A DNA stretch of 63,933 bases from an uncultured Prevotellaceae bacterium (GTDB lineage: Bacteria; Bacteroidota; Bacteroidia; Bacteroidales; Bacteroidaceae). The notes under the pieces were generated by a model, which was not told the DNA's origin, made no database searches, and saw nothing but the letters and a program-made list of their open reading frames with translations. A program made the position numbers and the translations under genes. The first letter of the stretch is position 1. Every line of letters starts with the position of its first letter. This document shows, in pieces, positions 1-63,933 of the stretch. The stretch lies in NCBI GenBank assembly GCA_902800435.1, contig CADCEQ010000036.1:1-63933 (forward strand), in the 5' to 3' direction.

Positions 1-1201
1 CAAGGAGGTCGCCGCTTAGGTTGTTGTGGAGGCCGCTGAGGACGCGCTGGAGGTGGGTATGAGCGAGGATGAGGGCTTCGTAGTGGCGGGCGTTGGTGAT
101 GATGACGTCTGTGTCGGAGGCTTTGGGGACTGAGTCGATGAGACGTTGGCGCAGACGGTCGAGACCTACGCCGTATTTGGCCTGGAAGTCTTCAGTCTTG
201 TTGGCGATGCGAATGACGGTCTGGTCGTCGCGAATGGGGATGTCGGGGTAGGGGACTCCGGGTTCTGTCATCATTAGGATGATCTGGGCGCGCTGAACGG
301 CGGCAATGGAGCGCTCGATGCCGAGGTTCTCAATGGTGTCACTGGTGTGGCGTATGCCGGCGGTGTCGATGAAGCGGAAGGTGATGCCTCCGAGGTTGAT
401 GGTGTCTTCGATGGCATCGCGGGTGGTGCCTTGTATGTCGCTGACGATGGCGCGCTCTTCGCCGAGGAGGGCGTTGAGCAGGGTTGACTTGCCTACGTTG
501 GGGGCGCCGACGATGGCGACGGGAATGCCGTTTTTCAAGGCATTGCCAACATGGAAGGAGTCTGCCAAGCGGGTGATGTGAGCGTCGATGCGCCGGGCCA
601 GCTGCTGAAGTTCGCTGCGGTCGGCAAATTCGAGGTCTTCATGGTCGGAGAAGTCGAGTTCCAGTTCGAGGAGTGAGGTGAGCTTCAGGAGCTGTTCGCG
701 CAGTTCGGAGAGTTCTGTGGAGACGCCACCGCGCAGCTGGCTCATGGCCAGACGGTGAGTGGTCTGGTTGGTAGAAGCGATGAGGTCAGCTACGGCTTCG
801 GCCTGACTGAGGTCGAGCTTGCCGTTGAGGTAGGCGCGCTGGGTGAACTCTCCTGGACGAGCCATGCGGCAGCCTTGCTGGATGAGGAGTTCCAGAATCT
901 TGTTGGTGATGTAGCGAGAGCCGTGACAGGAGATTTCTACGCTGTCTTCGCCAGTGTAGCTGTGTGGGGCGCGGAAGATGGTGATGAGGGCTACGTCGAT
1001 GGGGAGGGGATGCTGTGATACAGCATCATACTCGACCAGGCGGGTGAAATGGACGGTGTTGGCTGCGACGGTGTCGCAGCATAGAGGGCAGAGGGTGCTG
1101 ACGATGGGGAGAGCATTGGGGCCGCTGACGCGGATAATGGCAAGTGCGCCCCCGGCAGCGGTGGCGGGGGCGCAGATTGTGTCGTTGTTGAGGATGTTCA
1201 T
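1..1201 (-). CDS. mnmE: tRNA uridine-5-carboxymethylaminomethyl modification GTPase MnmE (3' end outside window)
   Basis: MnmE works with MnmG to place the (carboxymethyl)aminomethyl group on wobble uridine 34 of certain tRNAs. Translation from the ATG at 1201 gives about 400 residues without a stop, so the last roughly 60 residues, including the expected C-terminal CxGK cysteine motif, lie beyond base 1. The N-terminal folate-binding domain (about 1-120) carries the PGEFTQRAYLNGKLDLSQAEAV stretch typical of the family (near 118-140). The inserted G domain has the P-loop GAPNVGKS (about 234-241), the GTTRD switch (260-264) and a DTAG motif. It starts only 3 bp after the flotillin stop, so it is probably the last gene of that operon. 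Identification is secure; the truncation is only a window effect. Confidence 0.96.
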   Translation of the reverse strand, partial: MNILNNDTICAPATAAGGALAIIRVSGPNALPIVSTLCPLCCDTVAANTVHFTRLVEYDAVSQHPLPIDVALITIFRAPHSYTGEDSVEISCHGSRYITNKILELLIQQGCRMARPGEFTQRAYLNGKLDLSQAEAVADLIASTNQTTHRLAMSQLRGGVSTELSELREQLLKLTSLLELELDFSDHEDLEFADRSELQQLARRIDAHITRLADSFHVGNALKNGIPVAIVGAPNVGKSTLLNALLGEERAIVSDIQGTTRDAIEDTINLGGITFRFIDTAGIRHTSDTIENLGIERSIAAVQRAQIILMMTEPGVPYPDIPIRDDQTVIRIANKTEDFQAKYGVGLDRLRQRLIDSVPKASDTDVIITNARHYEALILAHTHLQRVLSGLHNNLSGDLL

Positions 1202-1204
1202 TTA

Positions 1205-2695
1205 CTACTTTTTGTCTTTTACGATGCCTGAGAGGGCGTCGGCTGCCTTGTCGTTGAGATTGACGTTGCGCGTAGTGACGGCCTCGATGCTGCCGGCCTT
1301 CATGATGTCGGCCATGTCGACGCCAGTTGCCGACTTGAGCACATCGAAGGCCTGCTTGATGGCAACAGGGACATTGCCGCTGAGCGAGCTGACACCACCG
1401 CCGTCGGCGCTGTAGATGTTGACATCCTTGATGGCCGAGATGGGCTTGGCGACGTTCTCGACAATCTGCGGCAGAATCTCGATCATCATCTGGGCAACAG
1501 CGGCATTGTTGTACTTCTTGTAGGCTTCGGCCTTCTTGTCCATTGCGAGAGCCTCAGCCTCACCCTTCTTCTGGATGGCGTAAGCCTCGGCCTCACCCTT
1601 AGCCTTGATACCAATGGCCTCCTGCTCCAGACGGTAGCGTGCGGCGTCAGACTCGGCGTTCTGAGCCAGTGCGCGCTGCTCAGCTTCGTACTTCTGAGCC
1701 TCAGCCACACGCTTGCGCTGTTCGAGATCGGCCTGAGCGTCGATTTCAACCTTATATTTATCAGCATCAGCCTGCTTCTCGACCTCAGCGGCCAGTTGGT
1801 TCATCTTGATTTCAATCTGTTCCTTCGAGAGAATCTGCTCACGCTTGGTCTTCTCAATCTCGGCCTCGACGGTCTTGATGTTGATTGTCTTCTGCTGCTC
1901 CTGCTGCTGAATGGCGTATGCGGCATCGGCATCAGCCTGAGCGGTGTCGGCCTCACGCTTCAGGGCAGCACGCTTCAGGGCCAGGTCGTTGTTCTTGACG
2001 GCGATAGCTGTATCAGCATCTACGCGGGCATCGTTGGCCTCCTTGTCAGCCTTCGACACCTCAATCTTCACGTCACGCTCGGCAACGGCGCGGTTGATGG
2101 CGGCATCCTTCTTAATCTTGGCCGTATTGTCGGCACCAAGGTCCTTGATGAGTCCCTCGCGGTCGGTAACGTTCTGGATGTTGCACGAGATAATCTCGAT
2201 GCCCAGTTTGGCCATATCGGGCTGCGCCTTCTGCATCACCTGGTCAGAGAAACCGTCGCGGTCGGTATTGAGCGAACGCAGGTCGAGCGTGCCGATGATT
2301 TCACGCATATTACCCTGCAGCGAGTCCTGCAATTGTGTGGCTATCTCCTCAGGCATCATATTCAGGAAGTTCTTGGCAGCCAGTCGTGTACCTTCGTTAT
2401 TAGGTGTCACGCGAATCTTAGCCACAGCGTCTACGTCGACGTTAATGAAGTCGTTGGTGGGTACGCTTTCTTCCGTTTTGATGTCAACGGTAATCTGTCC
2501 GAGATATACCTTATCGAGACGCTCGAGGAACGGTACACGGAATCCACCCTTACCGATAAGCACACGGGGCTGGGACGACAGACCTGAAATGATGTATGCA
2601 AACGAAGGCGGCGCCTTGACGTAAGAAATGAAGACGAAAAGGACAAGCAGCAGCACAGCTACCACGATGAGTGTGTAAAGTGTAATTGGATCCAT
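1205..2695 (-). CDS. Flotillin-like SPFH/band-7 membrane scaffold protein
   Basis: This 496-residue protein has one N-terminal membrane segment (about residues 6-25). An SPFH/band-7 domain follows (about 30-200). A long Ala/Glu/Lys-rich heptad-like coiled coil with repeated KGEAEA/KAEAE blocks extends to about residue 410, and a flotillin-type C-terminus follows. Flotillins oligomerise at membrane microdomains and influence membrane fluidity and protein complex assembly; the specific partners here cannot be told from sequence. The gene lies 21 bp after the nucleoside phosphorylase and 3 bp before mnmE, so co-transcription is likely. The ATG at 2695 is directly followed by the membrane segment and fits family length. 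Confidence 0.9.
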   Translation of the reverse strand: MDPITLYTLIVVAVLLLVLFVFISYVKAPPSFAYIISGLSSQPRVLIGKGGFRVPFLERLDKVYLGQITVDIKTEESVPTNDFINVDVDAVAKIRVTPNNEGTRLAAKNFLNMMPEEIATQLQDSLQGNMREIIGTLDLRSLNTDRDGFSDQVMQKAQPDMAKLGIEIISCNIQNVTDREGLIKDLGADNTAKIKKDAAINRAVAERDVKIEVSKADKEANDARVDADTAIAVKNNDLALKRAALKREADTAQADADAAYAIQQQEQQKTINIKTVEAEIEKTKREQILSKEQIEIKMNQLAAEVEKQADADKYKVEIDAQADLEQRKRVAEAQKYEAEQRALAQNAESDAARYRLEQEAIGIKAKGEAEAYAIQKKGEAEALAMDKKAEAYKKYNNAAVAQMMIEILPQIVENVAKPISAIKDVNIYSADGGGVSSLSGNVPVAIKQAFDVLKSATGVDMADIMKAGSIEAVTTRNVNLNDKAADALSGIVKDKK

Positions 2696-2716
2696 AATGG
2701 TATAAAATAGTTTTGG

Positions 2717-3595
2717 TTAAATACGGTCGAGGACTTTCTCAATGAGCGTGTCGATGGAGTTCTTGTATTCGGTATTCATCTTCTGCGTGTAGCGGTTGGC
2801 GATAACCATGCAGCAGGTCATGGCGCGATGTCCGAGCAATGAAGCCATTCCGGCGAGGGCCGAACTCTCCATCTCGAAGTTGCAGATTTTCATGCCCTCA
2901 TACTCGAACGCCTCAATCTTCTCGTTCTGTTGTGGGTCGGCAATGTCGGCACGAAGCACGCGACCCTGCGGGCCGTAGAAGCCGCCGCACGAGATGGTGT
3001 AGCCACGAACCATATCGTCCTGTGCAATCTGGTCGATGAGCTCTTCGTCGGCCACAGCGACATAGGGATTGCCCTTGACGGGGTCCCACTTCATGTGCTC
3101 CATGAACGCTCTTTCCATCGGAATGTCGCAGACGACGTTGCGCCCCGCATAATAGTTCAGCAGGCCGTCGAAGCCGATGCTCTTGACTGAGGCCACAAAG
3201 CAGCCTGTCGGCGTGAAAGGCTGTAGACCGCCGCAGGTACCGATGCGCACCATCGTGAGCGTGCGGTGCTCGTCTTTTTCCTCACGCGTGGTGTAGTCAA
3301 TGTTGGCCAGCGTGTCGAGCTCGTTGGCCACGATGTCGATGTTGTCGCAGCCGATGCCATGACTCTGACAAGTGATACGCTTGCCTTTGTACATACCGGT
3401 TATGGTATGGAACTCGCGGCTGCTGACTTCGCACTCACGTGAGTCGAAGTGGTCGGCAACAGTATTTACGCGGGCAGGGTCGCCGACGAGGATGACGCGG
3501 TCGGCCAGCTGCTCAGGCTTCAGGTGCAGATGGAAGCACGAACCGTCATTATTGATGATCAGTTCAGATTCCGGGAAGGTTCTTTTTGTTGTCAT
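2717..3595 (-). CDS. Nucleoside phosphorylase, uridine phosphorylase-like
   Basis: This 292-residue protein belongs to the PNP/UDP phosphorylase superfamily (purine and other phosphorylases family 1). These enzymes cleave a nucleoside with phosphate to give the free base and ribose-1-phosphate. Visible family features are the phosphate-binding GDPARV block (about residues 38-43), the RIGTCGGLQ strand (about 117-125), and a ribose-contacting FEMESSALAGMA helix (about 239-250). It has the length and ends of the uridine-phosphorylase-type branch common in Bacteroides rather than the hexameric DeoD form, which is encoded separately at 17.4 kb. Substrate choice (uridine or another nucleoside) is inferred. 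It sits between a PD40-like protein and flotillin with gaps of 15 and 21 bp. Confidence 0.88.
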   Translation of the reverse strand: MTTKRTFPESELIINNDGSCFHLHLKPEQLADRVILVGDPARVNTVADHFDSRECEVSSREFHTITGMYKGKRITCQSHGIGCDNIDIVANELDTLANIDYTTREEKDEHRTLTMVRIGTCGGLQPFTPTGCFVASVKSIGFDGLLNYYAGRNVVCDIPMERAFMEHMKWDPVKGNPYVAVADEELIDQIAQDDMVRGYTISCGGFYGPQGRVLRADIADPQQNEKIEAFEYEGMKICNFEMESSALAGMASLLGHRAMTCCMVIANRYTQKMNTEYKNSIDTLIEKVLDRI

Positions 3596-3610
3596 AGGGC
3601 TTGTTTTGTT

Positions 3611-4765
3611 TTATTGGTTTATAGCTTTTATCTCAGCGTAGCGTATGATTTTCTCCAGCTGGCGTATGTCGCTCTCCAGCTGGTAGTATTCCTGTTCGCA
3701 GCCAAGAATCTCGGCTTGCATATTGCTTCTCTCGGCAATGTCGGCCTTTGTGGCATAGTAGTCGCGCATCTTCTCGAGATTGGTGCCCAGCTCGTCGTAC
3801 GACTTGCGCATCTTCATCAGGTTTGCAATGCGCTTGCTGTTGTCGGCATCCTGAAAGTCGGACAAGCTGTTGTAGACAATGTCGTCGTTGATGATAAACG
3901 TGAATTCAGGCTGTTTCTTCTTCTCCTCCTTGGGGCGTCTGCCGGCATTGTTCAGTCGGTCGAGTGTTTCCGTTCGCAACTCCCCGTCGCCCCAGGTATC
4001 GGCAATTCGCTCAATCTTGGCCCTGCTCCTGATGGCCGCCTTGTCGAGTTCTTCAGTCGAGTAAGTGATGCGCTTCTGGTTGGGAATAAAGGTATAGATG
4101 CACACCTTCCCTTCAGGCTGTCGGCGGTCGGTAGCAAAGTAGCCGATGCCGTTCATCTCGTCGATGGCGTACATATAGTCGTTGGCGCTCGAGTTGAAGG
4201 GCAGTCCGATGTTCTCGGCGAGCAGGTATTTTCCTGTCTCAGAGTCGTAGCGCGACACATAGATGTCGAGTCCGCCCAGCCCTTCGTCGCTGATGGCGGC
4301 AAAGTAGAGCGTGGTACCATCCGACATCATAAACGGATAGTTGGTGCGCTGGTATTGTCCGAGTCCCTCAAGCGGTGCCGGCTCGCTCCACGTGTTGCCA
4401 AGCAGGTCGGCCGTGTAGAGCCGTCCGTTTTGTGCAAACCAGCACTTGTTGCCAAGCTGGTTGACGTAGACGGTCGAGTAGGGCTGGTCCTCGCTCCTGA
4501 AGAATCTGTTGTAGCCCGTGACGGTGCCCGCCTCAGCATTCAGGCGGTATGACTCCAGAAAACTCTGCTTGTCGACCACGGCGCTGTCGATGAACATAAT
4601 CTGCTGGGTTGCCTCAAGCATATCCTCAAACAACTGCTCCTCTCTTGACAGTTCTACCACAACGGGCACAACCTTCTTCCTGACAGGGGCTTTGCGCTTC
4701 TGGGCGATTACCGGCATTGCCATCATGGCCGCTAATAATATAGTTGTTATCTTCATTTTTCTCAT
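3611..4765 (-). CDS. Secreted PD40/TolB-like beta-propeller protein of unknown function
   Basis: This 384-residue protein has an N-terminal signal peptide ending near AMPVIAQ. Several blades of the PD40 kind follow, recognisable as repeated SDG-x-LYF-AA and GGLDIYVSRYD patterns (about residues 140-185). The last 120 residues are charged and helical with likely coiled coil. Such proteins in Bacteroidales are periplasmic or outer-membrane-associated, often next to OmpA-like proteins, but no OmpA domain is present here. It is the first gene after a clear promoter on the minus strand (4788-4810) and is followed 15 bp later by the nucleoside phosphorylase. The function is unknown. Confidence 0.7.
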   Translation of the reverse strand: MRKMKITTILLAAMMAMPVIAQKRKAPVRKKVVPVVVELSREEQLFEDMLEATQQIMFIDSAVVDKQSFLESYRLNAEAGTVTGYNRFFRSEDQPYSTVYVNQLGNKCWFAQNGRLYTADLLGNTWSEPAPLEGLGQYQRTNYPFMMSDGTTLYFAAISDEGLGGLDIYVSRYDSETGKYLLAENIGLPFNSSANDYMYAIDEMNGIGYFATDRRQPEGKVCIYTFIPNQKRITYSTEELDKAAIRSRAKIERIADTWGDGELRTETLDRLNNAGRRPKEEKKKQPEFTFIINDDIVYNSLSDFQDADNSKRIANLMKMRKSYDELGTNLEKMRDYYATKADIAERSNMQAEILGCEQEYYQLESDIRQLEKIIRYAEIKAINQ

Positions 4766-4787
4766 TGTCTCAAAAGTTTTTGATTTA

Positions 4788-4810
4788 CAAAGATACGGAG
4801 AAAAATCAAA
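4788..4810 (-). promoter_or_regulatory. Bacteroidota-type promoter for the PD40-flotillin-mnmE unit
   Basis: Read on the minus strand, TATCTTTG (4788-4795) matches the -7 consensus TAnnTTTG. TTTGA at 4806-4810 lies slightly closer than the usual 19-20 bp. Transcription should begin about 15 bases upstream of the ATG at 4765. Confidence 0.65.
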
Positions 4811-4844
4811 TAATGGTGAATCCGGCCCTAAGAATTATATGTTT

Positions 4845-5627
4845 TTAATACTCTTCGGTCAATTTCCCCTCTTGCTCCAGCGCTCTCCAGATGGAATAGC
4901 GGGCCTCGGGATTCATCTGTTCGATGCGGTTGTAGAGGTCGGCAATGGCCGTGCGGTTGGTGTCGTGCTCGTGCGGACAGAGCTTCACCAGCTTCTGGTA
5001 GCCGCTGAGTTCGGCATAGCGCCGGATGTCGGCCTCGTCGATGAGGCAGAGCGGCCGTATGATTGCGAGCGGCATCTTGCGCATTCGCAGCAGGGCTGGC
5101 ATCGTGCCGAAGCGGCCTTGGTACGTCAGGTTCATCAGCGTTGTATGGATGATGTCGTCGCGATGGTGGCCCAGTGCAATCTTGTTGCAGCCCAGTTGCT
5201 GGGCCAGGTTGAACAGCTGCTTGCGGCGGTGCCAGGAGCAGAGAAAGCAGGGGGGCTTGGCTTTTTGAAGGTAGGACTGCTGCGGCGCAGCAGCACAGCG
5301 AACGTCCGCGGTGGCGGCAGGCTGGAGGGTTTCGAAGCGGGTGGTGACGAGATGGAGGGGGACGTCGAGCGACGAGCAGAACTGCTGCAAGTAGTCGGCC
5401 GAGGTCTCGTAGCGGATGTTCTCCATACGCACATGAACGGCCTCTACGCGAAAGCGCGGGTGAAGGATGCGAGCGCGTCGGGCCAACAGTTCCGTCAGCA
5501 GCAGCGAGTCCTTACCACCCGAGAGGCCAATCAGCACATAGTCATCGTCCTCTAACAGCCGATAGGTGGCGAAGGCCCGTACGAACCTCTCGTTGAGCCG
5601 CTTGAACAGCTGTTCCTGCTCCGTCAT
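4845..5627 (-). CDS. TtcA-like PP-loop tRNA thiolation enzyme
   Basis: This 260-residue N-type ATP pyrophosphatase has the PP-loop SGGKDS at residues 36-41 and a PPCFLCSW CxxC motif in the middle. GHHRDD and a later conserved block follow, as in TtcA, which makes 2-thiocytidine in tRNA using an iron-sulfur cluster and ATP. The open frame continues upstream to 5858, but that extension overlaps the DUF486 gene and looks non-coding. The ATG at 5625-5627 shares the ATGA overlap with the preceding stop, so I chose it. The gene is the third of an overlapping set headed by the Nfn-like fusion. A related PP-loop function cannot be excluded. Confidence 0.8.
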   Translation of the reverse strand: MTEQEQLFKRLNERFVRAFATYRLLEDDDYVLIGLSGGKDSLLLTELLARRARILHPRFRVEAVHVRMENIRYETSADYLQQFCSSLDVPLHLVTTRFETLQPAATADVRCAAAPQQSYLQKAKPPCFLCSWHRRKQLFNLAQQLGCNKIALGHHRDDIIHTTLMNLTYQGRFGTMPALLRMRKMPLAIIRPLCLIDEADIRRYAELSGYQKLVKLCPHEHDTNRTAIADLYNRIEQMNPEARYSIWRALEQEGKLTEEY

Positions 5628-5992
5628 TTCATAAACACGAGATAGACGGCAAGGATGATGAAGAGGAAGGCCAGAATGTGGTTCCAGTGCAGGCTCTGCC
5701 CTTGGAACATGATGTTGGCAATGACGGCAAAGACAGCCAGCGAGATGCACTCCTGGACCACCTTCAGCTGAACCAGCGTGAAGGGACCGCCGTTGCCGAT
5801 GAACCCCAGTCGGTTGGCGGGCACCTGACAGCAGTACTCGAAGAAGGCGATGCCCCACGAGAACACGATCACGCCGATCAGCGGCCAGTTGTTGCTGACG
5901 CCCGACTCCGACAATTTAAGATGCCCATACCAAGCAAGCGTCATGAAGATGTTGCTTAGTATGAGCAGTACAATGGTATAAAGTCCGTTCAT
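5624..5992 (-). CDS. DUF486 (DMT-superfamily) small membrane protein
   Basis: This 122-residue, very hydrophobic protein has four predicted membrane segments and the conserved LAWYGHLK and WGIAFFEYCCQVPANR motifs of the DUF486 family, a half-size relative of drug/metabolite transporters. Its substrate is unknown. It overlaps both neighbours by a few bases: its ATG shares a base with the stop of the upstream Nfn-like gene (TAATG), and its stop overlaps the TtcA-like start (ATGA). Translational coupling is therefore likely. Confidence 0.85.
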   Translation of the reverse strand: MNGLYTIVLLILSNIFMTLAWYGHLKLSESGVSNNWPLIGVIVFSWGIAFFEYCCQVPANRLGFIGNGGPFTLVQLKVVQECISLAVFAVIANIMFQGQSLHWNHILAFLFIILAVYLVFMK

Positions 5993-8346
5993 TATTTCTT
6001 AAGAAATTCGTCCATGTTCTGGGCAGCACGACGGCCGTCGCCCATAGCCAGAATAACGGTAGCGCCGCCGCGTACGATGTCGCCTCCGGCAAAGATTTCC
6101 AGACGCGAAGACTGCATGCCCTCGTTGACGGCTATCGTATTCTTGCGGCCAAGCTCCAGTCCCTGGATAGACTTCGGCACCAGCGGGTTGGGGCTCACGC
6201 CGACGGCCACGATGACCTGATCGACGTCGAGCGTCACCGTCTTGCCCTCAACGGGCACAGGCGAGCGGCGGCCACTGGCGTCAGGCTCGCCCAGCTCCAT
6301 CACCTGCAATACGGCCTTGCAGACGGCACCCTGCTCGTCGGCAATGTACTCGATGGGGTTGTGCAGCGTCAGGAAGTTGATGCCTTCCTCCTTGGCGTGC
6401 TTCACCTCTTCCAGTCGGGCGGGCATCTCCTGTTCCGAGCGGCGGTAGACCAGCGTGACGTTGCCACCCAGTCGCTTGGCGGTGCGGCAGGAGTCCATAG
6501 CGGTGTTGCCGCCACCCACGACGAGCACGTTCTTACCGAAGTTGATAGGCGTATCGGTCGTTGGGTTGGCAGCGTCCATCAGGTTCACGCGCGTCAGGTA
6601 TTCGTTCGACGACATGATGTTGATGGCGTTCTCGCCCGGGATGTTCATGAAGTTAGGCAGACCGGCTCCTGAACCCACGAAGATTCCCTTGAAGCCATCC
6701 TTCTCAAGTTGCTCAACACTAATGGTTTTACCGACGATGACGTCGGTCTGGAAGTGTACGCCCATCTTGGCCAGATTCTCGATTTCAACGTCGACAATCT
6801 TGTTGGGCAGACGGAACTCGGGAATACCATATTTCAGCACACCGCCAATCTCGTGAAGCGCCTCGAAGACGTAGACGTCGTAACCCTTCTTCACCATGTC
6901 GCCAGCAAAGCTGAGACCGGCAGGACCAGAGCCCACGACGGCCACCTTGATGCCGTTCGAGGGCGCAATCTCGGGCAGGCTGATGTTGCCGCTCTCGCGC
7001 TCATAGTCGGCAGCGAAGCGCTCCAGATAGCCGATGGCGACGGCCTTGCCGCCACTCTTCAGGTGGACGCACTTGCTCTCGCACTGCTTCTCCTGCGGGC
7101 AGACGCGACCGCAGACGGCAGGCAGCGACGACGTGTTCTTCAGCACCTTGGCGGCAGCGAGGAACTGTCCGCGCTCGATGTTCTTGATGAACGAGGGGAT
7201 GTCGATGCTCACGGGGCAGCCCTCGATGCACGACGGCTTGGGGCAGTCCAGACAGCGCTTGGCCTCCTGCATGGCCATCTCCTTGGTCAGGCCGATATTC
7301 ACTTCCTCAGTGCGGGTTGTGGCGCGATAGACGGGGTCGAGCTCGGGCATCACCACACGCTCTATCTGCATGCGCTCCTTGGGCTTCATGGCCGTGCGAA
7401 GCTCCTGGCGCCAAGCGGCTTTCTTGTCGGTCAGCACGTCGATGGTGTCGTTTGTGGGGTCATTGTCCATGACGATGTCGGTGGCTCCCGAGGGAGAAGC
7501 CTCAGTCACGGTGGCACTGGCCATCAAGTGCTCCTCGTAGTGCTCCAGTTCTTCCTGCTCGGCGCGCTTGAACGTGCCCATGCGCTTGAACATCTCGTCC
7601 CAGTCGACGAGTGCGCCGTCGAACTCAGGACCGTCGATGCAGACGAATTTCGTCTTGCCGCCAATGGTCAGTCGGCAGGCGCCGCACATACCCGTACCGT
7701 CGACCATGATGGTGTTCAGCGAGACCTCGCAGGGAATGTTGTGCTTCTGTGCCGTCAGGTTCGAGAACTTCATCATGATGGGAGGACCGATGGCAAAGAC
7801 CTTGTCGACGTGCTCCTGCTCAATGAACTTCTCGATGCCGACAGTCACCACGCCCTTCTCGCCGTATGAGCCGTCGTCGGTCATGATGATGACCTCATCA
7901 GAACTCTCGCGTACCTTATTTTCTAATATAATTAAGTCCTTCGAGCGACCAGCCATGACTGACAGCACGCGATTGCCCGCCTTCTTCAGAGCCTGGATGA
8001 TGGGCAGCATCGGCGCAACGCCCAAGCCGCCGCCAGCACAGACGACGGTGCCGTACTTCTCGATGTGGGTGGGGTTGCCCAACGGGCCAACCACGTCGGC
8101 AATGTACTCGCCCTCGTTGAGTGCACAGAGCTTCTTGCTTGACAGACCCACCATCTGAACCACCAGCGTGATGGTGCCACGCTCAATGTCGGCACCAGCA
8201 ATGGTCAGGGGCATGCGCTCGCCCTTCTTGTCGACGCGGACGATGACAAAGTTGCCCGCCTTGCGGCTTTTGGCAATCAATGGAGCCTCAATCTCGAAAA
8301 GGAAAACCTTCTCTGAAAACTGTTCTTTTCTGACGATTTTATTCAT
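5992..8346 (-). CDS. Fused NAD(P)H:ferredoxin-type oxidoreductase (NfnA-NfnB / DHOD-B electron transfer + GltD-like)
   Basis: About 784 residues join two flavoprotein modules. Residues 1-280 are ferredoxin-reductase-like: an RxPLT flavin motif, GGGLGVAPM nucleotide loop, and the cysteines GMCGACR and FVC of a [2Fe-2S] centre. After a linker, residues about 330-784 are GltD-like: cysteine clusters CLDCPKPSCIEGC and CGRVCPQEKQC for [4Fe-4S] centres, GSGPAGL FAD fold and VVGGGNTAMD nucleotide fold. The layout equals the two subunits of electron-bifurcating NADH-dependent reduced ferredoxin:NADP+ oxidoreductase (Nfn) in one chain. It is commonly annotated in Bacteroides as a bifunctional DHOD-B/GltA protein. 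I start at the ATG at 8346 (MNKIVRKEQF); an upstream in-frame ATG at 8367 is less like the family. Confidence 0.88.
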   Translation of the reverse strand: MNKIVRKEQFSEKVFLFEIEAPLIAKSRKAGNFVIVRVDKKGERMPLTIAGADIERGTITLVVQMVGLSSKKLCALNEGEYIADVVGPLGNPTHIEKYGTVVCAGGGLGVAPMLPIIQALKKAGNRVLSVMAGRSKDLIILENKVRESSDEVIIMTDDGSYGEKGVVTVGIEKFIEQEHVDKVFAIGPPIMMKFSNLTAQKHNIPCEVSLNTIMVDGTGMCGACRLTIGGKTKFVCIDGPEFDGALVDWDEMFKRMGTFKRAEQEELEHYEEHLMASATVTEASPSGATDIVMDNDPTNDTIDVLTDKKAAWRQELRTAMKPKERMQIERVVMPELDPVYRATTRTEEVNIGLTKEMAMQEAKRCLDCPKPSCIEGCPVSIDIPSFIKNIERGQFLAAAKVLKNTSSLPAVCGRVCPQEKQCESKCVHLKSGGKAVAIGYLERFAADYERESGNISLPEIAPSNGIKVAVVGSGPAGLSFAGDMVKKGYDVYVFEALHEIGGVLKYGIPEFRLPNKIVDVEIENLAKMGVHFQTDVIVGKTISVEQLEKDGFKGIFVGSGAGLPNFMNIPGENAINIMSSNEYLTRVNLMDAANPTTDTPINFGKNVLVVGGGNTAMDSCRTAKRLGGNVTLVYRRSEQEMPARLEEVKHAKEEGINFLTLHNPIEYIADEQGAVCKAVLQVMELGEPDASGRRSPVPVEGKTVTLDVDQVIVAVGVSPNPLVPKSIQGLELGRKNTIAVNEGMQSSRLEIFAGGDIVRGGATVILAMGDGRRAAQNMDEFLKK

Positions 8347-8387
8347 ATTTGTATCTGTTTGTATCATTCTGCTTGCAAAATCGGGTG

Positions 8388-8395
8388 CAAAGGTA
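8388..8395 (-). promoter_or_regulatory. -7 element upstream of the Nfn-like operon
   Basis: On the minus strand TACCTTTG lies about 40 bases upstream of the chosen ATG. No clear TTTG box is seen at the usual distance. Confidence 0.5.
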
Positions 8396-8503
8396 GCAAA
8401 TTGTTTTCACATGGCCAACGTTTTCGTCGTTTTTTTCTTGGAGTGGCGCGCGTGTATGGAATGTTCACATGGGTTGCCACGAGAAATCATCATTAATTGG
8501 GAT

Positions 8504-8533
8504 TGCGTGTTACAAAAATTCTTTGTACCTTTG
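8504..8533 (+). promoter_or_regulatory. Promoter of the M28 peptidase gene
   Basis: TTG at 8504-8506 and TACCTTTG at 8526-8533 are separated by 19 bp, the normal Bacteroidota arrangement. The downstream ATG at 8561 gives a leader of about 20 bases. Confidence 0.65.
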
Positions 8534-8560
8534 CACCCGATTTCAAACAGATTAAGATTC

Positions 8561-9826
8561 ATGAGAAGATACGTATTAATATCTTTGGCTATCACACTTA
8601 CCTTGCAGGCATTCGCCCAAAGGCAGGAGGAGATGCGCGGGGCGGTGGAATATCTGGCTTCTCAGGAGCTGGGAGGCCGATTCCCGGGCACACGTGGCGA
8701 TACTCTCGCCTCTGAATTCATCGCCGACCAGCTGCGCAAGCTGAAGTTCAAGCGCGTGGTCAAGGACAAGAAGAACAAGGGCTACTACCACAACTTCACA
8801 TACGGGAAGACGGAGCAGAGAACTACCCATAACATCATCGCCGTCGTCCCCGGAAAAGACAAGCGCCTCAAGCACGAATACATTGTCGTTGGTTCTCATT
8901 ATGACCACTTGGGCATGGGCGGCGAAGGCTCCGGCTCGCGTCGGCCCGACACGTTGGGCGTACACCCTGGTGCTGACGATAATGCCAGCGGCGATGCCGT
9001 AGTGCTTGAGCTGGCCCGCCACTTCAAGAAGGCTCGCCCGGCGCGCAGCATCATCTTCGCCTTCTTTGGTGCCGAGGAGCAAGGCCTCGTCGGTTCCAAG
9101 CAGTTCCTCGAATGGATGAAGCACGACGACCGTCGCCGCATCAACCTCCCCAAGACCAAAGACGGGATTGTGGCGATGGTGAACCTCGACATGGTGGGAC
9201 GTATGCGCGACAAGGCCATGAGCGTTTCGGGCACGGGGACCAGCAGCAGTTTCAAGGCGATGGTCGAGGAGGTGGCCGAGCAGACCGGCCTGCATGTCGC
9301 CTGCGTTCCCGACGGCTACGGCCCCAGCGACCAGGCGTCGTTCGTGGCTCAGGACATCCCCGTCCTCTTCCTCACGACGGGCGGTCACATGGAGTATCAC
9401 ACCCCTGCCGACGTTCCCTCAACCTTGAATTACGACGGCATGCAGCAAACCCTCGAGTTCTCGCGGGAACTGATTACCCGACTGGCGGCCATGCCCGAGA
9501 CGCCCGACTACATCAGCGTGCCGAGCAGTCAGAAGATGAGCCATGCCAAGTTCAAGGTTACGCTGGGCCTGATGCCCGACGTCATGGGCGCAAGCACCAT
9601 CCCCGGTCTGCGTGCCGACATCGTGGTGGCAGGCAAGCCTGCCCATAATGCCGGTATCCGCAGCGGCGACATCATTCAGGAAATCAACGGTAAGCCGCTG
9701 AAGGACATCAATGAGTATATGGAACTCCTGGCCGAGCTTCAGCCTGGCACCACCATTCCCGTGAAGGTGCTTCGCGGCGAAGAGACCATTGTTTTTCAGG
9801 TTCACTTAACTCCCCCTGTCAGATGA
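8561..9826 (+). CDS. Secreted M28-family zinc metallopeptidase with C-terminal PDZ domain
   Basis: This 421-residue protein has a signal peptide ending LTLQAFAQ. The M28 aminopeptidase fold follows, with the expected metal ligands visible in order: HYDHLG, DDNASG, AEEQG, NLDMVGR and GGHMEYHT. Residues about 335-420 form a PDZ domain (GIRSGDIIQEINGKPL). Family members are periplasmic or surface aminopeptidases using two zinc ions. The open frame extends upstream of the promoter, so translation must start at ATG 8561, where the signal peptide begins. Its stop overlaps the start of the next gene (ATGA). Confidence 0.92.
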   Translation: MRRYVLISLAITLTLQAFAQRQEEMRGAVEYLASQELGGRFPGTRGDTLASEFIADQLRKLKFKRVVKDKKNKGYYHNFTYGKTEQRTTHNIIAVVPGKDKRLKHEYIVVGSHYDHLGMGGEGSGSRRPDTLGVHPGADDNASGDAVVLELARHFKKARPARSIIFAFFGAEEQGLVGSKQFLEWMKHDDRRRINLPKTKDGIVAMVNLDMVGRMRDKAMSVSGTGTSSSFKAMVEEVAEQTGLHVACVPDGYGPSDQASFVAQDIPVLFLTTGGHMEYHTPADVPSTLNYDGMQQTLEFSRELITRLAAMPETPDYISVPSSQKMSHAKFKVTLGLMPDVMGASTIPGLRADIVVAGKPAHNAGIRSGDIIQEINGKPLKDINEYMELLAELQPGTTIPVKVLRGEETIVFQVHLTPPVR

Positions 9827-10614
9827 AGAAATCCCTCTATTGGCTTTTAGCCGTCGTCATCACGTTGGTGCTGAGTGTCTATCAGCGCATGACGGGTCCT
9901 ACCCATCCCAAGAAAGTGACTGTCGAACTGAATGGGGAAAGCTACAAGATTAAGTTGCCCAGAAGTGGTGTCCAGCACGACGAAGTGGTGACGCTGAAGG
10001 GCGTGCCCCAGGATGTCAAGTCGCAACTGCATTACCGACGCTATCCTACGGCGGACGCATACACCACCGTGGATTTCAGTTGGGAGGGAGACGCATGGCA
10101 GGCCCCATTACCCGTACAGCCCGTCGCCGGCAAGCTGCAGTATTACATTACCGTTGACGGGAAGGACTATACTGCCGACGACCCCATCGTGATACGTTTC
10201 CGCAACGACGTGCCGGCCGGCATTCTGGTGCCACATATCCTGCTGATGTTTGCGGCCATGCTGCTGGCTGTCTATACGCTGCTGCTGGTCATCACCGGCA
10301 AGTCGTACAGCCGTTGGCTGAAGGCGACGGTAGTCACGTTGTTTGTCGGCGGCTTCATCTTCGGACCGCTCGTGCAGCATGAGGCCTTCGGCCCTTGGTG
10401 GACGGGATTCCCCTATGGCACCGACCTGACCGACAATAAAACCCTCCTGTCGTTCCTCTTCTTTGTGGCGGCTCTTGTCACTCTGAAGTGGAAGTACAAC
10501 CGCTGGGTTGTCGGCCTTGCTGTGCTGTTCATGATTGCTATCTTCAGCATTCCCCACAGCGCCTACGGTTCGGAGTATGACTATGCCAACCAGCAGTTGA
10601 GTACAGAGAAATAA
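9823..10614 (+). CDS. Membrane protein of unknown function
   Basis: This 263-residue protein has an N-terminal membrane segment (about 5-20) and a predicted beta-rich extracytoplasmic domain (about 30-130). Three or four further membrane segments follow (about 135-255) with short charged loops. The ectodomain contains repeated short strands (VTVELNGESYKIKLP, LQYYITVDGKDY) that suggest an immunoglobulin-like fold. It overlaps the peptidase stop by 4 bp, so it is probably translated with it. I do not recognise the family. Confidence 0.75.
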   Translation: MKKSLYWLLAVVITLVLSVYQRMTGPTHPKKVTVELNGESYKIKLPRSGVQHDEVVTLKGVPQDVKSQLHYRRYPTADAYTTVDFSWEGDAWQAPLPVQPVAGKLQYYITVDGKDYTADDPIVIRFRNDVPAGILVPHILLMFAAMLLAVYTLLLVITGKSYSRWLKATVVTLFVGGFIFGPLVQHEAFGPWWTGFPYGTDLTDNKTLLSFLFFVAALVTLKWKYNRWVVGLAVLFMIAIFSIPHSAYGSEYDYANQQLSTEK

Positions 10615-10659
10615 AAACTATACTGGACATTAAGTAATCATTTAATCAGTTAAACATTT

Positions 10660-11163
10660 ATGAAGTTCAAAAGATTTATGACAGTAATGGTTGCCACGAT
10701 GGCAATCGTGTTTGGGATGAGTTCATGCAGTAGTGATGACGACGATCAGGAGGCAGCTTTGTCCGCACAGGTAGTCGGCTCCTATACAGGTCCGGAGGTC
10801 ATCATGGTTATGGGCGAAGAGTCGTCGAGCGGCACCTCAACCTATGCCTTTTCCAAAGCCTCTGACACGTCTGTTGACATGGTCATCCCCCAGTCAGGCG
10901 AAAGTGGCATGATGGTTATCCCGGCACTCCCTGTGAAGAACATCCCCTTGTCAAAGGTTGGTAACAGCATTGTCGGAACGCTTGCTTCGTACACAGGAAC
11001 GGTGACCAACGCCGCCGGACAGGAGAAAGCCTATACTATCAGTAATTTGGCCGTAGCCTTCGAAGATGTTCCTAAAGGCAAGGCCGTTGCCGTGACATTC
11101 TCTTTGAAGTACGGTACTATGCCGATGGCGATGGAAACCACTTTTACAGGAGACAAGAAGTAA
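10660..11163 (+). CDS. Calycin-like domain lipoprotein
   Basis: This 167-residue lipoprotein has a lipobox at SSCSSDDDD, an acidic tether seen in Bacteroidota surface lipoproteins. A single beta-rich domain of the calycin-like type found in Bacteroides lipoproteins follows. The gene is followed without any gap by a TonB-dependent receptor, an arrangement resembling lipoprotein/receptor pairs such as HmuY-HmuR. A ligand-capture role on the cell surface is inferred and the ligand is unknown. Confidence 0.75.
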   Translation: MKFKRFMTVMVATMAIVFGMSSCSSDDDDQEAALSAQVVGSYTGPEVIMVMGEESSSGTSTYAFSKASDTSVDMVIPQSGESGMMVIPALPVKNIPLSKVGNSIVGTLASYTGTVTNAAGQEKAYTISNLAVAFEDVPKGKAVAVTFSLKYGTMPMAMETTFTGDKK

Positions 11164-13170
11164 GTGGTGACAGCGTGCTTGAAGAAATCCCTTTTAGCTG
11201 GCATGGCTTTGGCCGTGCCAGCTATTCCACTCTCTGCGCAGACCACCATCCGCGACTCCGTCAACCTTGAACCCGTCGTCGTGACGGCCACCCATTCGCC
11301 CAAGGCACTGAAGGATGCCCCCGTCGTCACGCGGCTGATTACGCTCCACGACATCAAGATTGCCGATGCCACCAATATACAGGACATGCTGACGCATGAG
11401 ATTCCGGGCTTGGAGTTCGGCTTTGCCATGAGTCAGGAGACGTCGCTCCGCATGAGCGGCTTCGGCGGCAATGCCGTCCTCTTCCTCGTCGATGGCGAGC
11501 GCATGGCTGGCGAGACGATGGACAACGTCGACTACAACCGTATGAATCTCGACAACGTCGGGCGCATAGAGATTGTGAAGGGGGCTTCGTCGGCCCTCTA
11601 CGGCTCCAATGCCGTGGGCGGCGTGGTCAACATCATCAGTCGCGAGAACCTGGAGCCTTGGACGGCCAATGTCAACTCACGCTACAACTCCTTTGGCCAC
11701 GAATGGCGCCACGGGGCCGGCTTTTCGTTCAATACGGCGAAATGGAACTCGCAGACCAGCTTCCAGCACACCAGCATCGACCCGGTCAACCTGCCCAAGG
11801 CGCACTCCTCAGAAGAGATTGCCATCGAACTGCTGAAGAAGGCTCAAGGCTTGCCCTACGACGAGTCGGTGCTTCAGGACGACTCCAACCTGAGCCGACT
11901 CTACGGACAGAAGACCTACAACGTCAAGGAGCGGCTGACGTGGCGCGCCACCGACCAGCTGACGCTGACTGGCCGGGGCAGCTACTTCTTCCGCACCAGC
12001 GAGCGCGACACCCACGACTATCATTTCAACGGCTACAGCGCCGGCCTGAAGGGCCGGTACACCTGGAACCATGACCGCCATCTTGAGTTGTCGTACGCCT
12101 TCGACCAGTACGACAAAGCCAACTTCATGCCCGACGGTACACGCACCCACGACCACGACTACACCAATCGGCAGCACGTCGTGCATGCCCTTTACAGCCA
12201 TTCGTTTGGCAAGAACAGTCTGCTTGTGGGTGGCGACTACCTCAACGACTACCTCTCGACCTATCAGTTCGTTGCCGGTACTAATCACGCCCAAGGCAAT
12301 ATCGACGGCTACGCCCAGTTCGACTGGAACATCACAGAGCGGCTGAACGTGGTGGGCAGCGTCCGCTACGACTACTTCTCGGCCTCTTCGCAGAAGGCCC
12401 TCACCGAGCGCCTTGCCGTGGTGTACAAACAGCCGTGGATGACATTCCGTGCCAACTATGCCAGCGGCTTCCGCGCTCCCACGCTGAAAGAGATGTACAT
12501 GCACTTCGACATGGGCAATATGGGCTATTTGCTCCGGGGAAATCCTGACCTGAAGCCGGAGAAGAGCCACAACTTCAACGTTGCCGTCGAGCGCACGAAC
12601 CGCATCAGCAACAGCGGATTTCTTTTAAACGGACGCTACAACTTCACACTCATGGGCTACTGTAACATCTTCGACAAGCGCATCACCACCATCGACGGCG
12701 GACTCTACGAGGGAATGGAGAGCGCCCTTTACTGGAACGAAGACGGCATCACGGTCTGGGGCGTGGACTTCAGCATGGGCCACATCTGGGACTGGGGGCT
12801 GTCGCTGAAGATAAACTATTCATGGCTGCACGAGTCCGGCAGCGTCTTTTTTTCGCAGTTCAATCAGCCCCGCTCGCATTCCTGCACGTGGCGCATCGGC
12901 TACGACCACCGCTTCTCGCGCCACTATGCCATCGATGCGGCTCTCTCGGGGCGTAGTCTGGGCAAACCCCAGTCGGGCCACACCGACGTTGACCAAGGCT
13001 ACACCATCTGGCGACTGATGTTGCAGCACCACCTCTGGCGCGGCATCAACGTGAACACGGCCATCGACAACCTCTTCAACTACAAGCCCAAGTCATATTA
13101 CTACAGTTCGCCGCTGACCACGGGCACATCTTTCAGCGTTGGCCTGTCGGTTGATTTGGATAAAATATAA
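11164..13170 (+). CDS. TonB-dependent outer-membrane receptor (haem/cobalamin-receptor-like)
   Basis: This 668-residue receptor has a signal sequence ending PLSAQ, a TonB-box-like EPVVVTAT, and a plug domain with the LFLVDGERMAG and IEIVKGASSALYGSNAVGGVVNIIS motifs. A 22-strand-type barrel follows, containing FRAPTLKEMY and NPDLKPEKS blocks. The size and motifs fit BtuB/HmuR-type receptors for haem or cobalamin; the ligand cannot be decided. No ATG is available: the frame opens with GTG GTG immediately after the TAA of the lipoprotein gene, so translation probably depends on coupling. The start is therefore the least certain part of this call. Confidence 0.88.
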   Translation: MVTACLKKSLLAGMALAVPAIPLSAQTTIRDSVNLEPVVVTATHSPKALKDAPVVTRLITLHDIKIADATNIQDMLTHEIPGLEFGFAMSQETSLRMSGFGGNAVLFLVDGERMAGETMDNVDYNRMNLDNVGRIEIVKGASSALYGSNAVGGVVNIISRENLEPWTANVNSRYNSFGHEWRHGAGFSFNTAKWNSQTSFQHTSIDPVNLPKAHSSEEIAIELLKKAQGLPYDESVLQDDSNLSRLYGQKTYNVKERLTWRATDQLTLTGRGSYFFRTSERDTHDYHFNGYSAGLKGRYTWNHDRHLELSYAFDQYDKANFMPDGTRTHDHDYTNRQHVVHALYSHSFGKNSLLVGGDYLNDYLSTYQFVAGTNHAQGNIDGYAQFDWNITERLNVVGSVRYDYFSASSQKALTERLAVVYKQPWMTFRANYASGFRAPTLKEMYMHFDMGNMGYLLRGNPDLKPEKSHNFNVAVERTNRISNSGFLLNGRYNFTLMGYCNIFDKRITTIDGGLYEGMESALYWNEDGITVWGVDFSMGHIWDWGLSLKINYSWLHESGSVFFSQFNQPRSHSCTWRIGYDHRFSRHYAIDAALSGRSLGKPQSGHTDVDQGYTIWRLMLQHHLWRGINVNTAIDNLFNYKPKSYYYSSPLTTGTSFSVGLSVDLDKI

Positions 13171-13230
13171 AAATATTAAAAAACACGCCGATAAACCGTT
13201 GCAAACGTGCGTGGAACAAAATCTTTTTCG

Positions 13231-13238
13231 TACATTTG
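13231..13238 (+). promoter_or_regulatory. -7 element upstream of the coiled-coil protein gene
   Basis: TACATTTG is followed by the ATG at 13270. No convincing upstream TTTG box is present at 19-21 bp. Confidence 0.45.
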
Positions 13239-13269
13239 CAGCGGTTAAACTATTTTAAAGCAGAAAACT

Positions 13270-13722
13270 ATGAAGAAAATCTTTATTACAATGGCGCTGG
13301 CCGTCGGCATGCTGATGGCAGCGCAGAGCGTTCAGGCACAGGAAGTGCTGACGCCCGAGCAGCAAGCTGCAATGAAGGAGCAGGCTAAGATCCAGAAGGA
13401 AGCCGAGAAGCAGGCAAAGAAGGCCGAGAAGGAGGCTAAGGCTGCTGAAAAAGCTCAGAAGAAGCAGGAGAAGGAAGCAAAGAAGAAGGAAAAGGAAGCC
13501 GAGAAGAAGCAGAAGGCTGCCGAGAAGCGGAAGAAGCTGGCCGACAAGGCCAAGAAGGCTCAGGAAAAGGCGGAAGATGCTCAGAAGAAGGCTCAGAAGG
13601 CCGTACAGAAGGCAGCCGAGAATCCTGGCGACCTGAAGCTGCAGGCCAAGTCGATCAAAGCCCAGCAGGCAGCGCAGAAAGCAGCCGACAAAGCGGCCAA
13701 GGCGGCCAAGAAGGCAGACTGA
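13270..13722 (+). CDS. Secreted Lys/Ala/Glu-rich coiled-coil protein
   Basis: This 150-residue protein has a signal peptide ending SVQAQ. Nearly everything after residue 35 consists of A, K, E and Q in an uninterrupted helical pattern (repeated KEAEKQ, KKAEKEAK, AQKKAQKA), predicted to be a single long coiled coil. There is no lipobox and no recognisable domain. It is a stand-alone gene followed by a good terminator. A periplasmic or envelope-spacer role is only a guess. Confidence 0.75.
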   Translation: MKKIFITMALAVGMLMAAQSVQAQEVLTPEQQAAMKEQAKIQKEAEKQAKKAEKEAKAAEKAQKKQEKEAKKKEKEAEKKQKAAEKRKKLADKAKKAQEKAEDAQKKAQKAVQKAAENPGDLKLQAKSIKAQQAAQKAADKAAKAAKKAD

Positions 13723-13775
13723 GAAGTGAGAAAGCATTCGACAAACTATAGGTAGTTGTACCTGTTTACTAAGGC

Positions 13776-13823
13776 AACAGCTGTTATATCTTCAAGCGAA
13801 GCATATAGCAGCTGTTCTTTTTT
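13776..13823 (+). terminator. Rho-independent terminator after the coiled-coil protein gene
   Basis: Arms AACAGCTGTTATAT (13776-13789) and ATATAGCAGCTGTT (13803-13816) pair over 14 positions with one G-T wobble, followed by CTTTTTT. Confidence 0.85.
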
Positions 13824-13890
13824 GTAATGATACCAATAGTGCCCACGATAATCCCTTACCAATACTCTGAAACGTCAACAATATCAGACT

Positions 13891-13919
13891 TTTGCTCTTT
13901 TTGAGTTTCGTTATATTTG
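13891..13919 (+). promoter_or_regulatory. Promoter of the large RGG-tailed receptor gene
   Basis: TTTG at 13891-13894 and TATATTTG at 13912-13919 are spaced by 17 bp, slightly short. The transcript would carry a leader of about 120 bases. Confidence 0.55.
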
Positions 13920-14044
13920 CAAAAGTGTTTGGGATTATTTAACAAATAACCTTATAAAAGTTAATTAATTGGGTGTCGTTTAAACAATTTTCAGTATTTA
14001 CGTCAAATAAGCATTATGACAAATTTGCCAAATACGAAAACTGA

Positions 14045-17000
14045 ATGAAGCAGAATTTGAATTATTTCGCAATCCTACTTCTGATGCTGCTATTGAGAGG
14101 CCTGCCCGTAGTCGCCCAACAGAATACTGTGTCGGGTCGTGTTGTCGACTCCGAGACGAAGGAAGCCCTGCAGAAGACTACGCTCCAATTATATAAAATA
14201 GGTGGAAAGGACACAACCTTCGTCACCGGTGCCTTCGCCGATTCGCGCGGTAACTTCACGCTCAGTGGTGTTTCGACGGGCAATTATCTGCTGAAATTCA
14301 GTTTCTTAGGCTATAAGACGCTGTCTAGATCGGTCACAAAGGGCCGTCAGGCGTTGAACCTTGGCACGGTGAACATGGAGCCTGACGCCGTGCAGCTGAA
14401 CGAGGCCGTAGTGACGGCCAACATTCCGAAGATGGTCATCAAGGACGACACCGTGGTTTATAACGCCGATGCCTTCCGCGTGCCTGAGGGTTCTGTGATT
14501 GAGGCACTGGTCGAGATGCTGCCGGGCGCCAAAATCGATGATGACGGAAAGATAAGCATCAACGGTAAGGACGTGAGGCGCTTCAAGCTCGACGGGCGCG
14601 ACTTCATGACCGGCAACAACGACGCCGTGATGAAGAACCTGCCCTCGTACGTTATAGATAAGGTGAAAGCCTACGACGAGAAGAGCGACCTGAGCCGCAT
14701 GACGGGAGTCGACGACGGCAACGACGACTTCGTGCTGGAGTTCACCACGAAGCGCAGTGCCCGCAACGGCATCCAGGCCAACCCCGACCTGGGTATCGGT
14801 ACCGACGGCCGCTACGGTTTCCGTTTGACGGCCATGAAGCCCTTCGGCGACATCCGCTACACGTTCATGGGCAATGCCAACAACGTGAACGACCGTAACT
14901 TCTCGGGACGCGGCGGGCGCGGACGCGGCAACGGCAACGGCCAGCGCGAGACCAAGACCGGCGCCCTCGACGCCAGCTATGAGAGCCAGCGCAAGCCCAA
15001 CGGCGCCAACCTCAGAATGAGCGGTCGCGTGACGTGGACCCGCAACGATGCCGACAACTGGAACCGTACCGGCTCGGAGAACTTCGTCAACACGCGCGGC
15101 GGTGCCTTCTCGAACAGCACCAGCCAGAGCTACTCGCGTAACAACAACTGGACGGGAAACATGAACATCCAGTGGCAAATCGACACGCTGACCAACGTAT
15201 CGTTCCGCCCCAACGTGAGCTTCTCAAGCAACGACAGCCGCTCGTTCTCAAACAACGCCTCGTTCAACGCCAATCCCTTCGACTACGTCACCGATGCCCT
15301 CAGCGATGAAAGTATCCAGAAGCTGGACGATCAAAACCTCGTTGTGAACAGGCGTCAGGGCAAATCGCTGGGCCACGGCTCCAACAAGAACCTCAGCACG
15401 CAGGCTCAGCTGTATCGCCGTTTCGGCAACCGTGGCCGCAACATTGCCGTCAGCGGCAACATCAACTACAGCGACGGCGACAACCGCAATGCCAACCTCT
15501 CGGCTGTTCATCTTTACCAGCAATACGACCGCTTCGGCAACGACTCCACCTACCAGACCAACCGCTACACCCTCTCAGCCAACAATAATTTCAGCTATTC
15601 ACTCGGTGCCACCTATACCGAGCCGCTCTACACCTTCAAGCCGAAGCCCGAACCCGAGGACACCATGCCCCAGGCACGTGGTCCGTTCGGCAACCGGAAC
15701 CGTGTGCGCAGCTTCGGTGCCCAGGGCATCTTCCTGCAGGTAAACTACCGTTTCAACCATAGTTTCCAGAAGAGCGACCCCGCCACCTTCGACTTCCCCG
15801 ACTTGGGCGAAGTGGCTTTCCAGGACGTGCTGAACGACTATCAGGAGTGGGCGCGGCTCTTCGGCTATCTGGACAATCCCTACGAGATGTATCTCAGCGA
15901 CCGTCTGAGCCGCTACTCGGAGCGCTCGGAGGACGGGCACAACATCGACCTTCAGGTACGCGTGGTGCGTGACAAGCTGAACATGAACCTTGGCGTCACC
16001 GCACAGCCCCAGCGCTCGCACTACATCCAGCAGTATCTCGGCATCCCCATCGACACCGTCCGCACGGTGACCAATTTCTCGCCGACACTGAACATGCGCT
16101 ACCGCTTCAATCAGCAGACGAACCTGCAGGTACAGTTGCGCGGAAACACCTCGCAGCCCAGTATTACCCAAATGCTTGATATCTACGACGACACCAATCC
16201 GCTCAGCATCTCGATGGGTAACCCGGGACTGAAACCCTCGTTCACCACCAACCTGACTGCCAACTTCCAGAAGCAGCGCGCACCGAAGCTGGTAGAAGAC
16301 AGTCTGGGCTTCCAGATTCCCAAGGCTCAGAGCCACTGGAGCTACAGCTTTAACGGCAGTTACCGTCGCACCAGCAACTCTATCGGCAATGTGGTGACCT
16401 ATAATGAGACCACCGGCGGACGCATCTCCCGTCCTGAGAATATCAACGGCAACTGGAGCGTCAACGGCGGCGGCTCCTTTAACATCGGCCTCGACACGCT
16501 GAACCGTTGGGACATCAGCGGCGGTATCAATGGCAGCTATAACCACCAGATTGGCTACGTGAACCTGAACCGTACGGCGGTGCCCGACCGTAACGTCACG
16601 CATACCTATAACTTCTCGCCCGACATGTCGCTCAGCTATCGCAACCGCTGGCTGAACTTCTCGCTGAACGTGCGGACTACCTATGCCCGTACGGAGAATC
16701 GGTTGCAGGCCAGCCGCAACCTGACCACCTGGAACTTCAACTATGGCGGAAATACGCGCATCGACCTGAACCAGCTGAACGGGCGACAGGCTGCTAATGC
16801 GGCGTCGTGGCCCGTCCTGTCTACCGACTTCCACTGCTACAGCAAGCGCGGCTATAGCGACGAAACGCTGAACACCGACGAACTGATCTGGAACGCCCAG
16901 CTGAGCTACAGCTTCTTGCGAGGCAGGTCGCTCACCGTCATGCTGCAGTGGTATGACATTCTGCACCAGCAGACCAACTTCTCGCGTACCGTCAATGCCA

Positions 17001-17233
17001 ACGGCTGGCGCGACCAGGAGGTCAATGCCATTACCAGCTATGCCATGCTCCACGTCAGCTATCGCATGAACTTCTTCGGAGGTCGCGGAGGTGGCCGTGG
17101 CGGCTTCGGCGGCGGTGGCGAAGGAGGCGGCGGTCGCGGTGGCCGTGGTGGCTTCGGCGGCGGTGGTGGCGGTCGTGGCGGCTTCGGCGGCGGAGGCGGC
17201 GGAGGCTTCGGCGGAGGCGGCGGTCGCAGGTAA
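14045..17233 (+). CDS. TonB-dependent-receptor-like outer-membrane beta-barrel with CarboxypepD_reg domain and RGG/FGG tail
   Basis: This 1062-residue protein has a signal peptide ending PVVAQ. A carboxypeptidase-regulatory-like beta-sandwich follows (about 28-115: VSGRVVDSETKEALQ, GNYLLKFSFLGYKTL), then a plug-like region (115-250) and a long beta-barrel rich in Asn, Ser and aromatic residues, typical of the Bacteroidota outer-membrane beta-barrel family related to TonB receptors. Unlike usual barrels, which end in an aromatic residue, it continues past MNFF into about 50 residues made almost only of G, R and F. No SusD partner is adjacent. The ligand is unknown. Confidence 0.85.
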   Translation: MKQNLNYFAILLLMLLLRGLPVVAQQNTVSGRVVDSETKEALQKTTLQLYKIGGKDTTFVTGAFADSRGNFTLSGVSTGNYLLKFSFLGYKTLSRSVTKGRQALNLGTVNMEPDAVQLNEAVVTANIPKMVIKDDTVVYNADAFRVPEGSVIEALVEMLPGAKIDDDGKISINGKDVRRFKLDGRDFMTGNNDAVMKNLPSYVIDKVKAYDEKSDLSRMTGVDDGNDDFVLEFTTKRSARNGIQANPDLGIGTDGRYGFRLTAMKPFGDIRYTFMGNANNVNDRNFSGRGGRGRGNGNGQRETKTGALDASYESQRKPNGANLRMSGRVTWTRNDADNWNRTGSENFVNTRGGAFSNSTSQSYSRNNNWTGNMNIQWQIDTLTNVSFRPNVSFSSNDSRSFSNNASFNANPFDYVTDALSDESIQKLDDQNLVVNRRQGKSLGHGSNKNLSTQAQLYRRFGNRGRNIAVSGNINYSDGDNRNANLSAVHLYQQYDRFGNDSTYQTNRYTLSANNNFSYSLGATYTEPLYTFKPKPEPEDTMPQARGPFGNRNRVRSFGAQGIFLQVNYRFNHSFQKSDPATFDFPDLGEVAFQDVLNDYQEWARLFGYLDNPYEMYLSDRLSRYSERSEDGHNIDLQVRVVRDKLNMNLGVTAQPQRSHYIQQYLGIPIDTVRTVTNFSPTLNMRYRFNQQTNLQVQLRGNTSQPSITQMLDIYDDTNPLSISMGNPGLKPSFTTNLTANFQKQRAPKLVEDSLGFQIPKAQSHWSYSFNGSYRRTSNSIGNVVTYNETTGGRISRPENINGNWSVNGGGSFNIGLDTLNRWDISGGINGSYNHQIGYVNLNRTAVPDRNVTHTYNFSPDMSLSYRNRWLNFSLNVRTTYARTENRLQASRNLTTWNFNYGGNTRIDLNQLNGRQAANAASWPVLSTDFHCYSKRGYSDETLNTDELIWNAQLSYSFLRGRSLTVMLQWYDILHQQTNFSRTVNANGWRDQEVNAITSYAMLHVSYRMNFFGGRGGGRGGFGGGGEGGGGRGGRGGFGGGGGGRGGFGGGGGGGFGGGGGRR

Positions 17234-17262
17234 AAAAACAGATTAATTAAAAACGGAATATT

Positions 17263-17343
17263 ATGCATCAGTGGTTACAAATCGGTGCCGTAATCCTTAT
17301 AATTATTATCGGCATTTTCATTTTTCGGAGTAAGTCGAAGTAA
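17263..17343 (+). CDS. 26-residue single-span membrane peptide (putative small protein)
   Basis: ATG at 17263 opens a 26-codon frame with a short polar start (MHQWLQ), a 15-residue hydrophobic helix rich in Ile, and a positively charged end (FRSKSK) before TAA. This is the layout of a type I-like small membrane protein or of a stub. It lies 29 bp after the receptor stop and before the deoD promoter, so it would be the last gene of the receptor transcript. Nothing else supports expression. Confidence 0.45.
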   Translation: MHQWLQIGAVILIIIIGIFIFRSKSK

Positions 17344-17359
17344 ATTGTGGCGACTTTTC

Positions 17360-17390
17360 TTGGAAGTTTCACTAAAAATGTCTATCTTTG
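17360..17390 (+). promoter_or_regulatory. Promoter of deoD
   Basis: TTG at 17360-17362 and TATCTTTG at 17383-17390 are separated by 20 bp. The ATG is at 17419. Confidence 0.7.
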
Positions 17391-17418
17391 CAGGGTATTA
17401 ATCTAAAAACCCTTGCTT

Positions 17419-18126
17419 ATGGATAAGACTCCCACTCCCCACATCGGGGCCAAGTATGGCGAAATAGCCGAGACAGTAATCATGGCGGGCGACCCGCTGC
17501 GTGCCAAGTTTATGGCTGAGAACTTCCTGGAAAACCCAGTACAATTTAACAATGTGCGTGGCATGTTAGGCTTTACCGGAACCCATCAGGGGAAACGGGT
17601 GAGCGTGATGGGCCACGGCATGGGTATTCCGTCCATCGGTATTTACACCTACGAGCTGTTCAACTTCTATGGTGTCAATACCATTATCCGCGTAGGTTCT
17701 GCAGGTTCTATCAACGAAGACCTTCACGTAGGCGACCTCGTACTTGTCGAGGGTGCCTGTACCAACTCCAACTACGGTTCCCAGTACGAGCTTCCCGGTA
17801 CGTTCGCTCCTATTGCGGAGTTCAACTTGCTGCGGGGTGCTGCCGATGCCTGCGACCGCTTTGGCTATCGCTACAAGGTGGGCAATGTGCTGTCGTCGGA
17901 CACCTTCTACACCGAGAATCCGCACAACGACAAGTGGATGAACATGGGTGTGCTCGCCATCGAGATGGAGGCTTCGGCCCTCTACATGAATGCAGCCCGC
18001 TGCGGCAAGCGCGCTCTGGTCATCCTGACCGTCTCAGACCACATCCTGACGGGTGAGGTAACGACTGCCGAAGAGCGCCAGACCACGTTCACCCACATGA
18101 TGGACGTTGCGTTCTCGCTGGTGTAA
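17419..18126 (+). CDS. deoD: Purine nucleoside phosphorylase, DeoD type
   Basis: This 235-residue protein phosphorolyses purine (deoxy)nucleosides to base and (deoxy)ribose-1-phosphate. Family features include PHIGAKYGEIAETVIMAGDPLRAKF at the start (split by the GDPLRAK phosphate loop near 24-30), HGMGIPS, IRVGSAGSI, and the EMEASALY ribose-binding helix with the later SDH catalytic-loop aspartate. The length equals hexameric DeoD. ATG 17419 was preferred to an upstream in-frame TTG at 17413. The next gene starts 35 bp later. Confidence 0.95.
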   Translation: MDKTPTPHIGAKYGEIAETVIMAGDPLRAKFMAENFLENPVQFNNVRGMLGFTGTHQGKRVSVMGHGMGIPSIGIYTYELFNFYGVNTIIRVGSAGSINEDLHVGDLVLVEGACTNSNYGSQYELPGTFAPIAEFNLLRGAADACDRFGYRYKVGNVLSSDTFYTENPHNDKWMNMGVLAIEMEASALYMNAARCGKRALVILTVSDHILTGEVTTAEERQTTFTHMMDVAFSLV

Positions 18127-18161
18127 CGCCTTCAAAAACAAACCCTTAAATACTCAACGCT

Positions 18162-18785
18162 ATGAACAAAGAAGAGAAATTTGTCATTACCATCAGCCGA
18201 CAGTTCGGCACGGGTGGTCACGAAATCGGTGCCGAGCTGGCCAAGCGCCTTGGCGTGAAGCTGCTCGACAAGCAGATTCTCAATGCGGTGGCAAAGCGCA
18301 TCAGCGCCGTCGAAGAGGCTGTTGAGAAGATAGAGTCGCGCAACCCGCTGTGGCGCGACGACTTCACCAACTTCTATCGCACCTATATGTCTGGAGCAGA
18401 GTATAGCGGAGCTGAGCACGACCAGACGAGCCACGAGCTGTTCAGGGCTCAGGCTGAGGCCATCCGCAAGATTGCCTCCGAGGAGTCGTGCGTGATTATC
18501 GGCCGTTGCGGTTTCGACATCTTCAGGGACCATCCCAATGCGCTGAAGATTTTCATCCATTCGCCGTTAGACTGCCGCAAGCGCCGCATTGCCGAGAAGT
18601 ACGACCTCAGCGAGCAGGACGCCGCCGCCATGATTGTCGACAACGACTACAGTCGCGAGCTCTACACAAAGACCTTTACGGGCAGCGACTGGACCGACGC
18701 CCGCAACTACGACATCTCGCTCGACGTGAGGAAGTTCGGTGTCAACGGAGCCGTCGACTTCCTGATGAAGGCTATCGAAGGCTGA
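18162..18785 (+). CDS. Cytidylate kinase-like family protein
   Basis: This 207-residue protein shows the SRQFGTGGHEIGAELAKRLG nucleotide-binding start of the cytidylate-kinase-like family (Cytidylate_kin2), followed by CVIIGRCGFDI and a lid-like arginine-rich segment (DCRKRRIAEKY). The function assigned to the family is nucleotide kinase-like, but it is distinct from the canonical Cmk and its substrate is not settled. It probably shares the deoD transcript. Its 3' end overlaps the convergent glycosyltransferase gene by 14 bp. Confidence 0.87.
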   Translation: MNKEEKFVITISRQFGTGGHEIGAELAKRLGVKLLDKQILNAVAKRISAVEEAVEKIESRNPLWRDDFTNFYRTYMSGAEYSGAEHDQTSHELFRAQAEAIRKIASEESCVIIGRCGFDIFRDHPNALKIFIHSPLDCRKRRIAEKYDLSEQDAAAMIVDNDYSRELYTKTFTGSDWTDARNYDISLDVRKFGVNGAVDFLMKAIEG

Positions 18786-19869
18786 GGTACAGCTGTTCGT
18801 ACTGGCGTGCCACCTTCAGATAGTCGTGGTGACGCTCGACGTATTCCCTGCTTTGCAACTTAAGCAGGGGAATACGTTCGGGGTGCAGAATGAACTGTTC
18901 CAGTTCGTGGTAGACGCTCTCGTAAGTGGGCTGCACGTTGATGATTGGGCGCAGCTCGTCCTCGTGGATGATTTCGTAGTTCTCAGGTTCTCCGCCGCCG
19001 ACGCAGATAATGCCCTTCGACATGGCCAGCAGCGGATTCATCGAGGGCGTGTAGCTGTATAGCTGGTCGAGAATGGCGTCCGAACCGTTCATCAGCTTCT
19101 CGTATTCGGCAAAGGGCACGCCCTCGGCCACGACGAGCTTCATGCGGTGGGGATATTTGCTGTGCAGGTCTTCGGCGGCACGCAGCATGATGTCGGTGCC
19201 CTTGTACTGGCTGCGGCCTCGGCTGATACCTATAAATATGGTAACCTTCGAAGGCTTGCACTGAGCGGTCGTGAAGTCCTCGGGCAGCTTGATGGGGAAG
19301 GGAATGAAGTGCGTCTTCTCGGGGAAGTAAGGCCGGTAGCACACGTCGTATTCGTAAAGGCCGGTGACAATGGCGTCGCAGTCGTTGGCAATGAGGTGGT
19401 TCAGCCGCTCCTTCTCGGTTCCCAGCCAGTCGCGCTGCTCTTTCACTGCCGGTTCGTCGGTGCGCACGGTGTCGCCGATGTTGAAGTCGCTGTATCGCAG
19501 CGGCTTTTTGTATGTGCATGTGTGTACCCAGTACCAGTCCATGCCGAAGGCACCCATCACCATTGCCTTGTTGTGCCGCCTGAGGTAGCGGTAAATCGGG
19601 AACAGCCGCTCGGCCTTGAGTTCGAGGAACATGGGGTTGATGACTTGTACGACGTCATAGCCCCGCAGTCGCGGCAGCAGGCCGTAGACTCTGGCCATCA
19701 GCTTGATGCCGCCCCACTTGCCCGGCTGTCGTGCCAGGTCAATGTCGCGCGGGTAGTCCTTCCAGAAGTCGCCGTTCGAAGCCACCGTCACCTTGTGGCC
19801 CAGCTGGCGCAGTCCTTCGGCCAGTGTCCAGTGTACGTTGCTGTATTCTCCTAACAGTAGTATCTTCAT
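18772..19869 (-). CDS. Glycosyltransferase, GT1/GT4-like GT-B fold
   Basis: The 365-residue protein starts MKILLLGEYSNVHWTLAEGL, a Rossmann start with a glycine-containing donor loop. The C-terminal half has the features of GT-B retaining enzymes (IFIGISRGRSQYKGTDIMLRA split over about residues 210-230, then an E-rich nucleotide-sugar region near GGGEPENYEIIHEDEL). Donor and acceptor are unknown. An apparently longer frame reaching 20763 is an out-of-frame reading of the next gene; the ATG at 19869 overlaps that gene's stop as ATGA. It is the last of three glycosyltransferase genes in line. Confidence 0.8.
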   Translation of the reverse strand: MKILLLGEYSNVHWTLAEGLRQLGHKVTVASNGDFWKDYPRDIDLARQPGKWGGIKLMARVYGLLPRLRGYDVVQVINPMFLELKAERLFPIYRYLRRHNKAMVMGAFGMDWYWVHTCTYKKPLRYSDFNIGDTVRTDEPAVKEQRDWLGTEKERLNHLIANDCDAIVTGLYEYDVCYRPYFPEKTHFIPFPIKLPEDFTTAQCKPSKVTIFIGISRGRSQYKGTDIMLRAAEDLHSKYPHRMKLVVAEGVPFAEYEKLMNGSDAILDQLYSYTPSMNPLLAMSKGIICVGGGEPENYEIIHEDELRPIINVQPTYESVYHELEQFILHPERIPLLKLQSREYVERHHDYLKVARQYEQLYLSLR

Positions 19870-20861
19870 CGTTCCTGGGTCATCAGTGGCAGGGTTCTCA
19901 TCAGCAGCGTCAGGCCGGCGCTGCTGTTGGTCAGCCGGCGGAACCACTTGTACTTTGTCGTGTAGTCGCGGTCGGGTAGGGGGAAGAGTCCGTCGCTGCG
20001 CAGCGTGTCGAGACGCTGCTGGAGCAGACTGCTGTCGCGCGTCAGGGTGATGGTGTTGTAGATGTGGTCCATTGTCAGCTGGGCCACGCGCCGCTCCAGT
20101 GCTATGCGCTCGGCGGTGGGCAGCGTGGCCGCTTTCTGCTGCAGACTGCGTATGACGCGCAGGTTGTCGTCGAGCCGCTTCATGACGCCCTCCTTCGTCT
20201 TGTTGCCGATGGCCGACGTCTCGCGCAGCCGGTAGTAGTAGGCTTTGGCGGTGGTCCTCACCACGCGCTCGGCCCTGAGCAGCAGTTGGGGTATGAACTC
20301 CTCGTCCTCGCCGTAGCTGATGCCCGGCGTGAAGCAGAGCTCGCCCAGTATGGAGCGGCTGAACAGACAGAGGCACGCGGCACCCTGAATGTTGTGCTGG
20401 CGCATCATGTCGCAGCCGCTCATCGGCTCCCAGTCCTCGTAGGCCAGGTCGTCGCTGCTTTTGTGAGTGAAGTCGAACATCACGGCGTCGGCCTTGCCGT
20501 ATCTGGCGATGTCGAGGCAGTGCTCGTATGTCGACTGTATCAGCGTGTCGTCGCCGTCGACGAACTGTATGTATCTGCCGGTTGCCGTGCGCAGCCCGAG
20601 GTTGCGTGCCGTACTGACGCCGCCGTTGCCCTTCCTGACGTAGACGACGTCGTCGCCGAATTGCTGCAGCTCCTCGATGGGACTCTGCTCCGAGCCGTCG
20701 TCGACCACGATGATCTCGCGCTCGAAGGGACGCAGCGACAGGCTCAGGATGCTCTCGACGCACTCGCCGAGCATCTTTTGCGGCAGGTTGTAGCAGGTAA
20801 CGATGAAGGTTACGAGCGGCTGGGCTTCCTGAATCGGTGTACTATCTTGTTGAGTTTGCAT
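19866..20861 (-). CDS. Family 2 glycosyltransferase
   Basis: This 331-residue GT-A enzyme has VTFIVTCYNLP at the start and EIIVVDDGS (about 50-58). STARNLGLRTATGRYIQFVDGDD, of which VDGDD is the metal-binding DxD, follows at about 83-105. The C-terminal third is helical with no membrane segment. It overlaps the previous gene by 52 bp and the next by 4 bp. Probable role: adding a sugar during surface-glycan synthesis. Confidence 0.88.
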   Translation of the reverse strand: MQTQQDSTPIQEAQPLVTFIVTCYNLPQKMLGECVESILSLSLRPFEREIIVVDDGSEQSPIEELQQFGDDVVYVRKGNGGVSTARNLGLRTATGRYIQFVDGDDTLIQSTYEHCLDIARYGKADAVMFDFTHKSSDDLAYEDWEPMSGCDMMRQHNIQGAACLCLFSRSILGELCFTPGISYGEDEEFIPQLLLRAERVVRTTAKAYYYRLRETSAIGNKTKEGVMKRLDDNLRVIRSLQQKAATLPTAERIALERRVAQLTMDHIYNTITLTRDSSLLQQRLDTLRSDGLFPLPDRDYTTKYKWFRRLTNSSAGLTLLMRTLPLMTQER

Positions 20862-21706
20862 ATTCCGTTGATTCCAAGTGTGTTGAGCATCATTGCTTTC
20901 AGTCTTTGTTTTATGCCGCCAAAGGGCTTCACGCTGCGTTGCGGCAGTCGTGGCTCATCGCCCGTCAGTTCGCAGACGTCCATCTGGATGTTGAGCAAGT
21001 GCATGTAGTAGCAGTCGTCAATGGGCATTGCCGCCGCGAGGTGGGCGTCGAGCAGCATGCGCAGTTGCTCGCCCTTGGCCGTTGCCGTTATTCCCTTGGT
21101 GTTGTCGCAGTAGTAATAGGTGCCGCGGGCTGAGGTCATGATGCGCGGCGAGCGGCTGAGCAGGCGGGGTAGGGTATAGACGTCCTCGAACACCTTGCCC
21201 TCGGGGAAGCGCACCTCGTCGAACAGCCAGCGCCGGTATATTTTGTTCCAGGCGTAGGTGTGGAGGTAGGCCTTCGTCCCGAGCCAGTAGTCGTCGGGGC
21301 TGTCGTAGGTCTGTTGCTTGAATCCGAGGAATGTCTGGTCGGCGGCGCCGTAGAATTTCCACAGCGGGTATTCCAGCAAGTCGGTCTGTTCGGCCATCGG
21401 CATCAGGGCTTCGAGCGTGCCGTCGGCAATATAGTCGTCGCTGTCGACGAAGGTGATGAACTCACCCCTGGCCCTGTCGATGCCGGCGTTGCGGGCGGCG
21501 CTGAGTCCCCTGTTCTGCTGGTGGATGACCGTGAAGCGGCTGTCGCGCCTCGCCCATTCGTCGCACCGCTCGGGGCAATGGTCGGGCGAGCCGTCGTCGA
21601 CGAGGATGACCTCGAAGTCGCCGAAGCTCTGTCGCGCCACACTCTCCAGACAGCGGTCGAGCGTGGCTTCCACACGATAGACTGGGATGACAATACTCAG
21701 TTTCAC
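20810..21706 (-). CDS. Family 2 glycosyltransferase (GTG start)
   Basis: This 298-residue GT-A enzyme has KLSIVIPVYRVEATLDRCL, VILVDDGSPD, GLSAARNAGIDRARG and FVDSDD (the DxD). The first codon is GTG (21704-21706). A TAATTTTG -7 element on the minus strand ends only 5 bp upstream, so the message may have little or no leader. Its last 52 bases overlap the next glycosyltransferase in another frame, an unusually long overlap for a functional pair. It is transcribed away from the flippase gene. Confidence 0.87.
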   Translation of the reverse strand: MKLSIVIPVYRVEATLDRCLESVARQSFGDFEVILVDDGSPDHCPERCDEWARRDSRFTVIHQQNRGLSAARNAGIDRARGEFITFVDSDDYIADGTLEALMPMAEQTDLLEYPLWKFYGAADQTFLGFKQQTYDSPDDYWLGTKAYLHTYAWNKIYRRWLFDEVRFPEGKVFEDVYTLPRLLSRSPRIMTSARGTYYYCDNTKGITATAKGEQLRMLLDAHLAAAMPIDDCYYMHLLNIQMDVCELTGDEPRLPQRSVKPFGGIKQRLKAMMLNTLGINGICKLNKIVHRFRKPSRS

Positions 21707-21726
21707 GCCACAAAATTACGAAATAA

Positions 21727-21758
21727 TTTGCAATTTCGTAATAAAATGCGTACTTTTG
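21727..21758 (+). promoter_or_regulatory. Promoter of the flippase-glycosyltransferase pair
   Basis: TTTG at 21727-21730 and TACTTTTG at 21751-21758 are 20 bp apart. A divergent -7 element, TAATTTTG on minus, occupies 21711-21718, so the two units share about 50 bp of control DNA. Confidence 0.65.
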
Positions 21759-21779
21759 CGTTTGATTTGGTAGAAAAAG

Positions 21780-23279
21780 ATGAAAAAAGAGGCTACAGGC
21801 AGCTATAGCCATGTATTGAAATATACCGGCATTTTCGGCGGCGTACAGGGACTGAACATCGTGGTCAGCCTTGTGCGCAACAAGCTGATAGCCGTCATCC
21901 TCGGGCCTAACGGCATGGGACTGGCCTCGCTCTTCAACACCACCGTCAACTTCATCTCGCAGGCCACGAACCTCGGCATCTCGTTCTCGGCCGTCAAGCA
22001 CGTATCGGAGCTCTTCGACCGTGGCGACGAGGCCGCGATAGCCAATTTCGTGCGAGTGGTGCGTGCCTGGTCGCTGCTGACCGCCCTCTTCGGCATGCTG
22101 GTATGCATCGTGGCGGGCCCGGCCCTGAGCAACTACACCTTCGCGTGGGGCGACCACACGCTGCACTTCGTCCTGCTGTCGCCAGCCGTCGGACTGCTGG
22201 CCATTACGGGCGGCGAGACGGCCATCCTGAAGGGTGCGCGCCAGCTGCGGCCGCTGGCCGTCATTCAGGTCTACACGGTGCTGGCGGCGCTGGTCATCTC
22301 CGTACCTGTCTACTATTTCTTCGGCCAGACGGGCATCGTGCCGGTCATCGTGCTGATGGCCCTGGTGTCGATGCTGCTCACCGTCCGCTACAGCTACCGC
22401 CTCTATCCGCTACAGCTGCGCGGCGGGCGCGGCGTCCTCGGCGAGGGCATGGAGATGGTGAAGCTCGGCGTGGCCTTCGTCGTGGCGGGCGTCATGGGCA
22501 GCGGTGCCGAGGTGCTGATACGCTCGTTCCTGAACGTCAGCAGCGGCGACCTCGACGTCGTCGGACTCTACAACGCGGGCTTCATGCTGACCGTCACCTA
22601 CGCCGGCATGGTGTTCTCGGCTATGGAGACCGACTACTTCCCCCGACTGTCGTCGGTGAACCACGACGCTGCGGCCACCAACCTCACCGTTAACCGCCAG
22701 ATTGAGGTGTCGCTGCTCATCGTGTCGCCCATGCTGGCTACGCTCATTATCAGCCTGCCGGTGCTCATTCCCATATTGTTCACGTCGAAGTTCCTGCCGA
22801 TGGTGAGCATGGCCCAGATAGCCGTGTTCTCGATGTATATCAAGGCCCTTTCGCTGCCCGTGTCGTACATCATGCTGGCCAAGGGCGACTCCATAGGCTA
22901 CATGGTGCTCGAGGGCATCTACGACGTGCTGCTGGTCGTGCTGATTGTCTTCGGCTACCGCCACTGGGGACTCTTCGGCACGGGCGTGGCCCTGTCGCTG
23001 AGCTATCTGCTCGACATCCTGATGGTCGGGGCCTATGCCTACCTGCGCTATCAGTACCGCCCGTCGGTGCCTGTCATCTACTACGCCGCCCTCCAGTTCT
23101 CGTTAGGACTGGCGGCCTATACGGTCACGCTCATCGACAATCCCTTCATCTACTGGACGCTGGGCTTGCTTATCTGCCTGGTCAGTCTGCTCGTCTCGGT
23201 CTATATTCTCCACCAGAAGACTTCGCTCTGGGCGTCGCTCACGGGGAAGTTGAAGAAGCGTTTCCGCAAGAATGGCTGA
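21780..23279 (+). CDS. Oligosaccharide flippase, Wzx/MATE-like
   Basis: This 499-residue protein has about 12-14 hydrophobic segments and a polysaccharide-translocase start (YTGIFGGVQGLNIVVSLVRNKLIAVILGP over residues 15-43). It resembles WzxE-type O-antigen or enterobacterial-common-antigen flippases, which move undecaprenyl-linked oligosaccharides across the inner membrane. The neighbouring glycosyltransferases make this role likely. Its stop overlaps the next start by 8 bp. Confidence 0.88.
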   Translation: MKKEATGSYSHVLKYTGIFGGVQGLNIVVSLVRNKLIAVILGPNGMGLASLFNTTVNFISQATNLGISFSAVKHVSELFDRGDEAAIANFVRVVRAWSLLTALFGMLVCIVAGPALSNYTFAWGDHTLHFVLLSPAVGLLAITGGETAILKGARQLRPLAVIQVYTVLAALVISVPVYYFFGQTGIVPVIVLMALVSMLLTVRYSYRLYPLQLRGGRGVLGEGMEMVKLGVAFVVAGVMGSGAEVLIRSFLNVSSGDLDVVGLYNAGFMLTVTYAGMVFSAMETDYFPRLSSVNHDAAATNLTVNRQIEVSLLIVSPMLATLIISLPVLIPILFTSKFLPMVSMAQIAVFSMYIKALSLPVSYIMLAKGDSIGYMVLEGIYDVLLVVLIVFGYRHWGLFGTGVALSLSYLLDILMVGAYAYLRYQYRPSVPVIYYAALQFSLGLAAYTVTLIDNPFIYWTLGLLICLVSLLVSVYILHQKTSLWASLTGKLKKRFRKNG

Positions 23280-24249
23280 AGTCACCGTCCTCGTTGCCGT
23301 CTACAATGCGGCGGCGTTCCTGCCCCGCTGCCTCGACTCGCTGACAGGCCAGTCGATGAGCGACATACAGATTGTGTGCATCGACGACGCCTCGACCGAC
23401 GGCTCGCTCCAAGTGCTCAGCGACTACGCCCGCCGCGACCCCCGCATCGAGGTGGTCCGTCTGGCTGAGAACGGCGGACAAGCCCATGCCCGCAACATGG
23501 GGCTGCAACGGGTCCGTGGGCGCTACGTCTGCATGGTCGATGCCGACGACTGGCTGTCGGCCGACGCCCTGGAGCAGCTCTGTGCGGCCTTCGATGCCGA
23601 GACCGACTGCGTGCTCTTCGACGTGGTGAAGGTCTATCCCGACGGCCGCGAGGAGCCATACCCCATGCCTGACTTCGCGACGCTGACGGGCCAGGAGGCC
23701 TTCCGCCTGAGCCTGACATGGCAGATTCACGGCCTCTACGGCGTGCGGCTGCCTATTCATCAGCAGTACCCTTACGACGAGACCTGCCGGGCCTACAGCG
23801 ACGACAACACCACCCGTCTGCACTACCTCGCCTCGCGCCGGGTGAGCCGCTGCCCGGGCCGCTACTACTACCGCCAGCACGCAGCCTCGGTCACTCATGC
23901 CGCCACCGTGCGCCGCTTCGACTACCTGCGGGCCAACGAGAGCATGCGCCGCCAGATGCTTGAGCAGAACGTAGAGTCCACGCTGATTGACCTCTACGAG
24001 AACCACCGCTGGCTGAACCTCGTCGACGTCTATATGTTCTACCACGTCCACGGCCGCCGTCTGCCCGCTGCCGACCGCCGCTACGGCCTCAGCCTGCTCC
24101 ACCATACGTGGGCCACCATCGACCGCCGCGCCTTGCGAAAAGAGACGACAGCCAAGTTCGGCTATCGTCCCTGTTCAACCTGGGCTTTGTTCCGCCTCCA
24201 GGAGTGGCTCTACTTCACCCTCCGCGGACTTTTAGGCAGAAATTCGTAG
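23272..24249 (+). CDS. Family 2 glycosyltransferase
   Basis: This 325-residue GT-A enzyme has VTVLVAVYNAAAFLPRCLDSL, IVCIDDASTDGS, GGQAHARNMGLQRVRG and MVDADDW (DxD). The C-terminus is Arg- and Tyr-rich. It overlaps the flippase gene by 8 bp and is probably co-translated with it. It ends 27 bp before the convergent PepSY-like gene. Confidence 0.88.
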   Translation: MAEVTVLVAVYNAAAFLPRCLDSLTGQSMSDIQIVCIDDASTDGSLQVLSDYARRDPRIEVVRLAENGGQAHARNMGLQRVRGRYVCMVDADDWLSADALEQLCAAFDAETDCVLFDVVKVYPDGREEPYPMPDFATLTGQEAFRLSLTWQIHGLYGVRLPIHQQYPYDETCRAYSDDNTTRLHYLASRRVSRCPGRYYYRQHAASVTHAATVRRFDYLRANESMRRQMLEQNVESTLIDLYENHRWLNLVDVYMFYHVHGRRLPAADRRYGLSLLHHTWATIDRRALRKETTAKFGYRPCSTWALFRLQEWLYFTLRGLLGRNS

Positions 24250-24276
24250 CTTGGCGTGACTTTCAGGATTCTGTTC

Positions 24277-24705
24277 TTAATCGTCAATATCGATAACCTG
24301 GAAATAACTATTGAACTCCAGTTCCATGCCGTTGTTCAGCTTCACATCGTATGTGCCTCGACGGTCACGATCAATCTTGACGATAACGGCTCCAGGGAAG
24401 GTCTTCTCTACGCCGGCCTTGATCTGCTCGGGGACAAGGGCAGTTGGTACGGCCGACATCCTGCAGTCGAATTCTCTCCAGTTCCCTCGTTTGTCAAACT
24501 CTGCCTTCTCACCACTCTGGAACCTCACTGTGTAGTCGTCCCAGTCTACGGTGACAACGAGGGGCACCTTGTGGGCGAAATTCTTCTTTAGCAGTGTCTG
24601 TACCTGTGCGGGGAGCTGCTCGAAGGTAATTACTCGGTCGCTATCGGCCATTGCGGGGGCAAACATTGTCAGCACTAAAGCTAACAGAACTAACATCTTT
24701 TTCAT
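24277..24705 (-). CDS. Secreted PepSY-like domain protein
   Basis: This 142-residue protein has a signal peptide (MKKMLVLLALVLTMFAPAMA). Two PepSY-like halves follow, each starting near ITFEQLPAQVQTLLKKNF and TALVPEQIKAGVEKTFPG and each ending in a KxxxxNGxEL strand, with a DIDD end. The family is periplasmic in Bacteroidota and its ligand is unknown. It is a close paralogue of the gene at 50562-50990, with the same length and block order. ATG 24705 starts the signal peptide; the frame upstream is not coding. Confidence 0.85.
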   Translation of the reverse strand: MKKMLVLLALVLTMFAPAMADSDRVITFEQLPAQVQTLLKKNFAHKVPLVVTVDWDDYTVRFQSGEKAEFDKRGNWREFDCRMSAVPTALVPEQIKAGVEKTFPGAVIVKIDRDRRGTYDVKLNNGMELEFNSYFQVIDIDD

Positions 24706-24753
24706 AATCGTTATTTTTTTAATTGTTAATACTTTTGTTTCTGAATTGTGATG

Positions 24754-24784
24754 CAAAGTTACGGCGGTTTTCAGCTCGTTCCAA
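24754..24784 (-). promoter_or_regulatory. Promoter of the PepSY-like gene at 24.3 kb
   Basis: On the minus strand TTGG (24781-24784) and TAACTTTG (24754-24761) are 19 bp apart. The leader would be about 42 bases. Confidence 0.65.
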
Positions 24785-24830
24785 CTTTTTTCTTGTTTTT
24801 TGCTTCGGGTTGTTGCGACACACATAGGTT

Positions 24831-24873
24831 TTTTGCGACATAATCGGGGAATGTTGTCATATTTGTCGCAAAA
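24831..24873. promoter_or_regulatory. Inverted repeat TTTTGCGACA / TGTCGCAAAA
   Basis: Ten-base perfect arms lie at 24831-24840 and 24864-24873, 23 bp apart, with a further TTGCGACA at 24813-24820. They lie upstream of ung and downstream of no gene, so they look like operator half-sites rather than a terminator. Confidence 0.4.
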
Positions 24874-24961
24874 CAGCCCCGGGATTCTTGGCGTGGGCGT
24901 GGCTATTCCAATTATTCCAATTCCAATTAGGAAAATTTGTAGCAGAAATAGTTATTCCAGT

Positions 24962-25627
24962 ATGAACGTACAGATAGAACCAACGTGGAAAGAGCGGCTG
25001 GCAACGGAGTTTGAGAAGCCCTACTTCGAACAGCTGACAGGGGCGGTGCGGCAGGAGTACAGTCAGACGACGTGCTACCCGCCGGGACGACTGATATTTA
25101 ATGCTTTCAACCTTTGTCCGTTTGACAAAGTGAAGGTGGTCATCATCGGCCAGGACCCGTACCACGAACCGGGCCAGGCCCACGGGCTGAGCTTCTCGGT
25201 GCAGGACGGGGTGATGTTCCCGCCGTCGCTGCAGAATATCTTCAAGGAGATAGAGCAGGACCTCGGTACGCCGGTGCCGCCGACCGGCAACCTGACGCGC
25301 TGGGCGGAGCAGGGCGTGCTGCTGCTCAACGCCACGCTGACCGTGCGTGCCCATCAGGCCAACAGCCACTCCACGCTCGGCTGGCAGAAGTTCACCGATG
25401 CCGCCATCTACGCTTTAGCCTCGCAACGTGAGCACCTGGTCTATATGCTCTGGGGCGGCTATGCGCGCGGCAAAGCTTACATGATTCCGAAAGACAGGAA
25501 CCTCGTGTTGGAGTCAGTCCATCCGTCGCCGCTCTCGGCGAATCGTGGCGGCTGGTTCGGCCAGCACCAGTTCTCGCGCTGCAATGAGTATCTGAGACAA
25601 AACGGCATAGAACCCATCGTATGGTAA
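24962..25627 (+). CDS. ung: Uracil-DNA glycosylase
   Basis: This 221-residue family 1 enzyme removes uracil from DNA. It has the water-activating GQDPYH motif, the FPPSLQNIFKE loop, the LLLNATLTV strand and the HPSPLS leucine-loop motif. The frame is open further upstream, but ATG 24962 gives the family N-terminus. Its end overlaps the DUF3109 start by 7 bp. Confidence 0.96.
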   Translation: MNVQIEPTWKERLATEFEKPYFEQLTGAVRQEYSQTTCYPPGRLIFNAFNLCPFDKVKVVIIGQDPYHEPGQAHGLSFSVQDGVMFPPSLQNIFKEIEQDLGTPVPPTGNLTRWAEQGVLLLNATLTVRAHQANSHSTLGWQKFTDAAIYALASQREHLVYMLWGGYARGKAYMIPKDRNLVLESVHPSPLSANRGGWFGQHQFSRCNEYLRQNGIEPIVW

Positions 25628-26220
25628 AACTTCCTCCCATTCTCGACGTCGGCGGCGTGCTGATTTCCTCCGACTTGCTGACTGAGCGTTTCTGCTGCGA
25701 CTACGAGAAGTGTCGCGGCGTGTGCTGCATCGAGGGTGACGCAGGCGCACCAGTAACGATGGACGAGATTGCCGGTATAGAGGAGGCGCTCGACACAGTA
25801 TGGGGCGACCTGTCGGCCTCGGCGCAGTCGGTCATCGACCGTCAGGGCGTGGCCTATACCGACCAGGAGGGCGACCTCGTGACGAGCATCGTCAGGGGAA
25901 AGGACTGCGTGTTCACGTGTTACGATGGTGAGAATTGTCTGTGTGCACTGGAGAAGGCATATCGGTCAGGCAAGACTCAGTTCTGCAAGCCCATCAGCTG
26001 TGCCCTCTACCCTATCCGCGCCAAGCAGTTTGCTGACGGCACAGTAGCCCTGAACTACCACCGCTGGAAAATCTGCGAGGATGCCGTCAAGAAAGGGCAG
26101 GCGCTTGACCTGCCCGTCTACCAGTTCCTGAAGGAGCCGCTGATGCGCCGCTTCGGCGAAGCATGGTATCAGGAACTCTGCGATGTAGCCGACGAGTTGC
26201 GCTCGCAGGGCTACCTATAG
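25621..26220 (+). CDS. DUF3109 family cysteine-rich protein
   Basis: This 199-residue protein matches the DUF3109 pattern, with a [16 protein letters not shown] cluster near residue 25 and further cysteines in [28 protein letters not shown] and WKICEDA. About eleven cysteines make metal or iron-sulfur binding likely, but no function is established. It overlaps ung by 7 bp and overlaps the convergent GH95 gene by 6 bp. Confidence 0.88.
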
Positions 26221-28527
26221 CTTTACCTCTTTGGTCTGTCCGGCCTTGAGTTTCAGCGTCTGCCGTTCACCATTCACGAGTAAGGTGACGCGGCTGGCCG
26301 TCTTGGCCTTGATAGTGTATGCTGTTACCTTCCCGTTCTTCCAAGAGAAGTCGAGCTCGTAACCGCCACGGGCACAAAGTCCGCTGACGCTGCCGTCGGC
26401 CCATTGCTCGGGACAGGCGGGCAGCAGTTCGATGATGCCCTGCTGGCTCTGCAGGAGCATCTCGCAGACGCCCGCCGTACCGCCGAAGTTGCCGTCAATC
26501 TGGAAGGGCGGGTGAGCATCCATCAGATTCGGGTAGGTGCCGCCGCTGTTGTAGTTGGTGCCGCCGTTGGGCGAGATGTAGGTCAGCAGCTTCTGGTAGA
26601 TATGGTATGCCTGTTCGGCGCGATGGAGCCGCGCCCAGAGGTTGATGCGCCAGCCCGTTGACCAACCGGTGCTCTGGTCGCCTTTCTGGATGAGCGTCTG
26701 CTCGGCGGCTTTCTGCAGGACAGGGTCGGTGAGGTGACTGCCGGGATAGAGACCGATGAGATGGCTCTGGTGGCGGTGGTGCGGGTCGTAGTCGCGCCAG
26801 TCGTGGAACCACTCGTTGAGGTCGCCCTCCTTGCCGACCGTGTAGGGATGGAGACGGGCGAGGGCTTTTTCATAGGGGGCGGTGGCACCGCCACCGCACA
26901 GCCGACTGGCGGTGATGACGCTCTGGAGGAGCTCGCGGATGATGGCGAGGTCGGCGGTGCCGCCATAGCAGGTCATGCCGTGGTAGCCTTGGTCGGTGAC
27001 GTATTCGTTCTCGGGCGATGTGGAGGGAGCGGTGATGAGCTCACCGTTGTGCTCGACAAGCCAGTCGAGGCAGAAGTCGGCAGCGCCCTTCATCAGCGGG
27101 AAGGCTACCTCACGCAGGTACTTCTTGTCCTGGGTGAAGAGGTAGCGCTCCCAGAGCGTCTCGACGAGCCAGGCACCGCCCAACGGCCAGTTGGCCCACT
27201 CGGGCTTTTCGCGCTTCTCGCCCACGGGGTTGGTCATGGCCCAGATGTCGCTGTTATGGCTTGAGCACCAGCCTCGGCTGATGCCGTAATAGTTGCGGGC
27301 GGCATACTGGCCGTTGGCGGCCAGGGCCTGCACAAAGCCGTCGAGAGGCTGTGCCATCTCGGCGAGGTTGGTCGTGAAGGCCGGCCAGTAGTTCTCCTCA
27401 AGATTGATGTTCACGGTATAGTTGCCGCGCCAGGGCGACCAGAGGTGGGGCGTCCAGAGACCCTGCAGGTTGGCGGGCACGCCGGGGGTTCGGCTACAGC
27501 TGATGAGCAGGTAGCGGCCGTACTGGAAGTAGAGCGTTTCGAGGTAGCGGTCGTTGGCGGCATTGTGGGTGTAGGTCTTCAGGAGTTCGTCGGTGGGGCC
27601 GTCATAGTATGACGGCATAGACAATTGTAGTTTCACGCGGTCGTAGAACTGGCGGTAGTCGGTGATGTGGCGGGCGCGTAGCTCGTCGTAGCTGAGGTTC
27701 TGGACGTGCCACATGTCGTTGGTGGCCTGTTCCAGGTAGTCGGCGCCTTCGTTGACGGGATGGCGGTCGAAACCTTTGAAGCTGGTGGCGTTTACTATAT
27801 ATAAGGTGGCCTCAGTGGCTCTGCTGATAGTCAGCGACGAGTCGGCGGCAGCTACCTCGCCGTCGGTCTGCACGCGGAGCATCGTACAGAAGTGGATGCT
27901 CTCACGCTCGTCGCCGGTGGCGTGGCCGGTCATCGTCAGCTGCAGGGAGCCTGGACGCACCTTGTGGGGCACCTGCGCCGTCAAGGCGATGCGGCAGTTG
28001 ATGTTGCCCCGCAAGCGGATGGCGATGACGCGGTCGGGATAGGATGCAAAATACTCTCTCGTAACGACAGCACCGCCACGCACGTAGCGGTCGGTGACAA
28101 CGGAGGAGTCGAGGCTGAGACTCCGCTCGTAGCGGCTGACCGCTCCCAGTCCGAGGTCCTTGATGTGGAGGGTGCCGAGGGGCTGGAAGAACTGCGAGTT
28201 AGGTCCCTGCACGTGGAGCTGCAGGGAGTCGGCCTTGCGGTAGTCTTCGGCAAACAGCGCCTCGCGAATCTTGGGAATCCACAGGTGGGCATTGGCATCA
28301 AGGTTGCGGTCGACGGGCTTGCCCGTCCACAGGGTGATGTCGTTCAGATAAATGATGTTGTCGTCGGTGCCGCCATAGACGAGTGCGCCGAGCTTGCCGT
28401 TGCCTATCGGCAGCGACTCCTCGAAGTGGTCGGCGGGACGGTCGTAATGGAGAATCATCGGCGGCTGCTGGGCTGCTGAGGCGTTGCCAAGTACGGCCAA
28501 AAGTGCAAAAAACAGGAATTTTCTCAT
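26215..28527 (-). CDS. Glycoside hydrolase family 95, alpha-L-fucosidase type
   Basis: This 770-residue secreted protein has a signal peptide ending GNASA. The GH95 N-terminal beta domain and (alpha/alpha)6 barrel carry the three catalytic blocks of the Bifidobacterium AfcA model: N373-x-N375 in [10 protein letters not shown]506 in TSPENEY as general acid, and D678 in FQIDGNFGG. These match AfcA N421/N423, E566 and D766 in order. GH95 members invert at alpha-1,2-fucosyl or related alpha-galactosyl linkages. ATG 28527 starts the signal peptide; upstream codons overlap the promoter. Confidence 0.9.
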
Positions 28528-28544
28528 ACTTTTTAGGTTTCTGC

Positions 28545-28575
28545 TTGCAAAGATACAAATTATTTTGTATTTTTG
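28545..28575. promoter_or_regulatory. Divergent overlapping promoters between GH95 and ptb
   Basis: For plus, TTG at 28545-28547 and TATTTTTG at 28568-28575 are 20 bp apart. For minus, TATCTTTG occupies 28548-28555. The two -7 elements are 12 bp apart, so the two units cannot easily be transcribed from both promoters at once. Confidence 0.65.
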
Positions 28576-28603
28576 CGGCAAATAAACATAAAAAAGCGTA
28601 CCT

Positions 28604-29440
28604 ATGCAGCCCATTAAGACTTTGAACGACATGATTGTCTTCCTGCAGCAGCGGGGAGACCGCAAGCGCGTGGCCGTCATCTGCCCCAACGATGCCAGTA
28701 CCCGCTACGCAGTGGAAAAAGGACAGGAGATGGGATTCATCGAACCCATCTACGTCAACGGCGACGACAAGGACGAGTGTGCCCGCCGCGCCGTGGCACT
28801 CTGCAAGAGCGGCGAGGCCGACATCCTGATGAAGGGTCTCGTCAATACCGACGTCGTGCTGCGCGCCATCCTCAATAAGGAGACGGGCATCCTGCGTCCC
28901 GGCCACGTGCTGACCCACATCGCCATGGCCGAGATTCCGAAGTACGAGAAGCTGCTGTTCTTTACCGATGCAGCCGTCATCCCTATCCCGACCAAGGAGC
29001 AACGCCGCCAGCAGGTACACTACGTCAACTACGTCTGCCACGCCCTCGGCATCGAGGAACCGCGCATCGCGCTCATTCACTGTGCCGAGAAAGTCAGCGA
29101 GAAGACCTTCCCCTACACCAAGGACTACCTGGACATCATTGCTCTGGCACAGAGCGGCTACTTCGGCCGCTGCATCATCGACGGACCGCTCGACCTGAAG
29201 ACGTCGCTCGACTCGGTCAGCCTGCGCGAGAAGGGCATCCACTCGGCCATCGACGGACAGGCCGACGCCCTCATCTTCCCCGACATCGTGGCCGGCAACG
29301 TCTTCTACAAGACGCTGACGCTCTTCGGCTATACGAAGACCGCCGGTGTGCTGCAGGGCACGCGATGCTGCTGCGTGCTGCCCTCGCGCGCTGACAGCCC
29401 CGAATCGAAGTACTACTCCTTAGCCTTGGCTGCGATATGA
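28604..29440 (+). CDS. ptb: Phosphate butyryl/acetyl transferase (Ptb-like)
   Basis: This 278-residue enzyme of the phosphate acyltransferase family swaps CoA for phosphate on an acyl-CoA. Visible blocks include [19 protein letters not shown] (substrate region near 74-92) and [11 protein letters not shown] and [13 protein letters not shown], close to Clostridium-type Ptb sequences. The next gene is butyrate kinase, and its ATG overlaps this stop, so the pair makes an acyl phosphate route to ATP. In Prevotella-type organisms the acyl group may be isobutyrate or isovalerate rather than butyrate. Confidence 0.9.
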
Positions 29441-30507
29441 ACATCCTCGTCATCAACCCTGGCTCCACGTCGACCAAGATAGCGGTCTACGAGGACGACA
29501 CGCCCGTGCTGTTGCGCAACATCGTGCATACGCCAGAGGAACTGGCACCGTTCGACGACGTCATCGAACAGCAGGACCTGCGCCGCCAACTGGTGCTCGA
29601 CGAACTGCGGCAGGCAGACATTCCCATCGACTTCGATGCCGTCATCGGGCGCGGTGGTCTGGTAAAGCCCTTAGAGGGTGGCGTCTACGAAATCAACGAC
29701 CTGATGATACAGGACACCCTCAGTGGCATTGCCCTCCATAACCACGCCTGCAACTTGGGCTGCCTGATAGCCCACGAGATAGCAGCCACGATTCCCGGCT
29801 GCCGCTCGTTTATCGCAGACCCCGGCGTAGTGGACGAGTTGAACGACTATGCCCGCATCAGCGGGTCGCCGCTGATGAACCGCATCTGCATCTGGCACGC
29901 CCTGAACCAGCGCGCCATCGCCCGCCGCTATGCCGCTGAGATAGGCCGCGAGTACGAGGACCTGAACCTCATCATCTGCCACATGGGCGGCGGCATCTCC
30001 GTGGCGGCCCACGACCACGGACGGGCCATCGATGCCAACAATGCCCTCGACGGCGAGGGTCCGTTCTCGCCCGAGCGCGCCGGCAGCCTGCCCGCAGCCG
30101 ACCTCATTCGCCTCTGCTTCAGTGGCAAGTACAACGAAAAACAGCTGCTGAAACGCATTGCCGGCAAGGCCGGACTGAACGCCCACCTCGGCACGAACAA
30201 CGTGAAGGAAATCATACAGCGCATTGAGGACTACGGAGACACCCAGGCAGAGCTCATCCTCAACGCCATGCTCTACCATGTGGCCAAGTCGATAGCCGCC
30301 GAAGCTGCCGTGCTTTGCGGAAACATCGACGCCATCCTGCTCACAGGCGGTCTGGCCCGCTCAGAGTACATCGTCAGCCGTCTGCGCCGCCGCATCGGGT
30401 TCCTGGCTCCTGTCCACTGTTTCCCCGGCGAGGACGAGATGGAGGCACTGGCACTGAATGCTCTGGATGTGCTCCGTGGCAAACGTGAAGCGAAAATCTA
30501 CAAATAA
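29437..30507 (+). CDS. buk: Butyrate kinase (acyl kinase)
   Basis: This 356-residue ASKHA-family kinase converts acyl phosphate plus ADP to acid plus ATP. It has INPGSTSTKIAVY (phosphate-1 motif), an IGRGGLVKPL block, ICHMGGGISVAAHDHGR (adenosine/phosphate-2) and DAILLTGGLARSEY. Length and motifs fit Buk rather than acetate kinase. It follows ptb by a 4-bp overlap. Confidence 0.94.
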   Translation: MNILVINPGSTSTKIAVYEDDTPVLLRNIVHTPEELAPFDDVIEQQDLRRQLVLDELRQADIPIDFDAVIGRGGLVKPLEGGVYEINDLMIQDTLSGIALHNHACNLGCLIAHEIAATIPGCRSFIADPGVVDELNDYARISGSPLMNRICIWHALNQRAIARRYAAEIGREYEDLNLIICHMGGGISVAAHDHGRAIDANNALDGEGPFSPERAGSLPAADLIRLCFSGKYNEKQLLKRIAGKAGLNAHLGTNNVKEIIQRIEDYGDTQAELILNAMLYHVAKSIAAEAAVLCGNIDAILLTGGLARSEYIVSRLRRRIGFLAPVHCFPGEDEMEALALNALDVLRGKREAKIYK

Positions 30508-30529
30508 ACCAAACGATAAAGAAAGAATT

Positions 30530-31492
30530 ATGAAAACATTTTTGAACGTCGGCGACATCGGCCCGCTGGAGAAGGCCTTAGCCGAAGCACTGGAAATCAA
30601 GAACGACCGTTACAAGTATCAGCACTTGGGCAAGAACAAGACGCTGATGATGATATTCTTCAACAACTCGCTGCGCACGCGCCTCTCGACGCAGAAAGCC
30701 GCCATGAACCTCGGCATGAACGTCATCGTGCTCGACGTCAACGCCGGCGCATGGAAGCTGGAGACCGAGCGCGGCGTCATCATGGACGGCGACAAGTCGG
30801 AGCACCTGTTGGAAGCCATCCCCGTGATGGGCTGCTACTGCGACATCATCGGCGTGCGCTCCTTCGCCGGGCTGACCGACCGTGAATACGACTACGCCGA
30901 GACCGTCGTCAACCAGTTCATCAAGTACTCGGGTCGCCCCGTCTTCGCCATGGAGACGGCTACCGTACACCCGCTGCAGGCCTTCGCCGACCTCATCACC
31001 ATCGAGGAATATAAAGAGGTGAAACGTCCGAAGGTGGTCCTCACCTGGGCCCCCCACTGCCGCGCCCTGCCGCAGGCCGTGCCCAACTCGTTCGCCCAGT
31101 GGATGCTGGCTGCCGATGTCGACTTTGTCATCACCCACCCCGAGGGCTACGAGCTCGACCCGAAATTTGTGGGCGGTGCCCGTGTAGAGTACGACCAGCG
31201 GAAGGCTTTCGAAGGCGCCGACTTCATCTACGCCAAGAACTGGTCGAACCCCGGTGTCACCAATCCCGGCGACTACGGCAAGATTACCTCTAAGGACATG
31301 TCGTGGACGGTCGACGAGGAGCACATGTCGTGGACGAGGAACGGTAAGTTTATGCACTGCCTGCCCGTGCGCCGCGGCCTCATCGTGACCGACGACGTAA
31401 TCGAGTCGCCCAATTCCATCGTCATTCCCGAGGCAGCCAACCGCGAGATTTCATGCTCGGTGGTTCTTAAACGCATGCTCGAAGCATTATGA
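30530..31492 (+). CDS. argF': N-succinyl-L-ornithine carbamoyltransferase (ArgF')
   Basis: This 320-residue carbamoyltransferase has the carbamoyl-phosphate motif NNSLRTRLSTQ, the HPLQAFADLITI strand and the HCLPVRRG block. It closely follows the Bacteroides fragilis N-succinylornithine enzyme of the arginine pathway. The specificity position (Pro90 in B. fragilis, Glu92 in N-acetylornithine enzymes) reads GDKSEHLL here, so residue 90 is serine. As I recall, Ser at this site was among the substitutions that gave succinyl preference. It lies 22 bp after buk and overlaps threonine aldolase by ATGA, although arginine and acyl kinase genes have no obvious common pathway. Confidence 0.9.
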   Translation: MKTFLNVGDIGPLEKALAEALEIKNDRYKYQHLGKNKTLMMIFFNNSLRTRLSTQKAAMNLGMNVIVLDVNAGAWKLETERGVIMDGDKSEHLLEAIPVMGCYCDIIGVRSFAGLTDREYDYAETVVNQFIKYSGRPVFAMETATVHPLQAFADLITIEEYKEVKRPKVVLTWAPHCRALPQAVPNSFAQWMLAADVDFVITHPEGYELDPKFVGGARVEYDQRKAFEGADFIYAKNWSNPGVTNPGDYGKITSKDMSWTVDEEHMSWTRNGKFMHCLPVRRGLIVTDDVIESPNSIVIPEAANREISCSVVLKRMLEAL

Positions 31493-32520
31493 TATCATTT
31501 GAGTGTGACTATAACAACGGGGCGCATCCGAAAGTCCTGGAGAACCTCGTCAAGTATAACTCGTCGAAGCCGACACCCTACGGTTTCGACGAGTTCTCAG
31601 AGCGTGCAAAGCAGAAGATACGCGAGGCTATCGGCATGCCCGACGCACAGATATTCTTCCTGACCGGCGGCACGCAAGCCAACGCCACAACCATCGACTC
31701 CATGCTCTACCAGTATGAGGGCGTCATCTGCGTCGGCTCCGGACACATCAACGTCCACGAGGCCGGGGCCGTGGAGTTTACCGAGCATAAAATCATTACA
31801 CTGCCCGACGTACAAGGAAAGATGGAGGCTCGCGTGCTCGACCGCTATCTCGACGACTTCATGCACGACGGCAACAAGGATCACGCCGTACATCCGGGAC
31901 TGGTCTACATCACCTTCCCGACGGAGTTTGGCACACTCTACAACGCCGCCGAACTACGCGACATCTACCAGGTTTGCCAGCGCTACGACCTGCCGCTCTA
32001 CATCGACGGGGCACGCCTGGGCTACGGACTGATGGCCGACGGCAACGACGTCACGCTGCCCTACCTGGCACGCCACTGCGACGTCTTCTACATCGGCGGC
32101 ACGAAAATCGGCGCCCTCTGCGGCGAGGCCGTCGTCTTCAGCGGGAGGAATGCCCACAAGCACTTCTTCTCAATCCAGAAGCAGCACGGCGCCGTCATTG
32201 CCAAGGGCGCTCTCATCGGGCTGCAGTTCGACGCGCTTTTCACTGACAGTCTCTACTTCCGCCTGTCACAACACGCCATCGACATGGCCATGCAACTCAA
32301 GCAACTGTTTCAGGAAAAAGGCTACCAGTTTTATGTCGACTCACCCACCAACCAGCAGTTCCTCGTCATCAGAAACGAGGAGGTGGAGCGGCTGGGCCAG
32401 AAGGTGGCGTTCACGCACTTCGGACAGACCGACCATCACCACACCATCTGCCGCTTCGTCACCAGTTGGGCCACGACGCAAGAGGAAATCGACGAACTCC
32501 GCAGCTGTCTATTTCACTGA
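31489..32520 (+). CDS. Low-specificity threonine aldolase family protein
   Basis: This 343-residue PLP enzyme of fold type I resembles threonine/beta-eliminating-lyase family aldolases, which split L-threonine or allo-threonine to glycine and acetaldehyde. The pyridoxal lysine is in FYIGGTKIGALCG, the ring-stacking/aspartate region in YIDGARLGYGL. It begins within the stop of argF' (ATGA) and overlaps the convergent GH127 gene by 12 bp. Confidence 0.92.
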   Translation: MISFECDYNNGAHPKVLENLVKYNSSKPTPYGFDEFSERAKQKIREAIGMPDAQIFFLTGGTQANATTIDSMLYQYEGVICVGSGHINVHEAGAVEFTEHKIITLPDVQGKMEARVLDRYLDDFMHDGNKDHAVHPGLVYITFPTEFGTLYNAAELRDIYQVCQRYDLPLYIDGARLGYGLMADGNDVTLPYLARHCDVFYIGGTKIGALCGEAVVFSGRNAHKHFFSIQKQHGAVIAKGALIGLQFDALFTDSLYFRLSQHAIDMAMQLKQLFQEKGYQFYVDSPTNQQFLVIRNEEVERLGQKVAFTHFGQTDHHHTICRFVTSWATTQEEIDELRSCLFH

Positions 32521-34929
32521 CCACTCAAAGAGTCCGGCAGAGTCGTTGTCGGGCAAGGTCACTTCGAGGCGCACAGCCTTTGTTTTCACAGGATTAAAGT
32601 TGACGGTGCTGGCTGTTCCACGGTAGGTGGGATAGCTGGCATCGCCTTCTACTGGCTTCCACTCGCCCGAAGCGGTCTGGTAGAGGATGCGCCACGACTT
32701 TGGCACGTCGCAGCCGCCCCACGGCTTGTCGCAGAACCAGTAGACGGTGGCCGTGCTCACCTCGGCCTCCTGCGGGAACTCGTAGCCTATCCACTCCGTC
32801 GAAGCCTTCTTAGGCCACCAGTGGGTGTAGGGCACCGAACGGTCGTTCTCGCCCTTCGGTACGAGGCGATCGTTGACCGACGAGATGGCAGGCATCCGTG
32901 GCGTCGATGTCGTCACCTTGCTCTCCGAGGCCAGTGTGGCGGGCTGTGCGGGTGTGGTGGCGCTGAGGTCCTGCGGCAGCCAGACGCGCATCTTCCCTGA
33001 GCCGCGATGGCACCAGGCGAAGTAGGGAATGAGCGTCAGCGTCTGGTCCTTCACCGTGAGCTTTCCCTGTTTGTCGAAGTCGAGCGTCTGGGCATCGGTG
33101 ACGAGCGTGGTTAGCGTCGTACCGGCAATCTCCTTCTTGCCCAACCGGAGCGTCGGCTCCTGATTGACCAAGGCCGAGAAGATGTCGAACTGGTTGTCGG
33201 GGTGCTCGGCACAGTAGACAATCGGGCCGCGCTCCACGGCTATCATCCCCCGGTCGGCTTCCACCTTATTATTCGCGCGAACGGTGCGCGGCTCCATATC
33301 GAAGCAGATGACCACCTTGTCGCCCTTCTTCCAGCGGCGCTCAATGTCCACGTAGCCGTCGTCGCCGACGAGCAGGGGCACGGTAACGCCGTTTACGATG
33401 AAGCTATAGCCCAGCCGCTTGTTGTCGGTGTACTGGTAGAGGTCGCCGGGCACGGGCTTGTTGCGGAGCCAGCCAGGGACGCGGATTTTCAGGTTGAACT
33501 CGCCCACACTGTTCTTGTCGATGGTCAGCACGGTCTCGCCGTCCCACGGGTAGTCGGTCCTCTGGGTCAGCGTCAGCTTCTTGCCCCCGACGCTGAGTGT
33601 CGAGGTGTTCGAGAGAAACAGGTTCACGTAGACATTCTTCTCTTTCACGGCATAGACGTAGCCGGGCAGCGAGGGGATGAAGCGGCAGATGTTCGACGGA
33701 CAGCAGGCGCAGCCGAACCATGCCTGGCGCTGGTGCTGGCCCATCGACTCCAATGGGTTGGGATAGAAGAAGCCGTCGCCCTGCAGCGAGACACCCGAAA
33801 TCAGACCGTTGTAGAGCGTGCGCTCCAGCACGTCGTAATACTTCGACTCGCCGTGGAGCAGGAACAGCCGGTAGTTGACGTAGACATTGCCGATGGCGGC
33901 ACACGTCTCGCAGTAGGCACTCATGTTGGGCAGTTCGTAGTTCTTGCCGAACGCCTCGCCGCTTGAGGTGGCGCCGATGCCGCCGGTAATATACAGTTTC
34001 TTCGTGACGATGTTGTCCCAGATGCGGTCGATGGCCCGGATATAGCCCTCGTCGCCTGTCAGGGCAGCCACGTCGGCCATGCCTGCATACATATAGGCGG
34101 CGCGGACGGCGTGGCCCACAGCCTCGTCCTGCTCGATGACGGGCTTGTGGCTCTGCGAGTACTCCTGCTTGATCGAAGTCTTGCCGCGGTAGTCGAGCAG
34201 GAACTTGGCGAAGTCGAGATAGCGCTTCTGACCGGTGGCCAGGTAGAGGCGCGCCATGGCCATCTCGGCTATCTGGTGACCGGGCACGACGCACATCTGT
34301 CCGGGATTGGGGCCCACCTCCCTGCAGGCCACATCGGCATAGCGGCAGGCGATGTCGAGGAATTTGCGCTTGCCGGTAGCCTGCCAGTAGGCCACCGCTC
34401 CCTCCACCATGTGGCCGAGGTTGTACAGTTCGTGCGAGAGGTCCTCCTCCTTCACCCAGCGGCGGTCGCCGGCCCAGTGGTGTGGGTCGGTGGGGTTCTG
34501 CGTGCGGGCGGTGTAGAGGTAGCCGTCGGGCTCCTGCGCACGGCCGATGATGTCGATGACGGAGTCGCAGTAGGCCTCCAACTTCTTATCGGGATAAGTC
34601 TGCAGAATGTAGGCGGCACCCTCCAGAGTCTTGTAGGGGTCGGTATCGTCGAACGAGTAGCCCACGCCGTTGACCTTGAACGTCTTCGACGGGTCGGCGA
34701 GGTGCGCGGCGGCATTGTCGAAGTTCTTGTAGCGGCCCTCGCTCTCGCACTTCGAGAAGGCGAGGGGTACGGTGGTGTTACGACTGGCCTGCAGGCGCTG
34801 TCCCCAGAACGTGCCGGGAGCGACCTTCACGGCGGTGAAGGGTACGGGGGTGATGGGGTAGCCCTTCTGTGCTACGCCGACAAGGAGCGAAAAGTGAAAG
34901 GTGACGAGTGTTAATAGTAGCTTTTTCAT
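32509..34929 (-). CDS. Glycoside hydrolase family 127 beta-L-arabinofuranosidase with C-terminal F5/8-like domain
   Basis: This 806-residue secreted enzyme has a signal peptide ending LLVGVAQ. The (alpha/alpha)6 barrel of GH127 (formerly DUF1680) follows. The zinc/nucleophile cysteines expected from HypBA1 are visible: E341 and C343 in ETCAAIGN, and C409-C410 in FGCACCPSN, where one is the nucleophile. A probable beta-sandwich of the discoidin kind occupies about 690-806. The enzyme class releases arabinose from plant beta-L-arabinofuranosides. The neighbouring minus-strand gene is a second DUF1680-type enzyme, 12 bp upstream. Confidence 0.9.
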   Translation of the reverse strand: MKKLLLTLVTFHFSLLVGVAQKGYPITPVPFTAVKVAPGTFWGQRLQASRNTTVPLAFSKCESEGRYKNFDNAAAHLADPSKTFKVNGVGYSFDDTDPYKTLEGAAYILQTYPDKKLEAYCDSVIDIIGRAQEPDGYLYTARTQNPTDPHHWAGDRRWVKEEDLSHELYNLGHMVEGAVAYWQATGKRKFLDIACRYADVACREVGPNPGQMCVVPGHQIAEMAMARLYLATGQKRYLDFAKFLLDYRGKTSIKQEYSQSHKPVIEQDEAVGHAVRAAYMYAGMADVAALTGDEGYIRAIDRIWDNIVTKKLYITGGIGATSSGEAFGKNYELPNMSAYCETCAAIGNVYVNYRLFLLHGESKYYDVLERTLYNGLISGVSLQGDGFFYPNPLESMGQHQRQAWFGCACCPSNICRFIPSLPGYVYAVKEKNVYVNLFLSNTSTLSVGGKKLTLTQRTDYPWDGETVLTIDKNSVGEFNLKIRVPGWLRNKPVPGDLYQYTDNKRLGYSFIVNGVTVPLLVGDDGYVDIERRWKKGDKVVICFDMEPRTVRANNKVEADRGMIAVERGPIVYCAEHPDNQFDIFSALVNQEPTLRLGKKEIAGTTLTTLVTDAQTLDFDKQGKLTVKDQTLTLIPYFAWCHRGSGKMRVWLPQDLSATTPAQPATLASESKVTTSTPRMPAISSVNDRLVPKGENDRSVPYTHWWPKKASTEWIGYEFPQEAEVSTATVYWFCDKPWGGCDVPKSWRILYQTASGEWKPVEGDASYPTYRGTASTVNFNPVKTKAVRLEVTLPDNDSAGLFEWSVK

Positions 34930-34941
34930 TGTATTTCGTTT

Positions 34942-37743
34942 TTAGTTTCCGTTTTCGTTAATAACTTCCTTCAGCTGCTTGGTGGCACGCTCAATCATGT
35001 CCATCGTACCGCTGCCGTCGCTGACGTAGCGGATAACCATGTTGGCGTAGCTGATGGCACGGTTGGCCTTTTCGTCGTCCTCGGGCAGCTGGCGGGCCTT
35101 CTCGAGCAACTGCTGCAGTTCGGCCAGGTCCTCAAGCTCGGGCAGGTTGCCCGGTCGCATGGCGTTGATGACGGCACCGAGGGCTGCTGCTGCGGCGTCA
35201 ATCTCCTCCTGCGTATGGCGGTCGTCGGGGGCGTCGAGCAGGGGCTGTGCCTTGGTCTGCTGTTCCGTCATGCGGGTGAAGCCGTGGACGGCCCAGGGGG
35301 CGTACTCCGGCACTTTCACCGTCAGGGCGTTCCAGGCCTGCTGCTCGTCGAGGCGGCTCTTGGCAATGAGCAGAAGCTCGCGGAGCTGGGACTTGTCGAC
35401 GGCGGAGCTGCTGTCGTACAGCAGCAGACGGGACGAGGGGACGGCGGGCAGGCTGATGCGGAAGTAGTGGGTCAGGTGGCGGTCGCCGTCGTAGTCGGGG
35501 ATGAAGGCGGTCAGGTCGCGGTTCACGTCGGCGGTGGCCTCCTCCCAGGTCTTGATGCCGGTGGCGGCCATCACGAGCGGACCGTTCATAAAGGCGCCAA
35601 GCCAGTGGCCGTCTACCTTGTCGGGGCCGAAGTCGATGTGGCGGGTGAAGGGCATCACCACCTCCACCACGTCCTTCTTCGTCCAGCGGCGGGCGGGAAT
35701 CTCCACGTAGCTCGACGGCCGGTACTGCTTAGCAATGCTCTTGCCGTTGAGCCTGACGTCGAAGCCCTCGGTAGCCCAGTAGGGCACGCGCAGCTTCATG
35801 GCAAACCGGGCCTTGCCCTCGACAATGCGGATGGTGCTGCGCTCGGCAGGCCACCCACACTCCTGCTTAATCGTGACTCCCTGCTGTTTCCAATGCGCGG
35901 TGGAGGGCAGATAGAGGGCTATCCATAAGCAGTTGTCGCCCACGAAGTAGGCCGCCTCCTGATACTTCACATGGTTCTCTGCGCCCGTGCCGCCGCAGCA
36001 GGTAGACTGCGGCGTCTCGTTGCCCCACGGCTTCGAAGCGTCGAGGCCGACGGCATACTGGTACGTCGTCTGGTAGTGGCGGGGATTCACCGAGCCGACA
36101 ATCTGGTTGTAGAGCACGCGCTCGTAGTAGTCCATGTAGCGGGCGTCGTCGGGATTGTAGCAGTTCAGGTCCTTCGTCAGCTTAGCCAGGTTATAGGCGC
36201 AGCAGGTCTCGTTGAGGGTAGGCTCGGCGCGCAGTTCGCGGCCGCCCCAGTTTGCCACGTTGCCGCACATCGCGGTCATCTGTGAGTAGGGCTGGCGGAA
36301 CATCTCGCCATTGCCGACGCCGCCCATCGCATAGCGGTAGCGGCCCTGAATCATCGTCCAGAAGTTCTCGGCCAGGTTATAGTAATAGGGATTGCCGTTA
36401 CCACGGAACGAGCGCAGGGCGCCCGTCACCATCGGGATGTGCTGGTTGGCGTGGCGCGTGCGGATGGCGTCGATGTTCTTCGATAACGGGTCGAAGAACG
36501 CCGGACTGTCGAAGCAGTTGGCGGCTTCCAGCAACCGGGCCTTTTCCTCGGCAGTGCCCGTCATCTCGGCCAGGCGGGCCAGCGACTCGGCCATACCGCC
36601 CACCTCGCCGGCTATATACATGTTCCACATCTCGTAGCGGTTGCCGGGACGGGCGCGGCGCTCGTCCTGCCGGCCGTCGCTCTTGACGTAGGTGCGGTAG
36701 TGCAGGCGGTTCCACACCCACAGTCCCATGTCCTTGGCCGTGAGCAGGGCCTTGTCGGCCACGGCGCGGTCGTCGATGTAGGTGGCAATGTCGATGAGTC
36801 CTGCCAACTGCTTGTGTACAGAGTAATAAGGTGCCCACACCCAGCTGTCGTTGTTGTAGGCACGGTACATCTCAATCAGCACACAGTGCTGCGCGGGGAT
36901 GGCGTTCAGGTAGCCGTAGCCGTACTTGCCGGGCTCCTGCTTGTAGCGGTCGAAGTCGGCCCAAGTGCCCTTCATCTGGCGCAGCTCCTCCTCGGGGGCG
37001 AAGTCGCGGGCCTCCCAGTAGCGGCCCAGCTGCTCGTTCCAGACGAACGTCCGCTCCTGGCACTCGCGCAGGCCGTTCACCATCTCGGTGATGTTCCGGC
37101 GCAGGATGTCGCGCTTCGACTTGTCCTGACAACTGGCAAAGGCGAAGGCCAGCGCCGACATATAGTGGCCGGAACCGTGGCCCTTCAGCTTCGTCGTCGG
37201 CGAGTCCCAGCCGTCCGACTCGGGGTAGCCTTCCGTCGGCAGTCCGTAGGTGTCGCGGTAGTTATAGAGCTGCTGCCTGACGGGCAGGCTCAGCAGGTGG
37301 TCGATGTCGAGGTCGCGGTTCCCCGTCAGCCGGTTCTGGCCGTCGAGGCTCACGCAGTCGAGCGGCAGCGGCTCGGCCACAATCTTTGCTGTCAATTGTG
37401 CATCCACCACCTTCACCTCAGCCGTCACGGGGTAGCCGTTGGGCGTGGTGTTGTCGCCGAGTATATATCCGCGTACCTTATATATACTGCCCACGGGATT
37501 GGTGTCGGGGTTAGCCTCAGCCCGCTCTGTGGCCTCGCCGGCATTCTGCCACCTCACCTGGCGGTACTCGCCCTTCCCGTCGCTGTATTCCACCCAAAGC
37601 TGGTAAGGCAGCCGAGGGGCGTTGCCCACGGGCACCTCCACACTGACGCTCTCAGCGCTGACGATGGTAAGGCTTTCAGTATGTGCATTGGCAACTCCGG
37701 TCAGGACCTGCATCAGGCATAGGGTGGTAAGTAGTTTCTTCAT
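34942..37743 (-). CDS. DUF1680-type (GH146-like) beta-L-arabinofuranosidase with Ig-like and C-terminal FIVAR-like regions
   Basis: This 933-residue secreted protein has a signal peptide ending VANA. An N-terminal bacterial Ig-like segment (about 23-125) with LPYQLWVEYSDGKGEYRQVRW spread along it comes next, then an (alpha/alpha)6 barrel. Metal/nucleophile residues equivalent to GH127 are E512 and C514 in NETCCAYN and C582-C583 in STCCGGTGAE. A helical FIVAR-like region is at about 840-910. GH146 assignment is by similarity to the Bacteroides DUF1680 group and not certain. ATG 37743 begins the signal peptide. It heads a two-gene unit with the GH127 gene. Confidence 0.85.
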   Translation of the reverse strand: MKKLLTTLCLMQVLTGVANAHTESLTIVSAESVSVEVPVGNAPRLPYQLWVEYSDGKGEYRQVRWQNAGEATERAEANPDTNPVGSIYKVRGYILGDNTTPNGYPVTAEVKVVDAQLTAKIVAEPLPLDCVSLDGQNRLTGNRDLDIDHLLSLPVRQQLYNYRDTYGLPTEGYPESDGWDSPTTKLKGHGSGHYMSALAFAFASCQDKSKRDILRRNITEMVNGLRECQERTFVWNEQLGRYWEARDFAPEEELRQMKGTWADFDRYKQEPGKYGYGYLNAIPAQHCVLIEMYRAYNNDSWVWAPYYSVHKQLAGLIDIATYIDDRAVADKALLTAKDMGLWVWNRLHYRTYVKSDGRQDERRARPGNRYEMWNMYIAGEVGGMAESLARLAEMTGTAEEKARLLEAANCFDSPAFFDPLSKNIDAIRTRHANQHIPMVTGALRSFRGNGNPYYYNLAENFWTMIQGRYRYAMGGVGNGEMFRQPYSQMTAMCGNVANWGGRELRAEPTLNETCCAYNLAKLTKDLNCYNPDDARYMDYYERVLYNQIVGSVNPRHYQTTYQYAVGLDASKPWGNETPQSTCCGGTGAENHVKYQEAAYFVGDNCLWIALYLPSTAHWKQQGVTIKQECGWPAERSTIRIVEGKARFAMKLRVPYWATEGFDVRLNGKSIAKQYRPSSYVEIPARRWTKKDVVEVVMPFTRHIDFGPDKVDGHWLGAFMNGPLVMAATGIKTWEEATADVNRDLTAFIPDYDGDRHLTHYFRISLPAVPSSRLLLYDSSSAVDKSQLRELLLIAKSRLDEQQAWNALTVKVPEYAPWAVHGFTRMTEQQTKAQPLLDAPDDRHTQEEIDAAAAALGAVINAMRPGNLPELEDLAELQQLLEKARQLPEDDEKANRAISYANMVIRYVSDGSGTMDMIERATKQLKEVINENGN

Positions 37744-37763
37744 AGTGGGACATTTTTGAGCTG

Positions 37764-37771
37764 CAAAAATA
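37764..37771 (-). promoter_or_regulatory. -7 element of the GH146-like/GH127 unit
   Basis: On the minus strand TATTTTTG lies about 21 bases upstream of the ATG at 37743. Confidence 0.55.
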
Positions 37772-37897
37772 ATCATTTCTTTCCAGATTATCAGCCATTG
37801 CAACCTATTTAACATTATTTAGGCCGCGACATCTTTTTGCTGGCTGAGGTCACTCTCGTCGCTTATCTGGTGGCACCGGTCTTTTGGTTGATTTTCG

Positions 37898-37933
37898 GCT
37901 GGGTGTCGGGTTAGGTGTCGGTTCAGGTGTCGG
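37898..37933. repeat. Three 12-bp tandem GGTGTCGG units
   Basis: Three 12-bp units each ending GGTGTCGG at 37898-37909, 37910-37921 and 37922-37933. Confidence 0.7.
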
Positions 37934-38027
37934 TTCTCAGCTCCGAAGGGTGGCTATGCGTGCTTTTTCTGCCGATCAATCCGGGTATTTTTGCTATTAT
38001 AGTTGTTATTCGCACTTTTTATCCAAC

Positions 38028-38084
38028 ACTCCCTACACTTCCTGCACCTAAAATAGTTCAACAGGTGCAGGAAGTGTAGGAAGT
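38028..38084. repeat. 22-bp inverted repeat (hairpin) with 13-nt loop
   Basis: Arms at 38028-38049 and 38063-38084 pair over 22 positions with one mismatch; loop AAAATAGTTCAAC. There is no adjacent T-run, and it is not at the end of a gene, so it is not a simple terminator. Confidence 0.85.
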
Positions 38085-38178
38085 GCAGGATGTTTCCTGC
38101 TAATGACAATTATATAGTGATTGAGGGTTTTTGCGGTGAAGTCCTCATTGACCTCACCGGGCGACAGGTTATGGGAAA

Positions 38179-38317
38179 GGCGGCGGGTTTCATCCAAAAG
38201 GCGGGGGTTTATGAGAAAAAGGCGCCGGGTTTTGAGAAAAAGGCGGGGGTTTTGAGAAAAAGGCGGGGGTTTATGAGAAAAAGGCGGTGGGTTTTGAGAA
38301 AAAGGCGCCGGGTTTTG
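38179..38317 (+). repeat. 6.7 copies of a 21-bp tandem repeat
   Basis: Consensus GGCG-n-n-GGGTTTTGAGAAAAA. Copies start at 38179, 38200, 38221, 38242 (20 bp), 38262, 38283 and 38304. Variation is concentrated in the GGCG(GG/CC/GT) core and in TTT(AT/TG)AG. The repeats lie 50-190 bp upstream of the promoter. Confidence 0.85.
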
Positions 38318-38368
38318 TTTGTCCCGCGGTCTACTTTCCTCAGGCGAAGCAAGAAAATCAAAAAAAAC

Positions 38369-38399
38369 TTTGACACGTCAGCATTATTGTGTAACTTTG
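38369..38399 (+). promoter_or_regulatory. Promoter of the metallopeptidase-porU-porV operon
   Basis: TTTG at 38369-38372 and TAACTTTG at 38392-38399 are 19 bp apart, a textbook Bacteroidota promoter. It lies upstream of ATG 38432, which fixes the gene start. Confidence 0.75.
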
Positions 38400-38431
38400 C
38401 AGGCGAAAAAGGAATGATAACTAATAACGAG

Positions 38432-40621
38432 ATGAAAAGGATTTTGACTGTTGGCTTCTGGCTGCTTACCGTCTGCGCGATGGCGCAGAAGACGGTGTAC
38501 ATCCCTGACGAGTGGCGCCACCCGTGGCCGTCGGACTCGCTGCTCTATGCCGAGAGCGACCCCGACAACCGCTACACATGGTCGAAGACGCGCTCAGTGG
38601 AGTCGGACAACGTCATCGTGTTCTGGGACAAGGGCTACGGCTCCGTGCTGCCTTCGAAGTCGCCGACGGCCTACCGCGTCGACGAGCAGGACCTGCTCAA
38701 GAAGTGCGAGGCCTTCTACGACCTGGAAATCAACAAGCTGGGCTTCGTGGACCCCGCGAAGACCAACCTCAGGCGCTATAAGGTAATGGTGCTGCTGAAC
38801 CACACGACGGAGTGGGTGTGCTACGGCGGCGGCTACGACTACGAGGTGAGTGCCCTCTGGCTCGGTCCGTCGGCCTGCAAGCCCGTCGGCCACTCGGTAG
38901 CCCATGAGGTAGGGCATTCGTTTCACTATATGTGCTACGCCGACGCCTCGGGCAACAACCACAACTCGTCGTCGACCATCAACACGGGCTTCCACCTGCA
39001 GTGCGGCAACGGACAGACCATCTGGGAGCAGACGGCACAGTGGCAGGCCAACCAGTCGTACCCGGAGCTGATGTTCGACCAGAGCATCGGCGTGTTCCGC
39101 AAGAGCCATAACTACGCCTACAGTCACGAGTGGCACCGCTACCAGTCGTACTGGCTGCACTACTATCTGTGCCAGTATTACGACGACATCACCACGGTGG
39201 CCCAGGTGTGGCGGCAGCCCATGACAGGCCAGAGCCAGGGCAACGCCACCGACTTCAACCAGGCACTGATGAAGCTGAAGAAGCTCGACGCCACGGGGCT
39301 CTTCCGTCTCTACTACGACTACGCCGCCCGTCTGGCCACATGGGACCTGGACGCCTGCAAGCCCTACCGCGATGCGCACATCGGCGACTTCGACTACCAC
39401 TGCGTCAGCGTGGGCGACACGGCCTATCAGGTGGCGTTGGCTTCGGCGCCGCAGTCCAGTGGCTTCAACGTCATCCCGCTGAAAGTGCCTGAGGCTGGCA
39501 CCGACGTCACGACCCGCTTTACCGCCCTCAACACCTTAAACTGCAAACTGGCCGCCGGCGACCCCGCCGAGATGCTGAACGGCGAGACGCAGTGGAGCAA
39601 GACCAACCGCACCACCTACGTCAACAACACCAACCGCGCCAACCGAGGTTTCCGCCTTGGCTACGTCGCACTGATGAAGGACGGCACGCGCCGCTACCTG
39701 AACGCCGACTCCGTCTATTGCACGGGCACCGCCGAGGCTACTGCCGACATCACGGCGACCATTCCCGAGGGCACCGACCGCCTGTGGCTCATCGTCGTGC
39801 CTGCCCCCAAGCGCTACGTACAGCACAAGTGGACCGACAAGGCCGACAACGCCGAGATGTGGCCCTACCGCTTCCAGATAGAAGGCACCGACCTCGCGTC
39901 AAGGGCCACGGTCTACGTCAGTCCCACGATTGACGGCCGCGAGGTGAGCGACGTCACGCTGACCTACGACGTCTACCTGCCCCAGCTGAACAGCTACGAT
40001 GCCGTGCCCGTCACCGTCAGCGGACGGGCGTTGGCACAGTTGGGCACCGCCTTCCAGCTGCCCACAGCCGACATTGCCGGGAAGATGGTCGCCTACACCG
40101 CTGCCGGTCCCGCCGTCGGCAAGATGATGTTCTACCCGCTGAACCCCAAGACGCTCGCCACGGTGAGCAGCGGCTCGACGGCCAACGGCTACGGCCACTG
40201 GTTCGGGGCCAACGGAGCCGTGAGCAGCTACCAGAACGGCTACATCTACAGCGAACTGAACACGTCGTCGATGACGTTCAGCATCGGCCAGTACCCCGGC
40301 AAGGTGAAGCAAGGTGCGGAATACACCGTCGGTCAGGCCCTGCGCTATAAGCAGGCCGACGGCAAGATAGCCACTGCCCGCTTCGTCTTCCGCGTACATA
40401 TTACTAATGTAGACTACGGCGCCGAGCTCGCCAGCATCGACTACGCCGACCCGACGGGCTTTAAAGAAGTGAAAAGTGGAGAAGTGAAAAGTGGAGAAGT
40501 GAAAAGTGGAGAAGTGAAAAGTGGAGAAGTGAAAAGTGACATCTACGACCTGCAGGGGCGCCGTGTGGACAGTCCGGCCCGCCGCAGCGTCCTGATAGTA
40601 AACGGGAAAAAGACGCTATGA
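38432..40621 (+). CDS. Secreted zincin-type protein (DUF6055-like) with DUF4859-like region and T9SS-type tail
   Basis: This 729-residue protein has a signal peptide ending TVCAMAQ. A gluzincin motif HEVGHSFHY (H158, E159, H162) lies in a DUF6055-like region. A later region contains NGYGHWF and SYQNGYIYSELN, resembling DUF4859, at about 580-660. The C-terminus is IYDLQGRRVDSPARRS...NGKKTL, similar to short type IX sorting tails. Just before that tail the sequence EVKSG is repeated from a 15-bp DNA repeat. A predicted surface peptidase or glycan-binding metalloprotein, and a likely client of the PorU/PorV proteins encoded next. Its stop overlaps the following start by 4 bp. An earlier ATG at 38414 is possible. 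Confidence 0.75.
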   Translation: MKRILTVGFWLLTVCAMAQKTVYIPDEWRHPWPSDSLLYAESDPDNRYTWSKTRSVESDNVIVFWDKGYGSVLPSKSPTAYRVDEQDLLKKCEAFYDLEINKLGFVDPAKTNLRRYKVMVLLNHTTEWVCYGGGYDYEVSALWLGPSACKPVGHSVAHEVGHSFHYMCYADASGNNHNSSSTINTGFHLQCGNGQTIWEQTAQWQANQSYPELMFDQSIGVFRKSHNYAYSHEWHRYQSYWLHYYLCQYYDDITTVAQVWRQPMTGQSQGNATDFNQALMKLKKLDATGLFRLYYDYAARLATWDLDACKPYRDAHIGDFDYHCVSVGDTAYQVALASAPQSSGFNVIPLKVPEAGTDVTTRFTALNTLNCKLAAGDPAEMLNGETQWSKTNRTTYVNNTNRANRGFRLGYVALMKDGTRRYLNADSVYCTGTAEATADITATIPEGTDRLWLIVVPAPKRYVQHKWTDKADNAEMWPYRFQIEGTDLASRATVYVSPTIDGREVSDVTLTYDVYLPQLNSYDAVPVTVSGRALAQLGTAFQLPTADIAGKMVAYTAAGPAVGKMMFYPLNPKTLATVSSGSTANGYGHWFGANGAVSSYQNGYIYSELNTSSMTFSIGQYPGKVKQGAEYTVGQALRYKQADGKIATARFVFRVHITNVDYGAELASIDYADPTGFKEVKSGEVKSGEVKSGEVKSGEVKSDIYDLQGRRVDSPARRSVLIVNGKKTL
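40466..40540 (+). repeat. Five in-frame 15-bp tandem repeats (EVKSG)
   Basis: GAAGTGAAAAGTGGA occurs at 40466-40480, 40481-40495, 40496-40510 and 40511-40525, with a final GAAGTGAAAAGTGAC at 40526-40540. The length is a multiple of three, so copy-number change would lengthen the linker before the sorting tail without breaking the frame. Confidence 0.9.
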
Positions 40622-41235
40622 AGATATTTGCAATAGGAATGAACTATGCGGCACACAATAAAGAGCTGCATGATACGTTATTAAAACCAGAGGAGCCGGT
40701 CATCTTCACCAAGGCCGACTCGGCGCTGCTGAAGCCCGGCAAGCCGTTCTTCGTGCCCGAGGACATGGGACGGATTGACTACGAGGCCGAGGTGGTGGTG
40801 CGCATCTGCCGGTTGGGCAAGAACATTGCCGAGCGGTTTGCCCACCGCTACTACGATGCCGTCACCGTGGGACTCGACCTCACCGCCCGCGACATGCAGC
40901 GGCGAGCCAGTCATGCCGGACAGCCGTGGACCATCTGCAAGGGGTTCGACGGCTCGGCGGTCATCGGCGAATGGGTCGAACTGTCGCAGTTGCCCGCCGT
41001 GCAGGCCCTGCACTTCCGCTTGGAGAAGAACGGCGAGACGGTACAGCAGGGGTGTACCGGCGACATGTTCTACACCGTAGACCAGATCATCGCCTACATC
41101 TCGCGGTTCTTCACGCTGAAGACGGGCGACCTGCTCTACACGGGAACCCCCGCCGGCGTAGGCCCGGTCAGCATCGGCGACCGCTTGGAGGGCTGGCTCG
41201 AGGAGCGAAAGGTATTGGAACTGAACTGTAAATGA
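40618..41235 (+). CDS. Fumarylacetoacetate hydrolase family protein
   Basis: This 205-residue protein has the FAH fold marks: IGMNYAAHNKE, EPVIFTKADSALL, DYEAEVVVRI (metal-binding acidic cluster), GLDLTARDMQ, KGFDGSAVIGEW and LLYTGTPAGVGPV. The family contains acylpyruvases and related C-C hydrolases or decarboxylases; the substrate is unknown. It overlaps its two neighbours by ATGA sequences and so sits within the porU operon. Confidence 0.9.
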   Translation: MKIFAIGMNYAAHNKELHDTLLKPEEPVIFTKADSALLKPGKPFFVPEDMGRIDYEAEVVVRICRLGKNIAERFAHRYYDAVTVGLDLTARDMQRRASHAGQPWTICKGFDGSAVIGEWVELSQLPAVQALHFRLEKNGETVQQGCTGDMFYTVDQIIAYISRFFTLKTGDLLYTGTPAGVGPVSIGDRLEGWLEERKVLELNCK

Positions 41236-44200
41236 ACGTAAGACGATATACACTGAGTGTGCTTCTGCTGCTGACGGGCCTGTGCGCGTCGGCTCAGGAG
41301 TTCTTCAACCTGACCGCCTCGGAGGTCAGGATCGACTCGGTGCTGCCGCTGTTCACATATACCCGTGAGTTGGGTGCCGGCTATGCCGACTCTACCTACA
41401 CGGTTACGATAGAGTACCCGGAGTTTATCGATATGTCGGAGACCGACGTGGCGCGGTTACACAAGATTACCGACCACGAACTGCCCCCGATGCCCGAGAT
41501 TCAGCAGTACATCGGCGTGTCGCGCAAGCGGGGCACGCTCTATGTGGCCTTCACGCCCATCGTCTTTCGCGAAGGGAAGTATCAGAAGTTAGTAAGTTTT
41601 ATGATAAAGACCCACCCCCGACCCCTCCCTGTAGGGAGGGGAGTAGATACTCCTTCTGCGGCTTCCCGGGGCACAGCTAATTACTCCCCTCCCTACAGGG
41701 AGGGGCCGGGGGTGGGTCTTCAGTCTGTACTTGCTACCGGGCGCTGGGCCAAAATCCGCGTGCCGGAGACGGGCGTCTACCAGCTTACCAGCGATTTGGT
41801 GCGTAGCGCGGGGTTCTCTGATATTAATAAGGTGAAAATCTATGGCTACGGCGGAGCCCTGCAGCCCGAGCGGCTGACCGCCGACTACCTCAGCGAGACC
41901 GACGACCTGAAGGAGGTGGCGACGTGCACCGTCGGCGGACGGCGGCTCTTCTATGCTGTCGGGCCCGTGGGCTGGAGCAGCAACACCGCCACCACCCGTA
42001 CCCGCAACCCCTACAGCGACTACGGCTACTACTTCCTGACCGAGAACGACTCGACGGCGCTGACCGTCAGCGAGGAGCAGTTCAAGGCCGACCACTACCC
42101 CACCCCCAACGACTACCACTCGCTCAGCGAGGTCGACGACTACGCCTGGTATCACGGCGGGCGCAACCTGTACGACAGCCGCCTCTTCGGCACCGGCGTG
42201 CAGCGCACGTACCAACTTGCCGCCCCCGAAGGTTCGAAGGGCAGGCTCACGGTGGTGCTCTCCCACGATGGTCCCTTCACCGCCAGCGTGCTGGTGAACG
42301 GCAAGGAGGTGGGAACGGTTATCGTCAACACGTCGCCCGACCGCTACAGCAAGGCGGCCGTCACGACGAAGACTTTTACCGTTGAAGACGCGCTGTCGGC
42401 CGACAATACCGTCACCATCCGCCAGACCGGTGGCTCCAACCTGCGCCTCGACTATCTGTCGCTCTGCTACGACACCCCGCAGGCATGGCCCGACCTGGCA
42501 ACGGCCAGTATTCCCGTGCCGCAGTACGTTTACAACATCACCAACCAGAACCACCACGCCGACACGGCGGTCGACATGGTCATCATCATCCCCACGACGC
42601 AGAAACTATTAGGCCAGGCCCAGCGGCTGAAGGCATACCACGAACAGAAGGACTCGCTGCGGGTGCGCATCGTGCCTGCCGACGAGCTGTTCAATGAGTA
42701 CTCGAGCGGCACGCCCGACGCCAACGCCTACCGCCGCTACCTGAGGATGCTCTACGACCGTGCAGAGACCGACGCCGACATGCCGCGCTACCTGCTGCTC
42801 TTCGGCGACGGTGCCTGGGACAACCGCATGAAGACCGCCGTCTGGCAGAACTCGTCGCCCGACGATTTCCTGCTCTGCTACGAGAGCGAGAACTCGTTCA
42901 GCGAGACCGACTGCTACGTCAGCGATGACTACTTCTGCCTGATGGACGACGGCGAGGGCGGCTCGATGCTGGTCAGCGACAAGTCTGACATCGCCGTGGG
43001 CCGGCTATCCGCACGCACGGAGGCTGAAGCAAAGATTATGGTCGACAAGACCGTCGGCTATATGCAGAACGAGAACGCCGGTGCCTGGCAGAACACGCTC
43101 TGCTTCATGGGCGACGACGGCGACTCGAACCGACACATGAAGGATGCCGAGTCGGTGGCAACACTCATCGGCGAACAGCACCCGGCCTTCAGCGTCAAGA
43201 AAATCTACTGGGATGCCTACGAGCGGCAGTCGTCGTCGACGGGCTTCAGCTATCCCGACGTAACCAAGCTCATACGCCAGCAGATGCAGCAGGGTGCGCT
43301 GCTGATGAACTACAGCGGCCACGGGGCTGCCTACACCCTGTCGCACGAGCAGGTGCTCCACCTGTCGGACTTTGAGGCGGCTACGTCGCTGCGCCTGCCC
43401 CTGTGGCTGACGGCTTCGTGCGACATCATGCCCTTCGACGGTCAGGAGGAGAACATCGGCGAGACCTGTATGCTCAACAAGCAGGGCGGCGCCGTCGCCT
43501 TCTACGGCACCACGCGCACCGTCTATGCCCAGTATAACGGCTATATGAACCGCGCCTATACCCGCTACGTGCTGGGCCGCGATGCCGAGGGCCGCCGCTA
43601 CACCATCGGCGAGGCTGCCCGACTGGCCAAGAACCTGCTGATGACGCCGTCGAGTCAGGGCAACGACATCGGCATGGACCAGACGGCCAACAAGTTGCAG
43701 TTCACCCTGCTCGGCGACCCGGCTCTCACGCTGGCAGCCCCCACCCTCCAGATGGTGGTCGACAGCATCAACGGCGAGCCTGCCAACGGTGAGCCCGTGC
43801 AGCTGAAGGTCGGCCAGACGGTCAGCATCGCGGGACACATCGTCGGCGCACCGGCCTTCGACGGCGTGGTGACGCTCACCGTGAAGGACGTTGAACAGGA
43901 GGTGACCTGCCGCCTGAACGACCCCTCGGCGGCTGACTCTCCCCTCACGTTCAAGGACCGTCCCAACACGCTCTATCAGGGCACCGACAGCGTGCGCCAA
44001 GGCCGCTTCAAGGTCAGGTTCGCCCTGCCCAAGGACATCAGCTACAACGAGGGCAACGGCCTCATCACCCTCTACGCCCTCTCTGCCGACAAGCAGCAGG
44101 AGGCCAGCGGCTACAGCACCAACTGTTCGCTGTGCAGTGGCGATGCCACTGCCACCGACGGCATAGGCCCCAACATCTACTGCTACCTCAACACCACCTC

Positions 44201-44822
44201 GTTCACAAACGGCGATGACGTCAACGCCACCCCGCTGTTCCACGCCGAGCTCTACGACAAGGACGGCATCAACGTATCGGGCGGCGGCATCGGCCACGAC
44301 CTGGAGCTGATTGTCGACGGCGCTATGACCACCACCTACGTGCTGAACGACTACTTCCAGTACGACTTCGGCGACTACCGCAGCGGCTCGCTCAACTACA
44401 GCCTGCCACAGCTCCCCGTAGGCCGGCACAAGCTGCTGTTCCGAGCCTGGGACGTGATGAACAACTCGTCGACGGCCGAGCTGGAGTTCAACGTCGTCAA
44501 GGGACTGGAGCCCTCCATCTTCAGCATCGACTGCACCAAGAACCCAGCCAAGACCGAGACCACCTTCATCGTCACCCACGACCGCACGGGCTCGCAGGTC
44601 GACATCGAGATTGACGTCTTCGACACCTCCGGCCGCCAGCTCTGGACTCACAAAGAGACAGGCGTCTCCTCCAGCCAGGCCTCCACCGTCACGTGGGACC
44701 TGACCACAACGGGCGGCCACCGACTCTCCACAGGCGTCTACCTCTACCGCGTGCGCCTCTCCTCGGAGGGCAGCTCGCAAGCCTCGAAAGCGAAGAAACT
44801 CATCATATTAGGCAATAAATAG
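41232..44822 (+). CDS. porU: Type IX secretion system sortase PorU
   Basis: This 1196-residue C25-peptidase-like protein has a signal peptide ending LCASAQ. An N-terminal domain leads to SVLATGRWAKIRVPETGVYQLT, and the caspase-like catalytic domain has H697 (NYSGHGAAY) and C730 (LTASCDIMPF). PorU cleaves the C-terminal sorting domain of exported proteins and attaches anionic LPS. Residues 126-163 (KTHPRPLP ... GPGVGL) are encoded by a palindromic element that looks inserted in frame. The C-terminus has its own beta-rich CTD-like region ending KAKKLIILGNK. Start and stop overlap neighbours by 4 bp and 24 bp separate it from porV. Confidence 0.92.
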   Translation: MNVRRYTLSVLLLLTGLCASAQEFFNLTASEVRIDSVLPLFTYTRELGAGYADSTYTVTIEYPEFIDMSETDVARLHKITDHELPPMPEIQQYIGVSRKRGTLYVAFTPIVFREGKYQKLVSFMIKTHPRPLPVGRGVDTPSAASRGTANYSPPYREGPGVGLQSVLATGRWAKIRVPETGVYQLTSDLVRSAGFSDINKVKIYGYGGALQPERLTADYLSETDDLKEVATCTVGGRRLFYAVGPVGWSSNTATTRTRNPYSDYGYYFLTENDSTALTVSEEQFKADHYPTPNDYHSLSEVDDYAWYHGGRNLYDSRLFGTGVQRTYQLAAPEGSKGRLTVVLSHDGPFTASVLVNGKEVGTVIVNTSPDRYSKAAVTTKTFTVEDALSADNTVTIRQTGGSNLRLDYLSLCYDTPQAWPDLATASIPVPQYVYNITNQNHHADTAVDMVIIIPTTQKLLGQAQRLKAYHEQKDSLRVRIVPADELFNEYSSGTPDANAYRRYLRMLYDRAETDADMPRYLLLFGDGAWDNRMKTAVWQNSSPDDFLLCYESENSFSETDCYVSDDYFCLMDDGEGGSMLVSDKSDIAVGRLSARTEAEAKIMVDKTVGYMQNENAGAWQNTLCFMGDDGDSNRHMKDAESVATLIGEQHPAFSVKKIYWDAYERQSSSTGFSYPDVTKLIRQQMQQGALLMNYSGHGAAYTLSHEQVLHLSDFEAATSLRLPLWLTASCDIMPFDGQEENIGETCMLNKQGGAVAFYGTTRTVYAQYNGYMNRAYTRYVLGRDAEGRRYTIGEAARLAKNLLMTPSSQGNDIGMDQTANKLQFTLLGDPALTLAAPTLQMVVDSINGEPANGEPVQLKVGQTVSIAGHIVGAPAFDGVVTLTVKDVEQEVTCRLNDPSAADSPLTFKDRPNTLYQGTDSVRQGRFKVRFALPKDISYNEGNGLITLYALSADKQQEASGYSTNCSLCSGDATATDGIGPNIYCYLNTTSFTNGDDVNATPLFHAELYDKDGINVSGGGIGHDLELIVDGAMTTTYVLNDYFQYDFGDYRSGSLNYSLPQLPVGRHKLLFRAWDVMNNSSTAELEFNVVKGLEPSIFSIDCTKNPAKTETTFIVTHDRTGSQVDIEIDVFDTSGRQLWTHKETGVSSSQASTVTWDLTTTGGHRLSTGVYLYRVRLSSEGSSQASKAKKLIILGNK
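41607..41720 (+). repeat. 114-bp near-perfect palindromic element inserted in frame in porU
   Basis: Arms of 39 bp at 41607-41645 and 41682-41720 match with a single mismatch, flanking a 36-nt loop. The length is exactly 38 codons and it starts on the first base of codon 126. The arms contain CCCCTCCCTGTAGGGAGGGG, itself a palindrome. Its peptide (HPRPLPVGRG, SPPYREGPGVG) is low-complexity and unlike PorU. Confidence 0.9.
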
Positions 44823-44846
44823 CAGGATAACCGCGTTATTAAGGAG

Positions 44847-46016
44847 ATGAAAACAAGAAAACTCATATTAGCCACCACCTGTTTGCTGTTCTGCGGCGGT
44901 GCCGCTGCCGCCCCCGACAACGACAAGCTCACCACCTTCAACCCCGTGGAGCACGCCGTCATCAGTGAGACCATTGCACCCGATGCACGCGGTGCCGGCA
45001 TGGGCGACGTCGGCGTGGCAACCGACCCCGACGTCAACTCACAGTACTGGAACCCCGCCAAGTACCCCTTCTGCATCAGCCGCGCCGGCGTGGCACTGAA
45101 CTACACCCCGTGGCTCCGCCAGCTGGTCAACGACATCGACCTGGCCTACGTCGCCGGCTACTACCGCATCGGCGACTACTCGGCCATCTCGGGTTCGCTG
45201 CGCTACTTCTCGCTCGGCGAGGTCTATACCGACTACGAGAACAGCGACATGACCGTGCGGCCCTACGAGATGTCGCTCGACGCCGCCTACTCGCTGATGC
45301 TCAGCGAGAGCTTCTCGCTGGCTGCCGCTATCCGCTGGATCTACAGCGACCTGCGCTTCGACTACAGCGAGGACTCCAAGCCTGCCTCGGCCTTCGCCGC
45401 CGACCTGGCCATGTACTATAACAACTACTTGATGCTCGGCAGCCGTGAGTGCCAACTGGGACTGGGTATGAACATCCGCAACATCGGCTCGAAGATCAGC
45501 TACTACGGCGACGAGGAGAGCCAGTTCATTCCCGCCAACCTGCGTCTCGGCGCCTCGCTGATGGTGCCCGTCGACGAGTACAACCGCTTCTCGTTCTCAG
45601 CCGATGCCAACAAGCTGCTCGTGCCCACCGTACCCCGTCAGGAGGAGGGCGAGAGCAACTCTGAATACCAGGACCGCGTGCGCCGCGACTACAGCGACGT
45701 GGGAAGTATCAAGGGTATGTTCCAGAGCTTCAGCGACGCCCCCGGCGGCTTCAAGGAGGAGATGGACGAGATTCAGTGGTCGGTGGGTGCCGAGTACGTC
45801 TACCACGACCAATTCTCCATCCGCGCCGGCTACCACCACCAGGCCGAGTCGAAGGGTAACCTGAAGTATTTTACCGTCGGAGGCGGCTTCCGCATGAGCG
45901 TCTTCTCGCTCGACGTGGGCTACGTCATCTCGACCGCCCGCTCGAACCCCCTCGACCAGACGCTCCGCTTCACCCTCGCCTTCGACATGGACGGACTTAA
46001 AGACTTGTTCAAATGA
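44847..46016 (+). CDS. porV: Type IX secretion outer-membrane protein PorV (LptO)
   Basis: This 389-residue FadL-like barrel has a signal peptide ending GGAAAA. The SQYWNPAKYPF segment and a long beta-strand series end in TLRFTLAFDMD. PorV shuttles folded T9SS cargo from the translocon to the attachment complex containing PorU. As I recall, porU-porV-ispF is also the order in Porphyromonas gingivalis. The next gene begins within its stop. Confidence 0.92.
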   Translation: MKTRKLILATTCLLFCGGAAAAPDNDKLTTFNPVEHAVISETIAPDARGAGMGDVGVATDPDVNSQYWNPAKYPFCISRAGVALNYTPWLRQLVNDIDLAYVAGYYRIGDYSAISGSLRYFSLGEVYTDYENSDMTVRPYEMSLDAAYSLMLSESFSLAAAIRWIYSDLRFDYSEDSKPASAFAADLAMYYNNYLMLGSRECQLGLGMNIRNIGSKISYYGDEESQFIPANLRLGASLMVPVDEYNRFSFSADANKLLVPTVPRQEEGESNSEYQDRVRRDYSDVGSIKGMFQSFSDAPGGFKEEMDEIQWSVGAEYVYHDQFSIRAGYHHQAESKGNLKYFTVGGGFRMSVFSLDVGYVISTARSNPLDQTLRFTLAFDMDGLKDLFK

Positions 46017-46489
46017 TAAGAGTAGGAATGGGCTACGACGTCCACCAGCTGGTTCCCAACCGGGAACTGTGGATGGGCGGCATTAAGATAGAGCACTCAC
46101 TCGGACTGCTCGGCCACAGCGACGCCGACGTGCTGATTCACGCCATCTGCGACGCACTGCTCGGTGCTGCCAACATGCGCGACATCGGCTACCACTTCCC
46201 CGACACGGCTGCCGAGACCGACGGCATGGACAGCAAGATTATCTTGGAGAAGACCATCGAACTGATAGCTCAGAAAGGCTACCGCTTCGTCAACCTCGAC
46301 GCCACCATCTGTGCCGAGCGGCCGAAGATGAACCCACACATCCCGCAGATGCAGCAGTGCCTGGCCGGCATCATCGGCACCGACCCCGACAACGTCAGCA
46401 TCAAGGCCACCACCACCGAGCGCCTCGGCTTCACCGGTCGCGAGGAGGGCATCTCGGCCTACGCTGTCGTCCTCATTGAGCGTGACTGA
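46013..46489 (+). CDS. ispF: 2-C-methyl-D-erythritol 2,4-cyclodiphosphate synthase
   Basis: This 158-residue enzyme of the non-mevalonate isoprenoid pathway has GYDVHQL (metal ligands D9, H11), LLGHSDADVLIHAICDALLGAA (metal ligand His), FPDTAAETDGMDSKI and the ATTTERLGFTGREEGI substrate loop. Its ATG lies within the porV stop. Length equals the family norm. Confidence 0.96.
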   Translation: MIRVGMGYDVHQLVPNRELWMGGIKIEHSLGLLGHSDADVLIHAICDALLGAANMRDIGYHFPDTAAETDGMDSKIILEKTIELIAQKGYRFVNLDATICAERPKMNPHIPQMQQCLAGIIGTDPDNVSIKATTTERLGFTGREEGISAYAVVLIERD

Positions 46490-46499
46490 ATAAGTGACC

Positions 46500-47480
46500 A
46501 TGCAAACCATGATACGACTGAGCCGATGGCTCGCTGCGAATGCCTCGCTTTTCATCATCGCCATTGCCGTGGTTACTTTTTTCGTCCCAGACCTCTTTGT
46601 GTGGGTTCGCGGCACGACGCAGACCGTCATTCTCGGCATCATCATGCTGACGATGGGACTGACGCTGACAACAGACGACTTTCGTATCCTAGCCCGCAGG
46701 CCCTTCGACATTCTGATAGGTGCCTGCGCCCAATTCTTCATTATGCCATGCGTTGCCTATCTGCTGGTGCATGTGTTCAGACTGGAGCCGGCGCTGGCTC
46801 TGGGAATCCTGCTGGTGGGCTGTTGCCCCGGCGGCGTATCGAGCAACATCATGTCGTATCTCTGTCATGGCGATGTGGCCTTCAGTGTCGGCATGACATG
46901 TGCCTCTACCCTACTCGCCCCCGTGATGACGCCGCTGCTGATGGAGTTCACGGCTGGCCAAATCATTGAAATCGATGCTATCGGCATGTTCCTGAACATC
47001 CTGATTGTGACGATTATTCCCGTTGGAATCGGCTGTTTCTTAAATTACACATATTCAAAGAACAAGCATTTCCCCACGATTCAGTTGCTGATGCCGGGAT
47101 TAAGCGTCATCTGCCTGGCCTGCATCGTGGGCGGTGTTATATCAACGGTTCACGACGACCTCGTGGCCCGCGGCCTCTGGCTCTTCCTCTGGACGTTTGC
47201 CGTCGTCTTCTGCCACAACACTTTGGGTTATATCCTCGGCTATACGGCTGGCCGACTCGCCAAATTCAACAAAGCCAAGAAGCGCACCATCTCGATTGAG
47301 GTGGGTATGCAGAATGCGGGACTTGCCACCGTTCTGGCCGGCAACTTCTTCGCTGCCCAGCCGCTCGCCGTACTGCCCTGTGCCATCAGCTGTGCTTGGC
47401 ACTCCATCAGTGGGACCATTCTCGCTGGGCTCTTCCTTCGCTTAGACGGGCGCTCCGCTACTCAAGAAAAAACAGACTGA
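46500..47480 (+). CDS. Bile acid:sodium symporter family transporter
   Basis: This 326-residue protein has eight or nine hydrophobic segments and the BASS-family GCCPGGVSSNIMSYL motif. A later EVGMQNAGLATVLA motif is seen as well. In bacteria these proteins carry organic anions with sodium; no bile-acid role is implied. GTG at 46494 and ATG at 46509 are alternative starts. It ends by overlapping the convergent transporter by 23 bp. Confidence 0.87.
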   Translation: MQTMIRLSRWLAANASLFIIAIAVVTFFVPDLFVWVRGTTQTVILGIIMLTMGLTLTTDDFRILARRPFDILIGACAQFFIMPCVAYLLVHVFRLEPALALGILLVGCCPGGVSSNIMSYLCHGDVAFSVGMTCASTLLAPVMTPLLMEFTAGQIIEIDAIGMFLNILIVTIIPVGIGCFLNYTYSKNKHFPTIQLLMPGLSVICLACIVGGVISTVHDDLVARGLWLFLWTFAVVFCHNTLGYILGYTAGRLAKFNKAKKRTISIEVGMQNAGLATVLAGNFFAAQPLAVLPCAISCAWHSISGTILAGLFLRLDGRSATQEKTD

Positions 47481-48396
47481 CGCCGATAACAGAAATAAAT
47501 GCGCCCACAACTGCCTTCCACGTAATCTTCTCGTGAAAGAGCCAATAAGACGGCAGAAGGATGATGATGGGCGTCATCGCCATCAACGTGGAGGCGATGC
47601 CTGCAGCCGTATATTGCACAGCCATCAGCGAGAAACCAACTCCTACGAAGGGACCGAAGATGGTAGTCGCCGTAGCAACGGACAGTCCTTTCCTATCGTG
47701 CAACGCCTCGCGCAAATGTCCCATTTCATCGCGGAAATACGACAACATCAAGAACCCGATGATGCCAGCTACGCAACGATAGAAATTAGCGCTGAAGGGT
47801 ACCAGCCATTCGGGTACGCCCGCAGTGGCCAAGGCGGCCATGTCGTAGTGGTCCATACCTATCTTGCTCAACACCAAACCAACGCCCTGACAGACGGCAG
47901 CCCCGATGGCATAGAGCACCCCATTGAGGGGCAACTTCAATGAAACCTTATGATGCTCTCCGCGGCCAAGCACAGAGATGCCGATGCCAAAGAGCGTGAC
48001 CAACATGGCCACAATGCTCATCGCCCTCATCTGCTGTCCGAGCGTCACCCATGCCATCAGCGCTGCAGACAAAGGGGCAAGCGTCATGAAAAGCTGCCCA
48101 TAACGCGAACCTATTATTATATAGCACTGGAACAGGCAGAAGTCGCCAATCACGTAGCCCACCAGTCCAGACAACAGCATCCAGCTACAAGCATCGGCAG
48201 GCACGACTGTAGGCAGCGGATTGCCCGTCACCGCCCCGAAGAGTACCAGCGAGAACACCAGTGCCAGCGCCATTCTCAGAACATTCAGCGTGAGATTGCC
48301 CAACCGCTTCGAGCCAAACTCGCTCAGCAGCGCCGTTGCCGTCCATGAGAACGCTACGCCAATAGAAATCAGTTCACCTAAATAAGTCATAGCCAT
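47458..48396 (-). CDS. EamA/DMT-family transporter
   Basis: This 312-residue protein has ten hydrophobic segments in two EamA repeats (SGLVGYVIGDFCLFQCYIIIG and a second repeat around IFGPFVGVGFSLMAVQYT), typical of metabolite exporters. Substrate unknown. A promoter element at 48407-48414 ends only about 10 bp before ATG 48396, so the leader would be very short; ATG 48390 is an alternative start. Confidence 0.85.
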   Translation of the reverse strand: MAMTYLGELISIGVAFSWTATALLSEFGSKRLGNLTLNVLRMALALVFSLVLFGAVTGNPLPTVVPADACSWMLLSGLVGYVIGDFCLFQCYIIIGSRYGQLFMTLAPLSAALMAWVTLGQQMRAMSIVAMLVTLFGIGISVLGRGEHHKVSLKLPLNGVLYAIGAAVCQGVGLVLSKIGMDHYDMAALATAGVPEWLVPFSANFYRCVAGIIGFLMLSYFRDEMGHLREALHDRKGLSVATATTIFGPFVGVGFSLMAVQYTAAGIASTLMAMTPIIILLPSYWLFHEKITWKAVVGAFISVIGVSLFFLE

Positions 48397-48406
48397 TTTC
48401 GCGGTG

Positions 48407-48464
48407 CAAAGGTACAACTTTTCTTAAAGAAAAACCTAAGATAAGAAGAAAATCATTATCTTTG
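48407..48464. promoter_or_regulatory. Divergent -7 elements between the two transporters
   Basis: TACCTTTG on minus (48407-48414) and TATCTTTG on plus (48457-48464). Each lies 10-11 bases from its ATG (48396 and 48474), predicting leaders of only a few bases. Confidence 0.55.
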
Positions 48465-48473
48465 CACCAGAAT

Positions 48474-49637
48474 ATGAAGAAATTAGGATTACTGCCACGC
48501 ATTATTATCGCCATCGTGATGGGGATACTGATCGGGAACGTGCTGCCAGAAGGATGGGTGCGCGTGTTTGTGACGTTCAACTATGTGTTCAGCCAATTCC
48601 TGGGTTTCCTCATCCCGCTCATCATCATCGGACTGGTTACCCCAGCCATTGCCGACATCGGAAAAGCAGCCGGCCGGCTGTTGCTGCTGACAGTAGGACT
48701 GGCTTATGCTGATACCATCGTGGCCGGACTGTTGGGCTTTGCCACAGGTTCGATGTTCTTTCCGATGCTGATTGACACGGAGACCACGACAGCAATAGAG
48801 AAAGCGGAAACGCTGCAGCCCTACTTCCTACTGAATATTCCCGCTATTCTCGACGTGATGGCAGCATTGGTAAGTTCTTTCGTGGTGGGCATCGGCATCG
48901 CCTACACTGACTCACCGACGCTGAAGAAAGGCTTCGCGGAGTTCCGTGTCATCATCGAGAAGACCATTCAGGTGGCCATCATCCCGCTCCTTCCGCTCTA
49001 TATCTTCGGCATCTTCCTCGGCATGACCTTTACGGGTGAAGTTTATCACATCATCTTGGTGTTCGCCAAGATTATCTGTATCATCTTTGTGCTGCACATC
49101 GTCATCCTCACGTATGAGTTCCTGATTGCCGGTGGACTTTCAAGGAAGAACCCGCTGCGCCTGTTGGCGAATATGCTGCCGGCTTATTTCACCGCCTTAG
49201 GTACATCGTCGAGTGCCGCAACCATTCCCGTCACCCTGCGACAGACAAAAAAGAACGGAGTTAGCGATGAAATCGCAAGTTTCTGCGTGCCACTTTGTGC
49301 GACTATTCACATTGCGGGCTCGATGATGAAGATTACCTGCTGCGCCCTCACCGTCTGTCTCATAGACGGTCTGCCCCACGACTTGCCGATATTCCTCCAT
49401 TTCATCATGCTACTGGGCATCTGTATGGTGGCGGCTCCTGGCGTGCCTGGCGGAGCGGCAATGGCGGCATTGGGACCTCTGGCTGGTGTGCTGGGATTTA
49501 CACCTGAAGCGCAGGCACTCATCATCGCCCTCTACATCGCTATGGACTCCTTCGGCACTGCCTGCAACGTGACCGGCGACGGCGCCCTTGCCGTTATCAT
49601 CGATAAATTGCACAAAAACAATCATGTCAAACCATAA
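48474..49637 (+). CDS. Dicarboxylate/amino acid:cation symporter (DAACS family)
   Basis: This 387-residue membrane protein has ten hydrophobic segments, a serine-rich [12 protein letters not shown] loop, [16 protein letters not shown] and a final [15 protein letters not shown] stretch. These fit sodium- or proton-coupled glutamate/serine-type symporters. The exact amino acid is not determined. TTG 48462 is an in-frame alternative but overlaps the -7 element. Confidence 0.9.
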
Positions 49638-49650
49638 AACATTGAATCGT

Positions 49651-50180
49651 ATGAAAGACAATCGGATTATTGCATCGGCCCTTATTGCGCTTGGCATCTT
49701 TTGTATGGGTTGGTTCATCAAGGCTGGCATCGACAACTTTGCCAACAAGGACCGCAAGGTAACGGTAAAGGGCCTGGCAGAGCGCGAGGTGCCTGCCGAC
49801 AAGGTGACGTGGAGCATCGGCACGAAGGTTACGGGCAACGACCTGCCTTTGCTCTATGAGAGCATCAACTTCCAGACGGACAAGATCAAGAGATTCTTGC
49901 GACAGAACGGGCTCGAAGAGAAGGAAATCACGGTCAATCCGCCTTCAATCAGCGACTTGGAGGCTCGCGAATGGGGTGATAACCAGAAGAACTTCCGCTA
50001 TATCGTCACCACGACGATTACCGTAGCAACAAACAAGGTGACAGAGGTAAACAAAGCCATCTTCGCCAGATTCAGACAGCCGGTCAGGGACAGTTCGAGA
50101 TTGAAGACCGCGACCAGAACACCCCCTACATCAAGAAGCTGCGCGTCGTGACGACTATCACCTACTCGCTGAAAGACTGA
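49651..50180 (+). pseudogene. SIMPL (DUF541) domain protein, broken by internal deletion and frameshift
   Basis: From ATG 49651 the frame reads as a SIMPL protein: membrane segment (about 5-25), [39 protein letters not shown] and a beta repeat ending [11 protein letters not shown] near 50067. Then homology stops and the frame ends at 50151 in an unrelated tail. In another frame, 50071-50180 encodes the family's end, [20 protein letters not shown] and then [12 protein letters not shown], followed by TGA. Normal proteins are about 235 residues; the middle 55-60 codons are missing. An internal deletion not divisible by three explains both facts. A sequencing or assembly fault is possible but would need a deletion, not a single base. 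Confidence 0.8.
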
Positions 50181-50203
50181 TTTCAATATTTTAACGAAAA
50201 ACA

Positions 50204-50235
50204 TTTGGAATGAAATGGGAAAAAGCGTATTTTTG
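50204..50235 (+). promoter_or_regulatory. Promoter of the PepSY-like lipoprotein pair
   Basis: TTTG at 50204-50207 and TATTTTTG at 50228-50235 with 20 bp between; ATG at 50268. Confidence 0.7.
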
Positions 50236-50267
50236 CAGTCTGTACAACACATAAAAGAGAAAAGAAT

Positions 50268-50525
50268 ATGAAAAAGACGAAAATCCTGATGACGGCAATG
50301 GCCTTCCTGGCTGCTACTCTTATTTCGTGCGACGACAAGCCTATACCCGCAGAGCAACTGCCCGCCGCAGCCCAGACCTATATTCAGGAAAACTATCCTG
50401 ACTGCAAGGTGCTGATGGCCAAGAAAGACTACGAAATGTTCAGTACTACCTACGAGGTGAAGCTCGAAAACGGTCTGGAGCTGAAATTCGACAGCGACGG
50501 GTTGCTTACTGATATCGATGACTAA
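50268..50525 (+). CDS. Small PepSY-like lipoprotein
   Basis: This 85-residue protein has a lipobox (ATLISC) and a single PepSY-like repeat (QLPAAAQTYIQENYPDCKVL and VKLENGLELKFDSDG), ending in DIDD like the larger genes. It is half the size of the next gene and of the paralogue at 24.3 kb, so it may be the single-repeat form. It is first in a unit with the gene at 50562. Confidence 0.8.
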   Translation: MKKTKILMTAMAFLAATLISCDDKPIPAEQLPAAAQTYIQENYPDCKVLMAKKDYEMFSTTYEVKLENGLELKFDSDGLLTDIDD

Positions 50526-50561
50526 AACAACATGTATAACCTTTTATAAAAACTGAAAACA

Positions 50562-50990
50562 ATGAAAAAGAGCTTATTTATCCTGATGGCCTTCGTGCTG
50601 ACCATGTGTATGCCCGCAATGGCCGACAACGACCGAGTAATTACATTCGACCAGCTTCCCGCACAAGCACAGGAGCTGCTGAAAAAGCACTTCGCTGAAA
50701 AAGTTCCCCTCATCATCACCGTCGACTGGGACGACTACAAGGTGATTTACCAAAGTGGTGAGAAAGTAGAATTCGACAAGAAAGGCAACTGGAAGGATTT
50801 GGACTGCAAGGTGTCGCGCGTTCCTGTTGCTTTGATTCCTGAGCAGATTAAAGCCAACGTCAAGGCAACCTTCCCTGGAGCCATTATCATCAAGCTCGAT
50901 CGTGACCGTCGCGGCTACGATGTCAAGCTGAACAACGGTATGGAGCTGGAGTATAACAAGAAGTTCCAGGTTGTCGACATCGACGACTAA
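50562..50990 (+). CDS. Secreted PepSY-like protein, paralogue of the 24.3-kb gene
   Basis: This 142-residue protein has a signal peptide ending CMPAMA and two PepSY-like halves (ITFDQLPAQAQELLKKHF and ALIPEQIKANVKATFPG). It aligns from end to end with the protein of 24277-24705, with mostly conservative changes. The genes lie 26 kb apart in opposite orientation. Function unknown. Confidence 0.85.
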   Translation: MKKSLFILMAFVLTMCMPAMADNDRVITFDQLPAQAQELLKKHFAEKVPLIITVDWDDYKVIYQSGEKVEFDKKGNWKDLDCKVSRVPVALIPEQIKANVKATFPGAIIIKLDRDRRGYDVKLNNGMELEYNKKFQVVDIDD

Positions 50991-51037
50991 ACGCTGCTTC
51001 ACTCGTAGAGGGTGAGGAAAAATGAGTAGAAAAGTCG

Positions 51038-51045
51038 TATCTTTG
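51038..51045 (+). promoter_or_regulatory. -7 element upstream of the first TPR lipoprotein
   Basis: TATCTTTG, about 34 bases before ATG 51079; no obvious TTTG box at the right distance. Confidence 0.5.
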
Positions 51046-51078
51046 CAAGCGATTTGTAGATAACGATTAGGAACACTG

Positions 51079-52557
51079 ATGATGCTCCACCGTTTCACAA
51101 CCCCGCTGCTGCTACTCCTGCTGCTCACCGCCTGCACCGACAGCCGGGAGCAGCAGCTCCAGTTAGAGGAACTGGAGCGGCAGAACCGTGCCGACAGCGT
51201 GATGCAGGACCTCGCGCTGGCCCAGTCGCTCGCCGACCACTTCGACCGCCACGGCACCCGTAACGAGCAGCTTCGCGCCCACTACATCCTTGGCCGCACC
51301 CATGCCGACCGCGGTGAGTTGCCCCAGGCCGTCGCCGCTTACAACGATGCTGCGGATCGGGCTGATACCACCGCTACCGATTGCGACTACCGCACGCTGA
51401 GCCGCGCCTACGCGCAACTAGCACAACTCTACTACAACCAGCTACTGCCCGACAATATGATTCGTCATGGACGGATGGCTATGAAATATACAAAGATGGC
51501 CAACGACACGATGGCCTACTTAGCCTGTTATGCCATGTTGGCCGAAGGGTATGAGATGAAAAATATGTCAGACTCAGCATTGCAGATTTTATTGGATTCT
51601 TATTCTCTATATAATAAAATAGGTTCTAGACAACTGGCTTCATCACTATGTTGTTCTATTGCTGAAATCTACAGGCAGCAGAAAAACTATTCGCAAGCAC
51701 AAAAATATATGAGGGAATATGAAACACAGTCCAATTTCTTTGATAAATGCGATAATATAGAACCAGGCAAGGAAATATACTATTTCTGCAAGGGACAACT
51801 TTGCCTTGATATGTCTGACAAAAACTGTGCAGAACACTACTTCCGTAAGCTGTTTGGAGTCGCCAACACCTACGATTTGAAGATTGCAGCCTTTGATGGT
51901 CTTCAGCGGTTCTACACCAAGTATTTCAATAAAGACTCGCTGGTAAAATACGTTACACTAAGCGACAGTATTTGTAAAATTGCTCACAATGATGTGGAGA
52001 TGCAGAAAACACTCCAGGTTCAGGCTATGTACGACTATACGCGTAGCGAGCAGATTGCCCATCAAAAGGAGCAGGAGGCAGATCGGTATAAGATTGCTTG
52101 TGCACTCTTCGCCATTTTAATTTTTCTTTTTGTCATTGCCTATATTCATAATCGCAACGAGAAGCATCGACTGGAAGACAGAATAAAGCTTTTGCGAGGC
52201 TATGCTGTCAACAAGAACCTATATGACAGTCCAATTGCCCAGCATTTCCGTGAGCTACTGAAAACTAATCCCTATCAGAACCCGAGCATGAACGATTGGA
52301 AGGAACTGGCTGCCCTTATCGAAAGCGTAATACCCAACTTCCGTGAGAAGTTGCAGACAGACTCTCACCAGTTGTCAGACGCCGAGTATGATGTCTGTAT
52401 GCTCATCAAAATACAAATTCCATCTTCCGACATAGCCCGACTTAAACAGATTGTACCCTCTTACGTCACACAGATTCGTAAAAACATCTACCAAAGACTC
52501 TTTGCGAAAAAGGGAAGAGCCAACGAACTGGACGAATACATCATGTCGTTGTCTTAA
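51079..52557 (+). CDS. TPR lipoprotein with transmembrane segment and C-terminal HTH-like region
   Basis: This 492-residue protein has a lipobox-like LLLTACTDS, then tetratricopeptide-like repeats (about 30-310) and one strong hydrophobic helix (about 336-355). The cytoplasmic end contains SDAEYDVCMLIKIQIPSSDIARL and VTQIRKNIYQRLF, resembling the C-terminal helix-turn-helix found in Bacteroidota TPR sensor-like proteins. A membrane-spanning one-component regulator is plausible but not shown. GC content falls in the middle third (51.5-52.2 kb). It is a paralogue of 57561-59060, sharing nearly identical DNA at residues about 25-75. Confidence 0.75.
   Translation: MMLHRFTTPLLLLLLLTACTDSREQQLQLEELERQNRADSVMQDLALAQSLADHFDRHGTRNEQLRAHYILGRTHADRGELPQAVAAYNDAADRADTTATDCDYRTLSRAYAQLAQLYYNQLLPDNMIRHGRMAMKYTKMANDTMAYLACYAMLAEGYEMKNMSDSALQILLDSYSLYNKIGSRQLASSLCCSIAEIYRQQKNYSQAQKYMREYETQSNFFDKCDNIEPGKEIYYFCKGQLCLDMSDKNCAEHYFRKLFGVANTYDLKIAAFDGLQRFYTKYFNKDSLVKYVTLSDSICKIAHNDVEMQKTLQVQAMYDYTRSEQIAHQKEQEADRYKIACALFAILIFLFVIAYIHNRNEKHRLEDRIKLLRGYAVNKNLYDSPIAQHFRELLKTNPYQNPSMNDWKELAALIESVIPNFREKLQTDSHQLSDAEYDVCMLIKIQIPSSDIARLKQIVPSYVTQIRKNIYQRLFAKKGRANELDEYIMSLS
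51151..51299 (+). repeat. 149-bp near-identical duplicate segment, copy 1
   Basis: It matches 57645-57793 with four differences, three of them synonymous. Outside this block the two genes are diverged. Confidence 0.85.
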
Positions 52558-52701
52558 ATGCAATAATTGCCCATTTCATCGGATGTTTTTGTTGTTTTTG
52601 CTTCTATACAATCCATATGGAAACCTTATAACAGATTCTTCTCGCTCATTTTGTGAAAACATTTCAGTGGTTTTTTCTACCACCCAATGCACTTTTTTGC
52701 G

Positions 52702-52709
52702 TATCTTTG
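52702..52709 (+). promoter_or_regulatory. -7 element upstream of the lipoprotein pair
   Basis: TATCTTTG lies about 54 bases before ATG 52764 in an otherwise featureless AT-rich gap (52558-52763). Confidence 0.5.
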
Positions 52710-52763
52710 ACGTCAAATCACAAAACCTGTTCCCGTGATTCCCATAACTAGTCAAATTAAAAT

Positions 52764-53165
52764 ATGATTAAAAACACCCTATTACATTTTTGCCTTGCAG
52801 GACTATTTGTTGTTCTGCAAGGGTGTTGCTTTGACTCTGAAGAGGTTGATATCTACTTTAGTAACAAAACATCTGAGCCGATTTATGTGCAAATGCAATT
52901 AACAACATACAATGATGGTGATCTCGGAGGAACAAAGACTCTTTATGCAAGACCATGGTCTTTTGATAGGATTTCTCCAGATAGTACCTATAAATGGGGG
53001 GCCGTTGGGTCAAGTAATAAAGATTTTTTGTTTGTAATAGTCAGACAGAACACCATTGATAGGCATGACTCAATTTATCTATCTACACATTGTTTATATG
53101 ATAGTGCATTTTCTATGACAATGTCCCAATTAATTGAAACGGATTATCGTATTGAATACAAATAA
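52764..53165 (+). CDS. Small lipoprotein of unknown function
   Basis: This 133-residue protein has a lipobox at VLQGCC followed by DSEEVDIYFSNK. Several beta strands and four late tyrosines suggest an all-beta domain. It is markedly AT-rich compared with genes to the left, a sign of acquisition. It ends 10 bp before the next gene, so the two are likely co-transcribed. Confidence 0.65.
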   Translation: MIKNTLLHFCLAGLFVVLQGCCFDSEEVDIYFSNKTSEPIYVQMQLTTYNDGDLGGTKTLYARPWSFDRISPDSTYKWGAVGSSNKDFLFVIVRQNTIDRHDSIYLSTHCLYDSAFSMTMSQLIETDYRIEYK

Positions 53166-53175
53166 CAAGAAGGAA

Positions 53176-54300
53176 ATGAAAAAACTATCGGCAATTGGGC
53201 TTATGATAGCCTGTGGCGTCCTGCTGGGCGCTTGTGAAAAAGGCTCCGACAAGGACGATGATGGCGTTGTATTGATGGAGGAGGTGCTTGATGCCGTCTA
53301 TGTGGTCAATGCCGGCAATGCTGCCGCCTCCATACCTGCCAGCATCACGGTGGTGGATGTCAGGAACCGCAGGGCGACGCAGAACCTGTACAGGACGCAG
53401 AACGGGAGTGACATGGTGTCGACGCCTTCTGACATGGTGACGGCCTGGTTAAGCAAACGTATCTTTGTTGTCTATCCAGATAAGGACCTGCTGGAGGAGA
53501 TTGACGGCCAGACGCTGAAGTCGCTGAAGAAGATTTCCACGACAGGACTGTTTGGCAACAAGGGCAAAGGCCCCAGAAAGATGATGTGGCATTGGAAAAA
53601 ACTGTTAGTACTCACCGATGCCGGCTACGTGCTGAGTTTTTCGGGCGACGCGCTGGAGGCAGAGGCAGCCTACGAAGTAGGTCCAGGGGCAACGGCCATG
53701 TACACTACGAAGGAAAACGCCATTGAGGTGCTCCATTCCGGGCAGGGGACAGAGGCTCCCTGCATATCGAGTGTAAGCTTTTATGGCAATCCTGCACCAT
53801 ATACCATTACTTCCGAACTATTGACAAATCCTGTGGAGTATATCCGTGTATTTGACGACAGCTACGCAGCCTTCATCCTGAATGCCGGGAGCGACGGCAA
53901 GGCGGGGAGTGTCATTCAGAGGCAGTGGGGCAAGGAGCCCGAGCTGCGTAAGATTGCTGATGCCACTTTCGCGTGCAACGGAAATGACTCCAAAGGCACT
54001 GCGCTTTATATGGTGAACACGTCAGCAGCCGGGGCCAAGCCAACCTATAGCAAGTATGACATCTTGACAAATACTGTCAGTACCTTCATAGAAAACGGTG
54101 AACAGTATCCTACCGCCATTGCCACTGATTATGCGTATCACAATACCATCTGCGTCACTTCGCGTCCGTCGGCAGACAAAAACAGCACGGCAAATGGCCA
54201 TGTGACCATTTACAGCCACGAAGGCCAGTTGCAAGGGAAGTATGAAGTGGGTGTGAACCCCTCTCTCATCGACTTTGGCTATGTCATGGTTTACGAGTGA
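53176..54300 (+). CDS. Beta-propeller lipoprotein (YncE/DUF5074-like)
   Basis: This 374-residue lipoprotein has a lipobox at LLGACEKGSDKDDDG, the acidic start seen in Bacteroidota lipoproteins. It then has repeated blade-like units (VYVVNAGN, RIFVVYPDKDLLEEIDGQTL, LYMVNTSAAG). The layout resembles DUF5074/YncE-type surface propellers. Ligand unknown. The start is ATG 53176, where the signal sequence begins. Confidence 0.7.
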   Translation: MKKLSAIGLMIACGVLLGACEKGSDKDDDGVVLMEEVLDAVYVVNAGNAAASIPASITVVDVRNRRATQNLYRTQNGSDMVSTPSDMVTAWLSKRIFVVYPDKDLLEEIDGQTLKSLKKISTTGLFGNKGKGPRKMMWHWKKLLVLTDAGYVLSFSGDALEAEAAYEVGPGATAMYTTKENAIEVLHSGQGTEAPCISSVSFYGNPAPYTITSELLTNPVEYIRVFDDSYAAFILNAGSDGKAGSVIQRQWGKEPELRKIADATFACNGNDSKGTALYMVNTSAAGAKPTYSKYDILTNTVSTFIENGEQYPTAIATDYAYHNTICVTSRPSADKNSTANGHVTIYSHEGQLQGKYEVGVNPSLIDFGYVMVYE

Positions 54301-54331
54301 ATAAAAGGAAAACATAGTGATCAGGGGACTC

Positions 54332-54339
54332 TAACTTTG
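54332..54339 (+). promoter_or_regulatory. -7 element for the 54.4-kb lipoprotein
   Basis: TAACTTTG, about 95 bases before ATG 54435. Confidence 0.45.
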
Positions 54340-54434
54340 CGCTCTAATAATAAAAGTGGAATGAAAATTTGCATATTTCAGGACTCTGATTACTTTATAA
54401 AAACATGTCAAACAAAACAAAATAAAATAGAACA

Positions 54435-54869
54435 ATGGAGAAACGTGTAAAAACATACAGTGTTGCGGCAACGGTGGCGATGGCTGCCGTGTTGCTGTCA
54501 TCGTGTGCCACGATTGTGGCAGGCGGGGCACCGAAGATTACCATCAACGGTGACGTGCCAGAGCCAGTGACCATCGAGACGGAAGAGGCGGCCTATATAG
54601 ACGTGACGCTTCCGGCCTTGGTAAAAGTGAAGCGCCACCACATAGACGGGCAGCGCATCAAGATAACATCGGAAAATTACGAGTATAACGACATTATGCT
54701 GAGGAAGACGCTGAACGACTGGACGCTCGGCAACATCCTTATCGGCGGTCTCATCGGTTGGGGCGTTGACCTTGGAACGAACTGCGTCAGCAAACCTGCG
54801 CAGACGGAGTTCACTATAACACCAAAGCCAAAGGGTCGAAATGAATCCACGAAGGAGAACAAAGAGTAA
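54435..54869 (+). CDS. Small lipoprotein with glycine-rich hydrophobic segment
   Basis: This 144-residue protein has a lipobox (VLLSSCATI), a beta-rich PEGA-like middle (KITINGDVPEPVTIETEE) and a second hydrophobic stretch (GNILIGGLIGWGVDLG) near residue 105. The end is polar and Lys/Glu-rich. The family is not recognised. Its stop is followed 15 bases later by the shared 18-bp box. Confidence 0.65.
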   Translation: MEKRVKTYSVAATVAMAAVLLSSCATIVAGGAPKITINGDVPEPVTIETEEAAYIDVTLPALVKVKRHHIDGQRIKITSENYEYNDIMLRKTLNDWTLGNILIGGLIGWGVDLGTNCVSKPAQTEFTITPKPKGRNESTKENKE

Positions 54870-54883
54870 CCTCCAAAACGAGA

Positions 54884-54901
54884 AAAGCAATGAGTCCGTA
54901 A
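54884..54901 (+). promoter_or_regulatory. 18-bp box AAAGCAATGAGTCCGTAA, copy 1
   Basis: It lies 15 bp upstream of the -33 TTTG at 54917. An identical copy lies 16 bp upstream of the next promoter, and a related version is at 61416-61430. Confidence 0.6.
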
Positions 54902-54916
54902 AAAAAGTATCAAACA

Positions 54917-54955
54917 TTTGGGCGTTTCAAAGATTTGCATTACCTTTACGCCCAA
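54917..54955 (+). promoter_or_regulatory. Promoter with flanking inverted repeat
   Basis: TTTG (54917-54920) and TACCTTTA (54941-54948) are 20 bp apart; the last base departs from the usual G. TTGGGCGT (54918-54925) and ACGCCCAA (54948-54955) form a perfect 8-bp inverted repeat centred 30 bp apart, which would sit over both promoter elements. Confidence 0.55.
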
Positions 54956-55055
54956 GAGCCAATAAAACAAAAGGGTAAACGTTTAAATTTTTGAAATATA
55001 ACGTCAGGAGAGAGCGGATGATACCGTCCCTCTCTCCTTAATAAAGAGAATGATA

Positions 55056-55562
55056 ATGAAAAAAAACAGTATGTTTTTGATGAGTAGTGCGTTGATGTTG
55101 GTTTCCGCCTTCTGCGGATGTAACAGCGACAGCGACAGCGATTCGGGCATTCAGGTGAGAAACTTCGCAAATACTGGATGCAAGCCAATGGAAACGAGGG
55201 GTGAAGAAGGCCAGACAGGTAAAACGGTGGAGTACATTGAATACAAAGGTATGGAAGATGGCTTCCTGTCGTTCAAGCATGTCAATGCCCAGTTTACTTG
55301 TTACAGTCAACCGAGGATAGAAGCCACTGTCTCGGGCTCTGAAATAACCATTCGGGAGTACGAATATCATCCGACTGAAGACTATATAAGTGCCACATGC
55401 GATTGCCCATACGACCTCTACTGTGAAGTAGGCCCTCTTGATGCCGGGAAATATACCATCATTATCTGCCAAGGTGAAGGCAAATATGAGCTGTCACGCT
55501 TCACAATAGATTATTCTAAGGGACTGGACGACAAGAACACTATACGAGAGTGGCCTTGGTAG
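55056..55562 (+). CDS. Lipoprotein with CxCPY-type domain
   Basis: This 168-residue lipoprotein has lipobox CGCNSDSDSDSG. Its single domain contains ATCDCPYDLYCEVGPLDAGKY and a FTIDY end. This matches in order the N-terminal region of the next gene (DCTCPYSVYFTIRNVKAESFY), so the two share a domain not named here. An upstream ATG at 55050 is possible. Confidence 0.7.
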   Translation: MKKNSMFLMSSALMLVSAFCGCNSDSDSDSGIQVRNFANTGCKPMETRGEEGQTGKTVEYIEYKGMEDGFLSFKHVNAQFTCYSQPRIEATVSGSEITIREYEYHPTEDYISATCDCPYDLYCEVGPLDAGKYTIIICQGEGKYELSRFTIDYSKGLDDKNTIREWPW

Positions 55563-55579
55563 GTAGAATAAAGCGAGAT

Positions 55580-55597
55580 AAAGCAATGAGTCCGTAA
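55580..55597 (+). promoter_or_regulatory. 18-bp box AAAGCAATGAGTCCGTAA, copy 2
   Basis: Identical to 54884-54901 and 16 bp upstream of the -33 TTTG at 55614. Confidence 0.6.
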
Positions 55598-55613
55598 GAT
55601 AATCTGCAAATTA

Positions 55614-55645
55614 TTTGGCAATGTGCATTATTTTCGATAATTTTG
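55614..55645 (+). promoter_or_regulatory. Promoter of the BspA-like lipoprotein gene
   Basis: TTTG 55614-55617 and TAATTTTG 55638-55645 are 20 bp apart. The leader then contains the 55657-55687 hairpin. Confidence 0.7.
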
Positions 55646-55656
55646 CACCCAGTTGA

Positions 55657-55687
55657 GTATAACAAAAGAACCGTCCCTCTGTTATAC
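55657..55687 (+). repeat. Small palindromic element, copy a
   Basis: GTATAACA and TGTTATAC (8-bp perfect arms) enclose AAAGAACCGTCCCTC. It lies in the leader of the LRR gene. Confidence 0.7.
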
Positions 55688-55719
55688 GGCGACCGTTTGA
55701 AAACTAAAAACATAGAAAG

Positions 55720-56874
55720 ATGAATATGAAACTAAAGAACATCATTACAGCGGCTGTTGCATTCGCCGCTATGTCATTGGGCATTTCATGTATGAACAAC
55801 ACGGACTCTCCTGTTACCGAAGTGGAGGAAACACCTGAAGCGAGCGACGCTACAGATACTGGCTGTCAGTACAATAGCCGTTCTGCTGAGCCTGGGAGTC
55901 AGACCCCGGCCATCGTTCTGACGAAGGAGGGCGACAACATCTCGTGCGAACTCATCAACTATAGTGCGAACTGTGGTGTATCTTACTTTGATATTAACAC
56001 GGAATACATAAAAGGGAAAGGACACCCCGACTCTTTGTTCGTAGATGTGAATCCCGTCATACCGAGGGAGATGGATTGCACGTGTCCTTACTCCGTCTAC
56101 TTCACCATTCGCAACGTGAAGGCAGAGAGTTTCTACTTGTATTGTGATTGGTATGCTGGTATGGTGTCGTTCAAGGAATCCAGCCAAGTGACGATAGAAC
56201 GCCAACTCAAGGAGGTGACGATAGACGGCTCAAAATACCGGCTGTTGTTGCCTGGAGAGGTGGCTGGACTGAAGAGTATGGTTGAGTGCAAAGGTGAACT
56301 GCGTGTCCCGTCAACAATCAACTACGATGGGAAGAACTACAAAGTTATGATGCTGGACTATAGTGCACTCTGGCATCTTCCTGAAGTGACTAAAGTCATT
56401 CTGCCAAAGTCCATTCGTAGCATAGTAGGGACGTTTTCAACAAATATCCTGCTTCTCGACCCCAGCTTAGAGACTGTTGAGGTGGAGGAAGGCAGTAGTC
56501 TGTTCAGTTCTATCGATGGCATATTGTACTCCAGCAATGGTAAGATGCTCTACTGCTATCCCGCTGGCAACAAGCGAACCTCTTACACAGTACCTGATGG
56601 TGTGGAGAAGATTGGGAAAGATGCTTTCGCCTCAAACCAGAACCTGAAAACTGTCCGGTTCCCGGAGTCAGTCGTTACAATGGGCAGAGGAGTGTTTTCA
56701 GAATGTACGAGTCTGGAGTCCATCTACCTCCCGTTCAAATTGGATAAGATAGAATTTGATGGGATAGACTATTTTGTTTTCGGTAACATAAAGTCTTCGC
56801 CTACCATCTATGTCCTAGAGTCTGAGATGGAGAACATCAAGGTTTTATACAAAGGGCCGGTGCTTCCGTTATAA
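55720..56874 (+). CDS. BspA-like (LRR_5) lipoprotein with N-terminal CxCPY domain
   Basis: This 384-residue lipoprotein has lipobox LGISCMNNTDS. The first part (about 40-150) is the CxCPY domain shared with the previous gene. Residues about 200-375 are leucine-rich repeats of the BspA type (LPEVTKVILPKSIRSIVG, GVEKIGKDAFASNQNLKTVRFPESV, GRGVFSECTSLESIYLPF). BspA-type proteins are surface adhesins in oral and gut Bacteroidota. Downstream comes a region of gene remnants. Confidence 0.82.
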   Translation: MNMKLKNIITAAVAFAAMSLGISCMNNTDSPVTEVEETPEASDATDTGCQYNSRSAEPGSQTPAIVLTKEGDNISCELINYSANCGVSYFDINTEYIKGKGHPDSLFVDVNPVIPREMDCTCPYSVYFTIRNVKAESFYLYCDWYAGMVSFKESSQVTIERQLKEVTIDGSKYRLLLPGEVAGLKSMVECKGELRVPSTINYDGKNYKVMMLDYSALWHLPEVTKVILPKSIRSIVGTFSTNILLLDPSLETVEVEEGSSLFSSIDGILYSSNGKMLYCYPAGNKRTSYTVPDGVEKIGKDAFASNQNLKTVRFPESVVTMGRGVFSECTSLESIYLPFKLDKIEFDGIDYFVFGNIKSSPTIYVLESEMENIKVLYKGPVLPL

Positions 56875-56892
56875 AACTCCCTCCAAAAAGTT

Positions 56893-56921
56893 ATATAACA
56901 AAAGAACCGCCCTCTGCTATA
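56893..56921 (+). repeat. Small palindromic element, copy b (degenerate)
   Basis: TATATAACAAAAGAACCGCC followed by CTCTGCTATA, matching copy a at most positions; the arms pair less well (TATA-type ends). Confidence 0.55.
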
Positions 56922-56926
56922 GCGGC

Positions 56927-57064
56927 GTGAAAATCCGCAAGGTCGACGTCGGAGCCGTCGACTTCATCCGCGACATGGCCATGGTCCGCATCGTCTACGA
57001 GGGCCGCGACACCGTTGCCAATTCCATGACCAAGCTCTCGAAGGGCCAGCTCCAGGAGTTCTGA
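56927..57064 (+). pseudogene. 45-codon high-GC open frame, possible gene remnant
   Basis: GTG 56927 to TGA 57064 encodes VKIRKVDVGAVDFIRDMAMV, then RIVYEGRDTVANSMTKLSKG, then QLQEF. Codon use looks like the surrounding chromosome. It starts 5 bp after the palindromic-element relative and has no visible promoter or RBS, so it may be the 3' end of a gene cut by the element. I do not recognise the family. Confidence 0.35.
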
Positions 57065-57085
57065 AACGCCGGCAAAAACGTGTGC

Positions 57086-57142
57086 GTTTACTTCCGGCAA
57101 ACGGGGGTGTTTACTGCCGGTAAACGCCGCGTTTACTGCCGG
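57086..57142 (+). repeat. Three partial repeats of GTTTACTnCCGG
   Basis: GTTTACTTCCGGCAAAC (57086-57102), GTTTACTGCCGGTAAAC (57109-57125) and GTTTACTGCCGG (57131-57142), spaced 22-23 bp. The second has GTTTAC/GTAAAC arms. Confidence 0.7.
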
Positions 57143-57307
57143 GTAGCGCAGAAATAGATAGGAGGAAACTGCCGACGTTTCCTCCTATTTCTATGAAAGC
57201 AAAAATGTTGGATGTTGGATGTTGGATTCCGGGGAAACAGCGTGACGGTTCTTTTGTTGTACGCCGAAAAATCGGGCGAAATAGTTGGAAGTTCGGCGGG
57301 AATGTCG

Positions 57308-57315
57308 TATCTTTG
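57308..57315 (+). promoter_or_regulatory. -7 element of the truncated nucleotidyltransferase
   Basis: TATCTTTG followed 19 bases later by ATG ATG, which shows the gene once had its own start signals. Confidence 0.5.
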
Positions 57316-57333
57316 CAGCAGAGATATAGAAAC

Positions 57334-57420
57334 ATGATGGATAAAGCACAAGTCATAGACAACATCAGGCAAGTGGCCAGCTCGGTGCTGCCACAGGGCA
57401 GCAAGCTGTTCCTGTATGGT
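57334..57420 (+). pseudogene. Truncated nucleotidyltransferase (MNT-type) N-terminus
   Basis: MDKAQVIDNIRQVASSVLPQ and GSKLFLYG match the start of Bacteroidota minimal nucleotidyltransferases (MNT of HEPN-MNT antitoxin systems), in which LFLYGSRARG-x-A follows. The frame breaks exactly at the glycine of this motif, at the left arm of the 57418-57477 palindromic element. The catalytic GS-x-D core is missing. Confidence 0.65.
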
Positions 57421-57477
57421 ATAACAAAAGAACCATCTGTCCCTCAACTCATATAACAAAAGTCCCTCTGTTATACC
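57418..57477 (+). repeat. Palindromic element, copy c (longer form)
   Basis: GGTATAACA (57418-57426) and TGTTATACC (57469-57477) are perfect 9-bp arms; the interior carries two ATAACAAAAG starts and CCCTC blocks, as if two units were fused. Confidence 0.75.
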
Positions 57478-57524
57478 AGCAAATAGCAAAAGTTAGCCAT
57501 CCGCAAAAAAACAAGCTCGTTTGT

Positions 57525-57555
57525 TTTGTTCTTCTCTCATTTATTCGTATCTTTG
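57525..57555 (+). promoter_or_regulatory. Promoter of the second TPR lipoprotein
   Basis: TTTG 57525-57528 and TATCTTTG 57548-57555 are 19 bp apart. GTG 57561 lies only 5 bases later. Confidence 0.7.
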
Positions 57556-57560
57556 TACCC

Positions 57561-59060
57561 GTGAAAAGATACGTGCATAGTTTGTTGATCGTAGCGGCCG
57601 TTATAATCAGTGTGCTCCTGAGCGGTTGTACCGATAGTCACCAACAGCGGCTCCAGTTAGAGGAACTGGAGCGGCAGAACCGTGCCGACAGCGTGATGCA
57701 GGACCTCGCGCTGGCTCAGTCGCTCGCCGACCACTTCGACCGCCACGGCACCCGTAACGAGCAGCTCCGCGCCCACTACATCCTCGGCCGCACTTACACA
57801 GACTGTGGTGACCTGACTCATGCACTCGAAGCCTATCATACCGCAGCTGCCAGCGCTGACACCACGCGCGTTGACTGTGACTTTCACACCCTGTGCCTAG
57901 TGCATATTCAGATGTCGACCATCTTCCACCAGCATTACCAGCCACGAACAGCAATTGCAGAACTGTCGGAGGCTCGCCGACTGGCATATAAGGACAACGA
58001 TTCGCTGATGGCGATAGAATGTTATTTTGATCAGGCGAACGAATACGAGCGACTTGGTGATACTGCTATGGCATTTACTATTGCCTCAGATGCCGCAAGG
58101 CTCTTTGCCTCCATAGGGGAGGAAGACCGTGCTGCCGCCGCTAAAAACTCAACCGTGATGATGCTCCTGGACCAGCACCGTACTGAAGAGGCAAAGGCTG
58201 CCATCCATGCCTTTTTGGCGTCAGCTTATACCGATAGTATCGGCAATGTGGAGCTAGGACGCGAGATTTTCTACTACAAGCGGGGCCTATATTATCTGCA
58301 GACCAACCAAATTGACTCTGCAGAGTACTTCTTCCGTAAGGAACTGCGTGACGGTCTTGATGTTAATAATCAGATTGCAGGACGCAAGGGGCTGCAAAAG
58401 CTCTACGAGAAGTTAGGCCGTGCTGACTCTGTGGCCAAGTATGCAGCCGAAGGCTATGAAATGAGCGACTCCGTTTACAGCCTCTCCGAATCACAGAACG
58501 TACAGTCGCTACAGGCTATGTTCGACTACACCCACAAACAACTGTTGGTCGAGCAGAAGACCAGCGAGCTTAGGAAGACAAAGCTATATATGGTTGTGGC
58601 CGTTACATTGATGTTGTTGGCCATTTTCATCGTGGTGTATTTGGCACGAAGGCGCGCCAGGCAACATGCAGTGGCAACTGCCAAATACCAGTCAGCCATC
58701 CGAGAACTGTCGCTCGAAGACCGGCTTAGCAAATCGCCCATTACCATGCATCTGAAGAAGTTGGCTAATGCAAATCCGCCTAAGATGGCTGGTTCCGCCG
58801 ACATCAAGGCGCTGAAGACACTCTTCAGTGACAATATTCCAGCGCTTTTCGATATACTCAACTCCCAGCAGCAACTTAGTGAGCATGAGTATATGGTGTG
58901 CCTGCTGACACGCCTTGCTTTTCCGTCGGTCAGCATCGACCGCCTGACTGGCGTTTCCGAAGGTTACACGTCAAGACTAAAGAGCAGATTGTTTAAGAAA
59001 CTGGCTGGGAAAGAAGGAAACGCCAAAGATTTCGAGCATTGGATAATGGCAATTAAATAG
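57561..59060 (+). CDS. TPR lipoprotein with transmembrane segment and C-terminal HTH-like region (second copy)
   Basis: This 499-residue paralogue of 51079-52557 has lipobox VLLSGCTDS and TPR repeats (about 30-310). It has a hydrophobic segment (about 337-355) and the C-terminal block HEYMVCLLTRLAFPSVSIDRLTGVSEGYTSRLKSRLFKKL (about 448-487), like a helix-turn-helix. The first codon is GTG (57561) with a promoter just upstream, so a leaderless or near-leaderless message is expected; GTG 57573 is an alternative. Its 5' segment is nearly identical in DNA to the first copy. Confidence 0.75.
   Translation: MKRYVHSLLIVAAVIISVLLSGCTDSHQQRLQLEELERQNRADSVMQDLALAQSLADHFDRHGTRNEQLRAHYILGRTYTDCGDLTHALEAYHTAAASADTTRVDCDFHTLCLVHIQMSTIFHQHYQPRTAIAELSEARRLAYKDNDSLMAIECYFDQANEYERLGDTAMAFTIASDAARLFASIGEEDRAAAAKNSTVMMLLDQHRTEEAKAAIHAFLASAYTDSIGNVELGREIFYYKRGLYYLQTNQIDSAEYFFRKELRDGLDVNNQIAGRKGLQKLYEKLGRADSVAKYAAEGYEMSDSVYSLSESQNVQSLQAMFDYTHKQLLVEQKTSELRKTKLYMVVAVTLMLLAIFIVVYLARRRARQHAVATAKYQSAIRELSLEDRLSKSPITMHLKKLANANPPKMAGSADIKALKTLFSDNIPALFDILNSQQQLSEHEYMVCLLTRLAFPSVSIDRLTGVSEGYTSRLKSRLFKKLAGKEGNAKDFEHWIMAIK
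57645..57793 (+). repeat. 149-bp near-identical duplicate segment, copy 2
   Basis: See 51151-51299; four differences in 149 bases. Confidence 0.85.
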
Positions 59061-59155
59061 GCTTTTTCTCCGATGGAATCGGGAAAAATGCTGTAACCTT
59101 ATCGTCTGTCGAGACAGTTGACTTTATTTTGTCGACCATCTCGACAACGCTTTTC

Positions 59156-59186
59156 TTGGAGTAAGCCCACTTTTTTCTTACCTTTG
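59156..59186 (+). promoter_or_regulatory. Promoter of the T9SS-tail protein gene
   Basis: TTGG 59156-59159 and TACCTTTG 59179-59186 with 19 bp between; ATG 59213. Confidence 0.65.
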
Positions 59187-59212
59187 CACCAAACTTTACA
59201 GAATAAACAGTT

Positions 59213-60271
59213 ATGAATAAGAAAATCTTCATCCTCGTCATTGCCATTCTGATGGGAGGCATGACAGCCGTAATGGCAAAAATAAACTATGTGCCACTCT
59301 ACATTGTTGACACCCAAGCTGATGTGAGGACGGTAAAACGTTCCCCGGCAACGCCGTTGTTCATTACGCAGGATAATTATAAACTGATATTGCCTGAGTT
59401 AGAAGATAGCCTGACTCTTTTTATCTATAAAGGTGATGAGAGCGTATACTCACAACCCTATAGCAGCCAACGTGCAATAGTGTATTTGCCCACTACGCTT
59501 GTTGGCGACTATGAAATACGCCTCTGTGCCAGTACCTATTATTATTATGGGTTAATTACTTTCGAGAATCACGATGCGGGAGGTGTCCCAACCGAGACTG
59601 GACTTTGGGAAAATATAACGCTGCTTGGAAGCAACACCTCACAAGAGGCAATACTGGATAATATCATGAAATTGCATGTGGTGGAATACAACATGAAACC
59701 CAATTTCAACGACGAGGATTTCTCCATTTTGAGTGAAGAGGATAAAGAGTCCTATTTAAGGCAGAGGGAAGAAATCAGTGAGCAGCGGCGTATAGGTCTG
59801 CTGCCTAATGAGCTATTGGGCGTTTTCCCTCAGGTGGTGTATAATCTTCAAGACGGATCGGTAGGAATCAACTATCTTGACCTGATTCCCGTCTTGTTCA
59901 GTTGCATTCAGGAGTTGAAGGTTCAACTTGATACCCGTACGGAGAAAATTGTCGATGTCATGATGTCGCGCGGCACGGGTCCTTCGGCCGTCAGGGAAGT
60001 CCGTAACGCCATTGGCAACACCCTTCTCTCGGTTGCTCCCACGTCGATGAGTGAGCCTGCCCGTGCTCGTTACATTCTTAGCGACGATGCTACGGATGCA
60101 TATCTTACCATCACCGATATGGGAGGTCGCATGATGAAGAAAGTGCCAGTATCCCCATCTGACACGGAAGTCTTGATTGACAGTGGTATCCTTGGTGAGG
60201 GCATTTACCTGTGCACGCTGCTCGTCAATGGTGTGAATGCCGGAACCAAGCGCTTGATCAAGACGAAATAG
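59213..60271 (+). CDS. Secreted protein with T9SS type A-like sorting tail
   Basis: This 352-residue protein has a signal peptide ending TAVMA, an N-terminal all-beta region similar to DUF3244-type domains (SLTLFIYKGDESVY, VGDYEIRLCA) and a middle block containing VGINYLDLIPVLFSCIQELK, which resembles the helical region of intramolecular chaperone-type tails. The end, DDATDAYLTITDMGGRMMKK and EGIYLCTLLVNGVNAGTKRL, is the form of a type IX C-terminal sorting domain. It would be exported by the PorU/PorV system encoded at 41-46 kb. Function unknown. Confidence 0.7.
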   Translation: MNKKIFILVIAILMGGMTAVMAKINYVPLYIVDTQADVRTVKRSPATPLFITQDNYKLILPELEDSLTLFIYKGDESVYSQPYSSQRAIVYLPTTLVGDYEIRLCASTYYYYGLITFENHDAGGVPTETGLWENITLLGSNTSQEAILDNIMKLHVVEYNMKPNFNDEDFSILSEEDKESYLRQREEISEQRRIGLLPNELLGVFPQVVYNLQDGSVGINYLDLIPVLFSCIQELKVQLDTRTEKIVDVMMSRGTGPSAVREVRNAIGNTLLSVAPTSMSEPARARYILSDDATDAYLTITDMGGRMMKKVPVSPSDTEVLIDSGILGEGIYLCTLLVNGVNAGTKRLIKTK

Positions 60272-60305
60272 CAGACCGCAATCACAGAAATATTTAATGC
60301 TGTCA

Positions 60306-60337
60306 CCGCAAGCCTCAATCCTTGAATTGGCTTGCGG
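60306..60337 (+). other. 9-bp perfect hairpin between genes
   Basis: CCGCAAGCC (60306-60314) and GGCTTGCGG (60329-60337), 14-nt loop. It lies 35 bases after the stop at 60271 but has no T-run, so its role as terminator is uncertain. Confidence 0.5.
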
Positions 60338-60362
60338 CAAGGGCTCAATTTGTATTAAGGTA

Positions 60363-61421
60363 ATGCAACAATTGGAATTATCATCCTATCGAAAGGTAAA
60401 CGACTCGTTTCGCAGACGACTGGTTTACCACGTCGGTGTAGACTGCGGCTTTTTCGTTGAGTTGAACTTCATGCTTAATGCAATGCTCTACTGCCTTGAC
60501 CATGGGCTGCGGTTCCAACTCTACTCTGAAGATGCCAATTTCGGCACAGGCACAGGTTGGACGGAATACTTTGTGCCTTTCTGTGAAGAAGTCCATGAAC
60601 CATTTCACCATCAACTCAATTTCCACCGACCGCCATCATGGGGGCGCATACTGGGAAATGCTGTCAAGAAGAAGTCGCCGGGCTTCATCTCCTGGAAAAC
60701 GAAAGCCATGCTCAAGTCCCTGAAAGGGCATTGGCTCGCCTACAGGGCATATGGTGAATATGTCAGGCTCAGCCAAGACGTGGCTTCCGAACCTGCCAGT
60801 CAGTATAACATCCCGGCACTTGGCATAGATTGTTCCTATTATGAGGCTTATGCGATGTTGGCAAGGATGGTCTGGCGGCTTCGCCCGGAGATAGTGCAGC
60901 AGATTTCTGCCGTTAAAGAAAGGTTTGCGTTGCCACAGGCGTATTCTGGAGTTCAGATTCGTAAAGGCGACAAGGCGTCAGAAGCGCAACTGATCAGCGG
61001 CATCCGAGTCATAGAGATGCTGCACGCGAAGGATGGTGAATGTGTGTTTGTCCTTACCGACAGCTACGTCGAGCTGGAAATAGTAAGGAGCGACTTCCCG
61101 CAGCTTCGCATCGTCTCACTCTGTCAGCCGGAAGAGCAAGGCTACAACCACAAGTTGTTCAGCTCGCAAAGCATGCAAGAGAGAAAATCGGCCATCATCA
61201 GGCTTCTTGTCTCCGTTGACATACTCCTTCATGCTGAAAAGTTCTCAGGCAGCATCACAACAGGCCCCAGCGTTTTCGTTATGAAACAGAGAATGGCAGA
61301 GGCTTCTGTCCAAGCAGCAGATTGTGCAAAAGAAATGCTGCCCTCTGTCCTTACCCTTACCATAGGTCGTCGTGCTGCTATATCTGCGAAATATCTCTCA
61401 CAAATTAAAGAGCAACAATGA
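60363..61421 (+). CDS. Fucosyltransferase-like (GT23/NodZ-like) protein
   Basis: This 352-residue protein lacks a signal peptide. The C-terminal half has GVQIRKGDKASEAQLI, similar to the HxRRGDK donor motif of alpha-1,6-fucosyltransferases and O-fucosyltransferases. CVFVLTDSYVELEIV and SGSITTGPSVFVM follow, as in that Rossmann region. Start at ATG 60363 avoids the hairpin at 60306-60337. Donor and acceptor are unknown. The stop TGA lies within a CAATGAGTCC sequence related to the 18-bp box. Confidence 0.55.
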   Translation: MQQLELSSYRKVNDSFRRRLVYHVGVDCGFFVELNFMLNAMLYCLDHGLRFQLYSEDANFGTGTGWTEYFVPFCEEVHEPFHHQLNFHRPPSWGRILGNAVKKKSPGFISWKTKAMLKSLKGHWLAYRAYGEYVRLSQDVASEPASQYNIPALGIDCSYYEAYAMLARMVWRLRPEIVQQISAVKERFALPQAYSGVQIRKGDKASEAQLISGIRVIEMLHAKDGECVFVLTDSYVELEIVRSDFPQLRIVSLCQPEEQGYNHKLFSSQSMQERKSAIIRLLVSVDILLHAEKFSGSITTGPSVFVMKQRMAEASVQAADCAKEMLPSVLTLTIGRRAAISAKYLSQIKEQQ

Positions 61422-61440
61422 GTCCATAAGATTTGAGCAT

Positions 61441-61459
61441 TTCCCGTTCATCGGGAAAG
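61441..61459 (+). other. TTTCCCG/CGGGAAA hairpin
   Basis: A perfect 7-bp stem with TTCAT loop 20 bases after the fucosyltransferase-like stop. No T-run. Confidence 0.55.
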
Positions 61460-61496
61460 CGGCCTAAGCCTAAAAGGTAAAAAAGTACATCAAGTT

Positions 61497-61527
61497 TTGC
61501 ATCCCTTGCAGATTTTTTGTACCTTTG
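61497..61527 (+). promoter_or_regulatory. Promoter of the structured RNA candidate
   Basis: TTTG 61497-61500 and TACCTTTG 61520-61527 are 19 bp apart. The predicted start near 61534 is about 270 bases before the next ATG and about 35 bases before the first helix. Confidence 0.75.
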
Positions 61528-61533
61528 CACCCG

Positions 61534-61742
61534 AAGACATATAATAAGACGAAGCAACCGCAGCTTTCTTGATATCTTCTCGAACCGCAACTCAAAAGAT
61601 GTAAACGGAAAGACGGCTGCCTGCTCACGGCTCCACAACGGAGGCGTGGGCTTTGGCAGTTACAGCACGTTTACATGGCCGTTGCGGGCCTGAGAAGATA
61701 TGTTGTAACATCCAATACACCCACCCACGTCCTCCGTTTTTT
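61534..61742 (+). ncRNA. Candidate structured RNA or attenuator leader (about 200 nt)
   Basis: Helices read from outside in: 61572-61581 with 61692-61701 (10 bp), 61585-61591 with 61681-61687 (7 bp), 61599-61607 with 61668-61676 (9 bp), 61617-61621 with 61655-61659 (5 bp), and the tip 61626-61629/61645-61648 plus 61631-61634/61640-61643 around an ACAAC loop. A competing pairing joins GGAGGCGTGGG (61640-61650) with CCCACG-T-CCTCC (61724-61735, one bulged base), directly followed by G and six T. No long plausible coding frame runs through it. I do not recognise a known RNA class. Confidence 0.55.
61736..61742 (+). terminator. U-run after the alternative stem (possible terminator)
   Basis: GTTTTTT directly follows the 3' arm of the 11-bp alternative pairing. 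Whether termination happens, and whether it depends on the fold, is not known. Confidence 0.4.
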
Positions 61743-61807
61743 CTCTTCTGCGCCTCGCGGCGTATGTTATATGTGTTTAATAACAAGGAATTAACGAAAA
61801 CGTGAAT

Positions 61808-62329
61808 ATGAATCAACAAAAAGAAGTCCCAGACAATCTGGGAGGGCTTGGCGACTTGCTGCCCGCCGATGTCCTGAAGATAATCAACGAACTGCTGGAG
61901 CAACTGCACCGGGCAGACAAGGAGCACCAAGGCAGCACCACCGTGATCAACTACTACGCACCGGGTAGCCAGCACGTGGATACGCAAATAATAGCCTCCC
62001 CCTGTCCCCCTCCGAAGAGAGGGGGTAACACTGACGGAAGGGAGAAAGGAACAACCTTGCCTGATGCACTTGGCACCGAGGAGGCAATGGCGCTGTGGCG
62101 GAAAGCCCAGACGGCGGGGTATGTGGATGACAAGTACCAGCCGCTCATCTCCCGTACTCAGGCCGCACTGCTGGCCGATGCCATGGCCAAGCGGCTGGGC
62201 ATCAAGGAGAAGTGGAAGGTGTTTGGTGAATTGTGGAAGCGGAAGAATCTGTATAAAGACTTTTATTATGCCCTCAGCCAAAAGCAGTCATTGGCGTTCC
62301 AGGACAAGTTGAAAGCCGTATTACGCTGA
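61808..62329 (+). CDS. Hypothetical protein of a VapE-type mobile unit
   Basis: This 173-residue cytoplasmic protein has no signal peptide. The N-terminal helix (LLPADVLKIINELLEQLHRA) is followed by TTVINYYAPGSQHVDTQI, a pattern of small proteins found next to VapE/VirE-like genes in Bacteroides. The linker IIASPCPPPKRGGNTDGREK is encoded by a palindromic C/G-rich element. The C-terminal half (about 90-173) is helical and Lys-rich. GTG 61802 is an alternative start. Its last CGC TGA belongs to the left copy of the 59-bp repeat. Confidence 0.6.
   Translation: MNQQKEVPDNLGGLGDLLPADVLKIINELLEQLHRADKEHQGSTTVINYYAPGSQHVDTQIIASPCPPPKRGGNTDGREKGTTLPDALGTEEAMALWRKAQTAGYVDDKYQPLISRTQAALLADAMAKRLGIKEKWKVFGELWKRKNLYKDFYYALSQKQSLAFQDKLKAVLR
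62006..62025 (+). repeat. Small C/G-rich palindrome inside the hypothetical gene
   Basis: CCCCCTC (62006-62012) and GAGGGGG (62019-62025). It codes for part of SPCPPPKRGG, comparable with the larger porU element. Confidence 0.65.
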
Positions 62330-62381
62330 ACCGTCCTGAACAGATTATACCCTCCATATATACCCGGTATATGGGGGGTAA
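62323..62381 (+). repeat. 59-bp direct repeat, left copy
   Basis: Identical to 63690-63748. It includes the last codon and stop of the upstream gene and ends in a hairpin-like TACCCTCCATATATACC / GGTATATGGGGGGTA sequence. Confidence 0.9.
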
Positions 62382-62446
62382 TAATTTGCATTGGGTGGCT
62401 ATTCTATTTAATAATGTTAAATTCGGAAACATTTCTGTAGTAGGCC

Positions 62447-62477
62447 TTTGATAGTAAGAACTTTTTATGTATTTTTG
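62447..62477 (+). promoter_or_regulatory. Promoter of the AAA-ATPase gene
   Basis: TTTG 62447-62450 and TATTTTTG 62470-62477 with 19 bp between; ATG 62505. It lies inside the repeat-bounded unit. Confidence 0.7.
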
Positions 62478-62504
62478 GAGTCGAATTCCGAATTTGCATA
62501 AGAA

Positions 62505-63686
62505 ATGGCTAACAATTTATACCTCAACCGCTCAATGGAAGCCATCATCAAAGAGGCCTCCCAATACTTCTCTGTTATCTCCGTTACAGGCCCCCGGCAG
62601 TCAGGCAAGAGCACACTTCTGAAGCATCTCTTCCCCGATGTGCCTAAATACAGTTTGAAAGACGTCAATGTCCGTGAATTTGCCGAGCACGATCCTGTTG
62701 CTTTTCTCCATCAGCATCCAGGCGGAATGTTTATCGATGAAGTCCAGAAAGTGCCACAGCTATTGGAATATATTCAGGGTATTGTTGATGACAATCCCGA
62801 TTGCCGGTTTCTGCTCACAGGCAGTTCTAACTTTGAACTACTTCATGACCTGAGTGAGTCGCTGTCAGGCAGAACTGGTGTTTACGAGTTGTTGCCTATG
62901 ACCTATCATGAAAGCGAGTCGACCATGAGTGAGATGTCTTTAGACGAGTTTCTCTATAGTGGCCTCTATCCTGCAATCTGTGCCAAGAAAAACAAGGCCA
63001 GGCTATTCTATCCCTCATACGTCAAAACCTATCTGGAGCGTGATGTCCGCGACCTGTTAAAGATCAAAGACCAGATGCAGTTCATGAAATTCATGAAATT
63101 CTGTGCCGCCAGGGTGGGCTCTATTTTTAATGCCTCCGAAATTGCCGGACAGCTTGGAGTCGATAGCAAGACCATTACCAGTTGGCTGTCAGTTCTTCAG
63201 GCCTCCTATCTGGTCACCCTACTGCCGCCATATTACGAGAATATCTCCAAACGCTTGGTCAAAAGCCCGAAGCTCTACTTTAACGATCCTGGTCTGGCCT
63301 GCTTCCTGTTGGATATTGAAAGTCCGCGCCAGTTGGAGCGCGACAAGATGCGAGGAGCCATTTTCGAGAACTATGTTGTGATGGAAGTAATTAAGCACCG
63401 TTACAACCGTGGTCTCCTGAATGGCGTTTACTTCTATCGCGACTCCAACCAGAACGAGGTAGACATCCTTCTAAAAGAGGAGGGCCAGATTACGGCCATC
63501 GAGGTCAAGTCGTCTATGACCTACCACTCATCATTCGAAGATTCCATCACAAAAATCTCTGAATGGATAAAAACACCAATAGCCAATAAAATCATTGTCT
63601 ATACTGGTGATTTCGAGAACACGACAGGCAACGTCAAAGTTCTTAACTACCGTCACCTTCAGGCCCATTTGCCTCACCCGGAGTGA
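62505..63686 (+). CDS. AAA-14 ATPase with DUF4143 C-terminal domain
   Basis: This 393-residue protein has Walker A GPRQSGKST (about residues 29-37) and Walker B MFIDEVQK. Sensor region LLTGSSNFELL, then a winged-helix-like segment (IFNASEIAGQLGVDSKTITSW) and a C-terminal PD-(D/E)xK-like core NQNEVDILLKEEG followed by IEVKSS, as in DUF4143. These ATPases are numerous and often multi-copy in Bacteroidota; the function is not known. It has its own promoter and is flanked by 59-bp direct repeats. Confidence 0.9.
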   Translation: MANNLYLNRSMEAIIKEASQYFSVISVTGPRQSGKSTLLKHLFPDVPKYSLKDVNVREFAEHDPVAFLHQHPGGMFIDEVQKVPQLLEYIQGIVDDNPDCRFLLTGSSNFELLHDLSESLSGRTGVYELLPMTYHESESTMSEMSLDEFLYSGLYPAICAKKNKARLFYPSYVKTYLERDVRDLLKIKDQMQFMKFMKFCAARVGSIFNASEIAGQLGVDSKTITSWLSVLQASYLVTLLPPYYENISKRLVKSPKLYFNDPGLACFLLDIESPRQLERDKMRGAIFENYVVMEVIKHRYNRGLLNGVYFYRDSNQNEVDILLKEEGQITAIEVKSSMTYHSSFEDSITKISEWIKTPIANKIIVYTGDFENTTGNVKVLNYRHLQAHLPHPE

Positions 63687-63689
63687 GCG

Positions 63690-63748
63690 ACGCTGAACCG
63701 TCCTGAACAGATTATACCCTCCATATATACCCGGTATATGGGGGGTAA
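63690..63748 (+). repeat. 59-bp direct repeat, right copy
   Basis: Identical in all 59 positions to 62323-62381 and 3 bp after the ATPase stop. Confidence 0.9.
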
Positions 63749-63765
63749 ATGCTTCTTCTTTTTCG

Positions 63766-63773
63766 TATCTTTG
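63766..63773 (+). promoter_or_regulatory. -7 element upstream of the VapE-like gene
   Basis: TATCTTTG lies 13 bases before ATG 63787; the upstream TTTG box is not evident because the repeat's GGGGG tract lies there. Confidence 0.5.
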
Positions 63774-63786
63774 CAGCGCAAAAACG

Positions 63787-63933
63787 ATGATGCCTATGAA
63801 GGAACGAAAGAAAGATGAAGAGAAGAAGGAGCATAAGAAGCCGTGGCGGGAGTACACGGCGACGGTGGAGGACATCCAGAACTTCCTGATGGACCGCGTG
63901 CTGCTCAGGCACAACGTGATAACGGGGCGAGTG
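63787..63933 (+). CDS. N-terminus of a VapE/VirE-like protein (continues beyond window)
   Basis: The 49 visible codons start MMPMKERKKDEEKKEHKKPW, then REYTATVEDIQNFLMDRVLL, then RHNVITGRV. The basic start followed by a helix and RHNVITGRV resembles the beginning of Bacteroides VapE/VirE-type primase-helicase-like proteins (virulence-associated E). Only the start is present, so the assignment is tentative. ATGs at 63790 and 63796 are alternatives. Confidence 0.45.
   Translation, partial: MMPMKERKKDEEKKEHKKPWREYTATVEDIQNFLMDRVLLRHNVITGRV

Follow-up and report, generated by a model that had tools for sequence, protein, structure and literature searches.

Using a combination of methods (folding against shuffled controls, covariance models and comparison of homologues), we found that the window, i.e. 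the whole stretch of 63,933 nucleotides analysed here, carries a structured RNA behind a promoter motif, and that this RNA is real. It is probably, though by no means certainly, a cis-acting 5' leader switch, the tail of which has mutually exclusive partners that would set termination against read-through. Comparison of the members at the sequence level established the long rod, the complementarity of the tail to helix P5, the promoter motif and the leader position, as well as a second tail partner in about one third of the distant members tested. From these features, we infer that the competing folds control expression.

Fold, covariation and alternative pairings of the leader RNA

The segment 61534-61742 folds with a minimum free energy (MFE) of −73.6 kcal/mol, as compared with −51.0 ± 4.1 kcal/mol for 200 dinucleotide shuffles, none of which folded as well (z −5.5). 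The five nested helices described in an earlier, sequence-only reading of this DNA were all found, nested in the order given there (P1, 10 bp; P2, 7; P3, 9; P4, 7; P5, 7+4; Table 1). That reading had also given the RNA its own promoter, and we found a TTTG box, a 20-nt spacer and TACCTTTG, which we take from the consensus to be a promoter of the Bacteroidota type. Of the 138 distinct members, 116 have the promoter motif TANNTTTG in the 140 nt upstream, where Markov shuffles predict 14, and 66 have it together with an upstream T(T)TG box (1.4 expected).

Table 1. Positions of the leader RNA elements and of the genes behind them in the window.
Feature	Position	Strand	Basis or remark
Promoter	61496..61527	+	TTTG 61496-61499, 20-nt spacer, TACCTTTG 61520-61527; sequence
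Closing helix PC, 5' strand ACATATAA	61537..61544	+	Pairs with 61767-61774; full-leader MFE; compensatory forms in unit group
5' hairpin P0 (GAAGC...GCTTTC)	61551..61568	+	AGC-N3-9-GCT directly before P1
Whole core rod P1-P5	61572..61701	+	Fold, covariation, covariance-model matches
Core rod P1	61572-61581/61692-61701	+	Fold, covariation, covariance-model matches
Core rod P2	61585-61591/61681-61687	+	Fold, covariation, covariance-model matches
Core rod P3	61599-61607/61668-61676	+	Fold, covariation, covariance-model matches
Core rod P4	61616-61621/61655-61660	+	Fold, covariation, covariance-model matches
Core rod P5	61623-61629/61645-61651	+	Fold, covariation, covariance-model matches
Switch strand GGAGGCGTGGG	61640..61650	+	3' side of P5 and its apical stem; partners: P5 5' side or tail
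Tail CCCACGTCCTCC(G), then TTTTTT	61724..61742	+	Terminator-like alternative partner of P5
Small 3' hairpin TGCGCC-TCGC-GGCGTA	61749..61764	+	Inside closing helix; full-leader MFE
Closing helix PC, 3' strand TTATATGT	61767..61774	+	Pairs with 61537-61544
c0, 173-aa protein gene, first of unit	61808..62329	+	Start ATG 61808 or GTG 61802
AAA_14 + DUF4143 gene, inserted cargo between c0 and VapE-like gene	62505..63686	+	Flanked by 59-bp direct repeat
VapE-like gene, first 49 codons	63787..63933	+	Cut by window end; similarity to L031 VapE

Because a plain MAFFT alignment gave an RNAalifold energy of only −14 kcal/mol, in our opinion because helix lengths differ, a first covariance model was built from eight sequences parsed by hand. 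It found a sense-strand match in 53 of 67 sources (eight loci with promoter-only matches being excluded) and three further matches on the mirror strand, the mirror-strand matches being far weaker than the sense-strand ones. Covariation came out in favour of the fold: the 69 aligned matches, which come from 68 chosen sources, have 91.5% of their cells paired, 37 of the 41 pairs change on both sides, and 736 cells are double changes, versus 231 ± 12 after shuffling and at most 184 with the partner slid by 1-3 columns, in an alignment that is fitted to the model and so biased towards it. Single-sequence folds of homologues, which require no alignment, had the same shape in most of those inspected. 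A further alignment of mostly distant members (87 distinct of 100 rows) has 40 of 41 pairs double-changed and 1115 double-change cells versus 365; it keeps five weak mirror-strand rows, and about one fifth of its loci had already gone into the model. Across these 87 rows, the sequence of P5 hardly varies, the commonest pair occurring in 72-83 of them for six of its seven pairs.

The sequence-only reading had further proposed two folds that exclude each other. In the window, GGAGGCGTGGG (61640-61650) is indeed complementary to CCCACGTCCTCC (61724-61735), which precedes six T (61737-61742), and the complementarity covaries across members. Forcing the CGUGGG:CCCACG pairing gives −67.8 instead of −73.6 kcal/mol, so that the two mutually exclusive folds are of similar energy, the alternative being weaker by 5.8 kcal/mol. 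Since tail-P5 complementarity was weakly borne out when tested without gaps (41 of 135 members at p ≤ 0.05, 17 at p ≤ 0.01), we used duplex energies with swapped and shuffled controls: the tail-P5 duplex reaches −17.8 kcal/mol with the member's own tail, −15.2 with swapped tails and −10.4 with shuffled ones (n = 135). Among the 28 members with a non-consensus P5 strand, the own tail beats the mean swapped tail in 24 (mean −16.6 versus −13.1), such as L067, L131, L134 and L140, and is no better than swapped tails in the other four (L101, L133, L157 and L164).

Hereafter, unit-type members are the window and the loci up to L084 by locus number, including a few without the VapE unit described below (L080 and L081). 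The median cost of the terminator fold is 8.3 kcal/mol among 54 unit-type members and 12.1 kcal/mol among 76 distant ones, the rod being the MFE winner, and a tail-P5 terminator would require a long loop. When members were tested for a U-run no more than 8 nt from the paired tail, 50 of 54 of the unit type and 64 of 76 distant ones had it; a few members have none after the tail, as judged by eye (L172 and L173, the same places as L147 and L155). The combination of a CC-rich tail and a T-run is present in 52 of 57 unit-type (18.3 expected) and 62 of 81 distant members (10.9 expected). The motif AGC-N3-9-GCT of hairpin P0, directly before P1, recurs in both groups, in 44 of the 57 unit-type members as against 1.8 expected and in 59 of the 81 distant ones as against 1.0 expected. 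As the promoter motif, P0, and the tail with its T-run recur outside the model, they provide independent support that the distant members are real.

Two pairings reach beyond the U-run. First, the closing helix PC links the start of the leader to the segment past the U-run, so that the leader extends to about 61774, beyond the segment ending at 61742 that the sequence-only reading had delimited. In the unit group, PC has at least seven Watson-Crick pairs in 21 of 50 members, versus 16% with swapped and 8% with shuffled partners, and occurs in compensatory forms of up to 13 bp (L044). Among distant members, its signal is weak (−8.2 kcal/mol for the own partner, as compared with −6.8 for swapped and −6.3 for shuffled partners), and PC surpasses every one of the 20 shuffles in 13 of 74. 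Second, the tail of distant members (such as AGTTCC) has another partner about 36 nt beyond it, with an exact 6-mer complement in 21 of 66 members versus 1.6 expected, in nine different stem sequences. This partner, which we had first placed at the start codon, ends a median of 54 nt before the ATG in the 20 distant members measured; the start itself is thus not covered, and the first placement was dropped. In the unit group, the second partner is unclear (at least six pairs in 23 of 50 members, versus 28% with swapped tails).

Genomes, genes and the VapE unit

With the eight-sequence model, 34 of 399 genomes of the family (10 of 30 genera) proved to carry the RNA. A second model, built from the 69 matches, found it in 53 of 393 genomes (38 of 204 genera) of the order, which we inferred from the Prevotella loci to be Bacteroidales, and in four of 296 genomes of the phylum, one of which is the nearest genome, G001. 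Scans with sensitive filters gave 13 of 40 genomes for the order, 23 of 40 for the genus and 3 of 40 for the class, with G001 present in each set. Homologues thus extend past close relatives, to other genera and orders. Ten chosen genomes, most of them picked as positive, carry 1 to 15 copies each. A blastn count of 86 of 200 genomes of the genus was not taken as a family count, since most of the listed matches are short and promoter-only; 16 of the 200 have a match of 100 nt or longer.

A phage or plasmid origin was considered and rejected: blastn found the RNA in neither phages nor plasmids, and c0, the gene next to it in the window, was absent from plasmids (tblastn) and without a relative in IMG/VR. 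A loose sequence pattern hit at least 80 IMG/VR contigs, of which the second model matched five of those listed (three of them well), and a stricter pattern had no match there. Three IMG/VR contigs classed as viral contain the RNA (L254, L248 and L193), two of them (L254 and L193) without a close co-directional gene. Copies may also be paired, on opposite strands in L081, and on one strand, 1.5 kb apart, in contig C13 of genome G570. L176 (core 4459-4579, minus strand; 42.8 bits) is a weaker member that lacks the conserved P5; its core stands 156 nt before a metK-like ORF, as judged by eye, and L101, L102, L104 and L177 look similar by eye. Such members may form a separate sub-class.

The leader stands close before genes. 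For 133 members, the sequence behind the core runs to 400 nt or more (the other five of the 138 being too short). In 111 of these, the better ORF is co-directional and starts within 350 nt, a median of 97 nt after the core; in 10, the opposite strand has the better one, and the remaining 12 lack both. No gene lies close to some of the members that come from outside the order or from IMG/VR contigs. Distant members appear mostly to precede exported proteins, judging from the N-termini: in the group above L086, a crude rule found a lipobox or a hydrophobic N-terminus in 51 of 65 ORFs, as compared with 228 of 572 background ORFs of at least 150 aa. Ten proteins of this kind were compared with Pfam, which returned two BspA-type LRR_5 proteins (one with Por_Secre_tail), one Lipocalin_4 and one protein with Sel1 repeats, the other six having no Pfam match. 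The 2.2-Mb genome G731 harbours 12 copies (L160-L171), some of which precede lipoprotein-like ORFs with the motif HDYVDLGLPSGTLWATCNVGA or close forms of it (L170 and L171); these ORFs are a possible co-regulated set of surface proteins.

In rumen Prevotella, the RNA heads a dispersed unit comprising, in order, the RNA, c0, optional toxin-antitoxin or defence-like cargo on either strand, VapE or AAA_25+DUF6371, an HU-HIG protein and an Amidase_2 protein, the domains having been assigned from one representative each. The gene that the sequence-only reading had placed about 65 nt downstream is c0, the ATG of which follows the end of the U-run by 65 nt; the VapE-like gene itself starts only at 63787. 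Its first 147 nt resemble, in a single comparison, the L031 VapE protein (61% identity over 33 aa, E 3e-12), which carries VapE-like_dom. Of the suggestion that the RNA leads a mobile unit, one part stands, namely that the leader lies ahead of a dispersed unit; the RNA is not, though, specific to the VapE unit.

c0 has 2293 homologues at E ≤ 0.001 and no match in Pfam, PHROG, NCBIfam or PADLOC. The RNA lies upstream on the same strand in 34 of the 44 named-genome loci with a c0 relative (in L074 it runs into a truncated gene), and the profile search found no RNA in the remaining 10, some of which are cut by contig ends. Many records of c0 loci name ruminant samples. As for cultured strains, the RNA is present in P. 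ruminicola KHT3 (L048), and P. communis E15-14 (L072) encodes a relative of c0 but lacks the RNA. We considered c0 as an RNA binder and dropped the idea, its AlphaFold model being weak (mean pLDDT 59.5) and without a PDB match at E ≤ 0.001. The variable linker of c0 (about 61990-62050) contains the repeat-like stretch SPCPPPKRGGNTDG, and similar proline-rich stretches interrupt c0 relatives and the start of a neighbouring VapE-like gene, as if a small repeat had been inserted in frame.

What lies between c0 and VapE varies, which makes this gap look like a cargo slot: other loci have AbiEi/AbiEii, a GNAT protein or a 165-aa protein with no Pfam match, and the window has the AAA_14/DUF4143 gene, a PADLOC candidate defence gene (PDC-S01). 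The latter is flanked by an exact 59-bp direct repeat with a palindrome (62323-62381 and 63690-63748); no direct repeats of at least 14 nt were found around the cargo in 13 other loci.

A proposed switch and its alternatives

We propose that the cis-acting leader switch would operate as follows. Transcription would start at about 61534, and the nascent RNA would fold into the 5' hairpin and the long P1-P5 rod. Should the emerging tail take the 3' strand of P5, a terminator with its U-run would form and transcription would stop near 61742. Should P5 keep this strand, the polymerase would read on, PC would close the leader and the gene would be made. The downstream partner that the tail has in distant members lies past the U-run and would lock the tail away from P5; being present only in read-through RNA, it could lock the read-through state. 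Because the rod is the more stable fold, read-through would be the default, barring kinetic effects or a factor that tip the balance towards the tail. Control might also be exerted later, for instance at translation, and the minority of members without a close gene may be stand-alone RNAs.

An independent, trans-acting small RNA of about 200 nt, ending at the U-run, with the gene served by read-through or by its own promoter, strikes us as rather unlikely. It would account for the promoter motif that the RNA owns (116/138), for the U-run after the tail (50/54 unit-type and 64/76 distant members) and for the 22 of 133 members without a better co-directional ORF nearby (L254 and L193 having none close), and multi-copy small RNA families do exist in Bacteroides, e.g. 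FopS (PMC11697453). However, 111 of the 133 members stand close before a co-directional ORF, some conserved pairings (PC in the unit group, and that of the tail with its second partner) extend beyond the U-run, and 10 of 46 DUF805b RNA places lie behind a core. The published account of FopS describes a single-stranded 5' part and one terminator hairpin acting in trans (PMC11697453); this architecture, a single-stranded seed plus one hairpin, differs from the window fold, since the leader RNA, though multi-copy like FopS among the FopS/GibS small RNAs, is a long rod before genes.

Slightly less credible still is a leader bound by a protein instead of a metabolite, be it for autoregulation by the first gene, for processive antitermination or as a 5' structure against mRNA decay. 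The nearly invariant sequence of P5 hints at recognition, the 5' end is sequestered by the closing helix in the unit group, and HU-HIG-like ORFs stand behind L085 and L097. Against this, the downstream genes are very diverse, so that autoregulation by one gene product would not be general, and an alternative pairing that covaries is more in keeping with a switch than with a static shield.

It is very improbable that the element acts as DNA, as a recombination or replication hairpin of a mobile unit. In Prevotella it does head a dispersed, multi-copy unit, and several copies lie near contig ends, but the promoter motif stands directly upstream in the same direction, the mirror-strand matches are far weaker, and distant members precede other genes without the unit. 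A replication-control attenuator under antisense RNA, drawn by analogy with pT181-type plasmids, which control replication in this way, is hardly conceivable: an attenuator-like leader does precede a unit with VapE, but, of 138 members, 10 have TANNTTTG in the opposite orientation in the 150 nt downstream (shuffles of the upstream 140 nt gave 14), i.e. with no sign of an antisense promoter, and neither c0 in plasmids nor the RNA in plasmids or phages was found.

Known RNA families and the significance of the leader

Rfam 15 had no match in the whole window at the gathering cut-offs, and only a 16-bit best match over 61480-61820 up to E 5. In 40 further loci (two sets of 20), no family covered the core, the matches elsewhere being two tRNAs and one DUF805 RNA, and the 6S RNA models matched neither the window nor these loci. 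On this count, the RNA deserves the word undescribed that had been applied to it.

The DUF805 and DUF805b models do not match the core; their matches stand 3' of it. In L126, a DUF805 RNA (RF03081) match of 79 bits follows the core directly on its 3' side; in L168, DUF805b RNA (RF02914) occupies this position, just below the cut-off. In eight genomes, 10 of 46 DUF805b matches stand 58-102 nt behind a core (6/7 in G731, 2/9 in G627, 1/4 in G967 and 1/11 in G688), a lower bound since only eight candidate cores were scored in G967 and G688; the other 36 places have no core listed beside them. G033, G603 and G751 have no DUF805b beside a core, and G082 has no DUF805b match. Both families share genomes with the leader RNA and are orphan motifs that Rfam lists as cis-regulatory, the type proposed here for the leader RNA, but they differ in size (68 and 35 positions for DUF805 and DUF805b, respectively) and fold. 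Their Rfam class fits a composite leader.

Riboswitches and attenuators commonly work through strand-exchange platforms. Similarly to them, the leader RNA has a 5' position (as judged by sequence from the promoter in 116/138 members and the co-directional ORF in 111/133), a conserved multi-loop domain supported by covariation, an alternative pairing followed by a U-run, and several unrelated target genes per genome. It differs from them in that its core has no Rfam 15 match and its proposed switch role is read here from sequence. HMP2_4078, a structured-RNA candidate from the human microbiome, is also from Bacteroidetes and lies near phage-related primase/helicase-type domains (D5 N-terminal and phage integrase), but it is 109 nt long, palindromic on both strands and devoid of a predicted terminator (PMC8040213); going by this published description it differs from the leader RNA, although at the level of the alignments the two may overlap. 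The literature covered in part, supplements aside (including PMC9723704, PMC8040213, PMC11697453 and PMC2864571), gave no description of the leader RNA. We rate it as a new RNA class among structured leader RNAs.

A more specific form of the cis-acting switch, which we put forward tentatively and regard as doubtful, is an orphan riboswitch class of Bacteroidota that would couple a general intracellular signal (e.g. a nucleotide second messenger or stress) to a regulon of exported proteins, and that the VapE-HU-amidase unit would have adopted. If so, a single genome would hold at least 15 such leaders, and the VapE-HU-amidase unit would time its own expression with one of them. The tail would then be the hub, ending the transcript with P5 and locking read-through with its downstream partner.

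To our knowledge, few regulatory RNA classes are known for Bacteroidota, a dominant phylum of gut and rumen. A leader that occurs up to 15 times per genome, mostly before genes of probable exported proteins, points to a regulon that is invisible to annotation, and the covariance model lets further copies be found. The finding opens the questions of which signal is read for accessory surface proteins, and why a dispersed VapE unit carries the same reader.
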